The notes under the pieces were generated by a model. The model did not search any database and was not told the origin of the DNA. It saw only the letters and a list, made by a program, of their open reading frames with translations. A program made the translations under genes and the position numbers. A stretch of DNA of 36,692 nucleotides from Bacteroidales bacterium (GTDB taxonomy: Bacteria; Bacteroidota; Bacteroidia; Bacteroidales; P3): the NCBI GenBank assembly GCA_031272705.1, contig JAISTG010000064.1, positions 1 to 36,692 of the forward strand. Direction: 5' to 3'. This document shows positions 1 through 36,692 of this stretch, one piece after another (within the stretch, counting starts at the first letter, position 1; the number at the start of each line of letters is the position of its first letter).

Positions 1-155
1 GTGTTCCAACCCAAAGCAACAAAACTTTGAGTCATAATTCCTAAAATGTTTCTTTTGGTAGCCAAACCACCATAGAACATTGCCAATGCCGGTGTCATTA
101 GCATCACTAAACTCGTACATACGAGCATAAAACCGGTTGAACCTGTGTTAAACAT
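1..155 (-). CDS. amt: Ammonium transporter (Amt family), N-terminal part, cut by window edge
   Basis: About 51 codons are visible, from the ATG whose A is at 155 to the left edge. The residues run through a first membrane helix with the Amt signature around TPALAMFYGG and then a KRNILG-type cytoplasmic turn and the start of the next helix (MTQSFVALG). This is the classical N-terminus of the trimeric inner-membrane Amt channel that conducts ammonium/ammonia. The gene lies 25 nt downstream of the porin-like gene on the same strand, so the two are probably co-transcribed; pairing of Amt with such a barrel fits nitrogen uptake across both membranes, which is an inference. The rest of the protein, and any following glnB, is outside the window. 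The family call is firm; the product length is not known. Confidence 0.92.
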   Translation of the reverse strand, partial: MFNTGSTGFMLVCTSLVMLMTPALAMFYGGLATKRNILGIMTQSFVALGWN

Positions 156-180
156 AATTTCTATAATTTATTTTATTTGA

Positions 181-906
181 TTAAATACTGAATCCTGTTC
201 CTAAAACAAAATAAGACTTGTTAGCATCCGGATTAAAGATAAGTCTTGTGTAGATTGGTAATGAGAAAGCATCGGTTATCTTCAACTGCTTTGTTATTCC
301 AAGTCCGAGATTGATAAATCCGAACCCATCAACGCCATAAGCATAACCCGTTAAAGCACATCCCGCAAACACACTCAAATCTACTCCCCATTTCTCTATG
401 CTTGGATTGTAGGAAACTTCCGCATAGGACGAGAAAGCATTGTCCTGACTTGCAGGCTTCTTGTCGTTGCCATAGAAATTCATATAAAAGCCTGCCTTTA
501 TGGGCAAATCTTTTAAGCCATTGAATGTTACACCCGCTTCAAATATATGAGGAGTGGTGTTGGAGCCATATTCAAAATACTTGAATGTGCCGATACCATC
601 GTCAGGAAAGCAATAATCGGTAACAATCACCGACAACATTTCATCTAAAAAAGTGTAGGAAATGTACAAATCCAACTCCTGACTTGTAAAACCAACAGTT
701 TGAAATGCGCCCCATGCTCCTATCGACAGCCCATTCCATGAGAATGTTGCAGCAGGTTGTATTGACGGAACATTTGCCCCTAACGGCAATCCACGCCACA
801 CATAACGGCTTTGGAAATCAGCACCTACGGAAAAATTACTTTCCTGTGCCATACTACTGAATGCGAAAAATCCACTCGCAATAAATAATAAAAAAAGTTT
901 CTTCAT
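181..906 (-). CDS. TorF-like putative outer-membrane porin (Gcw_chp family)
   Basis: 241 residues. A signal peptide (MKKLFLLFIASGFFAFSSMAQ, cut after AQ) is followed by alternating aromatic/hydrophobic strands typical of a small outer-membrane barrel. The start of the mature part (VGADFQSRYVWRGL) matches the opening of TIGR02001/TorF proteins, which characteristically read SRYVWRG. The C-terminus (YFVLGTGFSI) looks like a last barrel strand. It is the first gene of a likely two-gene operon with amt, under a TAnnTTTG promoter at 953-946. A role as an outer-membrane route for a small nitrogen compound is inferred from this context only. No truncation is visible; length fits the family. Confidence 0.75.
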   Translation of the reverse strand: MKKLFLLFIASGFFAFSSMAQESNFSVGADFQSRYVWRGLPLGANVPSIQPAATFSWNGLSIGAWGAFQTVGFTSQELDLYISYTFLDEMLSVIVTDYCFPDDGIGTFKYFEYGSNTTPHIFEAGVTFNGLKDLPIKAGFYMNFYGNDKKPASQDNAFSSYAEVSYNPSIEKWGVDLSVFAGCALTGYAYGVDGFGFINLGLGITKQLKITDAFSLPIYTRLIFNPDANKSYFVLGTGFSI

Positions 907-945
907 CTTTTGTTGTATTTTGATTAAACATTAAAATTTTGAGTG

Positions 946-974
946 CAAATGTAAGTCCTCTTTTTCAAAAACAA
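946..974 (-). promoter_or_regulatory. Bacteroidota promoter (-33 TTG / -7 TACATTTG) for porin-amt operon
   Basis: On the minus strand the -7 element TACATTTG covers 953-946 and a TTG lies at 974-972 with an 18-nt spacer, the usual phylum arrangement. Transcription should start around 942, leaving about 36 nt of leader before the porin ATG. Confidence 0.7.
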
Positions 975-1106
975 GCAAAAAATAATGTAAAGATATAACA
1001 TGTTACTGTCATAAAAAAATTATTACACAACGCTTAATCAATTCAATAATAGCAAAAAAGACACGCTCTTTACAGCAAAAAAATAATTTGGAATAAAGGA
1101 ATAAAT

Positions 1107-1138
1107 TTGCAGAAATCAAATATATTTTGTTACCTTTG
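1107..1138 (+). promoter_or_regulatory. Promoter (-33 TTG / -7 TACCTTTG) for AraC-type regulator
   Basis: TACCTTTG is at 1131-1138 with TTG at 1107-1109 (21-nt spacer). A longer reading of the downstream ORF would begin at this very TTG, which would put its start codon in the -33 box. The promoter therefore argues for the ATG at 1167. Confidence 0.75.
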
Positions 1139-1166
1139 CCACCTGAAAAAACCTTGTTTCGGTATA

Positions 1167-1886
1167 ATGACATCTATTAAAAAACATATTTATTTATTGT
1201 GTATTTTCACTTTTTTGCTTTTGCAAAACGTTGTTGCCAAGCCGCCTTTAATTGATTCGGCAAGCAGTATTTATTATGACCAAAACGCCGAAACACTCTA
1301 TAAACAAGGCTTTTATCAGGAGGCTTGCGAGCAATTTCGTAAGGCAAACGCCGTATCACATGAAGAAAAACAGGATAGAATATTCATCACGTTGATTATC
1401 TTTGTGTTAATTGACGCTGTTGGTTTGTTCCTGTTTCTTTATTTAGAGAAGCAACGAGCATTTAAGAAACTCGTAACCAAGAATATGCAGTGGGCAAAGC
1501 AGAATGAATGCAAACATTGTAATGAAACAGAATTACAAATCATAAATAAATTGATTGCATTGCTTGAAAAGGATAAGATTTATCGCAAAAAAGAACTGTC
1601 GGTCAATGATTTGGCAAAGATGTTATGCGTAAATCGCAACGTCCTTTCAAAAGTTACAAATACATATTTTAACAAAACTCTTCCCGCTCTTTTTAACGAG
1701 TATCGCATAAAAGAGGCTGTAAATCTGATTACCGATTCAAAAACAGGTAATTACAAAATTGAAGTAATTAGTGATATGTGTGGTTTTAACAATCGCCAGA
1801 TTTTCCACTCTGCATTTAAGAAAGAGACTGGGCTTACACCAAACGATTTCCGTAAAATGGCTGAAAATAAGGATTTTGAACAGTAA
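1167..1886 (+). CDS. Membrane-anchored AraC-family transcriptional regulator, short sensor part
   Basis: 239 residues from the ATG at 1167, chosen because the promoter -7 box lies at 1131-1138. The order is: signal/anchor segment (ends near NVVA), about 45 extracytoplasmic residues with a single TPR-like helix pair (AETLYKQGFYQEACEQF), a transmembrane helix (IFITLIIFVLIDAVGLFLF), then a cytoplasmic C-terminal HTH_18 domain of about 90 residues (LSVNDLAKMLCVNRNVLSK ... VISDMCGFNNRQIFHSAFKK). Many Bacteroidota regulators of this plan carry several TPRs before the helix; here the sensor is cut down to about one. It is divergent from the porin-amt operon, with 260 nt between starts, and could regulate it; that is inference. 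Confidence 0.85.
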   Translation: MTSIKKHIYLLCIFTFLLLQNVVAKPPLIDSASSIYYDQNAETLYKQGFYQEACEQFRKANAVSHEEKQDRIFITLIIFVLIDAVGLFLFLYLEKQRAFKKLVTKNMQWAKQNECKHCNETELQIINKLIALLEKDKIYRKKELSVNDLAKMLCVNRNVLSKVTNTYFNKTLPALFNEYRIKEAVNLITDSKTGNYKIEVISDMCGFNNRQIFHSAFKKETGLTPNDFRKMAENKDFEQ

Positions 1887-1918
1887 TAAATCTTCATAGC
1901 AGGCTTTCAAATTTTTAG

Positions 1919-2002
1919 AATCAAATTCCAGCGTTCCGGAATCAAATTACAGAACGCTGGAATTTGATTCTAGAATTCTATAATCAAGTTTCAGAATTAT
2001 AA
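1919..2002. repeat. AT-rich 21-bp palindromic repeat array A (4 units)
   Basis: Four 21-bp units begin at 1919, 1940, 1961 and 1982. Each has a 9-bp spacer (AATCAAATT, AATCAAATT, AATTTGATT, AATCAAGTT) and a 12-bp near-palindrome such as ACAGAACGCTGG or CTAGAATTCTAT. It lies between the convergent ends of the AraC gene and aroQ. All six frames are soon closed or lack a start, so it is non-coding. It is one of seven related loci in the window. Confidence 0.85.
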
Positions 2003-2035
2003 ACCCTTATTTTGAAACGGTATTTTATGATTATG

Positions 2036-2464
2036 TTAATTTAACATCTTGTTTTGCAGGGCTATAACAGCAAGTTCGTACGACAAAAGCCCAAAGCCGA
2101 AAATTGTTCCGCTACAAACAGACGACAAAAGAGAAGTATGTCTAAATTCTTCCCGTTTCATAATATTGGATATATGCACTTCAATCACAGGGATTTGCAG
2201 AGCAACAACCGCATCTCTTATTACAACCGATGTATGTGTGTATCCTCCGGCATTAAGTATCACTCCATCAAGTTTTTCGCTTGCCTGCAAAGCATCAACC
2301 AGCGACCCCTCAACATTAGACTGAAAAAAGGAAATCTCAATATGGGGATATTTTGTTCGCAAATGCAGTAAAAATTCATCAAAACTTTCACTGCCATAGA
2401 TATTTGGCTCTCTTGTACCGAGTAAATTGAGATTTGCTCCGTTTATTATAATTATATGTTTCAT
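2036..2464 (-). CDS. aroQ: 3-dehydroquinate dehydratase, type II
   Basis: 142 residues, the normal length of the type II enzyme, which dehydrates 3-dehydroquinate to 3-dehydroshikimate in the shikimate pathway (cytoplasmic dodecamer). Visible motifs: NGANLNLLGTREPNIYG at the N-terminus with the catalytic Arg/Tyr loop, NAGGYTHTSVVIRDAV with the substrate-binding Asn and Thr/Ser, and EVHISNIMKREEFRHTS with the catalytic His. The ATG directly follows the stop codon of the upstream thioredoxin-like gene, so the two are translationally coupled. The other shikimate-pathway gene in the window is the DAHP synthase/chorismate mutase at 6378. Confidence 0.97.
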   Translation of the reverse strand: MKHIIIINGANLNLLGTREPNIYGSESFDEFLLHLRTKYPHIEISFFQSNVEGSLVDALQASEKLDGVILNAGGYTHTSVVIRDAVVALQIPVIEVHISNIMKREEFRHTSLLSSVCSGTIFGFGLLSYELAVIALQNKMLN

Positions 2465-2968
2465 TTACTGTTGGTTTGGGATTATGGTTTTAAGAAAAGA
2501 TTCCAATTCATTTGGCGTTATATCGCTCTTAATGACCATTTTAATATCATCTATGACAAATATCGCAGGTACTTTCATAAGGTAATGTTCAATTATTTCT
2601 TCGCATTCTTCGCAATAACCTTTAATCCAGTCTATTGGAAGGTCAAAAAACTTATCGTTAAACGCCTCTTCGGTGGTCTCAACTGCCACAGCAACAACGG
2701 CAAGTGTCTTTTGCTTAACATAAGTCGTTAATAATCTGTCTTTTTTTAGTTTATTAAGATATTTTTGACAGTGTTCGCAGTCGGGATTGTAGAAAAAAAG
2801 TACAGTATATTGAACATTTACATCGCTCATATACAATTCTTTTCCTTTGTAGTCAAGAAACGTGAAATCGGAAGCAAATTCCCCTGTTTTGCATTTTGTA
2901 TTCTCCTGAGCCATCGTGCAAAGGCAAAAAACAAAAGAAAACATAAAAAAAATAAAACGTCTATTCAT
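2465..2968 (-). CDS. Periplasmic thioredoxin-fold protein with CEHC active site
   Basis: 167 residues with a signal peptide ending near TMAQ. The mature domain has a TlpA/AhpC-like start (GEFASDFTFLDYKGKELYMSD), a CxxC motif at Cys64-Cys67 (NPDCEHC) after a hydrophobic strand (YTVLFFY), and a cis-Pro loop (VPAIFVID). It is likely a periplasmic thiol:disulfide oxidoreductase; NPDCEHC is common in Bacteroidota thioredoxin domains linked to DUF5106-type proteins. It contains further cysteines (CEECEEI) that could bind metal or form a second redox pair. It is the first gene before aroQ and faces rho across a 218-nt divergent region. The substrate is unknown. Confidence 0.8.
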   Translation of the reverse strand: MNRRFIFFMFSFVFCLCTMAQENTKCKTGEFASDFTFLDYKGKELYMSDVNVQYTVLFFYNPDCEHCQKYLNKLKKDRLLTTYVKQKTLAVVAVAVETTEEAFNDKFFDLPIDWIKGYCEECEEIIEHYLMKVPAIFVIDDIKMVIKSDITPNELESFLKTIIPNQQ

Positions 2969-3042
2969 TATAATATGTGATTATTACAACACTATTAACG
3001 AAGAATTTGTGAATTTATTGTAAAAAAAAATGAAGTGTAAAT

Positions 3043-3071
3043 TTGCAATTCAAATAATTTTTGTACCTTTG
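3043..3071 (+). promoter_or_regulatory. Promoter of rho (-33 TTG / -7 TACCTTTG) with long leader
   Basis: TTG at 3043-3045 and TACCTTTG at 3064-3071 have an 18-nt spacer. The start codon at 3187 leaves a leader of about 110 nt. rho is often autoregulated through its leader; here I can only see that the leader is long and AT-rich, with no clear terminator. Confidence 0.75.
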
Positions 3072-3186
3072 CAACTCAAAATTCAAAGATTTTGTCGCTG
3101 TTCTCGGCAAAAAAAATCAAATAATCTTTTGAAATATCTTAGCACAACGAACTTAATTTTTAATTATTATCATAACATAATTTTAT

Positions 3187-4974
3187 ATGTACAACAAATC
3201 AGAACTTGAAAAGATGTCTTTAGAAGAGATAAAGACAATAGCAAAAGGCTTTAATTTGACTAAAATAAGCCGTTTGGACGCTCACGAAATCATTTACAGG
3301 ATTTTGGACTTTCAGGCAGCCAATCCTACCGCCGTTAAGATGGAAGAACCAAAACCAAATTTGACAGTTGTAACACGAAGTCAAAAAACAAAATCTCAAA
3401 ACAAGTCTCCTGAACCTGTTATCGCTACAACAGAAAAACCAAAAGAAGAAAATGTGGAACAAAAAGCAGATGAAGAGCCTAAACAACTGACTTTCACTGC
3501 TAATTTCTCTCGCCGTAGAGGTCGCCCTAAAAAAGAAGCGACGTCAAATCCACCGATAGAAGAGACAAAGGAAGAACCTAAAAAGACAAAAACCGAACAG
3601 CCTGTTGTTGTTGCAGAAAAAAACGTTGAGAAAATAACATTTCCGGAATTTTCTATTGATTTGGAACCTGTTGAAGTGATGATTCCTAATGATATGGAGC
3701 CTGTTCCGATTACTATACCGACTATTTCAACAGATCTTCTTGCCGAAGGTGAGACTGAAAAACAACTTGAAGAAAAGCAAATAGAACAAAAGCAACTTAA
3801 AACTAAACATCAACTCATTCCTACTGTACCTCCAAAACCTCTATTCCCATTTGAAGAAGAGGGATTGATTGAAAACGAGGGGGTATTGGAAATAATGCCT
3901 GAAGGATATGGTTTTTTGCGTTCATCGGATTACAATTATCTTACCTCTCCGGACGACATCTATGTTTCTCAATCTCAGGTAAAATTCTTTGGATTGAAGA
4001 CAGGCGATACTGTTTTGGGTACAATACGTCCGCCAAAAGACGGAGAAAAGTATTTTCCTCTCGTTAAGGCAAATCTAATCAACGGTTGCCCACCAGAAGT
4101 TATTAAGGATAGAGTACCGTTTGATTATCTTACACCACTGTTTCCTCAAGAAAAATTTGTTCTTACAGGGCATAGGCAGGAGAGTGTAAGCACTCGTGTC
4201 ATTGACCTCTTTACTCCTATCGGCAAAGGACAGAGAGCGTTGATTGTTGCACAGCCAAAGACAGGTAAAACGACCCTTTTAAAGGAAGTAGCCAACGCAA
4301 TAGCAGCCAATCATCCGGATGTGTATCTCATCGTTTTGCTTATAGACGAACGACCTGAAGAAGTAACCGATATGCAACGCACGGTTAATGCCGAAGTTAT
4401 TGCTTCTACTTTTGACGAACCGGCAGACCGCCACGTCAAAATAGCAAATCTTGTCCTTGAAAAAGCAAAACGTATGACCGAATGCGGACATGACGTAGTT
4501 ATAGTTTTAGACAGTATAACCCGTTTAGCGAGAGCGTATAATACTGTTACGCCTGCTTCCGGCAAAGTGCTGTCGGGCGGTGTGGAAGCAAACGCTCTGC
4601 AAAAGCCAAAGAGATTCTTCGGTGCTGCACGCAACATTGAAAACGGCGGTTCACTCACTATAATCGCTACTGCTCTGATTGATACAGGTTCAAGAATGGA
4701 TGAAGTGATTTTTGAAGAGTTTAAGGGAACAGGAAATATGGAATTACAACTCGATAGACGGCTTAGCAACAAACGAATCTATCCGGCAATAGATCTTGTG
4801 GCTTCTTCAACTCGCCGCGAAGACCTTTTGCAATCCGACAGCATTGTAAGCCGTATGCGAATACTGCGAAGCAATCTTGCAGATATGACCGTAATGGAAT
4901 CAATGAACATTGTACATGACTTAATGTCAAAAACTAATACCAACGAAGAATTTCTCGTGATGGCAAACAGTTAA
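3187..4974 (+). CDS. rho: Transcription termination factor Rho with long charged insertion
   Basis: 595 residues against about 420 in E. coli. An N-terminal Rho_N helical domain (residues 1-45, [19 protein letters not shown]) is followed by about 190 residues of low-complexity Lys/Glu/Pro-rich sequence with an RRRGRPKK basic patch. Then come the cold-shock-like RNA-binding domain (from about 237, [16 protein letters not shown]) and the RecA-type hexameric ATPase: Walker A around residue 357 ([10 protein letters not shown]), Walker B ([18 protein letters not shown]), and the Q/R loops ([20 protein letters not shown]). It is the RNA-dependent helicase that ends transcription. The insertion is usual for Bacteroidota Rho and may help RNA binding. 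ddl follows after 14 nt, so they probably form an operon. Confidence 0.97.
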
Positions 4975-4988
4975 TTCATTATCGTAAA

Positions 4989-5948
4989 ATGAAGAAAAAC
5001 ATAGCACTTATTGCGGGTGGAGACAGCGGAGAGTATGAAATATCCGTACTTTCCGCTAAAAACGTTATGACAGACCTTGATAAAGAGCGGTTTAACGTTT
5101 ATTTAATTATTGCAAAATACGGTAATTGGACATTTGAACAAAATAATACCGTATTCAACGTTGATAAAACCGATTTCAGCCTCAATATCAATGGACTGAA
5201 GGTACATTTTGATGCTGCTTTCATTATGATTCACGGCACTCCGGGCGAAAATGGCTTGTTGCAGGGCTATTTTGATATGCTTGGAATAAAATATACGGGC
5301 TGTTCTGCCTTGGTTTCGGCTCTCACTTTTGATAAATCATTCTGTAATGAGGTCGTTCGTAACTTCCACATTGTCAATGTAGCAAAGCATATTGCCATTA
5401 CCCGCAATTCTCCTCTTGATTTGGATAACATAATTGCCCAAACAGGCTTTCCGTCCTTCGTAAAACCATCGCAGGGCGGTTCTTCGCTTGCGACCTTTAA
5501 GGTTATGAACAAGGCGGAACTTGAAAAAGCCATTGCCGAAGCCTTTAAGGTTGATAATAAAGTACTTGTTGAACAGTTTATTAAGGGCAGAGAATTAACC
5601 TGTGGTGTATTTAACGAAGAGGCTTTTCCCGTTACGGAAATCGTAACCGAAAGAGAATTTTTTGATTACGAAGCAAAATATCTGGGAATGTCAAAAGAAA
5701 TAACACCCGCTCAAATTTCCGACAACTTGAAAACACAAATACAAACCGCAGCACTTCAAATCTATCAACGGCTTGGATGTAAGGGCGTATGCAGGGTTGA
5801 TTTTATTTATGACGAAACGTCAAATGAAATCTATTTTCTTGAGATAAACACAGTTCCTGGTCAAAGTCCGCAAAGCATAGTGCCTCAACAGGTAAGGGCT
5901 ATGGGCAAAACAACAGCGTGGCTTTACAATTCGCTGCTTGAGATTTAG
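4989..5948 (+). CDS. ddl: D-alanine--D-alanine ligase
   Basis: 319 residues, typical length. It joins two D-alanines with ATP for peptidoglycan synthesis. The ATP-grasp architecture is visible: N-terminal GGDSGEYEISVLSA loop, MIHGTPGENGLLQGYFDMLGIKYTG, the ATP-binding lobe (FPSFVKPSQGGSSLATFKV, VLVEQFIKGRELTCGVF) and the C-terminal metal and dipeptide site (FLEINTVPGQSPQSIVPQQ). The N-x-x-PG...S motif is intact. It lies 14 nt after rho, with no promoter of its own visible. Confidence 0.97.
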   Translation: MKKNIALIAGGDSGEYEISVLSAKNVMTDLDKERFNVYLIIAKYGNWTFEQNNTVFNVDKTDFSLNINGLKVHFDAAFIMIHGTPGENGLLQGYFDMLGIKYTGCSALVSALTFDKSFCNEVVRNFHIVNVAKHIAITRNSPLDLDNIIAQTGFPSFVKPSQGGSSLATFKVMNKAELEKAIAEAFKVDNKVLVEQFIKGRELTCGVFNEEAFPVTEIVTEREFFDYEAKYLGMSKEITPAQISDNLKTQIQTAALQIYQRLGCKGVCRVDFIYDETSNEIYFLEINTVPGQSPQSIVPQQVRAMGKTTAWLYNSLLEI

Positions 5949-5984
5949 CATTGATTATCAAAAGATTTGCTTTCGCATTCATGA

Positions 5985-6089
5985 AATCAAATTATAAAAT
6001 TCTATAATCAAATTATAGAACGTTAGAATTTGATTTTAGAATTCTATAATTTGATTCTAATAAACTATAATTTGATTTCAGAAAATTCA
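5985..6089. repeat. AT-rich 21-bp palindromic repeat array B (5 units)
   Basis: Units begin at 5985, 6006, 6027, 6048 and 6069, exactly 21 bp apart, with spacers AATCAAATT (twice) then AATTTGATT (three times). The 12-mers include ATAAAATTCTAT, ATAGAACGTTAG and TTAGAATTCTAT. The array sits between ddl and the small ORF at 6212. Frames are closed on both strands, so it is non-coding. Confidence 0.85.
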
Positions 6090-6211
6090 AAGCCTATTTC
6101 CGCAAGGCGAATTTGTGTTCTGTCAAATTATTTTTTCTTTGTCATCATACAATATAAATTTATAATTTACGTTTTTCTTACATAACAATCGTATAATTAA
6201 AATCAAATTAA

Positions 6212-6406
6212 ATGGATAAAGATTACATTTTAAGACAATTAGATAAGTGGGAAACGGATTTGGCTGATGCTTACAGCAAAGAGCCGCAAGATTCGGTTAG
6301 ATTCCCAATTAGTCGCAAAATTATCAATAAGTTGATAGCATATTCCAGAATCTCGGAATACTGTCAAACGATTTCCGATGTTCATAAAACCATTCCATTC
6401 AATTAA
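6212..6406 (+). CDS. Small hypothetical protein overlapping the DAHP synthase start
   Basis: 64 residues, ATG start. The protein is helical and charged (DYILRQLDKWETDLADAYSKE) with no membrane segment or metal motif, and I do not recognise it. Its last 29 nt overlap the start of the DAHP synthase gene in another reading frame, a geometry consistent with translational coupling. No Shine-Dalgarno or TAnnTTTG box is obvious just upstream. The amino-acid composition looks protein-like, but a chance ORF in the leader of aroA cannot be excluded. Confidence 0.5.
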   Translation: MDKDYILRQLDKWETDLADAYSKEPQDSVRFPISRKIINKLIAYSRISEYCQTISDVHKTIPFN

Positions 6407-7472
6407 AAGGGAAAAACCGCTCGTTATAGCAGGACCTTGCAGTGCGGAAAGTTATGAACAGGTATTGCAAACGGCTGAATCTATTGCCGTTAGCAGTCCT
6501 TCCGTTCATTGGTTCAGGGCTGGTGTATGGAAATCCCGCACAAGACCTTCGCAATTTGAAGGAATAGGCAGCGAAGCCTTGAAATGGCTTTCGCAGATTA
6601 AGGCTCTAACGGGATTAAAAGTTTGTACCGAAGTAATTAAACCTGAACATATTGAGTTATGTCTTAAACATGGCATTGACGGACTTTGGATTGGGGCAAG
6701 AACTTCAACAAATCCTTTTATGATTGAGGAACTTGCCAAATGTTTGCAGCATTTGAAGGTAACAAAACTTCCACTCTTCGTAAAGAATCCTCTTAATCCT
6801 GACGTAAATCTGTGGATTGGGGCTATGGAACGTTTTTATAATGTTGGATGTGAAGATATTACTGCCGTACATCGCGGTTTTTCGTTAGTGGATAACGGGA
6901 AGTATAGACAGAAACCTCTTTGGCAAGTGCCGATAGAGTTAAAGCGTTTATTGCCTGATGTTTCCGTGTTGTGTGATCCGAGTCATATTGCAGGGGAACG
7001 ACAATATGTTTATGAGATTTCGCAAATGGCTATGGATTTAAGCCTTGATGGTTTAATGATAGAAGTGCATCATAATCCCGAAGCGGCAAAAACGGATAGC
7101 AATCAGCAGATTACGCCGGATGAATTAAAGTCCCTGCTTGAGCATCTAAACATACCGAACAGTGAAAACAGGTCGCTTTCCGACATAACGGCAATTCGGG
7201 AACGTATAGATTTTATTGATGACGATATAATGGACTTTCTGCAAAAGCGAATGGCTCAAAGTGAGGCTCTTGCACGGATAAAACATCAGGAAAATATGAG
7301 TCTGTTTCAGCCTGACAGGTGGCAGGAAGTGTTAAATGACCGACTGTTGAAGGCTAAACAAAAAGGGTTGTCACAGAATTTCATAAAGATAATTTTTGAG
7401 CAGATTCACGAGGAATCAATTAAGGTTCAAAGTTATGCAATTAAAAAAAACTCACTCCAAAAAGAGAATTGA
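6378..7472 (+). CDS. Bifunctional 3-deoxy-7-phosphoheptulonate (DAHP) synthase / chorismate mutase
   Basis: 364 residues in two domains. Residues about 10-245 are a type I-beta DAHP synthase barrel (PLVIAGPCSAES, HWFRAGVWKSRTRPSQFEG, NPDVNLWIGAMER, CDPSHIAGER), which condenses PEP and erythrose 4-phosphate. Residues about 270-350 are a type II (AroQ) chorismate mutase helix bundle (ITAIRERIDFIDDDIMDFLQ ... RMAQSEALARIK). The fusion feeds phenylalanine/tyrosine synthesis and lets prephenate-branch signals control pathway entry; this fusion is common in Bacteroidota. The start matches the family, where only a short stretch precedes the IAGPCS motif. It overlaps the small ORF at 6212. Confidence 0.95.
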   Translation: MFIKPFHSIKREKPLVIAGPCSAESYEQVLQTAESIAVSSPSVHWFRAGVWKSRTRPSQFEGIGSEALKWLSQIKALTGLKVCTEVIKPEHIELCLKHGIDGLWIGARTSTNPFMIEELAKCLQHLKVTKLPLFVKNPLNPDVNLWIGAMERFYNVGCEDITAVHRGFSLVDNGKYRQKPLWQVPIELKRLLPDVSVLCDPSHIAGERQYVYEISQMAMDLSLDGLMIEVHHNPEAAKTDSNQQITPDELKSLLEHLNIPNSENRSLSDITAIRERIDFIDDDIMDFLQKRMAQSEALARIKHQENMSLFQPDRWQEVLNDRLLKAKQKGLSQNFIKIIFEQIHEESIKVQSYAIKKNSLQKEN

Positions 7473-7491
7473 TTTGAACCGTATTTTATTA

Positions 7492-8197
7492 TTATCTCCT
7501 TCTTCTTGAAGATTTATGAGTACCGCTACTTCTCAATCTTTTACTTGTCGCAGATGATTTATTTAACCAATCTACTCTCATTTCGTATGACAAGAACAAA
7601 TAATGCCCTTCATTTATTCCCTTCCAACCTATTTTATTTAAGGAATAACCAATTCTGATATAACTCATATAGCCCTCAGGTATATAAGTTGCCGTTCTCA
7701 TAGAACCTGTTCCTGAAATCCACCAGTGACTTAAAAAAACCAAAATCCAACACAATACAGGAAGCATTGAGATTGAGATTACTTCCCCCCACATTTAATT
7801 TATTTGGTATTCCCAATCCAAAATTTTGTTGAAATCCTATACCTATTGCACCCGACCCAACCTTAAATGATGCAAGAACAGGTAATTTTAACATACTGAT
7901 GTAAGAAAATCCGTCTGATAACGTAATATTTGCTCCATACACTATTGGAGTGCTTATTTTGAACCAGTCCGTGAGACTGAAAGAAAAATTTAATCCTAAA
8001 TCTACTCCCATTAAATAAAAATCGGAAAATTCTTTAACTCCTGCCCAACCATTAAGAAACGGATTAAAAGCAAAATCCGTTCCAAAAGTAATTCCTAATT
8101 CACATTTGCCCGCTTCAAAGAATGCAGGACCTCTCCATTGTGCAAAACTTGTTGTCATAATACTTGTAAAGACAAGCGATAGTAATACTTTTTTCAT
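7492..8197 (-). pseudogene. Outer-membrane beta-barrel protein interrupted by a frameshift in a T7 run
   Basis: Two overlapping minus-strand frames together look like one protein of about 234 residues. From 8197 the first frame gives a signal peptide (ending near TTSFAQ) and barrel-like strands (FFEAGKCELGITFGTDFAF, LGLNFSFSLTDWFKIS) and stops at 7676. The other frame carries the barrel on from about 7730 (FLSHWWISGTGSMRTATYIP, YMSYIRIGYSLNKIGWKG) to 7492. The total span is 3n+1, so one extra base explains the break. The suspect is the run of seven T (plus-strand A 7733-7739) after codon GGT: six T would join the frames. It could be a real mutation, phase variation, or a base-calling error. 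A MNRF-type leader ORF lies 55 nt upstream. Confidence 0.75.
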
Positions 8198-8252
8198 TTT
8201 TAATAATTTAATAAGTGCCTACTCTCTATTTTTAAGTCTATTTTTGGCTTAT

Positions 8253-8453
8253 TCAGACTATATTTCTAAATTTACTAATTTGTATATTTTTATTTAATGT
8301 TAAACGTGTTTTTCTATTATGCGTACATGTACGCACACTCTCCGTACATGTACGCATACCGTCTGTACATGTACGCATACCTTCCGTACATGTACGCATG
8401 CTCTCCGTACATGTACATTTGATTTCTGATATTGTTATTACAAATCTATTCAT
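8253..8453 (-). CDS. Heptad-repeat leader ORF beginning MNRFVITISE (copy 1)
   Basis: 66 codons, ATG at 8453, too close to its promoter for a normal leader (8 nt between the -7 box and ATG). After MNRFVITISE come heptads with Thr at residues 14, 21, 28, 35, 42 and 49, reading TCTE(S/G)(M/V)R, then a basic tail. The repeats are the 21-bp array at 8323-8416 read in frame. A second ORF at 12372-12205 shares the N-terminus and heptad phase and differs within the shared ten codons only at silent third positions, which is evidence for translation. It lies just upstream of the barrel gene at 8197. It resembles no protein I know; it may act as a leader peptide rather than as a stable protein. Confidence 0.55.
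   Translation of the reverse strand: MNRFVITISEIKCTCTESMRTCTEGMRTCTDGMRTCTESVRTCTHNRKTRLTLNKNIQISKFRNIV
8323..8416. repeat. 21-bp tandem array with 12-bp palindrome CGTACATGTACG (5 units)
   Basis: GTACATGTAC starts at 8323, 8344, 8365, 8386 and 8407, exactly 21 bp apart. The 9-bp spacers (CACACTCTC, CATACCGTC, CATACCTTC, CATGCTCTC) vary. On the minus strand they read GAGAGTGTG, GACGGTATG, GAAGGTATG and GAGAGCATG, which resemble the spacers of the array at 31.6 kb. Confidence 0.92.
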
Positions 8454-8461
8454 AGCGGCAG

Positions 8462-8491
8462 CAAAAGTACAACTTTTTTTGAAACTCCCAA
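8462..8491 (-). promoter_or_regulatory. Promoter (-33 TTG / -7 TACTTTTG) for MNRF leader ORF and barrel gene
   Basis: On the minus strand TACTTTTG covers 8469-8462 with TTG at 8491-8489 (19-nt spacer). The ATG of the leader ORF at 8453 is only 8 nt past the box, so the transcript is leaderless or nearly so. Confidence 0.7.
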
Positions 8492-8664
8492 AATCTGTGT
8501 TAAAAGTTTGTTTGCGCCAGCCTTTGGTGTGAGCGCGACACGCACTGCACCAACACGGAAGCACTAAAAATAAAACAATAAAAGCGTGAAATTGCTTGAC
8601 AAATAAAATACCAACATTTTGTACTTTTTATTTTTCCGATTATAGTTAATTCAAAAAGATGTTG

Positions 8665-8672
8665 TAACTTTG
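8665..8672 (+). promoter_or_regulatory. -7 box TAACTTTG for the thioredoxin lipoprotein gene
   Basis: TAACTTTG precedes the ATG at 8706 by 33 nt. No well-spaced TTG is seen upstream, so this rests on the -7 element alone. Confidence 0.5.
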
Positions 8673-8705
8673 CATTTGTAAAAAATATAGTAATTCTATG
8701 AGAAA

Positions 8706-9248
8706 ATGACAAGGAGCAGAATTTTAATTACTTTAATGCTTTTAATTGCTATTACGGCTTGTTCCAATAAAACAAGCAATAATAATGTAATAAAAGAGAT
8801 AAAAGGCAATGGCAGATTTGTACAACAAATATCTATTGGTGATATTGATACGATAGTTTCTACTAATCCGTTCACTATTATTTATTGTTGGGGAGTTTGG
8901 TGCAAACCCTGTATAAATTCATTGCAAAATGAAATTAGTAAGTATTTGGATACAGCAAATACGGATAGCATTAAATTCATTCCGCTTTGCATCGGAGGCA
9001 ATGAGAATAAAGTATTGAAGGTCTTAAATTCAATAAATTTTCAATATGGTTCTTACTTGTTTGCGTCAGGGACTGCCTTTGATAAGTATGTTTTGAACAA
9101 TAAATTCAGTAATTTGTTTGAAAACTACAAAAAAGTAAATTATGTTCCTTTTGTTCTTCTTCTTAACAATAAAAAGAAGATATTGAACTACGATACAATA
9201 GATGAAAGATATTATACTTTATATGAAGTATTTGAAAAAATAAAGTAG
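8706..9248 (+). CDS. Thioredoxin-like lipoprotein (TlpA/ResA type, WCKPC)
   Basis: 180 residues. A lipoprotein signal peptide (LLIAITAC, lipidated Cys19) is followed by a TlpA-like fold with the redox motif WCKPC (Cys66, Cys69) after the strand FTIIYCWGV, and a VPF cis-Pro loop. This is probably an envelope-anchored thiol:disulfide exchange protein. The residues after the lipid Cys (SNKTSNN) lack the acidic surface-export signal, so it may stay periplasm-facing. The domain is short, and no cytochrome or other redox gene lies nearby. It stands alone between divergent and convergent neighbours. The partner is unknown. Confidence 0.85.
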   Translation: MTRSRILITLMLLIAITACSNKTSNNNVIKEIKGNGRFVQQISIGDIDTIVSTNPFTIIYCWGVWCKPCINSLQNEISKYLDTANTDSIKFIPLCIGGNENKVLKVLNSINFQYGSYLFASGTAFDKYVLNNKFSNLFENYKKVNYVPFVLLLNNKKKILNYDTIDERYYTLYEVFEKIK

Positions 9249-9317
9249 TGGTATAATAATCTTTACATAATTTTTGTAACCTCTTTTTTATAATTAGCAA
9301 TAGTATGAAAAATATGA

Positions 9318-10028
9318 TTACGGATAAGGTAGGAGTAGCACAAGCGCAAAAGCCGCAACAACAATAAGAAAACGTACCAAATTATAATGATGACTTTCCT
9401 CACTGTCAAAAAGAGTTGAGACCGCAACATGCAGCAATATCCCCACCACAAAAGCCTGTACAAAAGCCGAATAACGCATTATTAAATCCGAATAATGTCC
9501 CATCATCGCCCCTACAACACCCATTACAGCAAAGATAGAAAGCATAAAAAAGGATTTCGTTTTGCTGCTGCCATTTTGAATGAACGAACTCACAATTACA
9601 ATAGATACAGGTATGTTATGAAGTATTACGCCCGTAAAAAGAGATGTGTTAATGTTATCCCCTTCAATCAGTGCAAATCCTTCAAAGAATGCGTGTATGG
9701 AAATTCCAATTAAAATGGTAAGGGGAATGATAAAGGACAGATTATGGGATGTTTCATTATGAATATGACCGTGTTCTGCTCCATGCGAAACAAGTTCCAG
9801 CAAAAGTTGAACAAGAAAACCTCCGAGTATAAAGGCTGCACATAGAGTTGGATTGCCGTTCTGCGTGAATATACGGGGTAACATATCCACCAGACACACT
9901 GCAAGAAGAAACGCTCCTCCAAAAATGGAAATGTATTTTAACGTTTTGCCTCCTGCATTGAATACAAAAAACAAACCACCACTTATTATAGCAGACAGAA
10001 ACAAAATCGCAAGCCACAGAAACAACAT
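9318..10028 (-). CDS. ZIP family divalent metal transporter
   Basis: 236 residues with about eight membrane helices. A His-rich cytoplasmic loop (HGAEHGHIHNETSH) lies between helices 3 and 4, helix 4 has the metal-site HAFFEG motif, and helix 5 has LHNIP; together these form the ZIP binuclear metal centre. It probably imports zinc or iron across the inner membrane. Its ATG directly follows the stop of the glycosyltransferase gene, so the two are co-translated, although no functional link is obvious. The C-terminus is complete. Metal specificity cannot be read from the sequence. Confidence 0.93.
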   Translation of the reverse strand: MLFLWLAILFLSAIISGGLFFVFNAGGKTLKYISIFGGAFLLAVCLVDMLPRIFTQNGNPTLCAAFILGGFLVQLLLELVSHGAEHGHIHNETSHNLSFIIPLTILIGISIHAFFEGFALIEGDNINTSLFTGVILHNIPVSIVIVSSFIQNGSSKTKSFFMLSIFAVMGVVGAMMGHYSDLIMRYSAFVQAFVVGILLHVAVSTLFDSEESHHYNLVRFLIVVAAFALVLLLPYP

Positions 10029-12197
10029 CTACCTGCCTCCCATTAGATTCCTTACTGCATCTCCATATTGTGTTGCCGTTTCCTTATCTCCCTTTTTGAG
10101 AAAATGTTCTTCCATTATGGAATACACTTTTGCGGCTGCGTTACGCTGATCCAAGCCCCACGCCTGATATATTGCCATTAACTGCTGCACGGTGCTATTA
10201 TCAAACCGTTCAATGTCTATTAACCCAAGCAGATATTTCTCCGCATCAACCAAATCCGGCGGTTGCTGACGTAGTTTAGCCTGTGCAGCAAGAGAATATG
10301 CAGCATTATATTTGAAATTGTGCTTTATAATTTTGTCGCAAAGGGTTGCGGCTTCGTTATTTTGTCCTTTCATCAGCAGTGAATAAGCCTTAAAGTAATT
10401 GGCTTGGTCTGATAGCGGATCATATGCAAGTATCCCATTCATCAAAGCAAGTACGGAATCACTTTTGTTTTCCTGCATATAAATTTGAGCAAGAGAAAAG
10501 GCTGCCGATTCGTTTTGGGGGTTGTACGCAAGGGCTTTATGATAAAGTGCAATGGCTGAATCCTTGTTATCTTTTTGCAATGTGGCAAGATAATCGCTTT
10601 TGTCGCCACGCTTAACGACTACGCAGATTGGTACATTATCAACCTCTACCTTATATACTGTGTTCTTTGGTGGATATGAACCGTTACGTAACTGCTCTGG
10701 ATTGATACCTGTGGTAGCGAAAATAGCATAGTCCCAGTCCTTTTCTCCCATTTCGTAATAACGAATGAAGGTTGTAGTGAAATTCGTAGTGTCGTTTCTA
10801 AGAAAATACTTCACAGGTTTTTCATGCCATGCACCTACAATAATTTTACTGTTATCGGGTTTCTTTTCGGCATTCTTCATAACCCATTCGGTCGCTTCAC
10901 GCAGGGAATGGAAGTAATAGTCAATTTCGTAATTTCCGTAAGCCTTTTTTACTCCGCCTTCCAATTCATTAAAATACACTACTTCGTAAGGATGATTGCG
11001 AATGGAAAATGCAAGAGGATGTATGCACAAAAGAGCAAACCCCAACCCCACAGCATATTTGCCATATTTGTTTTTTAGAACTTCTATCAAAGAATTGAAG
11101 CCCAACCCTGCACATGCAACCATAGCAGGATAGGCAAACATAGAGTGCCGCCAACCCCCGTAAACATTGGATTTGTTAATGGCAATCCATAACACGGGAA
11201 AAACAAATGAGAAAAAGACTGCAAAATAATAAAACCATTGTTTTCTGTTGTTTCTTAACAAAGCAATGGACAGCAAAACACCAACAATAACAGCCGTTGG
11301 AATCGTCATAAAGATAAATTTTGGTGTATAATACCATGGCAAAGCATCAGACCATACGGCATTCCCTTCAAATACCTGTCGTAAAGAAGTAGCAAACTTA
11401 CTCATATTATCAAGAGCCTCCTTCACATTGGCAACGGGGGCTTCCATAGCAAAGGGCCATATTATTACCATAATAATATAACCTGCTACAGATATACCCA
11501 ACGCCCACAAAAATGTTTTAAAGAAATATGGTTTAAGAGTTTTGAATTTCCATATATAATAAACGAGTGCAAAGAGTCCAAAGAACGCAATAAACAATAA
11601 TCCTCCCACACGGACGCTTAATCCGAAGGCAAGGGCAAGAGCAAGTTTTATGGCTACACTCCATTTTATTGCAGGTAAATTATCAAGGAAGCATATTATA
11701 TAATACACAATCATTATTGCTGCTGCTGCAAACGGTATATCTTTAAGATTATTGAAACTGTGTCCAATAAATCTTGGCGAAACTAACATTAGAACCAAAG
11801 TCAATACAGCCGCTCTGTCTCCGCCTATTTTTCGTGCAAGGAGGGCTGTAAATAAAATTGCCACCCACCCTAAAAAAGTATTTACCAAATGCCTTACAGC
11901 CATTATGTCATCTATTCCAAACAAATGATACACCATTGCGGAGAAAGTATCAGGAAATTGCCCATAATACGGAAGATTATAACTTGGTGTAACTGTTACG
12001 GCAGTTTTATCTCCTTCGGCATAATACTTCAAAACATTTTCCGAATGTTCCGTATGAAAAAATTCATCCCCCGAAATACCTGCATCCCTGCTTAAAACCA
12101 ACAATACAACCAGCGACAACGCCGCAAGTAAATAAAACGCATTTTTCCAACCGAATAACGTCTTCATATTTTTCATTTGATTTAATTTATTAAACAT
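10029..12197 (-). CDS. Multi-pass membrane glycosyltransferase (GT39/PMT-like) with C-terminal TPRs
   Basis: 722 residues. About 11-12 membrane helices span residues 20-420. An extracytoplasmic loop after the first helix carries an Asp/Glu pair (AGISGDEFFHTEHSENVLKYY), as in the catalytic loop of polyprenyl-phosphate-dependent GT-C enzymes. Residues about 560-720 are TPR repeats (DSAIALYHKALAYNPQNESAAFSLAQ and following). It likely transfers a lipid-linked sugar outside the inner membrane; acceptor and sugar are unknown. The ATG at 12197 lies 7 nt after the MNRF leader ORF; in-frame ATGs a few codons in (MKN, MKT) are alternatives. The stop abuts the ZIP gene. Confidence 0.85.
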   Translation of the reverse strand: MFNKLNQMKNMKTLFGWKNAFYLLAALSLVVLLVLSRDAGISGDEFFHTEHSENVLKYYAEGDKTAVTVTPSYNLPYYGQFPDTFSAMVYHLFGIDDIMAVRHLVNTFLGWVAILFTALLARKIGGDRAAVLTLVLMLVSPRFIGHSFNNLKDIPFAAAAIMIVYYIICFLDNLPAIKWSVAIKLALALAFGLSVRVGGLLFIAFFGLFALVYYIWKFKTLKPYFFKTFLWALGISVAGYIIMVIIWPFAMEAPVANVKEALDNMSKFATSLRQVFEGNAVWSDALPWYYTPKFIFMTIPTAVIVGVLLSIALLRNNRKQWFYYFAVFFSFVFPVLWIAINKSNVYGGWRHSMFAYPAMVACAGLGFNSLIEVLKNKYGKYAVGLGFALLCIHPLAFSIRNHPYEVVYFNELEGGVKKAYGNYEIDYYFHSLREATEWVMKNAEKKPDNSKIIVGAWHEKPVKYFLRNDTTNFTTTFIRYYEMGEKDWDYAIFATTGINPEQLRNGSYPPKNTVYKVEVDNVPICVVVKRGDKSDYLATLQKDNKDSAIALYHKALAYNPQNESAAFSLAQIYMQENKSDSVLALMNGILAYDPLSDQANYFKAYSLLMKGQNNEAATLCDKIIKHNFKYNAAYSLAAQAKLRQQPPDLVDAEKYLLGLIDIERFDNSTVQQLMAIYQAWGLDQRNAAAKVYSIMEEHFLKKGDKETATQYGDAVRNLMGGR

Positions 12198-12204
12198 TAG
12201 TTAT

Positions 12205-12372
12205 TTATTTTATTTTTAGATTACCTGTTTCTAAACACTCTGCACCGGTTGCTAAATCACGGACACCGGTTGCCAAGTTACGGACACCGGTGCTTTTGAT
12301 TGCTGTACTTGTGCAACAGGTTTCTGCACCTGTATTTTGAGTTTCTGATATTGTGATTACAAATCTGTTCAT
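12205..12372 (-). CDS. Heptad-repeat leader ORF beginning MNRFVITISE (copy 2)
   Basis: 55 codons from the ATG at 12372, ending 7 nt before the glycosyltransferase start. MNRFVITISE is followed by heptads with Thr at residues 14, 21, 28, 35, 42 and 49 (TGVRNLA, TGVRDLA, TGAECLE), the same phase as the copy at 8453-8253 but with different heptad sequence. The -7 box is again 8 nt before the ATG. The close spacing to the downstream gene suggests an upstream ORF that couples or attenuates its translation. It is too short and too repetitive to recognise; a non-coding leader remains the alternative. Confidence 0.55.
   Translation of the reverse strand: MNRFVITISETQNTGAETCCTSTAIKSTGVRNLATGVRDLATGAECLETGNLKIK
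12223..12333. repeat. 21-bp array with ACCGGT core (6 phased sites)
   Basis: ACCTGT, ACCGGT, ACCGGT, ACCGGT, ACTTGT and ACCTGT start at 12223, 12244, 12265, 12286, 12307 and 12328, exactly 21 bp apart. The middle three carry the intact palindrome (CACCGGTG at 12285-12292) and the outer ones are decayed. It is wholly inside the leader ORF, with the palindrome centre on a codon boundary. Confidence 0.85.
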
Positions 12373-12380
12373 AGCGGCGG

Positions 12381-12388
12381 CAAAGGTA
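12381..12388 (-). promoter_or_regulatory. -7 box TACCTTTG for MNRF leader ORF, glycosyltransferase and ZIP operon
   Basis: It reads from 12388 to 12381 on the minus strand, 8 nt before the leader-ORF ATG, as in copy 1. No good -33 TTG at the usual distance is seen. Confidence 0.65.
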
Positions 12389-12446
12389 CAAAAAGTTTTT
12401 TAATTCCTAAATAAAGTTTTTTTTATTTGAATCCGGGTTAATATGA

Positions 12447-13784
<1,338 letters not shown>

Positions 13785-13796
13785 CATAATATAATT

Positions 13797-14303
13797 ATGA
13801 TACGGCTAAATGCGGAAATATATTCCCGTAACGCCATTCAATTAGCACCTTTCCTTATAGGGAAGGTGCTTTGTCGTAATACATGCGAAGGGGTTAAACG
13901 TTTAACAATAACGGAAACCGAAGCATATTACGGATATGACGATACGGCATCGCATGCCCATAAAGGCATCACACCAAGAAATGCTCCTATGTTCCAAAAG
14001 GGCGGAATAACTTATGTATATCTTTGTTATGGTATGCACAATATGTTAAATATAGTAAGCGGAGAAGCAAATCATCCTGAGGCTGTATTGATACGTGGTG
14101 TTGAAGGTTACGAAGGTCCGGGCAAACTGACCAAATATCTTAACATTACCCGCCAACAAAATGCCCTATCACTTATTGACAGCAATGAATTATGGATTGA
14201 GGACACTGGAACAAAGCCTCAATTTACTACTTTGAAGAGAATAGGTATTGATTATGCGGAAGAGAAAGACAGGGAACGATTATGGCGTTTCCATATTGCT
14301 TAA
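13797..14303 (+). CDS. 3-methyladenine DNA glycosylase (AAG/MPG family)
   Basis: 168 residues, slightly short for the family. It removes alkylated purines in base-excision repair. Motifs: LGK/LCRN start, the catalytic segment ITETEAYYGYDDTASHAHKG (general-base Glu in TETEAY), RNAPMFQKGGITYVYLCYGMHNMLNIVSG with the DNA-intercalating Tyr region, VLIRGVEGYEGPGKLTKYL. No signal peptide. It follows eno by 12 nt. An 11-bp hairpin lies inside its first codons (13844-13870), which may limit read-through from the highly expressed eno. Its last 4 nt overlap the converging TPR gene. Confidence 0.95.
   Translation: MIRLNAEIYSRNAIQLAPFLIGKVLCRNTCEGVKRLTITETEAYYGYDDTASHAHKGITPRNAPMFQKGGITYVYLCYGMHNMLNIVSGEANHPEAVLIRGVEGYEGPGKLTKYLNITRQQNALSLIDSNELWIEDTGTKPQFTTLKRIGIDYAEEKDRERLWRFHIA
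13844..13870 (+). terminator. Strong hairpin inside the start of the DNA glycosylase gene
   Basis: An 11-bp stem (AGCACCTTTCC / GGGAAGGTGCT, one G-U pair) with a 5-nt TTATA loop is followed by TTTGTCGT. The short U-tract makes it an imperfect intrinsic terminator; an attenuator or mRNA-stability hairpin is equally possible. Confidence 0.4.
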
Positions 14304-14581
14304 TGGTTGTACATGTCGGTATTGTAAAACTCTAAAATACTAATCACCATAGTACGAGCCGCTACAGCAGGACTTTCGGGGTTCATTTCAATAGCCTGCG
14401 TGTAAGAATCAATAGCCCCTTTCCAGTTTTCGCAACGGCGATACGCATTTCCACGAAAATAATATGTCATATCATCGGCACAACCGCTTGCAATAATTTC
14501 TTCTACTTTGGCGAGAGCATCATCAAGTTTATGTTCATCAATCAGTTGCTTTATTTCCGCATTACATTTTGAAATTTCCAT
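14300..14581 (-). CDS. Small TPR-repeat protein
   Basis: 93 residues, no signal peptide. It contains two helical repeats of TPR type (DALAKVEEIIASGCADDMTYYFRGNAYRRCENWKGAIDSYTQAIEMNPES), the second close to consensus. It is probably a cytoplasmic protein-interaction module. It starts 1 nt after the end of hutI on the same strand, so it is very likely translated from the hutI message. I know no established role next to histidine degradation. The 3' end overlaps the glycosylase gene by 4 nt. Confidence 0.8.
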   Translation of the reverse strand: MEISKCNAEIKQLIDEHKLDDALAKVEEIIASGCADDMTYYFRGNAYRRCENWKGAIDSYTQAIEMNPESPAVAARTMVISILEFYNTDMYNH

Positions 14582-14582
14582 C

Positions 14583-15842
14583 TTATGTCATCCCTTTATA
14601 TTCTGTTCCTTTTAGAAAAACACGCTCCACCTTATTAGTTCCATAATAATAAGGTATGTATTCAATACTCGGTATTGGCTTTGTGATGTAGAAATTAGCC
14701 ACTTTACCAATCGCTATCGAACCATGTGTTTGACTTATTCCCATTGCATAAGCCGTATTGAGCGTTGTGGCATTGATAGCCTCTGCAGGCGTAAGACGAT
14801 AATTAACACACGCCATACTGAGAATAAGTTGCATATTGCCCGAAGGAGATGAACCGGGATTGAAATCCGATGCCATAGCCACAGGAAGTCCATACTGAAT
14901 CATTTCTCTTGCAGGAGATAACTTCATATTAAGGAAAAATGCCGCACCGGGAAGTATTGTCGGCATGGTTTGCGAGGTCATCAAAGCCTTTATTTCCTTT
15001 GCTCCGACAAATTCAAGATGATCCACACTCAAAGCATTATATTTTACACCAACCTGAACTCCGCCAGACATATCCAATTCATTTGCGTGCATCTTGCCCC
15101 GCAATCCAAAGCCCAAAGCGGCAAAGAGAATACGTTCAGTCTGTTCCGTAGTGAAGAAACCTCTGTCGCAGAACACATCAACAAAATCCGCAAGTTTCTC
15201 ACGTGCAACCTCAGGCAGCATATCCTTTATTATATAATCAACATAGTCATCGGCTCTGCCCGCATATTCTTTCGGTACGGCATGAGCAGGCAGGAATGTA
15301 GCCTTTATTTCCAACGGCGAGTTCTCTCTAAGTTTTCTTATTACGCGAAGCATTTTCAATTCACTCTCAAGCGATAATCCGTAACCCGATTTAATTTCTA
15401 CCGCACCTGTCCCATACATTATTATTTCGTTAAGGCGTTCCATCGCCGCCTCATAAAGTTCTGTTTCACTTGCTTGCCGCAAGCGTTCTACGGAATTAAG
15501 TATCCCGCCTCCTCTTTGGGCTATTTCCTCATACGACAAGCCTCTTATCTTATCCATATATTCTATTTCTCGCGAGCCTGCATAGACAAGATGAGTATGA
15601 GAATCGCAAAAACTCGGCAGCACAAAGCGTTCGTCGGCATCAACAACCATATCATATTGACCATTCGGCATAGCATTCATTGGACCAAAATCTTCAATTT
15701 TGCCTCCGTTCGTTATAAGATAAGCATCGGAGATAATGGTCAATTTGTCCATTTCTTTACCGCATCTGGCTTCTCGCAGGGTATCGCTCTCTACTCCTGC
15801 CAAACCTTTTATATTTTTAATCAGTATCTTCATCTTACGCAT
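14583..15842 (-). CDS. hutI: Imidazolonepropionase
   Basis: 419 residues, normal length. It hydrolyses imidazolone-5-propionate to N-formimino-glutamate, the third step of histidine breakdown. It is a metal-dependent amidohydrolase: SFCDSHTHLVYAGSRE with the HxH motif, YGTGAVEIKSGYGLS, KATFLPAHAVPKEY, MHANELDMSGG with metal His, SVDHLEFV, ASDFNPGSSPSGNMQLILSMAC and a final IGKVANFYI. The start may be the first ATG (15842) or the one three codons in (MKILIK). No hutH, hutU or hutG is in the window, so the rest of the pathway must be elsewhere. A TATCTTTG box lies at 15868-15861. Confidence 0.95.
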   Translation of the reverse strand: MRKMKILIKNIKGLAGVESDTLREARCGKEMDKLTIISDAYLITNGGKIEDFGPMNAMPNGQYDMVVDADERFVLPSFCDSHTHLVYAGSREIEYMDKIRGLSYEEIAQRGGGILNSVERLRQASETELYEAAMERLNEIIMYGTGAVEIKSGYGLSLESELKMLRVIRKLRENSPLEIKATFLPAHAVPKEYAGRADDYVDYIIKDMLPEVAREKLADFVDVFCDRGFFTTEQTERILFAALGFGLRGKMHANELDMSGGVQVGVKYNALSVDHLEFVGAKEIKALMTSQTMPTILPGAAFFLNMKLSPAREMIQYGLPVAMASDFNPGSSPSGNMQLILSMACVNYRLTPAEAINATTLNTAYAMGISQTHGSIAIGKVANFYITKPIPSIEYIPYYYGTNKVERVFLKGTEYKGMT

Positions 15843-15860
15843 TATTTATTTATTCGTTTG

Positions 15861-15868
15861 CAAAGATA
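15861..15868 (-). promoter_or_regulatory. -7 box TATCTTTG of hutI-TPR operon
   Basis: It lies on the minus strand 18 nt before the first hutI ATG. No -33 TTG at standard spacing is visible. Confidence 0.55.
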
Positions 15869-15937
15869 CTATTTTTTTTTATAACATAACACATTTTTCA
15901 ACTGATAGTAATCCGTATGCTTCTTTGACTTCTTTGA

Positions 15938-15958
15938 AATTTGATTATAGGAATGCAA
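15938..15958. repeat. Solitary 21-bp unit of the AT-rich palindromic repeat family
   Basis: AATTTGATT + ATAGGAATGCAA forms a single unit between the divergent hutI and OmpA-like genes. It may be a seed or remnant of the arrays found elsewhere. Confidence 0.45.
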
Positions 15959-16003
15959 AAATAACACTATGAAAAAATGAAACAATACAATATATTTTTA
16001 TAA

Positions 16004-16037
16004 TTGTTTTCCATGTTACGGAAAATTTGTATCTTTG
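16004..16037 (+). promoter_or_regulatory. Promoter (TTG / TATCTTTG) of the OmpA-like gene
   Basis: TATCTTTG is at 16030-16037, TTG at 16004-16006, spacer 23 nt, with about 40 nt of leader to the ATG at 16081. Confidence 0.6.
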
Positions 16038-16080
16038 CATCTGAAAATTGACTATAATTTATCATAAGATTATATAAAAG

Positions 16081-18090
16081 ATGTATAGTAAAGTCAGGAT
16101 ATTGCTATTGTTCATTATGATTTTATTTTGTATGGTTTCGGTGGCTCAAACCGATAGCATAGATATGTTTTTTGCTGAATATGAAGCCGCAATACAAAAT
16201 AACAATCAACCTAAAAGTAAAAAAATAAATACCGAAACAATAGCCCAAAAGACCCTTGAAGCCGTTTATGCCACTAAAAGCGTGGAACGGCTAAATGATT
16301 TTTGCATAACCTTTTACAGAGAAGAGAAATACGTGACGGAAGCAAAAAGAATACGCGACAAATTAGCATTTGAACAGGCTCAAAACGCAGGAACAGTAAC
16401 GGCATATAAGGATTTCCTTGAACAATATCCTGATGCAATGCAAACAACGTTGGCTCAGTCATTTATAAATCAGGAAACATTGCAGCAATATATCACTGCA
16501 AAAAATACCGACAGCCTTTTGTCCTTTGCTAACAGCGTCAGCGACAAAACTTTATCACAAAAGGCGTTACAGGAAGCAGAAAAAATAATTTTTGAACAGG
16601 CTTTAACCGCCAACCAATCAGTTTCTTACGCCAACTATCTTGCGAAATACCCTGATGGAACGTACTCTACGATAGCCAAAGACAAGTATAACAAGGCTCT
16701 TATTAATGAAAACCTTCCCGATTACAAAGTTTCAACGCTCATAAACTTCCTAAAAAAGTATCCAAACCACCCTTCGTATCAACAACTCCTTGATACATTG
16801 CAATATATAGCCACAGAACGCACTTCTTACAAAGGTTTGCAATTCTGTAACGAAGCAAAACCAAAACAGGACAGCGTTTCAACATCGTTAAAAGCAGTTA
16901 CGAAAAATCCAAACGTAATTCCATTGCCACGAAAAATAATTAAAATTTACAAAGATGAAGTTTTAACGGCGTATATTCCTAAATTGCTTGATTCCATTGA
17001 TTTTACGGAGTTACAAAGTGCCTTTTCGGATGCCGATTTCTTTGTTTTCAATGATGGCAATGCGGTTCTGTTCGCATCAAACAGAGAAGACGGCTACGGA
17101 ACTGACGGATTGAAACTTACAAAGCTGGATACATTAAATTCTCCCTTTGATTTGTACGTCTCATTTAAGCAAAACGGACACTGGAAAGAGCCTTTGCTGC
17201 TACCGAAACCTGTTAATAATGAGTTCAATCAATGCAAGCCTGTTTTGAGTAAGGATAAGAAGATGCTTTTTTTCTCAAATGAATATCCCGAAACTTACGG
17301 AAACAGCGATATTTACCTGTCTTATCGCAGTGATACGAGCGATTGGCAAAACTGGAGTGTGCCTCTGCACCTGTCTTATCTGTTTAACACGAAGGGAAAT
17401 GACTTTGTGGTTGAGTATAACGATACTTCAATCATTGTAAAACAGGGTTTTAACGATGAAAAAGGTCAATTTAGACAACTGACAACCAAAAACGGTAACC
17501 CGATGTTCAGTTTCCGTTGCGGCAACGCAAAAGATATTAACGGGAAACCTGCTTCGGCAAGCATAATCATTGTAGATGAGGCAACTAACAAGCCTTTTGA
17601 TTCGGTAGAAAGCAACAGTAATACAGGTTTTTTTGCATTTCGCAAGCCCGAAAAGCCATTTGCTGTTGCAGGAGTGAAAAAAGGCTGCATTCCTGTTTTG
17701 TTACAAAGTCGGCAAACAGCGTCGGACAGCACCATAATTGCCATTCAACTAAATGAAATACAGATGCTTATCAGCAAAAACAAAATACAGACTTTGGATA
17801 TTCCGTTTGATGACAATGAAATGAAAAAACTGCCCGCCATAACTAAATTATACCTTCACTTTTTCGCACAGGAACTTATTGAAATGTCGCAAATAGTAAG
17901 CATTTCCGTCTTTTGCAACAGCGGATTGAAAGACCTATCACCACAGGAACTTGCTCAAAGCAGAGCAAATCTCATAAAGTCTGCTTTGATTGACGAAGGA
18001 ATGCCATCGGAACGCATTGTGGCTGTGGGCTTTGAATATAAGACAAAGTCAAAATGCAGAGTTGAGACAGGCTTTATTGAAAATCAATAG
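16081..18090 (+). CDS. Envelope protein with TPR-like, PD40 propeller and OmpA-like domains (PorE-like plan)
   Basis: 669 residues. A signal peptide ends near VSVAQ. Residues about 30-270 are helical, with repeated (F/Y)xKYP motifs (DFLEQYPDAMQ, NYLAKYPDG, NFLKKYPNHPS) resembling TPR-type repeats. Residues about 310-460 contain WD40-like PD40 segments (NAVLFASNREDGYGTDG, KKMLFFSNEYPETYGNSDIY). A carboxypeptidase-regulatory-like stretch follows (about 475-560, GKPASASIIIVDE). The C-terminus is a degenerate OmpA-like domain (LSPQELAQSRANLIKSALIDEGM, RIVAVGFE). The order matches PorE and related peptidoglycan-bound Bacteroidota proteins. A role in cell-wall anchoring or type IX secretion is inferred. 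Its end overlaps the converging WbqC gene by 17 nt. Confidence 0.75.
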   Translation: MYSKVRILLLFIMILFCMVSVAQTDSIDMFFAEYEAAIQNNNQPKSKKINTETIAQKTLEAVYATKSVERLNDFCITFYREEKYVTEAKRIRDKLAFEQAQNAGTVTAYKDFLEQYPDAMQTTLAQSFINQETLQQYITAKNTDSLLSFANSVSDKTLSQKALQEAEKIIFEQALTANQSVSYANYLAKYPDGTYSTIAKDKYNKALINENLPDYKVSTLINFLKKYPNHPSYQQLLDTLQYIATERTSYKGLQFCNEAKPKQDSVSTSLKAVTKNPNVIPLPRKIIKIYKDEVLTAYIPKLLDSIDFTELQSAFSDADFFVFNDGNAVLFASNREDGYGTDGLKLTKLDTLNSPFDLYVSFKQNGHWKEPLLLPKPVNNEFNQCKPVLSKDKKMLFFSNEYPETYGNSDIYLSYRSDTSDWQNWSVPLHLSYLFNTKGNDFVVEYNDTSIIVKQGFNDEKGQFRQLTTKNGNPMFSFRCGNAKDINGKPASASIIIVDEATNKPFDSVESNSNTGFFAFRKPEKPFAVAGVKKGCIPVLLQSRQTASDSTIIAIQLNEIQMLISKNKIQTLDIPFDDNEMKKLPAITKLYLHFFAQELIEMSQIVSISVFCNSGLKDLSPQELAQSRANLIKSALIDEGMPSERIVAVGFEYKTKSKCRVETGFIENQ

Positions 18091-18706
18091 TCTGCAAGTA
18101 CGTTTCGCCCTCACGTCCCAAAGAAAAAAGCAGGTCAAGAAAAGAAAGATTTTGACAGAACCCTAATTTAGCGGAAAAACATTGAAGATATGGCGGAAAG
18201 AAACCTTGTTCCGTTCCCTGATTTTGAACCTTAAAAACTGTACGATAGTCATTTGCGTACTGTGTTACGTAATCCCGTGAAAGCGAAACGGCAGCAGGTA
18301 TCGCAAAAACCCTGCAACAAAAGTCCAAAATCTCATTATTCAAATCCAAAAGCAAGTCATAACGCCTTGAAAAAAAAGGAAATATCTCTTCTTCAAAGTA
18401 TTCAAAAAACGGACTCTTGCTATAAGCAGAACAAATTGCACGCCAATGCTTACGATTCCACGCTTCAGCATACGAGATTTGTATTTCGTTGGTTTTTTGC
18501 TTTGTTAAATGACTGCGTTTCAAGGGAATAATTAGTGGTTGCACTCCATTGGCAGCCTGAATGTAGGTTCGGTTGCGATAGGTCTGCTTTTCAAAAGTCT
18601 CAAAAGCCTCTATAACAGCCTCTTTGTACCTTCTCAAAGTAGCAAGATAAGCAATGGAAGGACAGAAGACTGTTGAAAAAATTGCAATGTTTGAATCCGA
18701 TTTCAT
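18074..18706 (-). CDS. WbqC-like family protein
   Basis: 210 residues from the ATG at 18706. The sequence has the WbqC-like features: IFSTVFCPSIAYLATLRRY near the N-terminus, YRNRTYIQAANGVQPLIIPLKR, the EIQISYAEAWNRKHWRAICSAYSKSPFFEYFEEEI block, and YLQCF near the end. The family is linked to polysaccharide or lipoprotein loci, but its activity is not established. The ATG is only 4 nt past the -7 box TATCTTTG (18718-18711), so the mRNA should be leaderless; an upstream in-frame ATG at 18730 lies ahead of the box and cannot be the start. No polysaccharide genes are adjacent. Confidence 0.88.
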   Translation of the reverse strand: MKSDSNIAIFSTVFCPSIAYLATLRRYKEAVIEAFETFEKQTYRNRTYIQAANGVQPLIIPLKRSHLTKQKTNEIQISYAEAWNRKHWRAICSAYSKSPFFEYFEEEIFPFFSRRYDLLLDLNNEILDFCCRVFAIPAAVSLSRDYVTQYANDYRTVFKVQNQGTEQGFFPPYLQCFSAKLGFCQNLSFLDLLFSLGREGETYLQTIDFQ

Positions 18707-18710
18707 AGTG

Positions 18711-18718
18711 CAAAGATA
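18711..18718 (-). promoter_or_regulatory. -7 box TATCTTTG giving a leaderless WbqC transcript
   Basis: The box ends 4 nt before the ATG at 18706, so the expected start site falls on or next to the ATG. Confidence 0.65.
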
Positions 18719-18750
18719 TAAAAATTCCAAACAGTATCCTGATTTCGTAT

Positions 18751-18896
18751 AATTTGATTCCGGATTACTGTAATTTGATTATAGAAAATTAGAATCAAAT
18801 TACAGCGTTCCGGAATCAAATTATAGAATTCTATAATCAAGTTCTAGCGTTCTGTAATTTGATTCTAATTTTCTATAATCAAATTACAGAAGTTAC
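18751..18896. repeat. AT-rich 21-bp palindromic repeat array C (7 units)
   Basis: Units begin at 18751, 18772, 18793, 18814, 18835, 18856 and 18877. Spacers are AATTTGATT or AATCAAATT (one AATCAAGTT); 12-mers include the perfect palindrome ATAGAATTCTAT and ACAGCGTTCCGG. Five consecutive units match array D almost base for base. It fills part of the 390-nt gap between WbqC and hepT. Confidence 0.9.
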
Positions 18897-18979
18897 AGAC
18901 TTTGATATAAGGCGTTGAATGACTAAAATCAAAGAGCAAAAGAAAAATAGAAAATATCCGATATACATTATGAATATGC

Positions 18980-19096
18980 CTAACGGTCGAAAGTTACGAT
19001 GAATTTTACTCTCTGTTTGTCAATATCGTAAAAAGAAAGAAATATACGATATTTGCCAACAATCAATGGATAATTGATATAAATACTGATTGAATT
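18980..19096 (-). pseudogene. Possible relic of a RelE/ParE-type toxin C-terminus
   Basis: Directly after the hepT stop and in the same frame, 38 sense codons read NSISIYINYPLIVGKYRI and on to VKFIVTFDR before a stop. The pattern (GKYRIF... strand, acidic turn, VKFIVTFDR strand) resembles the last strands of RelE/ParE toxins, where a GKYR(I/V) segment is usual. There is no start codon. The match is by eye and short, so it may be chance. Confidence 0.3.
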
Positions 19097-19468
19097 TTAC
19101 AGAATATCGTCCAACATCTTTTGTATTATTCTTTCAAGAAGCGGTATATCTTCTTTTACTATTCTAATGATTTCCTCTGCATCAACATCAAAATAATGAT
19201 GAACTATTATATCTCTTAATCCCATTACTCCCTTCCATTCTATTGTTGGATATTGTTGCAAAAACTGTTTATTTGTGTGTTTATCCAAATTTTTAATACT
19301 TTCGCCTACTGCAATCAATTTCATACAGATGCTGTCAAGAACAGTCATTCCATAAGGCGAAGAATAGAAATCATCGGCATTGTTTATTGCTTTTGTGCGT
19401 TCGGTTATTGTCTGTAACGACTCATAAATTTGCTTCAATACATCAGCAATCAATTCTTTATTAAACAT
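19097..19468 (-). CDS. hepT: HepT-like ribonuclease toxin (DUF86)
   Basis: 123 residues from the ATG at 19468, all-helical. The HEPN RNase motif R-x4-H is present at Arg85 and His90, with Tyr92 close behind (LRDIIVHHYFDVD), the Tyr being in the position AMPylated by the antitoxin in characterised pairs. The upstream ATG at 19486 lies inside mntA and is less likely. The gene overlaps the end of mntA by 8 nt, the usual arrangement of MntA-HepT toxin-antitoxin operons. HepT cleaves RNA when unmodified; MntA blocks it by AMPylation (known for the family). All key residues look intact, so the pair is probably active. Confidence 0.9.
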   Translation of the reverse strand: MFNKELIADVLKQIYESLQTITERTKAINNADDFYSSPYGMTVLDSICMKLIAVGESIKNLDKHTNKQFLQQYPTIEWKGVMGLRDIIVHHYFDVDAEEIIRIVKEDIPLLERIIQKMLDDIL

Positions 19469-19754
19469 AAATACCTTCCTTTTCAATTATCTTTTTCAAT
19501 ACAGGGTTCATTCTTTCTCTTAACCTCACAACATCAACCCTATTTTGCAACAATTCTTCGAGTTCTGTTTTTATCATAGCCAAAGCACAAAAACCATTTA
19601 AAGAACCAACTATATAAATATCTATATCACTTTCTTCTGTTTGAGTTTCCCGTGCAAGAGAGCCAAATAAGCCAATTTTTTCAATGCCATATTTAGATGC
19701 TCTGGTTGCTTTATAATCTCTTAACAGATTTAATGCTTGTTGTTGTGTTATCAT
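19461..19754 (-). CDS. mntA: MntA-like minimal nucleotidyltransferase antitoxin
   Basis: 97 residues, the usual size of a minimal nucleotidyltransferase. The signature GSx10DxD is complete: Gly31-Ser32, then Asp43 and Asp45 (GSLARETQTEESDIDI), with the third acidic residue probably in NRVDVV. In characterised pairs it transfers AMP onto the HepT tyrosine and neutralises it. It precedes hepT with an overlap of 8 nt. Only 20 nt separate it from the retropepsin-YD gene upstream on the same strand, so all three may share a transcript; no separate promoter is evident in that gap. Confidence 0.92.
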   Translation of the reverse strand: MITQQQALNLLRDYKATRASKYGIEKIGLFGSLARETQTEESDIDIYIVGSLNGFCALAMIKTELEELLQNRVDVVRLRERMNPVLKKIIEKEGIYV

Positions 19755-19774
19755 TTTTTGACTCTCTTTTTTAG

Positions 19775-21253
19775 TTATAATGTATTATCATAATGAACCT
19801 CACCTATCAATCTGTTTTGCTCATCATATTTATACAAGTGTATTGTTTTACTTCCTTGCTCGAACTCGCTTGTTGTTTTTCTTAAATTTCCTAATTCGTC
19901 ATAATAATAGATCCGAGTCCAATATACTTTATCATTACCTGAATAAGCACTCTCTTTAATTAATTTTCCATCAACATTATATTTATAATAATGACGTGGT
20001 GTATCGTCGTCATAGAAACAAGTTTTTTCTACCATATTATTATTGGTATTATATTTATATTGTTCAGACCCCCTTAAACCATTTTTTTTTATAACATTCC
20101 CTTTTTCATCATATAAATATAAATAAGTGTAGAATTCTTTATTCTCTCCATCTATATTTTCAGAATACTCTTTTGTACAATAACCTTTGTCGTTATATTC
20201 AAAATTTCTTATATAACCAGATTGTAAAAAGCCATCCAGATAAAAACTTACTTTCATTTGCTTAAAATACCACCTGCAAATGGAATGTTCATACCCTCCT
20301 TTTATATTATCTTTTATATCTTCCGTTTGTAGTTTTTCTACAATTGCTACATCTATAAGACTATCGTATGCATAAATACATACCATTGAATCAAATTTAT
20401 TTGATTCAAAATAATTGTATGATACATGCTTTGTAACGTCCCCATATTTATTATATTCAAAATATTGGTCCAAATCACAATATGCTCCAAAAGCAGCAAC
20501 ATACCAATTATTGATATTTAGATAATCATAAAGATTAGTCCCTGTGTGTCGCATCCCTTTTCTCACTATATTAAAAGAATTATCATATTCCTCATAATTA
20601 TATTTGGAACTTCGTCTAACATTCCCTTTATAAACATAATCTATTTTATAGCGAAGGTTATCCACAGATTCTCTAAACTTTCTTTCAACTTTTTGCTCTT
20701 CTTTTGGTTCATTCGGTTTTGCTTCTTCTTTTAGTTCTGCCACAGTGTTACTCTTTTGATTTTTGAAAGTTAAAACCCCACCTTCACTATAACTAAAATT
20801 ATAATCACCTGCCTGCTGTATGGCTGTCTGTCCAAACAGCAATGAAGCCTGCGGGTAGTCTGCTGAAATTTTTCCGGCAGGGGCAACTCCCGCTTTAACG
20901 TTATACAACTTTATTGTATCTCCTTCCGAGTTCATTATTCTTATTTCTCGTAAAGAAACGGTTTTACATTCCATTGAATTTCCACCTGCAACTGTATATA
21001 ACCGAGATACACCTATGTCACTCTGGCTTATATAGCCATGCGCAAGCATAAAATTAAACTCGGTTTCAGATATAAGTACTTCATCTGCTCCGGTATCAAA
21101 TACAAAACCATTTACGTTAAGTCCGTTTATAGAAGAATAAGGAAATACAAAACTATTTACCACCTTATTCATTTTGATTTTAACCTGTGTCATTACCATA
21201 AAAGGCAAGCACAATAAGGTTATTACTACTATAAATTGTTTTCTTTTTTTCAT
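19775..21253 (-). CDS. Secreted retropepsin-like aspartic protease fused to YD-like repeats
   Basis: 492 residues with a signal peptide ending near VMTQ. Residues about 25-165 are a retropepsin-like domain: active-site FDTGADEVLIS (Asp53-Thr54-Gly55), a flap-like region (VAGGNSMECKTV), and a C-terminal SLLFGQTAIQQ segment. After a Lys/Glu/Pro-rich linker, residues about 195-490 are rich in Tyr-containing repeats (FEYNDKGYCTKEY, LYDEKGNVIKK, YYDELGNLRKTT, YKYDEQNRLIGEV) like YD/Rhs or MORN-like wraps. One Asp per chain means it would work as a dimer. The combination is unusual. It is followed closely by mntA-hepT. Confidence 0.75.
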   Translation of the reverse strand: MKKRKQFIVVITLLCLPFMVMTQVKIKMNKVVNSFVFPYSSINGLNVNGFVFDTGADEVLISETEFNFMLAHGYISQSDIGVSRLYTVAGGNSMECKTVSLREIRIMNSEGDTIKLYNVKAGVAPAGKISADYPQASLLFGQTAIQQAGDYNFSYSEGGVLTFKNQKSNTVAELKEEAKPNEPKEEQKVERKFRESVDNLRYKIDYVYKGNVRRSSKYNYEEYDNSFNIVRKGMRHTGTNLYDYLNINNWYVAAFGAYCDLDQYFEYNKYGDVTKHVSYNYFESNKFDSMVCIYAYDSLIDVAIVEKLQTEDIKDNIKGGYEHSICRWYFKQMKVSFYLDGFLQSGYIRNFEYNDKGYCTKEYSENIDGENKEFYTYLYLYDEKGNVIKKNGLRGSEQYKYNTNNNMVEKTCFYDDDTPRHYYKYNVDGKLIKESAYSGNDKVYWTRIYYYDELGNLRKTTSEFEQGSKTIHLYKYDEQNRLIGEVHYDNTL

Positions 21254-21277
21254 CTCTTTTAATTATGTTTAGGCTTG

Positions 21278-21285
21278 CAAAAATA
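21278..21285 (-). promoter_or_regulatory. -7 box TATTTTTG of the retropepsin gene
   Basis: It lies on the minus strand 24 nt before the ATG at 21253. No -33 TTG is seen at standard distance. Confidence 0.45.
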
Positions 21286-21372
21286 ATAATTTAGTTTGAA
21301 TTGATAAAATAAATATTAAATTTGTTGTTTAATTTTTCAAAACATAATTTATTATTATGTATAATGCTTTCC

Positions 21373-21452
21373 CTTTGTATGCTGTGCTGTCCTGCGGAAT
21401 TGTTTTGAGAACGTACCAACAAAACGCCAAATAAAAGAATCGGCATACAAAG
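21373..21452. repeat. Nested inverted repeats in a divergent intergenic region
   Basis: CTTTGTATGC (21373-21382) is exactly complementary to GCATACAAAG (21443-21452), and inside it GTTTTG/CAAAAC form a second pair. This stretch is slightly more GC-rich than the flanks. It lies within the 526-nt gap between the retropepsin and subtilisin genes, which otherwise holds two promoters and array D. Confidence 0.5.
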
Positions 21453-21572
21453 CAATCAAGTACTTAAAAATAGAGATTTGTTCTATATTTCTTTGTAAGG
21501 AGATGCTAATAGGCTAATTTCTTTCATTATTCTTTCAGTTACGAAAAATACTTGTCGTTCTTAAAAAAATAG

Positions 21573-21690
21573 AATTTGATTATAGAAAATTAGAATCAAA
21601 TTACAGCGTTCCGGAATCAAATTATAAAATTCTATAATCAAGTTCTAGCGTTCTGTAATTTGATTCTAATTTTACGGAAGCAAGTTTTAG
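21573..21690. repeat. AT-rich 21-bp palindromic repeat array D (5 units plus decayed sixth)
   Basis: Units begin at 21573, 21594, 21615, 21636 and 21657, with a diverged AAGCAAGTT unit at 21678. Order and sequence of the 12-mers (ATAGAAAATTAG, ACAGCGTTCCGG, ATAAAATTCTAT, CTAGCGTTCTGT) repeat those of array C with very few changes, which indicates a recent copy. It lies upstream of the subtilisin promoter. Confidence 0.9.
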
Positions 21691-21707
21691 AAAAATAAAA
21701 TGCAAAT

Positions 21708-21740
21708 TTGACCATCTTAAATAAAAAAATAATATCTTTG
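21708..21740 (+). promoter_or_regulatory. Promoter (TTG / TATCTTTG) of the subtilisin gene
   Basis: TTG at 21708-21710 and TATCTTTG at 21733-21740, spacer 22 nt, with about 35 nt of leader to the ATG at 21780. Confidence 0.65.
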
Positions 21741-21779
21741 CAACCTGATTTCATAACCATAAATTAAAATAATAAAGAA

Positions 21780-23924
21780 ATGAAAAAACAAATTGTATTA
21801 TTTATGTTAGTCGTTGGTTCTCTTACTTTAACGGCTCAAAATGTTGGACTTAACCTTCGCAGTTTTATGTCTGCCGGAGGTAAAAGCGAAAGTTTGTCCC
21901 GTGTGGATAAATTCGCATTGCGACTCATTGATAATAAGGAGTATGCGGCTATTTTAATGAAACTTAAGCCCAATGCGAAAACAGATAAACTTGTATCGCT
22001 CAATTGTATCATCAGTTCAAAGGCTGGTAATATCTATAATGTGCTTGTACCGCTTGAAAACATTGAAAAAGTAATTGCTTTACAGGATATTGTTGAAATA
22101 GATATGGCTCGCAAGGTCGGCGTTCCCAATCTCAAAAATGCCACACAGGACATTAACGCCGATTATGTGCAGCAAGGGTTAGACCTTCCTCAGGGATACA
22201 CAGGCAGAAACGTCATAATAGGTGATGTGGATTGGGGTATTGATTACACTCATCCGGTCTTTTACGATACGTCAATGACCGATTATCGTATTCTTGCGGC
22301 ATGGGATCAGTTTCGAAACGGCGGAACACCACCTTCGGGATACTCTTACGGTACTTTGCTTGAAGGTAAAGATGCCTTACTTGCAGCAGGTTGTGATACC
22401 AATAACATATATGATTTGGGTAATCACGCAACACATGTCGGCGGAATAATGGGTGGAGCCGGTGCAGGCACACAATACAGAGGTATTGCTTACAATGCCG
22501 ACCTGCTTTTCGCCACTTGGCTCATTGACGAAAGCGGAGCATTGGACGCTTACAGTTGGATGCGGGACGTAGCCAAAGCAACAGGAAAACGATTGGTGAT
22601 AAACAACAGTTGGGGCATTTATTACTTCGGTCAAATGGACGGAACGTCTATGTTTGATCAGTTTGTCAGCAATCTGTCAGAGGAAGACAGTGTAATTTTT
22701 ACTTCATCTGCGGGTAACAATGGGGACGTTAATTTTCATATAGCGGCACATTTTGAACAACAGGATACGCTTTCAAGTCAGTTTTCCTTCAATTTTCCAA
22801 CGCCTTACAGCGAACACTACTGGGGAGAGACTATAAGCCTGACTGGAGACAGCGTTACAGGTTTTGCAAGTCGCATTATGCTTTACGGAAACGCTATGGA
22901 CACCTTATTTATCAGTGATTGGGTAAGCACTTATGACGAATCGCTAATACCAATAAGCGTTTTCATAACGCCAAACGGCGACAGCCTTATTTATGGAGCG
23001 GTTTCTGCTTCGCTTGACGGCGGAAGACCTTCGCAGGAGTGGGAAGTACGACTCTCAAACTACAATCTGTCAGCCTATCGTACGGTTTTGCAGATTGCAG
23101 CCGAAGAAGGAACGGTACATGCTTGGAATGTAGCGGCATTAAGCACTGGTGTAGGTAACTGGGGTTTGCCTTTCAGTTCATTATTTCCTGATTTCATAGT
23201 TGGTGATAATCATTACGGTATTGGCGAACCTGCTATCGGAAACGGTATGATTGCCGTTGCTGCTCACAACAGCGGAAGACGCAACTCCTCATCGGCACAA
23301 AGCAACATTGCAGGCTTCTCAAGCAGAGGTCCAAACCTTTCAGGAGCATTAAAACCTGAGATTTCAGCACCGGGAATGGCTGTTATATCCGCCTATTCTT
23401 CATTTTCAACCGATTCTTACAACCCAACAACAACCGTAGAGTTTAATGGACGTACCTATCCTTTTGTTTCCGCTTCAGGAACGTCAATGTCGTGTCCAAT
23501 GGTATCGGGTACGGTGGCTCTGATGCTTGAAGCCAATCCAACCTTAACTCCTTCGGAAGTAAGAGAAATACTGCTTCAGACTGCCAGAACGGATTCCTAC
23601 ACGGGTAGTGTGCCGAATTACACTTGGGGATGGGGCAAAACGGATGCTCATGCTGCAGTAAAAGAGGCTATAAACAGAGTAGGATTAAGCAAAATCAACA
23701 ATGATGACGGAGTTAAACTCTTTCCAAATCCCGCAGGTAACATTGTAATTGTGGAAAGTAAAGATTTAATAAAATCAATTAAGGTTTTTGACGTAACAGG
23801 CAGGGAATTAAGCATTGAAAGGCAAGCAAACGCTATTGATTTATCTGCTTTGGACACAGGGATTTACTTTTTTAATATATGTTTTGATAATTATAATTTG
23901 ACAAAAAAAGTAATTAAAAGATAG
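21780..23924 (+). CDS. Secreted subtilisin-like S8 protease with type IX secretion tail
   Basis: 714 residues. Signal peptide ends near LTAQ; residues about 40-125 look like an inhibitor-type propeptide. The catalytic triad is visible: Asp151 (GDVDWGIDY; Trp replaces the usual Thr/Ser after the Asp), His216 (GNHATHVGG) and Ser569 (SGTSMSCPMVSG), with oxyanion Asn in SSAGNNG. About 170 residues are inserted between the Asn and Ser blocks, as in large Bacteroidota subtilases. The last ~75 residues are a Por-secretion C-terminal domain (VKLFPNPAGN ... KSIKVFDVTGREL ... LDTGIYFFNI ... KKVIKR). It should be exported by the type IX system and attached to or released from the surface. Confidence 0.95.
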   Translation: MKKQIVLFMLVVGSLTLTAQNVGLNLRSFMSAGGKSESLSRVDKFALRLIDNKEYAAILMKLKPNAKTDKLVSLNCIISSKAGNIYNVLVPLENIEKVIALQDIVEIDMARKVGVPNLKNATQDINADYVQQGLDLPQGYTGRNVIIGDVDWGIDYTHPVFYDTSMTDYRILAAWDQFRNGGTPPSGYSYGTLLEGKDALLAAGCDTNNIYDLGNHATHVGGIMGGAGAGTQYRGIAYNADLLFATWLIDESGALDAYSWMRDVAKATGKRLVINNSWGIYYFGQMDGTSMFDQFVSNLSEEDSVIFTSSAGNNGDVNFHIAAHFEQQDTLSSQFSFNFPTPYSEHYWGETISLTGDSVTGFASRIMLYGNAMDTLFISDWVSTYDESLIPISVFITPNGDSLIYGAVSASLDGGRPSQEWEVRLSNYNLSAYRTVLQIAAEEGTVHAWNVAALSTGVGNWGLPFSSLFPDFIVGDNHYGIGEPAIGNGMIAVAAHNSGRRNSSSAQSNIAGFSSRGPNLSGALKPEISAPGMAVISAYSSFSTDSYNPTTTVEFNGRTYPFVSASGTSMSCPMVSGTVALMLEANPTLTPSEVREILLQTARTDSYTGSVPNYTWGWGKTDAHAAVKEAINRVGLSKINNDDGVKLFPNPAGNIVIVESKDLIKSIKVFDVTGRELSIERQANAIDLSALDTGIYFFNICFDNYNLTKKVIKR

Positions 23925-23942
23925 AAAATCAAAAAAAAGTAT

Positions 23943-23950
23943 TACCTTTG
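23943..23950 (+). promoter_or_regulatory. -7 box TACCTTTG of gcvH
   Basis: It precedes the ATG at 23991 by 40 nt; no TTG at standard spacing is seen. Confidence 0.6.
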
Positions 23951-23990
23951 CACACTTGAAAATCATAAAATAAACAAATACAAATAACAA

Positions 23991-24371
23991 ATGAATATAC
24001 CACAAAATTTAAGGTATTCTGATGACCACGAATGGTTGAGAATAGAAGGAGAAGAAGCCTATATCGGCATTACGGATTTTGCACAGCATGAACTGGGAGA
24101 CATTGTTTTCGTTGATGTTGACACCGTTGGTGAAACGCTTGCGAAGAACGAAACTCTTGGAACAATAGAAGCAGTTAAGACGGTTTCGGATATACTGATG
24201 CCTGTTGCAGGAGAAGTGTTGGAATTTAACGAAGCAATAGCCGATAATGCAGCTTCAATTAACAACGACCCTTATGGAGAGGGCTGGATTGTTAAAATAA
24301 AAATGGCAGACCCTGCAGAAGCAGCACAGTTGAAAGATGCAACAGCATATTCTGCGTTTATAGGTTTGTAA
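23991..24371 (+). CDS. gcvH: Glycine cleavage system H protein
   Basis: 126 residues, normal length. It is the lipoyl carrier that shuttles the aminomethyl group between the P, T and L proteins. The lipoyl lysine is Lys63 in GTIEAVKTVSD; other family landmarks are SDDHEWLRIEGEEAYIGIT, HELGDIVFVDVD, NNDPYGEGWIVKIK. No other gcv gene is in the window. The VanZ-like gene follows on the same strand; gcvH next to VanZ is common in Bacteroidota, and they probably form an operon. Confidence 0.97.
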   Translation: MNIPQNLRYSDDHEWLRIEGEEAYIGITDFAQHELGDIVFVDVDTVGETLAKNETLGTIEAVKTVSDILMPVAGEVLEFNEAIADNAASINNDPYGEGWIVKIKMADPAEAAQLKDATAYSAFIGL

Positions 24372-24434
24372 TGTTTTTAATTGTTAAGTGTGATGCTCGG
24401 TTTCGTATCGGGCATCTTGCATTTTATACCGATA

Positions 24435-24815
24435 ATGAAAAGGAAAGTATATAGTATTGCCTTATTTGTATGGACTTTTATCTTGTTTTTGGCTTTGCTT
24501 ATGCCAAAGAACAAACTGATGACAAAGCCTCGCTTTATCATAGATATACCTCACATTGACAAGGCTGTACATATTTTCCTCTTTGGCGTGTTTGCGTTCC
24601 TGCTTACCAAATTCCTTTCATTACAATCCCTTACAAGACAGAAACTTATCACTAAATCAATTTCATTAACTCTCGTACTGAGCTTATTAACCGAAGTTTT
24701 ACAAAAACTATTAAGTCAATGGATAGAACGAAATTTCAGTTGGTTGGATGTTTTGGCAGATTTGATTGGTGCGAGCCTTGCTTTAATAATCTATTTTTTC
24801 ATAAGAAAAAAATAA
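24435..24815 (+). CDS. VanZ-like membrane protein
   Basis: 126 residues from the ATG at 24435, with four predicted membrane helices: KVYSIALFVWTFILFLALL, KAVHIFLFGVFAFLLTKFL, ISLTLVLSLLTEVLQKLL, and SWLDVLADLIGASLALIIYFF. The conserved VanZ features are D-K-(A)-x-H at helix 2 (HIDKAVHIFLFG), a Glu in helix 3 (LLTEVLQ), and the WLDVLADLIGA motif. Earlier in-frame starts (TTG 24381, ATG 24393) would add up to 18 residues. The biochemical role is not known. It probably shares the gcvH transcript. Confidence 0.88.
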   Translation: MKRKVYSIALFVWTFILFLALLMPKNKLMTKPRFIIDIPHIDKAVHIFLFGVFAFLLTKFLSLQSLTRQKLITKSISLTLVLSLLTEVLQKLLSQWIERNFSWLDVLADLIGASLALIIYFFIRKK

Positions 24816-24836
24816 TAAACATTTGTAATTTCCTGA

Positions 24837-24983
24837 AATCAAATTACAGAACGCTATAACTTGATTATAGATTTTTGAAACTTGATTATAATTTACTGGA
24901 ATTTGATTATAGAATTCTATAATTTGATTTCAGAACGCTGTAATTTGATTCTAATTTTCTATAATCAAATTCTAATAAAACAA
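24837..24983. repeat. AT-rich 21-bp palindromic repeat array E (7 units)
   Basis: Units begin at 24837, 24858, 24879, 24900, 24921, 24942 and 24963 with no slippage. Spacers include AACTTGATT variants; 12-mers include ATAGAATTCTAT (perfect palindrome), TCAGAACGCTGT and CTAATTTTCTAT. It lies between the VanZ gene and the ketosynthase-like gene, ending about 70 nt before the latter's promoter box. Confidence 0.9.
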
Positions 24984-25049
24984 AATGACGTTTCGAAAAA
25001 TTGAAACCGCTTTTAAGTACAATAGAACTTCATAATGAAAAAATTTTAT

Positions 25050-25057
25050 TACTTTTG
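25050..25057 (+). promoter_or_regulatory. -7 box TACTTTTG close to the ketosynthase-like start
   Basis: It ends 9 nt before the ATG at 25067, implying a leader of roughly five nucleotides. Confidence 0.6.
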
Positions 25058-25066
25058 CCACTCTTT

Positions 25067-25585
25067 ATGAATGGGTATATAATAAAAAAACATTGTTATC
25101 TTTCCGTTAAAGCCCCTTCGGAACTGACAGAACGCTACAGGGCAATGATGATTGACTATCCTAAATTTTTCAAAATGGATAATCTGTCAAGGCTTGGTTT
25201 CATTGCGACCGAGATTCTTTTACAGGGCAGCCCCAAACGCTTCATTGAACGTGAGGATATAGCCGTTATAGGCTTTAATTCCGCCTCTTCACTTGATTCC
25301 GATAGCCATTTCCAAACAACTATTCAGCACAAAGACAGTTATTTTCCTTCGCCTTCGGTATTTGTTTATACCCTTCCAAACATCGTTATTGGGGAAATAG
25401 CCATAAGGAACAGGTTTTTGGGGGAAACCTGTTTTTATATTAGCGAAACGTTGGATGTATCCCTCATAAATCAAACGATACTTGACACTCTTCAAGAGCC
25501 GTCCGTAAAGAATGTTCTTGTTATGTGGATTGAGTATGTTAATGATTCGGGAGAAGCATACGTTGCCTTAGTGGAACGGATGTAA
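25067..25585 (+). CDS. Orphan beta-ketoacyl-synthase-like protein lacking the catalytic cysteine
   Basis: 172 residues from ATG 25067 (the frame is open 22 codons further upstream, but the promoter box lies there). The stretch IAVIGFNSASSLDSDSHFQ ... SPSVFVYTLPNIVIGEIAIR ... RFLGET matches the N-terminal core of ketosynthases (PS.F.YTLPN..AG.IAIR..F.G). Where the nucleophile Cys motif should follow, the sequence reads TCFYISETLD, so the normal GxACS elbow is missing, and the C-terminal half with the two His is absent. Similar short KS-like proteins occur in Bacteroidota aryl-polyene or fatty-acid-like clusters, but no such neighbours are here. Probably non-catalytic. Confidence 0.65.
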   Translation: MNGYIIKKHCYLSVKAPSELTERYRAMMIDYPKFFKMDNLSRLGFIATEILLQGSPKRFIEREDIAVIGFNSASSLDSDSHFQTTIQHKDSYFPSPSVFVYTLPNIVIGEIAIRNRFLGETCFYISETLDVSLINQTILDTLQEPSVKNVLVMWIEYVNDSGEAYVALVERM

Positions 25586-25801
25586 AGAATGCTTATTGAG
25601 AACGAAACAAATTATTCTCTTTTTGTTCTTTTCCGCCTTCCGTATTGACTTTTACGCATTATTTAAGCATTCCGCACGACTGGAAAATAAAAATAAGAAG
25701 TAAAAAAATATGCGTTATAATCGCCTGAAAATTAAATATAAAAAGATATTCTAATATATGGAGTTACGGGAAGCAGCAAAGTTTTTTTGTAAGTTTTGGT
25801 T

Positions 25802-25829
25802 TTGGTTTCACAAAATTATTATACCTTTG
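25802..25829 (+). promoter_or_regulatory. Promoter (-33 TTG / -7 TACCTTTG) of ferredoxin gene
   Basis: TTG 25802-25804 and TACCTTTG 25822-25829 have a 17-nt spacer. An in-frame ATG at 25758 lies upstream of this promoter and is excluded as the ferredoxin start. Confidence 0.75.
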
Positions 25830-25865
25830 CACCCAATTATAAACCCTAAACATATATTTAAAGTC

Positions 25866-26036
25866 ATGGCGTATAAAATTAGTGAAGATTGTGCTGCATG
25901 CGGCACTTGCATAGATGAATGTCCTGTTGGAGCAATTTCAGAAGGCGACATCTATAGTATTGATCCTGCAAAATGTACCGATTGTGGTACTTGTGCAGAC
26001 GTATGTCCTGTTGAGGCTATAGCCCCAGAGGCATAA
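25866..26036 (+). CDS. 2[4Fe-4S] bacterial-type ferredoxin
   Basis: 56 residues, normal size for a clostridial-type ferredoxin. Two complete cluster motifs are present: Cys9, 12, 15, 19 (CAACGTCIDECP) and Cys37, 40, 43, 47 (CTDCGTCADVCP). It is a cytoplasmic low-potential electron carrier, for instance for pyruvate:ferredoxin oxidoreductase or Rnf, which suits an anaerobe. It is monocistronic: its own promoter at 25802-25829 and an intrinsic terminator 14 nt after the stop. Confidence 0.97.
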   Translation: MAYKISEDCAACGTCIDECPVGAISEGDIYSIDPAKCTDCGTCADVCPVEAIAPEA

Positions 26037-26050
26037 ACAAATCAATATCG

Positions 26051-26088
26051 CAGGGGCAGATATTTGTTGTTTGCCCCTGTTTTTTTTT
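26051..26088 (+). terminator. Intrinsic terminator after ferredoxin
   Basis: Stem CAGGGGCA/TGCCCCTG (26051-26058, 26072-26079) with a 13-nt loop, followed by nine T. The next gene starts 13 nt after the T-run. Confidence 0.92.
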
Positions 26089-26101
26089 ATTCAGAAAATT
26101 T

Positions 26102-26767
26102 ATGAACGAAAAGAACAAAAACCTTGGTTTAGCGATAGTTAAAAAGAACCAACTGCTTAATCAAGTTTATGAAAATACTTTTTCAGCCTTCAATATCTTT
26201 AAGACAAAAGCAAAAAATATCATTTCCGAACTTGCAAACGAGCATTCGGCAAAGGATTTTCTTTTTAGTGATAAAGGAGAGTTTGAATTTGATATTCGCT
26301 TTGGAACGGACGTGTTAATTTTTTCAATGCACACCAATGTTTTTGAGTTTTCCCGTCTTCACGAAGTGATGAAACTGCCCTACATAAAGGAGGATAAGGA
26401 ACGGTCTTTCTGCGGAGTTATAAACATTTACAACTTTCTGGCGGATTCTTTTGACTATCGCCGTGAGGACGATTTGGGTTATCTTATTGGAAGAGTGTTT
26501 ATAAACAGGGATAACCATTATTTTATTGAAGGGAAAAGGGAAATAGGTCTGCTTTATAGCAATTTCAACACTGCAAAAATAAATGAAGAAGCAATAGAAA
26601 ATATAATTTGTTCGGCTATGGAATACGCTAACAATTTTGATTTACTAACTCCACCATTTGAAGAGGTAAAAGTAATTACAGCAGGTCAAATTCTGGCTTT
26701 GCCAACCCATAGAAAGCAAATTACGGCTAAACGCTTAGGCTTTGAATTTAAGCAAGATACGGAATAA
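26102..26767 (+). CDS. Conserved-looking hypothetical protein, unknown function
   Basis: 221 residues, no signal peptide or membrane helix. The N-terminus is helical (IVKKNQLLNQVYENTFSAFNIFKTKAKNIISEL). The middle is mixed alpha/beta with well-formed strands (FDIRFGTDVLIFSMHTNVFEF, CGVINIYNFLADSFDYRREDDLGYLIGRVFIN). A C-terminal helix (AIENIICSAMEYANNFDLL) is followed by ITAGQILALPTHRKQITAKRLGF. Composition looks like a real, soluble protein; I do not recognise the family. It starts just after the ferredoxin terminator without a visible promoter, so it may depend on read-through. Confidence 0.7.
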   Translation: MNEKNKNLGLAIVKKNQLLNQVYENTFSAFNIFKTKAKNIISELANEHSAKDFLFSDKGEFEFDIRFGTDVLIFSMHTNVFEFSRLHEVMKLPYIKEDKERSFCGVINIYNFLADSFDYRREDDLGYLIGRVFINRDNHYFIEGKREIGLLYSNFNTAKINEEAIENIICSAMEYANNFDLLTPPFEEVKVITAGQILALPTHRKQITAKRLGFEFKQDTE

Positions 26768-26803
26768 AATAGAATTAAAAATCTATTTTTTTCAAATAAT
26801 TGT

Positions 26804-26833
26804 TTGGTAGTATAAAAAAAAGTTGTACCTTTG
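26804..26833 (+). promoter_or_regulatory. Promoter (-33 TTG / -7 TACCTTTG) of tRNA-Glu/rpsT unit
   Basis: TTG 26804-26806, TACCTTTG 26826-26833, spacer 19 nt. The tRNA starts 27 nt further on. Confidence 0.8.
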
Positions 26834-26860
26834 CACCTTCAAAAAACGGGAAAAACGTTT

Positions 26861-26936
26861 GCCCCGTTCGTCTAGTCTGGTCTAGGACGCAAGATTTTCA
26901 TTCTTGAAATCAGGGGTTCAAATCCCCTACGGGGTA
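26861..26936 (+). tRNA. tRNA-Glu (anticodon TTC)
   Basis: 76 nt cloverleaf: acceptor GCCCCGT/ACGGGGT (first pair G-U), anticodon stem CAAGA/TCTTG with loop TTTTCAT giving anticodon TTC, T-arm CAGGGGTTCAAATCCCCT. Discriminator A at 26936; CCA is not encoded. It sits 25 nt before rpsT and is probably processed from the same transcript. Confidence 0.95.
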
Positions 26937-26961
26937 CTGATAAAAAAGAAAAAATTGGAAT

Positions 26962-27213
26962 ATGGCAAACCATAAAAGTTCGTTAAAAAGAATTCGTGCA
27001 AACGAAAAGAAAAGAATAGCAAATCGCTATTATGCAGTAACTATGAGACATATGCTCAGAGATTTTAGAGCATTAACAGATAAAACTCAAGCAGAAACAA
27101 TGTTGCCTAAACTCGTTTCAGCAATTGACAGATTAGCAAAAAGAACTGTGATTCACAAAAACAAGGCTGCTAATTTGAAATCAAGTTGTATGAAGAAAAT
27201 AGCAACATTATAA
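26962..27213 (+). CDS. rpsT: 30S ribosomal protein S20
   Basis: 83 residues, highly basic, normal length. MANHKSSLKRIRANEKKRIANRYY at the N-terminus and the helical RLAKRTVIHKNKAANLKSSC near the end are the S20 hallmarks; the protein binds the 5' domain of 16S rRNA early in 30S assembly. It is co-transcribed with tRNA-Glu, a frequent Bacteroidota arrangement, and followed by an intrinsic terminator. Confidence 0.98.
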   Translation: MANHKSSLKRIRANEKKRIANRYYAVTMRHMLRDFRALTDKTQAETMLPKLVSAIDRLAKRTVIHKNKAANLKSSCMKKIATL

Positions 27214-27237
27214 ATTGAATTTATGTTGGATTTTTAG

Positions 27238-27267
27238 GCTTCTTCACTACAAGTGAAGGGGCTTTTT
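27238..27267 (+). terminator. Intrinsic terminator after rpsT
   Basis: An 11-bp stem (GCTTCTTCACT / AGTGAAGGGGC, two G-U pairs) with 3-nt loop ACA and then five T. A GTG at 27253 inside it is in frame with tatD but cannot be the tatD start if the hairpin works. Confidence 0.9.
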
Positions 27268-27276
27268 CGTTACAAT

Positions 27277-28050
27277 ATGCAATTTATAGATACTCATTCA
27301 CACTTATATGAAGAGGCTTTCTCGCAAGACATAACACAAGTCATTGAAAAAGCAAAAGAAAACGGCGTTTCTAAAATTTTTCTCCCTAATATAGATATTC
27401 AAAGTATTGAATCAATGATGCGTTTGGCTAAAAGTGATTCGTGTTTTGAAACTATGATGGGGCTGCATCCAACTTCGGTAACTCAAAACGTTGAAACTGA
27501 ATTACAAACTATTAAATCCCACTTGCAAAATCCTAATTCGTTTATTGGAATTGGGGAAATAGGGATTGACATGTACTGGAGCAGTCAGTGGCAAACAGAA
27601 CAGATTTTTGCCTTTGAGCAACAGATGAAATGGAGTCTTGACTTTAATTTACCTGTTGTTATTCATAATCGTTCGGCATTTGATTTGATTATCAGTAGTC
27701 TTAAGTCTATAAACAGTAAAAAATATAAAGGTATTTTTCATTGTTTTTCAGGTACTATCAAGGAGGCGGAACAGATTATTGAAATGGGATTTCTGCTTGG
27801 CATAGGAGGCATTTTAACATTCAAAAACAGTGAATTACAAAATGTTATTAAGCAAATACCTCTCTCAAATCTCGTTTTGGAAACCGACAGTCCTTACCTC
27901 GCACCCGTGCCTTACAGAGGCAAAAGAAACGAATCTTCCTATATTTCCTTAATAGCACAGAAACTTGCCGACATAAAGGGAATTACACTTGCCGAAGTTG
28001 CAAACACTACCACTACTGCCGCATTACAGGTATTTAGAAGCAAAATATAG
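27277..28050 (+). CDS. TatD family metal-dependent hydrolase
   Basis: 257 residues from ATG 27277, normal length. TIM-barrel amidohydrolase motifs: FIDTHSHLYEE (HxH metal site), GIGEIGIDMYWSSQWQTEQIFAFEQQM (Glu ligand), LPVVIHNRSAFD (His), GIFHCFSGT (His), LVLETDSPYLAPVPYRGKRNE (Asp ligand and family signature). The TatD group are 3'-5' exo/endonucleases active in DNA repair or RNA quality control. No promoter lies between the rpsT terminator and the start, so transcription may come from terminator read-through. Confidence 0.95.
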   Translation: MQFIDTHSHLYEEAFSQDITQVIEKAKENGVSKIFLPNIDIQSIESMMRLAKSDSCFETMMGLHPTSVTQNVETELQTIKSHLQNPNSFIGIGEIGIDMYWSSQWQTEQIFAFEQQMKWSLDFNLPVVIHNRSAFDLIISSLKSINSKKYKGIFHCFSGTIKEAEQIIEMGFLLGIGGILTFKNSELQNVIKQIPLSNLVLETDSPYLAPVPYRGKRNESSYISLIAQKLADIKGITLAEVANTTTTAALQVFRSKI

Positions 28051-28256
28051 AATTCTGTTGTAGTGTGCCATTGTTTGCATAATGCTTCAATGTAAAAAAC
28101 AAAAGGCTAACAGATTAAATTTCTATCTGACTTTTAGTTATTATTTCACAAGTTTTTAACTGTTTTTATTCATTCCAAGACGTCTCAAACCATCTTTCAA
28201 AACTTATTAAATTGTTCTGAAAAAATAGTTTCAACTATATATTAAATAATTTTTTG

Positions 28257-28264
28257 TATTTTTG
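28257..28264 (+). promoter_or_regulatory. -7 box TATTTTTG upstream of structured leader RNA
   Basis: It precedes the folded region by about 60 nt; the first transcribed bases would be near CCGCCTTG. No TTG at standard spacing. The 28051-28256 stretch shows nothing else. Confidence 0.45.
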
Positions 28265-28323
28265 CCGCCTTGTTTATCAAAAATAGATAAGTAAAATGTA
28301 ATTTCTTATTACGCTTGTTAAAA

Positions 28324-28416
28324 TCTCGCACATTTTGATGAGTTTCTGCTTCAACATAAGGCTTTGTTGCTACGTGAGTCTTATGCTTTATATGAAGCGG
28401 AGGGTCTTGTGCGAGA
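28324..28416 (+). ncRNA. Candidate structured RNA: three nested helices upstream of an HTH gene
   Basis: Three co-axial helices nest without overlap. P1 is 28324-28332/28408-28416 (TCTCGCACA/TGTGCGAGA, 9 bp perfect). P2 is 28347-28353/28393-28399 (TGCTTCA/TGAAGCG, 7 bp with one U-G). P3 is 28355-28364/28376-28385 (CATAAGGCTT/GAGTCTTATG, 10 bp with two G-U) closing an 11-nt loop. Internal loops are 14/8 and 1/7 nt. It may be a cis-acting leader of the HTH gene at 28454 or an independent small RNA. It does not match a riboswitch class I know. Confidence 0.5.
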
Positions 28417-28453
28417 ACCTTACAGGCGGATAAGAGTAAGAGGCTCACATTTA

Positions 28454-28762
28454 ATGCAATATAATAGAAACATACATATAGGAAAAGCCATTAAGGCAAA
28501 ATTTGAAGAGCAAAAAGCAAATGGGGAAATTACAAAAAAAGAATTTGCCAATCGGTTGAATTGCTCCTATCAAAATCTGTATCATATTTTTAATTCACAA
28601 GATATTTATGTTTCACAACTTGTTAAAATTTCAACAATACTTAACTTTAATTTTCTTTCTTTATACCAAAATGATAAGATAACAGAGCAGAATAAAACAG
28701 AAATAAAAATGGCTTTAATCATAAAAGATGGGAATATAATTATAAGTAAATTAAAGGATTAA
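28454..28762 (+). CDS. Small helix-turn-helix DNA-binding protein
   Basis: 102 residues from ATG 28454. The middle (IGKAIKAKFEEQKANGEITKKEFANRLNCSYQNLYHIFNSQDI) is a Cro/CI-type HTH: KKEFANRLNCSYQNLYHIF is the helix-turn-helix pair, followed by VSQLVKISTILNFNFLSLY, the last helices of the domain. A short tail (IKMALIIKDGNIIISKLKD) may dimerise. The frame is open further upstream but would run through the folded leader RNA. Two overlapping inverted repeats directly downstream (28766-28810) could be its binding sites. Its target is probably the next gene or itself; that is inference. Confidence 0.75.
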   Translation: MQYNRNIHIGKAIKAKFEEQKANGEITKKEFANRLNCSYQNLYHIFNSQDIYVSQLVKISTILNFNFLSLYQNDKITEQNKTEIKMALIIKDGNIIISKLKD

Positions 28763-28765
28763 TAG

Positions 28766-28810
28766 AAATGTAAATATCTTTTACATTTTTGTAAGTATTA
28801 TTTACAAAAA
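28766..28810. promoter_or_regulatory. Two overlapping inverted repeats, possible operator or terminator
   Basis: AAATGTAAA/TTTACATTT (28766-28774/28780-28788) and TTTTTGTAA/TTACAAAAA (28786-28794/28802-28810) share bases 28786-28788, so only one can form at a time as RNA. They lie between the HTH stop and the next promoter's -33 box (28815). As DNA they offer repeated TGTAAA/TTTACA half-sites. Confidence 0.5.
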
Positions 28811-28814
28811 TCCC

Positions 28815-28846
28815 TTGCATGCTATTTACTTTTATCAATACCTTTG
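28815..28846 (+). promoter_or_regulatory. Promoter (-33 TTG / -7 TACCTTTG) of lipoprotein gene
   Basis: TTG 28815-28817, TACCTTTG 28839-28846, spacer 21 nt. It leaves a leader of about 130 nt that contains a 19-codon ORF (28861-28920). Confidence 0.7.
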
Positions 28847-28860
28847 CACAATAAAATAAA

Positions 28861-28920
28861 ATGTTTTGCGTAAATAATTTAATTACAGAAGGCGGTAATA
28901 GGATTGTTAATACAAAATAA
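28861..28920 (+). CDS. Possible 19-residue leader ORF
   Basis: An ATG about 10 nt past the expected transcription start opens a frame of 19 codons (MFCVNNLITEGGNRIVNTK). It may be an upstream ORF of the lipoprotein gene at 28978, or chance; its length is not significant by itself. Confidence 0.25.
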   Translation: MFCVNNLITEGGNRIVNTK

Positions 28921-28977
28921 AGTAAAATAACAAAATCAAAAACATAGTCCTAAAAGGAAGGGCGAGCCGATAAAACA

Positions 28978-29469
28978 ATGAAAAGAACATTGATAGTTTT
29001 AGGTACGACAGTACTAATGAGTTTAGGATTGTTAATCTCTTGCGGAGACGACGAAAAGGATTTCGCACAAAACAACAATCAAAATGTTAAACCTGATATT
29101 GCTTCATTACAGAAACTTATGGTTGCTGGTCCAAATGACACAATAGTAGAATCATGGGAAGGAATATGGAAATCTAGTACATTAGAGTGCATAGAACATG
29201 ACCCTCCACGTAATTGTGGATACATGAGGATTAAAATTGGTTCTGCTCTTTCTGCTGTTTCCGGTGGTTTTGGAGATGCTATTGACAACGGTAACCCGGA
29301 ACCTTACATTACTGAAAATAGAGATGTATTAAACAGGCTATTCAGTGAGGAACTAATGGATAATGTTTTGTCCGGCGAAAGTACTGTTAGGTATGAAAGT
29401 AATGAAGGAAAATCTACTTTTATATTTTCAAGTCCTAATTACACTTCCTTATTTGTATTAGATAAGTAA
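28978..29469 (+). CDS. Small hypothetical lipoprotein, probably surface-exposed
   Basis: 163 residues. Lipoprotein signal peptide MSLGLLISC with Cys22, followed by GDDEKD, an acidic run like the Bacteroidota lipoprotein export signal that directs lipoproteins to the outer face. The mature part is short and shows no known domain; it has a Cys pair (LECIEHDPPRNCGY) likely to form a disulfide and ends with two beta-like strands (STFIFSSPNYTSLFVLDK). It has its own promoter and a strong terminator. The function is unknown. Confidence 0.75.
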   Translation: MKRTLIVLGTTVLMSLGLLISCGDDEKDFAQNNNQNVKPDIASLQKLMVAGPNDTIVESWEGIWKSSTLECIEHDPPRNCGYMRIKIGSALSAVSGGFGDAIDNGNPEPYITENRDVLNRLFSEELMDNVLSGESTVRYESNEGKSTFIFSSPNYTSLFVLDK

Positions 29470-29479
29470 AACATTGAAA

Positions 29480-29506
29480 GGGGGTGAAGAAATTTACCCC
29501 CTTTTT
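29480..29506 (+). terminator. Intrinsic terminator after the small lipoprotein gene
   Basis: Stem GGGGGTGAA/TTTACCCCC (9 bp, one G-U), loop GAAA, then five T. A TTG at 29474 beside it is in frame with the next gene but not a likely start. Confidence 0.9.
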
Positions 29507-29526
29507 ATTTTATTAAGAAAATTTAT

Positions 29527-29534
29527 TATTTTTG
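29527..29534 (+). promoter_or_regulatory. -7 box TATTTTTG of propeller lipoprotein operon
   Basis: It lies 29 nt before the ATG at 29564; no well-spaced -33 TTG. Confidence 0.5.
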
Positions 29535-29563
29535 CAATTTCAAAACGTATAAAATTAGACAAA

Positions 29564-30787
29564 ATGAATAAACGAAGTATAATAATTTACATAGCAAGTT
29601 TAATTATTTTTATTTTGTGCTATTCTTGCAAAACAGAAAACATCAAATTAGTAAAAGATAAAGATGTGTTTTTCAAGACAGAGTGTATGGCTATATGTAG
29701 AACAAGTGGAGTATATTTTGATTCAACGTTGAATAAGGATTTATTTTATTGTACGGATATTTTAACCAACAAATGTATCAAGATATTTGACTTTGATTGT
29801 AATCTTGTTAAAACAATTAAATTGGACAGCATTCCTAAATTGGATTATATGTGTATCGTACAAGTAGTTTCCAATGATACTGTTATTATGCTTGGAAATC
29901 AAGATGGAAATCCTTATTACCAGGATATGATTTATGTTTGTGATTTTAATGGCAGATTAAAAAAAACGGTAGTATTCCCTCGTGATTATTATAAATCTGA
30001 TTATAAATCTGATTACTATAAAAAACCATCTATTGGTAACAATATTTATTATAACAATAAGGTATATTTGAAAAATATAGTAGAAGACTATTGGTATTAT
30101 AATAAAAATAATATGACACCTGAAACTACTTGCATAATGGACAGTTTAATTATGAATTCAGCATATATGGCAGCAATAGATTTAAGTGATACAACTACTA
30201 ATTTAATACAACCTTTATTTGATAGCATTTACAGAGAAAACTTTGAAAAGGGTTACATTGTAGAAGGTAATTCTTTTTACCATATAGCCAATAATAAACT
30301 GTTTTTACCTATTGGACATAACGGTAAAGTATATGTTGTAAATTTAGATACACAGAAAATAGAGCGTACATTTCAATTAACATCCAAATATACCGGCATA
30401 GGTTTCAATTATAAAATGTTTGTAGAGGGTAAAGAAAAAAGTGTATATCCTGCAAGAGATTTTTTAACTCATAAAGCAGGAGGTTTTGTTGAAAGAATTA
30501 TTTGGGATAAGTATAATAAATTGTATTATGTTGCAATATCACATGAAAATAAACAGGATGTTGATTATAATAAAATTGAAACAATGGCTGCAAGTACTTT
30601 TTCAATCTTAATATATGATGAAAATTTCAATATAAAAGGCGAGGAAGTATTACCAAGAAAATATTTGTGGTATGCTGCCACTATACTTGTTTCGCCAAAG
30701 GGATTATGGTTTCAGACGGGTAAATATACGGATAAGGATTATGATAAGAATTTTCAGAAATTTACTTTGTATCGTATTAACAAGTAA
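29564..30787 (+). CDS. Beta-propeller-like lipoprotein (DUF4221/BF3164-like)
   Basis: 407 residues from ATG 29564. A lipobox LCYSC near residue 20 makes it a lipoprotein. The mature part is rich in short beta strands with repeated patterns (DLFYCTDILTNKCIKIFDFDCN, MIYVCDFNGRLKKTVVF, GKVYVVNLDTQKIERTFQL, FSILIYDENFNIKGEEVL, SPKGLWFQTGKY), as in six-bladed propeller lipoproteins of Bacteroidota, of which DUF4221 and BF3164-like are examples. No enzyme motif is seen. It overlaps the thioredoxin lipoprotein gene by 47 nt, so the two are translationally coupled. The precise family is tentative. Confidence 0.7.
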   Translation: MNKRSIIIYIASLIIFILCYSCKTENIKLVKDKDVFFKTECMAICRTSGVYFDSTLNKDLFYCTDILTNKCIKIFDFDCNLVKTIKLDSIPKLDYMCIVQVVSNDTVIMLGNQDGNPYYQDMIYVCDFNGRLKKTVVFPRDYYKSDYKSDYYKKPSIGNNIYYNNKVYLKNIVEDYWYYNKNNMTPETTCIMDSLIMNSAYMAAIDLSDTTTNLIQPLFDSIYRENFEKGYIVEGNSFYHIANNKLFLPIGHNGKVYVVNLDTQKIERTFQLTSKYTGIGFNYKMFVEGKEKSVYPARDFLTHKAGGFVERIIWDKYNKLYYVAISHENKQDVDYNKIETMAASTFSILIYDENFNIKGEEVLPRKYLWYAATILVSPKGLWFQTGKYTDKDYDKNFQKFTLYRINK

Positions 30788-31205
30788 TTTGTTATGTACT
30801 TGCGCAACACAACAGGGTACGGAATATAAAAAGATAGATAAATATCTGCGTACCCACTTCAAGCAATATGACCCAAAGGCTAATAATTGTGTATTTTTAT
30901 TGTCGGAATATGGATGTATCCCTTGCGTAAAGGAATTTGCAGAGTTAATAAAAGATTACCGAAACAAACCGAATACATATATAATCATTTGTGCCAGTGG
31001 TACATTTGTTGATATTTCTCCATTTATCAAAGATACTGCATTAACGAATGTTTATGATGATTCTCAATTTGTATTTAGAAAAGATATTTATTATTTTCCT
31101 TCTGCTATCTTTCTAAAAGACAATAAAATTGATACAATAGTAGATATTGCTGCATTAAAATTAGACAGCATATTTACATTCATAAAACAAAAGGCTGATA
31201 TTTAA
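30741..31205 (+). CDS. Short thioredoxin-like lipoprotein (GCIPC)
   Basis: 154 residues from ATG 30741, placed because a lipoprotein signal peptide (LCIVLTSNLLCTC, lipid Cys21) follows directly. The thioredoxin-type motif is Cys59-Ile-Pro-Cys62 (SEYGCIPCVKEF) after the strand CVFLL; a cis-Pro loop is in YFPSAIFLKDN. It lacks the longer TlpA N-terminal part. It overlaps the end of the propeller lipoprotein gene by 47 nt. Propeller lipoproteins coupled with redox lipoproteins suggest a joint envelope function, perhaps keeping a disulfide or thiol partner in shape; that is inference. Confidence 0.75.
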   Translation: MIRIFRNLLCIVLTSNLLCTCATQQGTEYKKIDKYLRTHFKQYDPKANNCVFLLSEYGCIPCVKEFAELIKDYRNKPNTYIIICASGTFVDISPFIKDTALTNVYDDSQFVFRKDIYYFPSAIFLKDNKIDTIVDIAALKLDSIFTFIKQKADI

Positions 31206-31247
31206 TATCCAACTAAATATATTTACAGTTTTTAATTATTCTTAAAT

Positions 31248-31268
31248 GTCCCGAAATATTATCGGGAC
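31248..31268. terminator. Hairpin after thioredoxin lipoprotein gene, possible terminator
   Basis: GTCCCGA/TCGGGAC with a 7-nt AT loop, 42 nt after the stop. A T6 run comes only 12 nt after the stem, so it is not canonical. The 31206-31486 gap otherwise holds a minus-strand TACTTTTG box at 31378-31371 with no ORF behind it. Confidence 0.35.
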
Positions 31269-31486
31269 GTCCCAATAACGGTTTTTTACTTACCGATTAA
31301 CATCTGCAAAAATTACAATGATAAATATCAAGGCAATTTAAGGTGTCTTTTTACCTTATTTTTTTGTTGCAAAAGTACAACTTTATTTTGAATTTTTCGC
31401 TCTAAAATCTTGTGTAACTGAAAACTATTTTGTGCGTGTTGCACTCACTCCAACAAACCAAAAAAAACATATCAAAAACTAAAAGT

Positions 31487-31879
31487 ATGATTATCAAACC
31501 ATTAAAGAGTGTTCCGAAAGGATTTTGGGTCGTACGGAAAACCGTAAAAAACGTTACAACGACTTTCTGTAACGTTACGGAAAGTTATTGTAATGTTACA
31601 GAGAGTTATTGTAACGTTACAGAGAGTTGTTGTAATGTTACAGAGAGTTATTGTAACGTTACAGAAGGTTGTTGTAACGTTACAGAAGGTTATTGTAACG
31701 TTACAGAGAGTTGTTGTAACGTTACAGAAAGTTATTGTAACGTTACAGAAAGTTATTGTAACGTTACAGAGAGTTATTGTAACGTTACAGAAAGTTGTTG
31801 TAACGTTACAGAAACGATAAAAACCGGAATTTTTAGATTTTATAATATAATATATACTAATAATTATTATTCCTCATAG
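31487..31879 (+). CDS. Heptad-repeat ORF, (C)NVTE(S/G)(Y/C) repeats
   Basis: 130 codons from ATG 31487. About 20 basic/hydrophobic residues (MIIKPLKSVPKGFWVVRK) precede some 13 heptads, mostly CNVTESY or CNVTESC, then a tail TIKTGIFRFYNIIYTNNYYSS. The repeats are the 21-bp array at 31568-31819 read in one frame; a second forward frame is also open across the array, as is common in such DNA. The heptad TE(S/G) echoes TCTE(S/G) in the leader ORF at 8253-8453. There is no signal peptide, no clear promoter and no Shine-Dalgarno. Either a small repeat protein or a non-coding array with an open frame by virtue of its period. Confidence 0.35.
   Translation: MIIKPLKSVPKGFWVVRKTVKNVTTTFCNVTESYCNVTESYCNVTESCCNVTESYCNVTEGCCNVTEGYCNVTESCCNVTESYCNVTESYCNVTESYCNVTESCCNVTETIKTGIFRFYNIIYTNNYYSS
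31568..31819. repeat. 21-bp tandem array with perfect palindrome TGTAACGTTACA (12 units)
   Basis: Twelve units start every 21 bp from 31568 to 31799, with a degenerate unit before (AACGTTACA near 31552). Palindromes are almost invariant (TGTAACGTTACA; TGTAATGTTACA twice), while 9-bp spacers vary between GAGAGTTAT, GAAAGTTAT, GAGAGTTGT and GAAGGTTGT. It lies downstream of btuG between convergent transcription units. Confidence 0.95.
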
Positions 31880-31939
31880 ACTATTTAAGAATTTGAAATG
31901 GTACTATTTTCTCTTAAATTGTCTTGAACCAAAGCTTTT

Positions 31940-33025
31940 TTATTTAACTATCACAACAGACGGATTTTGTGAAGTAGAAAAACGATATTTCAAATTACCG
32001 TCATAATCAAAGCAAATAACTTCCCCACTGCTTGTGTAGTTCTTTGCATCGGTCATATAGATTTCTTGCCGTTCCTTACTCACACTTAAACAATAAGGCG
32101 TTGTCATTGAGGAAAAAATACTGCTCTGTTTCACAAAATCAACCGAACCGTTCTCTATATTATTATATGGTGCTGTTTTCACATTGTATATATTCGTAGT
32201 ATAATCAAAATGTAAATAAACGACATCATTATTCTTTATTACAAAACTGCTCACATTCACATTATCCTGCTTTATAATTGCATTTGTCTGGCTGTTAATT
32301 GTTACCAAAGAAGGATTTACATCATAATAATTCCCATTTACCAAAACCATAATGTTTCCATCAGGAAGTGTGCGGGTAAGAGTCGGATTCAAACCGGTCT
32401 CTATTTCTATTGTATCAATAACAAGTAAAGCAGGCAGTTGAATAACAGAAATTGTGTTGTCATAATTTGGGTAATCAAGCCCACCTGAGTTGGCAACAAA
32501 CAGTTTGCCGTTTGCAAAGGCTATTCCGTCAGGATTTCTGCCCGCTTTGACTTCCCGTACTACATTGAGGGAAGTTGTATCTATCTCCGCAACATATCCG
32601 TCAAAACAAGCCACATAAACTTTTCCATCAGCAGAACAAAGTCTTGATGGCATTTTGCCCTGACCGGCATTATCTACCATTGGAATCCGTGCAATTTGTT
32701 TGCCGTTTTGCCTGTTTATAACAATCACCACGTTGGACACTTTCACCGCTACGTAAATTTTAGAGCCGTAAGCAATCATATCATTGCCCGTATCACCCAG
32801 CCCAAAGCCATTTACAAAGGCGAAAAAGTCCTTTTGTACGCTGTTGCTGTCAATGGAAAACAAGTCCAGCGTTGCATTGTTGTAACCCCAATTCCCTTCA
32901 CACAGCACGTAAAGGCTGTTTTCACCCGTTATTATAGGGTTTGGATTCTCATTTTCGTCTGATTCACACGACCAGAACATCATACTGCTTAAGGCAAGAG
33001 CAGTTACCAGAGTTTTTTTGTTCAT
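31940..33025 (-). CDS. btuG: BtuG-like surface lipoprotein, seven-bladed propeller (DUF5074)
   Basis: 361 residues. Lipid Cys20 is followed by ESDENENP, an acidic surface-export signal. The mature start (NSLYVLCEGNWGYNNATLDLFSID) is the typical BtuG opening; YVTN-like repeats follow (GSKIYVAVKVSNVVIVINRQNGKQI, DGKVYVACFDGYVAEIDTTSLNVV, NGKLFVANSGG). In Bacteroides, BtuG binds cobalamin with very high affinity and caps BtuB on the cell surface. It lies 31 nt after btuB on the same strand, under the cobalamin riboswitch, which makes the B12 assignment firm. The lipobox (FWSC) is slightly unusual. Confidence 0.92.
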   Translation of the reverse strand: MNKKTLVTALALSSMMFWSCESDENENPNPIITGENSLYVLCEGNWGYNNATLDLFSIDSNSVQKDFFAFVNGFGLGDTGNDMIAYGSKIYVAVKVSNVVIVINRQNGKQIARIPMVDNAGQGKMPSRLCSADGKVYVACFDGYVAEIDTTSLNVVREVKAGRNPDGIAFANGKLFVANSGGLDYPNYDNTISVIQLPALLVIDTIEIETGLNPTLTRTLPDGNIMVLVNGNYYDVNPSLVTINSQTNAIIKQDNVNVSSFVIKNNDVVYLHFDYTTNIYNVKTAPYNNIENGSVDFVKQSSIFSSMTTPYCLSVSKERQEIYMTDAKNYTSSGEVICFDYDGNLKYRFSTSQNPSVVIVK

Positions 33026-33056
33026 CTTATTTTATTATTTATTGAAATTGTTGTTG

Positions 33057-35048
33057 TTAATTGAATTTATAATTTATTTTTATCCTAAATTGACGCAAGG
33101 GCATAGGATAATTTTTTACTATTTCATACTGATAATTCAGTAGATTAAGAACCGACAGCGACAAAACAAAATTCTTCCCAAACTTTTTCTGCAAACCGAC
33201 ACTGTGTTCGCAGTAAGCATCAAGACGATTTGCCGCAATGTTTTCGTTTAAGGCGTATCGCTTGCCCATAAACGAAAGAGTATATGAAGCCGACCACGAT
33301 TTGAAATCAACTATTGCAAGTATTGAGCCGCTGTTTCGTGGAGTGTAAGGTATTTGCTGTTGATAAGTGAGGCTTGTTTCTTCATTATCTACGGCGTATT
33401 GAAAGGAATAAGTCCCTTGAAGGTGCAGATTTACGCTGCGAATGTTAGTTCTGATGCTCGCTAACAGGTCTATACCGCTCACCTGTACCTTTCCGTAATT
33501 GAGCATTGACCATACAAAAAGATTCCTTTGAGGCATTGCCACTATTTTATCAAGAACCTGATTGTAATAAGCGTCAAATGAGGTGTTTAATTGCAAGAAA
33601 CGCTTTGTTGAAAAGTTTTTGCGATAAGCCCAATGGAAATTAAACTGCTTTGTTCTTTCGGGTTTTAAGTTTGGAGTGCCGATGCGGTTATAGTAAAGTT
33701 CGTTAAAGGTCGGGTAACGCTCAATATCCTTATAGAAGATACTGAATGCGAAGTCCTTAAACCTGTATCCGAGAGACAGAAACGGGTGAATACCGTACTT
33801 TTTGCTCTCCATATATTCGTATGATGTGTTATCGTGATAACAGGTGTGCAGAATATTGGCATTGAAAGTAAAACTGTACAGGTCAAAAGCAAAAATGGCT
33901 GCCGTCAAAGAGGAAAAACGCTTGGGTGAAACGGCTACATTGGCGGTTGCATCAAGAGTATTGTAAGTCAAATCGTTGGTTAATGAAATTCCAAGTTGTT
34001 TTGATTGGTACGAAAATACGTTATTGACATATCCTTCCTTTTGTTGATAAATATCACTCTGGAATCCGTTGGCGTTAAGCACCTGTCCATCAAAATAATG
34101 CGTAGAAACAACGGATACCTTGCTATAATTGCGATAGGTGAAATGCTCATTAAAGTTATGTGTAAGGACACTTTGAGCAAAGGCATTCCTGTCCCAAAGT
34201 CGCTGATGGCTGTTTAAGTAATAGTAAATGGTCGCAGAGGGCAAGCCACGATTGCTGTAAAAGTAATAAAACTTTAATTTTAAGTCCGTTTGTGAAGAAA
34301 AAGTGATGTAATTATTCCATTCCGTTCGCAGGGAAAGCAGGTCTGCATTTGTGCGTCTTTCTTTGGAGGTACTGTCTCCCTCATTCCGTCCGTAGCGAAG
34401 CAGATACGGATAGTTGCCTGCCGAATTTATAAAATCAAAATCAAGAGTAGTTATCCATTTTTCAGTCATTTTCAGCGCCAAAGCGAAACCGGGATTAAAG
34501 TAATTGAACGAACCATAAGAACAGAAGGCATTTACCTTTGCTCTTTCCCGCATTTCAAACTTCGGCTTAATCGTTTCAATCATAAATATATTTGAAGAAG
34601 AAAGTGCTTTTGCAGGTTGTAACAGATTGAAATCCGCTCCGTTACTCATATTTACTTCTTTTATGTTGGCGGTAGAGTATTTGCTTAAATCAATTTGCCC
34701 GTTCATATAATCCGAAACGGAAATTCCGTCATACATAACTGCCGTATGGCTGGTGCCTAATCCCCTTACACTTATGGTTTTCAAGCCTCCCAGCCCGCCA
34801 TAATCCTTAACGGTTACGCCGGGAATAAATTTTGCAATTTCGCCTGCCGATGTTACCGACTGCTTTTCAATAAGCGTTCTGTCAATATGCACATTGCTCT
34901 GTTCCAATGGACGTTGGCTCATGGCGGAATCAACAATGGTTATGGTTGGCAGTTGATATTGGCGTATCGTGTCCTCATTTTGAGAGAACGAACCAAAGGG
35001 TAAATAACCCAGAATCAGCATTATGAATATTCTTTTACAACAAATCAT
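33057..35048 (-). CDS. btuB: TonB-dependent vitamin B12 receptor, BtuB-like
   Basis: 663 residues. Signal peptide ends near GSFSQ. A plug domain (about residues 30-160: AGEIAKFIPGVTVKDYGGLGGLKTISVRGLGTSHTAVMYDGISV) is followed by a 22-strand-type barrel (for example NELYYNRIGTPNLKPERTKQFNFHW, a TonB-receptor signature) to the C-terminal strand FRIKINYKFN. No extra carboxypeptidase-like N-terminal domain is seen, unlike SusC. It carries cobalamin across the outer membrane using TonB energy. Its leader holds a cobalamin riboswitch and btuG follows, so substrate assignment is strong. The ATG at 35048 begins 44 nt after the riboswitch. Confidence 0.94.
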   Translation of the reverse strand: MICCKRIFIMLILGYLPFGSFSQNEDTIRQYQLPTITIVDSAMSQRPLEQSNVHIDRTLIEKQSVTSAGEIAKFIPGVTVKDYGGLGGLKTISVRGLGTSHTAVMYDGISVSDYMNGQIDLSKYSTANIKEVNMSNGADFNLLQPAKALSSSNIFMIETIKPKFEMRERAKVNAFCSYGSFNYFNPGFALALKMTEKWITTLDFDFINSAGNYPYLLRYGRNEGDSTSKERRTNADLLSLRTEWNNYITFSSQTDLKLKFYYFYSNRGLPSATIYYYLNSHQRLWDRNAFAQSVLTHNFNEHFTYRNYSKVSVVSTHYFDGQVLNANGFQSDIYQQKEGYVNNVFSYQSKQLGISLTNDLTYNTLDATANVAVSPKRFSSLTAAIFAFDLYSFTFNANILHTCYHDNTSYEYMESKKYGIHPFLSLGYRFKDFAFSIFYKDIERYPTFNELYYNRIGTPNLKPERTKQFNFHWAYRKNFSTKRFLQLNTSFDAYYNQVLDKIVAMPQRNLFVWSMLNYGKVQVSGIDLLASIRTNIRSVNLHLQGTYSFQYAVDNEETSLTYQQQIPYTPRNSGSILAIVDFKSWSASYTLSFMGKRYALNENIAANRLDAYCEHSVGLQKKFGKNFVLSLSVLNLLNYQYEIVKNYPMPLRQFRIKINYKFN

Positions 35049-35091
35049 AAAACAACTTTATCCTCGAAAGTTTTTAAACTTTATAATTTTT

Positions 35092-35250
35092 GGCAGGTTT
35101 TCTGACTTGTTCCCAATCAAGTTGCCTTCCCATTTTTCACAGTGGCAAAAGATTTACCCGATTGTTTTTTTGGAACTTACAGCAGCGGGACTGTACAGGA
35201 TTCTCACCTGATTCCCTTTTGCATCTTCGCCCGTAGGACTACAGGAAAAG
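35092..35250 (-). promoter_or_regulatory. Cobalamin riboswitch controlling btuB-btuG
   Basis: Read on the minus strand, the leader contains the conserved GGGAATCAGGTGAGAATCC and TACAGTCCCGCTGCTGTAAG cores, the B12-box GCCACTG, and a closing AGTCAGAAAACCTGCC, in the order expected for AdoCbl riboswitches. It begins close to the transcription start and ends about 44 nt before the btuB ATG, which fits control of expression by cobalamin. No intrinsic terminator follows, so translational control is likelier. Confidence 0.95.
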
Positions 35251-35265
35251 AACCAAAAACGGCGG

Positions 35266-35295
35266 CAAAAGTACAAAAAAAATCAATACGTGCAA
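35266..35295 (-). promoter_or_regulatory. Promoter (-33 TTG / -7 TACTTTTG) of B12 uptake operon
   Basis: TACTTTTG from 35273 to 35266 and TTG 35295-35293, spacer 19 nt; transcription should start near 35261, just before the riboswitch. Confidence 0.75.
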
Positions 35296-35333
35296 ATAAA
35301 AATCCGTTTTTTAACTGATTTTATTTTTTGCAA

Positions 35334-35846
35334 TTACCGTATTGATATGTCAAAACATTGATATACAATTATATTCTCGTATTTACGATTTCTGAAAATC
35401 CAATCCTGCAAAACGGCGGTTTTATTAAAATTTGCCTTTTCACAGAGGCGACAACTTGCCTCATTGTTCTGCGGCACAAAAGCATAGAGATTGTGAATGG
35501 AAAGGACGTTAAAAGCATAGTTTTTAAGCATTTGCAGCGACAAAAGCCCGTATCCCTTCCGCAGATAAGCCTTATCAATCACTATTCCTATGCCTGCACG
35601 GCGGTTTTGCGGCTCATAATCAAACAAATCCACACAACCAACAGCCCCTTTCTCTTTCTCAACTTCTATCATCAGCCTTAACTGCTTTGCGGAGTAAATA
35701 TCCTCATTTTGAGTTGTTTCTACGTAATTACGGATAGCCTCTTTGGAGAACGGACGCTGCGTTTCGGTTATATACCACAGGTTTTCGTCATTTTCCCACT
35801 TGAAAATCAGGTCAATATCATCAATTTCTACTGCTCTCAATCGCAT
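35334..35846 (-). CDS. GNAT family N-acetyltransferase
   Basis: 170 residues from ATG 35846. The sequence follows the RimJ/SpeG-type GNAT plan: MRLRAVEIDDIDLIFKWEND, a beta4-like strand (GAVGCVDLFDYEPQNRRAGIGIVI), the acetyl-CoA loop (YLRKGYGLLSLQMLKNYAF; KGYG replaces the consensus R/Q-x-x-G-x-G/A), then HNLYAFVPQNNEASCRLCEKANF near the C-terminus. Substrate unknown; spermidine or N-terminal amines are typical for this branch. The open frame extends to 35900 but the promoter box (35886-35879) lies inside that extension, so 35846 is preferred. Confidence 0.9.
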   Translation of the reverse strand: MRLRAVEIDDIDLIFKWENDENLWYITETQRPFSKEAIRNYVETTQNEDIYSAKQLRLMIEVEKEKGAVGCVDLFDYEPQNRRAGIGIVIDKAYLRKGYGLLSLQMLKNYAFNVLSIHNLYAFVPQNNEASCRLCEKANFNKTAVLQDWIFRNRKYENIIVYQCFDISIR

Positions 35847-35878
35847 ATTTATTTTTATTTTGCTTTGTTTCACGACTG

Positions 35879-35886
35879 CAAAAGTA
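35879..35886 (-). promoter_or_regulatory. -7 box TACTTTTG of acetyltransferase gene
   Basis: It lies on the minus strand 32 nt before the ATG at 35846. Confidence 0.6.
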
Positions 35887-35944
35887 TTAAAAAAACTCAT
35901 TTAACACACATCCGTATTCTTGTTATAAAGTAAGATTTTTTTAG

Positions 35945-36040
35945 AATTAGATTACATTCAATTAAAATCAAAGAATATTCATTCAAAATCAAGTTTTAGA
36001 CAATTATAATTTGATTTTGAACATTTGTAATCAAGTTTCA
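35945..36040. repeat. AT-rich 21-bp palindromic repeat array F (5 units, diverged)
   Basis: Units begin at 35945, 35966, 35987, 36008 and 36029 with spacers AATTAGATT, AATCAAAGA, AATCAAGTT, AATTTGATT and AATCAAGTT. The 12-mers have lost most dyad symmetry (ACATTCAATTAA, ATATTCATTCAA), but the 21-bp phase is kept. It lies between the divergent acetyltransferase and carbamoyltransferase genes. Confidence 0.75.
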
Positions 36041-36075
36041 GGGTCTTTTTTTGCAGCCATTGACAGGGATAAATG

Positions 36076-36103
36076 TTGGTTTGGAATTTTTTTTGTACCT
36101 TTG
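36076..36103 (+). promoter_or_regulatory. Promoter (-33 TTG / -7 TACCTTTG) of ornithine carbamoyltransferase
   Basis: TTG 36076-36078 and TACCTTTG 36096-36103, spacer 17 nt, about 30 nt before the ATG at 36139. Confidence 0.75.
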
Positions 36104-36138
36104 TCGCCCAAAATTATAGTAAAAAACAAAAACAAACT

Positions 36139-36692
36139 ATGGCTTTTAATTTAAGAAACAGGAGTTTCCTGAAACTTTTGGACTTTTCGCCAAAAGAAAT
36201 TCAATACCTGCTGGATTTAGCCGCTGATTTGAAAAAGGCAAAATACACAGGAACAGAACAAAAACGCCTTGAAGGCAAAAATATCGTGCTTCTCTTTGAG
36301 AAGGATTCAACTCGTACGCGTTGTGCTTTTGAAGTTGGTGCCTTGGATCAGGGGGCGCACGTAACTTATTTGGGACCTTCGGGTTCGCAAATGGGCAAAA
36401 AGGAATCTATGGCAGATACCGCTCGCGTCCTTGGCAGAATGTATGACGGCATAGAGTACAGAGGTTACGCTCAAACAACCGTTGAGGCTCTTGCAAAATA
36501 CAGCGGAGTGCCTGTATGGAACGGACTGACCAACGAATTTCACCCTACACAAATCCTTGCTGACTTCCTGACCATGCGGGAACATATTGACAAACCGCTT
36601 AATCAGGTTGCGTTCTGCTATCTTGGCGATGCGAGAAACAATATGGGCAATTCGCTGATGGTAGGAGCGGCTAAAATGGGTATGGATTTTCG
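36139..36692 (+). CDS. Ornithine carbamoyltransferase, N-terminal part, cut by window edge
   Basis: About 184 codons are visible. The carbamoyl-phosphate loop is [20 protein letters not shown] (STRTR motif), followed by [34 protein letters not shown] and the HPTQ motif ([15 protein letters not shown]), then the start of the ornithine domain ([16 protein letters not shown]). It makes citrulline from ornithine and carbamoyl phosphate, or the reverse in the arginine deiminase pathway; the GPSGSQ/KKES wording resembles the ArcB/ArgF group. The Asp in FEKDSTRTR, where Thr or Pro is commoner, is a small oddity. No other arc or arg gene is visible. Confidence 0.93.

Follow-up and report, generated by a model that had tools for sequence, protein, structure and literature searches.

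Leader open reading frames with 21-bp repeat arrays in a Bacteroidales genome: possible copies of a mosaic repeat cassette

Two leader open reading frames (ORFs) in a 36,692-nucleotide contig of a Bacteroidales bacterium (JAISTG010000064.1, hereafter the window) share a promoter, a start and a heptad repeat, and the heptad is best read as the result of a 21-bp period of the DNA rather than as a feature of the peptide. We rate the chances as about even that both ORFs are copies of mosaic repeat cassettes, placed between a promoter and a gene and acting, if they act at all, via helically phased units. The features of the window are collected in Table 1.

Table 1. Leader ORFs, promoter modules, downstream genes and 21-bp arrays of the window
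Feature	Position	Strand	Description
Gene downstream of leader 1	7676..8197	(-)	Predicted secreted/outer-membrane (signal-peptide-like start); no Pfam hit
Leader ORF 1	8253..8453	(-)	66 aa; head MNRFVITISE, array TCTE(S/G)MR
21-bp tandem array in leader 1	8322..8416		TRF; 4.5 units, palindrome GTACATGTAC + 11-bp spacer
Promoter module of leader 1 (TACTTTTG)	8454..8492	(-)	Common to leader 2; repeat search, block identity
PMT-like membrane glycosyltransferase with TPRs	10029..12197	(-)	Downstream of leader 2
Leader ORF 2	12205..12372	(-)	55 aa; head MNRFVITISE, array TGVR(N/D)LA
21-bp tandem array in leader 2	12243..12291		TRF; 2.3 units, palindrome ACCGGT
Promoter module of leader 2 (TACCTTTG)	12373..12405	(-)	33 nt, 91% identical to promoters of KQKFF leaders (DYIP cassettes)
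Third leader-type ORF	31487..31879	(+)	Head MIIKPLKSVPKGFWVVRKTV, ~12 units of TGTAACGTTACAGAAAGTTAT; downstream gene convergent
Non-coding intergenic 21-bp array	1915..2000		Box AATCAARTT/AAYTTGATT
Non-coding intergenic 21-bp array	5982..6085		AATCAARTT box type
Non-coding intergenic 21-bp array	18751..18891		AATCAARTT box type
Non-coding intergenic 21-bp array	21552..21692		AATCAARTT box type
Non-coding intergenic 21-bp array	24837..24977		AATCAARTT box type
Short 21-bp array	35987..36041		AATCAARTT box type

Translation confirms that both ORFs begin with MNRFVITISE, as an earlier note on this DNA had described, and the TAnnTTTG box that it placed 8 nt before the ATG is present in both (TACTTTTG in leader 1, TACCTTTG in leader 2). 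The threonine heptad is likewise there: threonines occupy positions 7, 14, 21, 28, 35, 42 and 49 of both peptides, the same positions because the head meets both arrays in the same register. Among the ten common codons only AAT/AAC and ATA/ATC differ, both silently. The common block, which spans the promoter and these ten codons (91% identity over 55 nt), was retrieved from the window's own genome with E=1.7e-15, so the resemblance is no matter of chance. The next start on the same strand lies 55 nt beyond the end of leader 1 and 7 nt beyond that of leader 2. What had been observed on the two ORFs is real; the interpretation given to it is partly supported.

Tandem repeat periods normally vary between arrays. 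The genome comprises 2.15 Mb in 125 contigs and belongs to the Bacteroidota, judging by its promoters and by the relatives of its proteins. A sample of 742 kb (34%), taken as stretches, was screened for tandem arrays with 70% identity over 42-nt windows. This gave 103 runs with a period of 21 bp and 20 runs with a period of 22 bp, plus multiples, and almost no other period below twice 21-22 bp, in coding and non-coding DNA alike. The six periodic runs of the window all have period 21, and 20 Markov simulations (periods 9-39) yielded none. Such a period equals two turns of B-DNA. The array units have many unrelated sequences, and many combine a single palindrome of 10-12 bp with a spacer of 11 bp; outside the AATCAARTT type, the consensus unit contains a significant palindrome in 31 of the 64 arrays (p<=0.05, shuffling). 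The AATCAARTT type itself is non-coding and makes up nearly half of the arrays (52/116), and the window holds about six non-coding intergenic 21-bp arrays. The AATCAARTT box recurs at intervals of 21 bp in several genera of the family, and the control gave no matches. The 22-bp arrays, in which a frame is not maintainable, are spanned by no ORF. Since both these and the non-coding AATCAARTT arrays exist, it is not a reading frame that imposes the period, and the heptad is not supported as a peptide feature because arrays that are non-coding, or that have stops in every frame, show the same 21-bp period. Matches of the box pattern in viral contigs were almost all single, 21-bp arrays were not in excess in the Rho neighbourhoods of 80 named genomes, and no description of such arrays in Bacteroidota was found in the literature. 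Within the window, the AATCAARTT arrays at 18772-18891 and 21573-21692 are 93% identical over 120 bp with 2.7 kb between them, and a copy in inverted orientation (81%) occupies 24854-24978, which points to exchange between arrays.

The leaders are assembled from modules. Variant heads elsewhere in the genome (MNRLKRTISE, MKRFKRTISE and MNRFFTYYY(TS)) recur with the same or other arrays, by which heads, promoters and arrays can be recognized as mosaic modules; the VIT and KRT heads were each found with both the GTACATGTAC and the ACCGGT array, and these four pairings imply module exchange. A second head family (MIIK...SVPKGFWVVRKTV) has about nine mostly near-identical copies, the divergent ones carrying two other array sequences, and a third (KQKFFAKYRVLGY), whose promoter is also that of the MNRL leader, is present in seven or more copies and with at least two array types. 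The C38 MNRL leader in turn has the promoter of a KQKFF leader, identical over 47 nt, or over 71 nt by local BLAST. MIIK and KQKFF copies have both leader and tail DNA in common; window leaders 1 and 2 have the leader side alone. The array of leader 2 is short at the DNA level (2-3 units), and the head of the third leader-type ORF is unrelated to those of leaders 1 and 2. The proposal of a leader family with common starts and swapped repeat modules holds, with at least four head families in the genome, while its other half, a regulated family of peptides, is not supported. Among 60 genomes of relatives no match to the MNRF promoter-head DNA was found. No transposase was identified with the cassettes, which counts against the explanation that we prefer. 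A further promoter-leader ORF, with 42-bp double units (ITGCKSSPEVCGKG), is located at L164:5500-6050 (-) and precedes a gene with a signal peptide.

Many leaders with 21-bp arrays directly precede genes from a multi-copy family with products of about 225 aa (M..xDYIP..FKAW..NF...GPWS, hereafter DYIP), of which the genome holds about 25 full or partial copies. The family has no significant match in Pfam, NCBIfam, PHROGs or PDB and was not found in phages, plasmids or viral contigs; its matches to ArfB (E ~0.05) are not significant. A 21-bp array ends within 120 nt upstream of 17 of the 20 DYIP starts with upstream sequence, versus 3-14% of ORFs, and periods of 19, 20, 23 and 24 are absent there. 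As DYIP was noticed via the leaders of this genome, other genomes form the less biased part of the count: in two congeners (G001, G003) and a genome from a distant Bacteroidota family (G279), a 21-bp array ends no more than 120 nt upstream of five of the seven DYIP starts. The arrays at L077 (G001) and L408 (G279) have stops in every frame, hence it is the period and not the peptide that is conserved at DYIP, and an open frame is ruled out as a requirement. The distance from array end to DYIP start is mostly 38-109 nt, or else the array lies inside a leader ORF that overlaps the start by 11 nt, as in C27 and C89. Over the phylum, DYIP was found in 2 of 247 sampled genomes, both rich in 21-bp arrays, so that the co-occurrence is based on two genomes plus congeners. 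Window leaders 1 and 2 are tied to the DYIP cassettes by short common promoter and border segments alone.

According to the preferred reading, a cassette would consist of a Bacteroidetes promoter followed by a short start module and by 21-bp units in tandem, many bearing one short palindrome each, ahead of a gene. Unit length would be set at the DNA level, and a heptad peptide would arise when a start codon enters a 21-bp array. The usual setting of many such leaders would be before multi-copy DYIP genes, and at 8453 and 12372 promoter, head and array would have been placed before unrelated genes. We infer that the array may alter expression of the downstream gene via unit number and helical phasing, whereas translation of the leader would be permissive, avoiding polarity, and not the signal. 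The best reading is that any action of the cassette takes place at the DNA or RNA level. A wider proposal, which we hold tentatively, is a Bacteroidota system in which 21-bp arrays of free sequence, located 5' of DYIP genes and elsewhere in their genomes, are copied and exchanged with promoters and tune expression via phased DNA (through a bound protein or geometry), with the period alone conserved.

The genes behind the window leaders give no indication of a conserved regulatory partner. Orthologs of the glycosyltransferase occur in three congeners (G001, G002 and G003; 70-76% identity) and the leader is absent before all of them; a search of the named genomes gave no match. The gene downstream of leader 1 has weak homologs in G001 and G003 only. 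Because of the leaderless congeners, and because the leader at 31487 has a convergent gene downstream, position before envelope genes is not a rule and the suggested conserved regulation of an envelope gene is not sustained. The barrel-like gene at 7492-8197 (-) seems to be broken up into two frames that overlap, 8197-7676 and 7794-7492, probably by a frameshift, real or due to assembly error. Rfam has no match at the leaders; its matches in the window are one tRNA and one cobalamin riboswitch (35075-35272 (-)), the latter upstream of a TonB-dependent-receptor-like gene (35048-33057 (-)). At 19097-19754 (-) adjoining nucleotidyltransferase-like and HEPN-like ORFs possibly constitute an MNT/HEPN toxin-antitoxin pair. 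A hairpin-like UTR element (CGGACTTAC...GTAAGTCCGC) was seen at L165:3100-3440 (-) and L169:7765-8070 (+), in both cases before genes with the signal peptide ATAVFVFGMGFSN.

Cassettes could also be repeat debris that spreads and decays neutrally, with arrays expanding through slippage and unequal exchange and the window copies merely supplying a promoter. Decayed copies do occur, C13 lacking the ATG and having an early stop and C38 having lost 2 nt within its array; truncation is frequent among DYIP genes, and the orthologous locus of the congeners has no leader. Neutral slippage, however, does not explain one period over unrelated sequences, also at DYIP in a distant family, nor that in L077 the period persists through degenerate sequence for more than 400 bp, and we regard this account as rather unlikely.

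Less probable still is an RNA element, in which palindromic units would pair into a long 5' transcript hairpin and thereby control transcription or decay. Several of the palindromic leader arrays do fold much better than controls with permuted columns (sense z ~-2 to -6), but neither strand consistently folds better, and the arrays of C27, C89 and C15, which also precede DYIP, are not clearly better folders than their controls. The same comparison rules out an RNA hairpin as a universal cause.

In the earlier note the silent differences were taken as the mark of selection on protein; on such a reading the conserved start and heptads would control the downstream envelope gene. Apart from the silent changes between leaders 1 and 2, this agrees with the absence of stops from the first ten codons of MNRF-type copies, where their presence had been named as refuting, and with the 11-nt overlap of C27 and C89, which resembles translational coupling. 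MNRF heads lean synonymous (6 synonymous, 7 non-synonymous changes; nominal p=0.046). Within the common block 3 of 20 non-coding and 2 of 30 coding bases differ, so the coding part is not clearly better conserved than the promoter. Against protein-level selection, within-array variants are ~30% synonymous in the leader frame versus ~28% expected (five arrays summed), KQKFF heads show 2 synonymous and 10 non-synonymous changes, and the DNA of the KQKFF tail is kept across a frameshift (alignment by eye). Several leader arrays do stay open for 55-130 codons, and outside the AATCAARTT type 3.2 of 6 frames are open versus 2.1 after column permutation, in a set partly chosen for openness. This excess of open frames suggests some importance of translation, in this genome at least, so leaders may be translated, but what is conserved is not the peptide sequence. 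With untranslatable arrays at DYIP genes in other genomes and no conserved gene downstream of the window leaders, regulated leader peptides are the least probable of these explanations.

The leader peptide of an amino-acid biosynthesis attenuator is likewise encoded by a short ORF that has a promoter of its own and immediately precedes a gene. Unlike attenuators, the window leaders have no single-amino-acid run and no conserved downstream gene, and their array sequences are interchangeable; the glycosyltransferase orthologs of G001, G002 and G003 do not share the arrangement, and the heptads carry mixed residues, showing neither purifying selection nor a regulatory codon run. The BrickBuilt minisatellite/MITE of Porphyromonas gingivalis, present in about 19 copies, has a single 23-nt unit sequence, a target-site duplication and terminal inverted repeats (GAGACCTTTGCA kind), as well as promoter activity, predicted stem-loops and a variable unit number (PMC4596501). 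Both it and the cassettes are dispersed intergenic Bacteroidales elements built of short units placed head to tail, and the leader and tail DNA of the MIIK and KQKFF copies may correspond to the leader and tail of BrickBuilt, but the units here measure 21 (rarely 22) bp and not 23 nt, have dozens of sequences, and form arrays within leader ORFs and associated with a gene family. RepMP1/DUF16 of Mycoplasma pneumoniae, a multi-copy mosaic gene family too, has 21-nt tandem repeats that amount to heptads of varying number within a coiled-coil domain (PMC3472980); here the repeats are in a leader upstream of the DYIP start, sometimes without an open frame. TAACTGA heptamers, 7-nt direct repeats of fixed sequence in Beggiatoaceae, Cyanobacteria and some Bacteroidetes, are also found close upstream of start codons, and a post-transcriptional role was proposed for them (PMC4679880); unlike the 21-bp arrays they are not tied to one gene family. 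The closest systems are each partly alike, and differ in unit length, position or sequence freedom.

For genomes of this kind, a near-uniform period of two helical turns over unrelated sequences, together with the DYIP link in another family, points to some process by which helical turns are counted and sequence is not read. It also calls for caution, since a heptad that runs in frame through a short ORF of such a genome is not necessarily a protein feature.

Follow-up and report, generated by a model that had tools for sequence, protein, structure and literature searches.

A Bacteroidales genome of 2,151,250 bp (125 contigs) carries, between its genes, arrays of 21-bp units that together make up a minisatellite, dispersed and species-specific, whose two-turn lattice is fixed; these arrays gain and lose whole units. 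The best explanation, with a probability of about 0.45, is that the period of this minisatellite is kept by a putative helix-reading protein. The window, i.e., the whole stretch of 36,692 nucleotides analyzed here (contig JAISTG010000064.1), contains arrays of one sequence family, denoted A, along with a lone copy of their 9-mer and 21-bp arrays of unrelated sequence (no strand is assigned to any of these features):

1919–2002, no strand: A-family array of 4 units, between convergent ORFs
5985–6077, no strand: A-family array of 5 units, in the gap between the genes for D-Ala-D-Ala ligase (4989–5948) and DAHP synthase/chorismate mutase (6378–7472)
8322–8416, no strand: unrelated 21-bp array, unit CGTACATGTACGCATACCCTC, 4.5 copies, within a 103-aa GTG ORF of doubtful reality
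12243–12291, no strand: unrelated 21-bp array, unit CACCGGTTGCCAAATCACGGA, 2.3 copies
15938–15946, no strand: single isolated 9-mer, unsupported as an array
18751–18885, no strand: A-family array of 7 units, 9-mer AATCAAATT/AATTTGATT plus a 12-mer; the array of the initial annotation
21573–21665, no strand: A-family array of 5 units, with a decayed one at 21678
24837–24971, no strand: A-family array of 7 units
31568–31814, no strand: unrelated 21-bp array, unit TGTAACGTTACAGAAAGTTAT, 11.8 copies, 0 indels
35945–36037, no strand: decayed A-family array with 5 in-phase units

The initial annotation placed arrays at seven positions, six of which indeed display the exact 21-bp phase, whereas the seventh, at 15938, consists of an isolated 9-mer without any in-phase partner; lone exact 9-mers are also present in the window at 6201 and 20389. 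The arrays at 18751 and 21573 have a 54-bp block in common. The arrays at 8322, 12243 and 31568, which were identified in the window by TRF, were missing from that list. The array at 31568 is readable by eye as an open frame of seven-residue repeats starting with an ATG at 31487 (31487–31879, plus strand); given that 21 is a multiple of 3, this frame may be accidental. An Rfam scan finds no match for the arrays and detects only a cobalamin riboswitch (RF00174, 92.3 bits, 35075–35272, minus strand) and a tRNA gene (RF00005, 26861–26936, plus strand). The riboswitch is located directly upstream of the gene for a TonB-dependent receptor with a Plug domain (33057–35048, minus strand), which for this reason is probably a vitamin B12 receptor.

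Abundance and genomic placement of the arrays

A genome-wide search with the pattern AATYWRATT-N12-AATYWRATT, allowing at most one mismatch, yields 858 forward matches in 2.15 Mb and none for the reversed control pattern, so that the abundance of the phased units is beyond chance. Within a sample of 349,510 bp, which consists of the window, 10 stretches with pattern matches and 10 stretches selected by contig number, there are 369 pairs of exact 9-mers located within 150 bp of each other, and 363 of these are separated by multiples of 21. The claim that the arrays are intergenic is borne out as well: all 31 phased 9-mers of the window lie outside ORFs, and so do 216 of the 224 in the sample (8 are inside), where ORFs cover 86% of the sequence. 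The 10 stretches taken by contig number contain 18 arrays in 152,062 bp, which by extrapolation would correspond to roughly 250 arrays in the genome.

Comparison of gaps with and without arrays reveals no preference for a transcription context: gaps that contain arrays include 20 co-directional, 8 convergent and 8 divergent ones, compared to 75, 23 and 27, respectively, among the array-free gaps. The median distances of the arrays to the 3' and 5' ends of genes, 63.5 and 115.5 bp, are close to those for random placement, 73 and 103 bp. With neither a context nor a distance preference, a role as promoters or terminators was rejected. The length of array-containing gaps minus the array is 187.5 bp, against 184 bp for array-free gaps; hence the arrays look like added DNA in this genome. 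The sister species G001, which carries a different lattice (see below), differs in this respect, with array gaps that are longer even after subtraction of the array (233 vs 144 bp).

Anatomy of the unit

Altogether, 46 arrays were collected, mostly with 3–7 units; one of the arrays (L028:14073) is weak and may be false. The 21-bp unit consists of a 9-mer, AAT-CAA-ATT or its reverse complement, and a 12-mer with three flank bases on each side of a six-base core. The 9-mer is strictly asymmetric, with CAA or TTG at the center, and occurs in both orientations, the order of which along the arrays is near-random (FF 71, RR 54, RF 50, FR 42). The most common cores of the 12-mer are GCGTTC (24 cases), GAACGC (24) and GAATTC (21), but as many as 147 different 12-mers are found among 207; thus, the palindromic character attributed to the 12-mer holds only for the consensus, with GAATTC at the core of 21 of the 207. 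There is a tendency for CG-containing and AT core types to alternate (111 changes vs 70 repeats). There are two dyad centers per unit, 10.5 bp apart, so that the originally suggested spacing of one dyad every 21 bp has to be corrected. Among 161 internal units, no Watson-Crick covariation is detectable around either dyad center, and both centers pair below expectation (core, 0.22 vs 0.41 expected; 9-mer, 0.01 vs 0.49 expected).

The 86 array ends have no single terminal sequence in common, and the lattice phase fades gradually at the ends, without a sharp boundary, although the motifs TTTCCTGA and TCGGCGYAGCCA recur at some of them. These features bear on the possibility that the arrays are non-autonomous transposable elements (MITEs or BrickBuilt-like) that carry a 21-bp minisatellite and are spread by a transposase. 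The dispersed and intergenic location of the arrays, their appearance as added DNA, the recurrent end motifs and the BrickBuilt precedent (PMC4596501) are all compatible with such an origin. Nevertheless, a transposon is very unlikely: the 86 ends lack a single terminal inverted repeat, the phase does not stop at a boundary, and recent copies would be expected to be near-identical, which is hard to reconcile with the diversity of the 12-mers. No empty site was found.

Predicted structure and physical properties

For the 39 arrays analyzed, folding is far superior to that of mononucleotide shuffles (mean z −5.72), which appears to favor RNA or cruciform hairpins, i.e., transcript structures such as terminators or stabilizers with pairing arms, and a pair-preserving double change in one 15-bp inverted repeat (see below) can be cited in the same vein. 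The same arrays, however, fold no better than lattices in which the blocks were flipped at random (mean z −0.20), and array-level palindromy is seen in 0 of 37 arrays. Together with the lack of covariation, these controls led to the rejection of hairpin or cruciform selection, and the idea that pairing between arms is under selection did not survive them. Considering also that the arrays show no strand or context preference and no Rfam match, hairpins can be set aside as highly improbable.

The curvature predicted from wedge parameters is elevated in the A family (10.5 vs 5.9 degrees per turn; 25 of 43 arrays with z>1.64, falling to 8 of 43 under permutation of 3-bp blocks). It is not elevated in the G001 lattice (6.5 vs 6.0 degrees per turn, 1 of 34 arrays) or in the other 21-bp arrays (6.1 vs 7.0 degrees per turn, 1 of 26 arrays). 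Thus, intrinsic curvature was rejected as a common purpose, and given that it is raised in the A family only, the period is the sole physical property that the arrays have in common.

The period is independent of the sequence

Among the 65 intergenic arrays identified by TRF in this genome, 60 have a period of 21, 42, 22 or 44. The sample contains 35 arrays of period 21, 22, 42 or 44 outside the A family (TRF), several of them within ORFs; the majority have matches at just one or two of the sampled positions. When the A arrays are masked, all 24 gaps with a strong lag show it at 21 (12 gaps), 42 (5), 22 (3), 44 (3) or 63 (1). Arrays of the same period are therefore formed by many unrelated sequences within one genome. 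The possibility that these arrays took over their period from A lattices that had decayed was considered and rejected: the units of the 26 intergenic arrays outside the A family are no more similar to the A motif than shuffled units (0 of 26 at p≤0.05), so that the period of these 26 arrays is not simply derived from that motif. A second dispersed lattice in this genome combines the palindrome GAAACCTAGGTTTC with 8 bp:

L034:7235–7416, L035:16468–16757 and L036:15966–16163: 22-bp lattice, palindrome GAAACCTAGGTTTC plus 8 bp

Lattices in related genomes

The exact A pattern is present in 16 of 101 genomes, with 589 pairs in the genome of the window, 3, 4 and 0 in three congeners, and at most 15 elsewhere. 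A lag-21 peak is nonetheless found in the intergenic DNA of G001, G003, G006 and G023, and a weaker one in others (G004 was excluded from the further survey of arrays because its autocorrelation is meaningless, probably owing to runs of N). In the sister species G001, the lattice is AAA-core-TTT with a 5-bp core, followed by N10, which again makes exactly 21 bp, and 302 of 311 pairs of its 11-mers are at multiples of 21 (295,445 bp). The corresponding pattern (B, AAA-5-TTT plus N10) has 179 forward pairs in G001; elsewhere, among 61 genomes, the counts are 30 in G003, 18 in G028, 15 in G006, 8 in G013 and 6 in G007. The abundance of the two patterns is thus reciprocal, with 589 exact A pairs in the genome of the window vs 3 in G001, and 3 vs 179 B pairs.

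The cores of the G001 lattice (CAGCC/GGCTG, CAGCG/CGCTG and CGCCG/CGGCG) each occur in both orientations, and N10 consists of two five-base half-words, one on either side of the center, with a common lexicon for the two sides. Both dyad centers again pair below expectation (0.13 vs 0.48 for the asymmetric core), and there is no covariation. The two lattices accordingly share a design, with conserved arms, an asymmetric odd core in both orientations (AAT-CAA/TTG-ATT here, AAA-CAGCC/GGCTG-TTT in G001) and a variable block of recurring half-words. The initial proposal that helical phasing is the invariant is thereby strengthened, given that the two-turn period recurs both in unrelated sequences of one genome and in the different lattice of G001.

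Within the family, period-21 arrays were detected in genera g1, g4, g5 and g11, with g2, g3, g7 and g12 counted as lattice-free; a single stretch was also taken from each of 20 other families of the order, and no such array turned up in any of these 20. Among named records, the closest is the Bacteroidales MAG Hs463_bin99; such MAGs are presumably of termite-gut origin. Among 80 named Bacteroidota loci (1.42 Mb), 11 of the 77 intergenic arrays have a period of 22 bp, mostly in Prevotella, and arrays of 14, 7 and 16 bp occur as well. The 22-bp intergenic arrays of Prevotella and Hoylesella (L129, L133, L153, L159 and L167, with 44 bp in L167) include several in which dyad arms flank an odd core, e.g., AAAAGGCAACCTTTTGCAGCCT. 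Within the same family but in another genus, L078 (G005, genus g3) and L228 (G026) have a period of 16 or 7/14 bp. The periods of 22 bp in some species, and of 16 or 7/14 bp in g3, run counter to a fixed value of 21, as if every lineage had a period of its own.

Evolution of the arrays

The mode of change can be traced in the close pair G036/G017, for which 11 orthologous array loci were compared, mostly with 91–97% identity and 86% at one locus (L272 of G017 was left out, with only a 235-bp flanking match in G036). Because pattern matches served to select these loci, they are uninformative about how well the 9-mer itself is conserved. Four of the 11 differ by whole 21-bp units. The difference amounts to 21 bp at L257/L266; at L263/L277, to 9+12 bp on one side with a further 21 bp on the opposite one; in the second array of L260/L269, to gaps that sum to 21; and at L275/L286, to a 21-bp gap beyond which the alignment is poor. 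At the other seven loci, indels within the arrays never exceed 2 bp. An array that differs by exactly one unit is also found between the genome of the window (G000) and G002. Thus, whole units of 21 bp are what the arrays gain or lose. The first array of L260/L269 contains, in G017, a unit that is now identical to its neighbor, as expected of conversion, and in L262/L271, two symmetric changes preserve the 15-bp inverted repeat mentioned above. At the seven loci with usable counts, 539 of 573 array positions are identical between G036 and G017, compared to 1450 of 1544 in other intergenic DNA; with divergence about equal in the two, purifying selection on the whole array is not demonstrated.

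Exact blocks of at least 35 bp are shared by 20 pairs of arrays, vs 3.1 with shuffled units (maximum 8 in 20 shuffles), although class-preserving shuffles give 7.6, with a maximum of 19 in 40, close to the observed value; at least 50 bp are shared by 3 pairs, vs 0.15 (maximum 1) in shuffles. Matches of at least 25 bp between arrays are direct in 55 cases and inverted in 55, with a lattice register that is partly forced by the shared 9-mers. The shared multi-unit blocks and the one converted unit suggest that blocks are copied between units and loci, in register, in direct or inverted orientation. Exchange between species is suggested by the array L032:4268–4352 of the genome of the window, which is nearly identical to L055:182–285 of G002; the nearby DNA (L032:5413–5591) is 98.9% identical between the two genomes and the flanking gene only 76%, so that recent exchange between G000 and G002 is likely.

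These patterns of sharing are relevant to the possibility that the dyad centers are targets of a site-specific recombinase, with flipping and exchange between in-phase sites, asymmetric cores that provide direction, and shuffling that generates the mixed orientations and the half-word combinations. Such a scheme would account for the equal numbers of direct and inverted matches, for the single half-word lexicon on both sides of the center in G001, and for cores that are strictly asymmetric both ways (s3–s5 pair in 0.01 of the units here, and 0.13 vs 0.48 in G001). It is quite unlikely, however, given that sites 10–21 bp apart overlap and would be too close to synapse with each other, that no recombinase gene was linked to the arrays, and that the 11 orthologous loci of G036/G017, although they display loss of units as well as conversion, include no clear case of an inverted unit.

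The main rival to a docked protein is an enzyme that acts as the ruler. Under this explanation, the arrays are functionless (selfish or neutral) minisatellites, in which a replication, repair or recombination enzyme that measures two turns sets the 21–22 bp, unequal exchange and conversion hold the register, and no protein is bound. The divergence of the arrays at the rate of other intergenic DNA, the exact unit steps, the near-uniform placement in gaps without context bias and the added-DNA gap lengths of this genome (187.5 vs 184 bp) are all as expected for such elements, which gives this explanation a considerable, even if minority, chance of being correct. It leaves unexplained the shared grammar of two unrelated families in sister species and the avoidance of palindromic centers in both, and no known enzyme with a two-turn ruler can be named.

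Relationship to known repeats

The closest published relative appears to be BrickBuilt from Porphyromonas gingivalis, which is an intergenic 23-nt tandem repeat (PMC4596501) found at 19 loci of ATCC 33277, with unit numbers that differ between strains and 0–6% indels in the arrays; it is one sequence family inside a MITE, with a leader, a tail and IS5-type terminal repeats. The likeness lies in the Bacteroidales host, the intergenic and dispersed location and a unit of about two turns. Thus, the view that no described family is involved holds insofar as there is no REP/RAYT or Rfam match, but must be qualified by the similarity to BrickBuilt. The arrays appear to differ from BrickBuilt in having 21-bp units with few indels, two asymmetric cores both ways, hundreds of loci, and no common leader, tail or ends; moreover, their period reappears in unrelated sequences as well as in the different lattice of G001.

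The TAACTGA repeats (PMC4679880) are abundant intergenic 7-bp direct repeats, without dyads, that are found also in five Bacteroidetes; in the Beggiatoaceae genome, most of them are located no further than several nucleotides from a start codon. The lattice, in contrast, has a 21-bp unit and occurs in any gene context. With REP, BIME and REPIN elements (the subject of PMC3733652 and PMC3116915), the arrays share the short, dispersed, intergenic units that are palindromic by consensus, but they differ in the fixed 21-bp lattice, the avoidance of palindromic centers and the lack of conserved pairing. A search for RAYT genes (Y1_Tnp, PF01797) gave 0 matches in G000 and G001–G003, and a RAYT/REP element was rejected on this basis.

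With respect to CRISPR, the conserved part is only 9 bp long and the variable part reuses half-words. Plasmid iterons are helically phased direct repeats of about 21–22 bp that are bound by an initiator protein; unlike these, the arrays occupy hundreds of chromosomal loci in mixed orientation, and no rep gene was found among the 20 window proteins scanned. As in bacterial minisatellites (VNTRs), the tandem units, at 21 bp, are within the 10–100 bp range and vary in number between related genomes. In the open-licence literature of PubMed Central, searches retrieved no account of a 21-bp lattice like this one. The arrays can accordingly be placed among the bacterial minisatellites, possibly as a class of their own, a status that depends on the existence of the helix-reading protein.

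A possible mechanism and its implications

For the preferred explanation, a period kept by a bound protein, the following scheme can be proposed. The double helix would set the period. Most likely, an abundant dimeric DNA-binding protein, putatively a nucleoid or regulatory one, would dock once per two turns on one face, and once docked would favor or protect in-phase units. Its recognition sequence would drift between species, and the arrays would follow by concerted evolution. Row-wise binding of a protein, as initially suggested, is plausible. A still broader generalization appears rather doubtful, namely, that there exists a class of DNA set by geometry: intergenic two-turn lattices with dyads each turn and an asymmetric core, written in other letters in each species, which undergo concerted evolution against a co-evolving architectural protein that binds the arrays, much as satellite DNA co-evolves with its binding protein.

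The usual classification of intergenic repeats in bacteria is by sequence (REP, MITE, CRISPR), whereas here the spacing outlasts the letters: the sequence turns over between sister species and the spacing stays at 21 bp, as if the geometry were preserved. The arrays constitute an abundant natural set of minisatellites, the unit-by-unit evolution of which is traceable between close species, and make a helix-reading constraint, imposed either by a bound protein or by a duplication enzyme, amenable to testing.

Follow-up and report, generated by a model that had tools for sequence, protein, structure and literature searches.

A multicopy family of structured leader RNAs in Bacteroidota and its proposed action as a pairing switch

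Members of the Bacteroidota are dominant in the gut and in many soils and waters; RNA-level control in this phylum is, to our knowledge, little understood. The preQ1, SAM-II and ZTP riboswitches lie in 5′ leaders, carry conserved unpaired residues, adopt compact pseudoknot folds and use a terminator or a start codon as their platform. Riboswitches for c-di-GMP (GEMM) occur in many copies per genome before unrelated surface and regulator genes. The leader described here, located ahead of a small HTH gene in the window (the whole stretch of 36,692 nucleotides that was analysed), resembles the former group in leader position, unpaired conserved residues, pseudoknot and terminator or start-codon platform. 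It differs from them in that the pseudoknot strand itself precedes the U-run, in its far higher number of copies per genome, and in having neither an Rfam match nor a common metabolic theme. With GEMM it has in common its many copies, placed in front of surface and regulator genes that are unrelated to each other, but the fold is another one, no Rfam match was obtained here, and GGDEF synthases are absent from the 61 relatives searched.

FopS and GibS are likewise multicopy Bacteroidota RNAs tied to surface-protein genes (PMC11697453, PMC7366714); they are short and trans-acting, whereas the present family consists of long folded cis RNAs. FopS RNAs measure about 65-70 nt, act in trans through a 5′ seed and are mostly intergenic or antisense (PMC11697453); compared by description and not by sequence, the leader differs from them in length, fold and position and is not a member. 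GUCCY-hairpin and Bacteroides-2, two older RNA motifs of the Bacteroidetes, are unassigned and have no entry in Rfam; the latter was reported from one organism only (PMC2864571). The third pairing strand of the leader family often has GUCCC or GUCCG, a likeness to GUCCY-hairpin drawn by description only. The RNA is best described as a putative class of leader switch that has unusual traits and lies outside every family tested, GUCCY-hairpin and Bacteroides-2 being known by description only.

Structure of the leader in the window

An earlier note on this DNA had reported three nested helices within 93 nt, behind a TAnnTTTG box and ahead of an HTH gene, as a fold beyond chance. The box and all three helices (P2, P3 and P4) are present (Table 1). 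The minimum free energy of the 93-nt fold is -38.1 kcal/mol against -21.5 +/- 3.0 in shuffled sequences (z = -5.51), and none of 200 shuffles was as stable. The fold is thus real, but the limits given to it (28324 and 28416) were wrong: on folding of 28265-28470 an outer helix, P1, which is conserved across the family, was found to enclose this core. The 93-nt fold is the core of a leader RNA of about 140 nt. The small CTTAC/GTAAG stem (28418-28439) that had been put forward as a competitor for the ribosome site shares positions with the 3′ strand of P1 and is no feature of the family; the conserved partner beside the start codon is GGCTCAC (strand 3). That first description did not include P1, the pseudoknot or the minimal ORF, nor the fact that the RNA is multicopy and mostly has non-HTH neighbours.

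For the downstream gene, the Pfam call is weak (HTH_26, E = 0.063, below the cut-off), but the protein aligns with a small-HTH family of Bacteroidota with relatives in its own genome and in other Bacteroidales. In the region 3′ of this gene (28775-28815 and 28978-29469), near-palindromic TTTACA..TGTAA repeats are seen, a possible HTH operator, and a lipoprotein gene also lies behind the HTH gene there. A second RNA-HTH-lipoprotein module is present elsewhere in the same genome (L147, C13), with a nearly identical signal peptide (MKRT-IVLGTTVLMSLGLLISCGDDE).

Table 1. Positions of the leader RNA elements and adjoining features in the window
Feature	Position and sequence	Strand	Basis or remark
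P2 (helix 1 of the earlier note)	TCTCGCACA 28324-28332 / TGTGCGAGA 28408-28416	+	9 bp
P3 (helix 2)	28343-28353 / 28393-28403	+	includes the 7 bp of the earlier note
P4 (helix 3)	CATAAGGCTT 28355-28364 / GAGTCTTATG 28376-28385	+	10 bp
Strand 1 (P4 5′ strand), alternative partner of strand 2	28355-28364	+	P4 conserved and covarying in family
P1, outer helix	5′ strand CGCTTGT 28312-28318 / 28422-28428	+	folding; covaries in family
P1 extension	TTCTTATT 28303-28310 / 28429-28436	+	folding
P1 3′ strand with extension	28422-28436, GATAAGAG	+	folding and family covariation
J1/2, conserved internal-loop strand	28319-28323, TAAAA (family consensus GAAA)	+	family alignments
J2/1, conserved internal-loop strand	28417-28421, ACCTT (family consensus ACCTC)	+	family alignments
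Strand 2	28374-28385; GTGAGTC 28374-28380, pairing with strand 3; 28376-28385, 3′ strand of P4	+	
Strand 3	28442-28448, GGCTCAC	+	pseudoknot with 28374-28380; ends 5 nt before HTH start codon
Bacteroidota-type -7 promoter box (TAnnTTTG)	28257-28264, TATTTTTG	+	sequence reading
Start-stop minimal ORF in leader	28296-28301, ATG-TAA (AUGUAA in RNA)	+	sequence reading
Small HTH protein, 102 aa, proposed regulated gene	28454-28762; start codon 28454-28456	+	
Full R1 covariance-model match	28312-28470	+	59.4 bits, E = 1.2e-7, whole-genome search

Covariation and spread of the family

DNA similarity searches with the leader in relatives, plasmids and phages gave nothing convincing beyond the window copy. 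A strict DNA pattern search of genome contigs matched two ruminant-gut Bacteroidales MAGs, and a looser pattern had no match in viral contigs. The helices diverge too fast for such searches, and therefore the family came to light only when the HTH protein, and after it a covariance model, was used for searching. Regions upstream of the HTH relatives differ in sequence and have one architecture in common: P1, an internal loop (5′ GAAA, 3′ ACCUC), P2, a second internal loop (5′ AAUUUC, 3′ AGGUA), P3 and P4. Beyond P1 lies strand 3 (consensus GAUAAG..AAGUCCCACG), to which strand 2, the 3′ strand of P4 (consensus CGUGGGC-UUU-CUUAUU), is complementary. Conservation over the family is modest (0.59 bits per position), and the window RNA is a divergent member.

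Covariation, which the earlier note had proposed to examine in homologous HTH leaders, was scored on 34 leaders aligned with MAFFT, without structural guidance (alignment A2). Every pair of P1 and P2 was changed on both sides; the pseudoknot was 83% paired, with changes on both sides at five of its seven pairs, and P4 was conserved as well. The observed covariation score was reached by none of 500 shuffles and collapsed when the partner was slid by one column. With 96 sequences, covariation z values were roughly 9-30 for P1 and P2 and 5-9 for pairs of the pseudoknot and P4. In 40 class-wide sequences that had not entered model building, P1 and P2 were 100% paired, a figure biased toward pairing because both helices were in the model. 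The pseudoknot was absent from the model, so that the same alignment is unbiased for it: six of its seven pairs were 100% paired, against 32-41% in slid controls.

G-U pairs are nearly lacking in P2 (1/657) and scarce in P1 (11/421), in comparison with the pseudoknot (79/585). Within one genome, the J1/2 and J2/1 loop strands of 16 paralogs are 100% and 97% identical, while P1 and P2 are 65-67% identical and differ by 425 double changes and zero single changes. The P4 strands are constant as well. A kissing-loop interaction between motifs flanking the P2 arms (UGAAA/UUUCA, AGGU/ACCU) found weak support.

A covariance model built from related HTH leaders (R1) matched 71 of 101 relatives and 27 of 296 genomes sampled from the phylum; its match to the window is not independent, since the window leader sat in the training set. 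A rebuild from 98 matches (R2), applied with strict filters by which weak copies are lost, identified the RNA in 104 of 395 class genomes and 62 of 197 genera. The window's genome has nine copies at E below 1e-6, about ten in all; 20 are present in G027 and 69, the maximum, in G030. The family spans the class Bacteroidia and beyond, ahead of hundreds of genes in Bacteroidota.

A lack of compensatory changes and a confident Rfam hit were the two outcomes set beforehand as refuting a new leader RNA. No such hit was obtained: in Rfam 15 the leader region of the window had no match over the gathering threshold, and a permissive scan gave chance-level matches only. The same was seen at gathering thresholds with 18 further members from different clades, and at permissive thresholds with one strong member, where again only chance-level matches appeared. 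Together with the abundant compensatory changes in the tested helices, these results support the proposal of a new structured leader RNA. Literature searches, of incomplete coverage, found no description of the family, and an earlier one outside Rfam is possible.

Genomic context and proposed switch

A TAnnTTTG box lies 40-180 nt upstream in 71 of 94 family leaders. In 78 of 96 copies the first downstream gene shares the strand of the RNA; the median distance from strand 3 is 56 nt. Opposite-strand calls number 15, and most of them have the look of spurious ORFs that cover the RNA. The pattern of a same-strand gene close behind recurs in the 40 further class-wide copies. Both the compensatory changes and the placement between a promoter and a same-strand gene are those of a leader RNA. 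A T-run of at least five follows strand 3 in 70 of the 96 copies (background 6%) and in 36 of the 40 further copies, and start codons often come 0-60 nt after it. Most copies thus have the U-run after the putative terminating helix that is expected of an intrinsic terminator. The window copy does not and reads ATTTAATG there instead; three HTH leaders of its own genome (L148, L144 and L147), the window copy among them, are all without a U-run and have strand 3 a few nt from the AUG.

The 89 downstream proteins are mostly non-HTH, so that the window HTH gene is one among many regulated genes. They include eight BspA-type LRR proteins, eight with a TonB plug domain and three DNA methylases, besides type III restriction subunits, helicases, TM2 and CsgG proteins and ECF sigma factors; many others start with signal or lipoprotein sequences, and the genes have no single metabolic theme. 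The small HTH protein was considered as a required trans factor and rejected, because the RNA-rich genomes G006, G027 and G030 (14-69 copies) lack such a protein at E 1e-5.

Restriction-modification genes recur behind the RNA in distant families (L113, L116, L140, L201), and by-eye judgement adds L233, L254, L257 and L266. Leaders of one clade (L114, L115, L182-L184, L191, L192, L194, L197) carry GGAGGA motifs resembling a Shine-Dalgarno sequence, which is unusual for Bacteroidota, with no start codon nearby.

P4 and the pseudoknot are mutually exclusive because the same nucleotides are used in both. Strand 3 of a given copy fits its own strand 2 better than does strand 3 of other copies (92/96, p = 8e-17). 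The nested fold with P4 has a mean energy of -49.1 and the pseudoknot fold one of -45.1 (an estimate with no pseudoknot penalty); the median gap, with this penalty again left out, is 4.6 kcal/mol. A plain hairpin of strands 2 and 3 that breaks P1 and P2 is about 20 kcal/mol worse. We consider it likely that the RNA is a cis-acting leader switch in which strand 2 pairs either upstream, in P4, or downstream, in the pseudoknot, and we infer that this choice controls expression. The long P1-P2-P3 hairpin would display strand 2 in its loop to two exclusive partners. Pairing with strand 1 would give the P4 hairpin and the on state, in which transcription continues; pairing with strand 3 would give the pseudoknot and the off state, in which the U-run that comes next would end transcription before the gene. 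The pseudoknot helix itself would then be the terminator stem in copies with a U-run. For the window copy, with no U-run and with strand 3 positioned 5 nt from the start codon, a translational block is proposed instead: the pseudoknot would occlude the start codon and prevent HTH translation, as the position of strand 3 suggests.

Some points stand against this switch. Strand 2 must quit P4 to reach strand 3, and therefore termination needs fast strand exchange or help. Furthermore, some clades have an extra strand after the U-run, for which a simple terminator model has no need; it is complementary to strand 3 in L114-L117 and to the 3′ strands of P2 and P1 (P2′/P1′) in L054, L071, L077 and L099. 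From its complementarity this strand may form a further switch step in read-through transcripts, although as a general fourth strand it is limited to these clades and is not family-wide. Sequence conservation in P4 (strand 1) could also reflect another purpose.

Whether the RNA constitutes an undescribed switch class on the scale of the phylum is, in our judgement, evenly balanced. Such a class would combine a pseudoknot helix acting as terminator stem or start-codon block with up to about 70 copies per genome, constant loops, wobble-free helices and an often conserved AUG-X-stop ORF. If so, one signal would govern a global regulon made up of surface, restriction-modification and regulator genes, and tens of copies per genome before TonB receptors, BspA-like proteins, restriction-modification genes and regulators would amount to a major unannotated regulon. 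With the covariance model and the covariation-tested structure, the leader family is open to direct testing. Its minimal ORF and its helices free of wobble pairs are unusual traits that ask for an explanation.

Input signal and other readings

The input to the proposed switch could be a metabolite, a reading that we put forward tentatively. A metabolite riboswitch is a special case of the switch model with a small-molecule signal; the internal loops GAAA/ACCUC and AAUUUC/AGGUA would form the aptamer, and the ligand would favour the pseudoknot or P4. The constancy of these loops among the 16 paralogs while the helices vary, the closeness in energy of the two states, and the presence of up to 69 copies before unlike genes, as a signalling ligand would give, are in line with it, but the missing metabolic theme and the modest conservation are not. 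The best-known multicopy ligand, c-di-GMP, is unlikely, as a GGDEF domain was found in none of 61 relatives, top-copy genomes included, and was detected in control genomes.

Coupling to the ribosome is a less probable source of the signal. In such an attenuator, a minimal AUG-(X)-stop ORF, located between the promoter box and P1, would report on translation and bias the RNA to P4 or to the pseudoknot. Of 102 leaders, 31 have AUG followed by zero or one codon and a stop, where 14.6 +/- 3.1 would be expected, and AUGs with a stop within five codons have a strong frame bias (58, 31 and 19 for frames 0, +1 and +2). AUG-X-stop is found in 15 of the 18 leaders of one clade, where X is ACA, GCA, TCA, ATA, ACU, AAA, AAU or GAA and the stop UAA or UAG; its retention while X and the stop vary argues for translation and against a nucleotide motif. 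The window has its own AUGUAA. However, the minimal ORF occurs in only about half of the leaders and lies a median of 64 nt upstream of P1, and therefore a ribosome there would not contact the switch directly.

Control by a putative RNA-binding factor, such as a protein of the RRM type, which would read the constant loops and P4 and set the choice of partner, is doubtful to the same degree. The constancy of the loops and P4 strands is consistent with it, and in Bacteroides multicopy RNAs are regulated by RbpB, which is an RRM protein (PMC11697453). The small HTH protein is not the required factor, being missing from G006, G027 and G030 at E 1e-5.

It is improbable that the copies are stand-alone RNAs, the alternative given in the earlier note. 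On this reading each would stop at the U-run and work in trans, as the FopS sRNA paralogs of Bacteroides do. An own promoter box, a terminator-like end and a multicopy family would suit this reading, and multicopy FopS RNAs that repress SusC-like genes are a precedent (PMC11697453). But nearly all copies lie directly before a same-strand gene that starts soon after the RNA, often within 0-60 nt of the U-run, and at about 140-160 nt they are long and highly folded compared with FopS and its short length and 5′ seed.

A DNA-level element, such as a recombination site or a mobile inverted repeat, is very improbable: the scarcity of G-U pairs in P1 and P2 looks as if pairing were required of both DNA strands, and several copies lie near contig ends, but the pseudoknot covaries with ordinary G-U content, and this, together with the promoter, the U-run and an orientation that is fixed with respect to the gene, fits an RNA. 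On reading 28300-28450, the RYYYAAC ... GTTRRRY core boxes of integron attC sites were not seen. A group II intron or retron remnant, considered because the fold is nested, was set aside with no Rfam intron match and no adjacent reverse transcriptase noticed.

Elsewhere in the window, a cobalamin riboswitch (Rfam RF00174, 92.3 bits) at 35075-35272 on the minus strand lies immediately upstream of a TonB-receptor-like gene (33057-35048, minus strand). ORFs made of short tandem repeats (NVTESYC.., CTESMRT..) at 31430-31879 and about 8250-8565 are probably low-complexity intergenic repeats and not genes.
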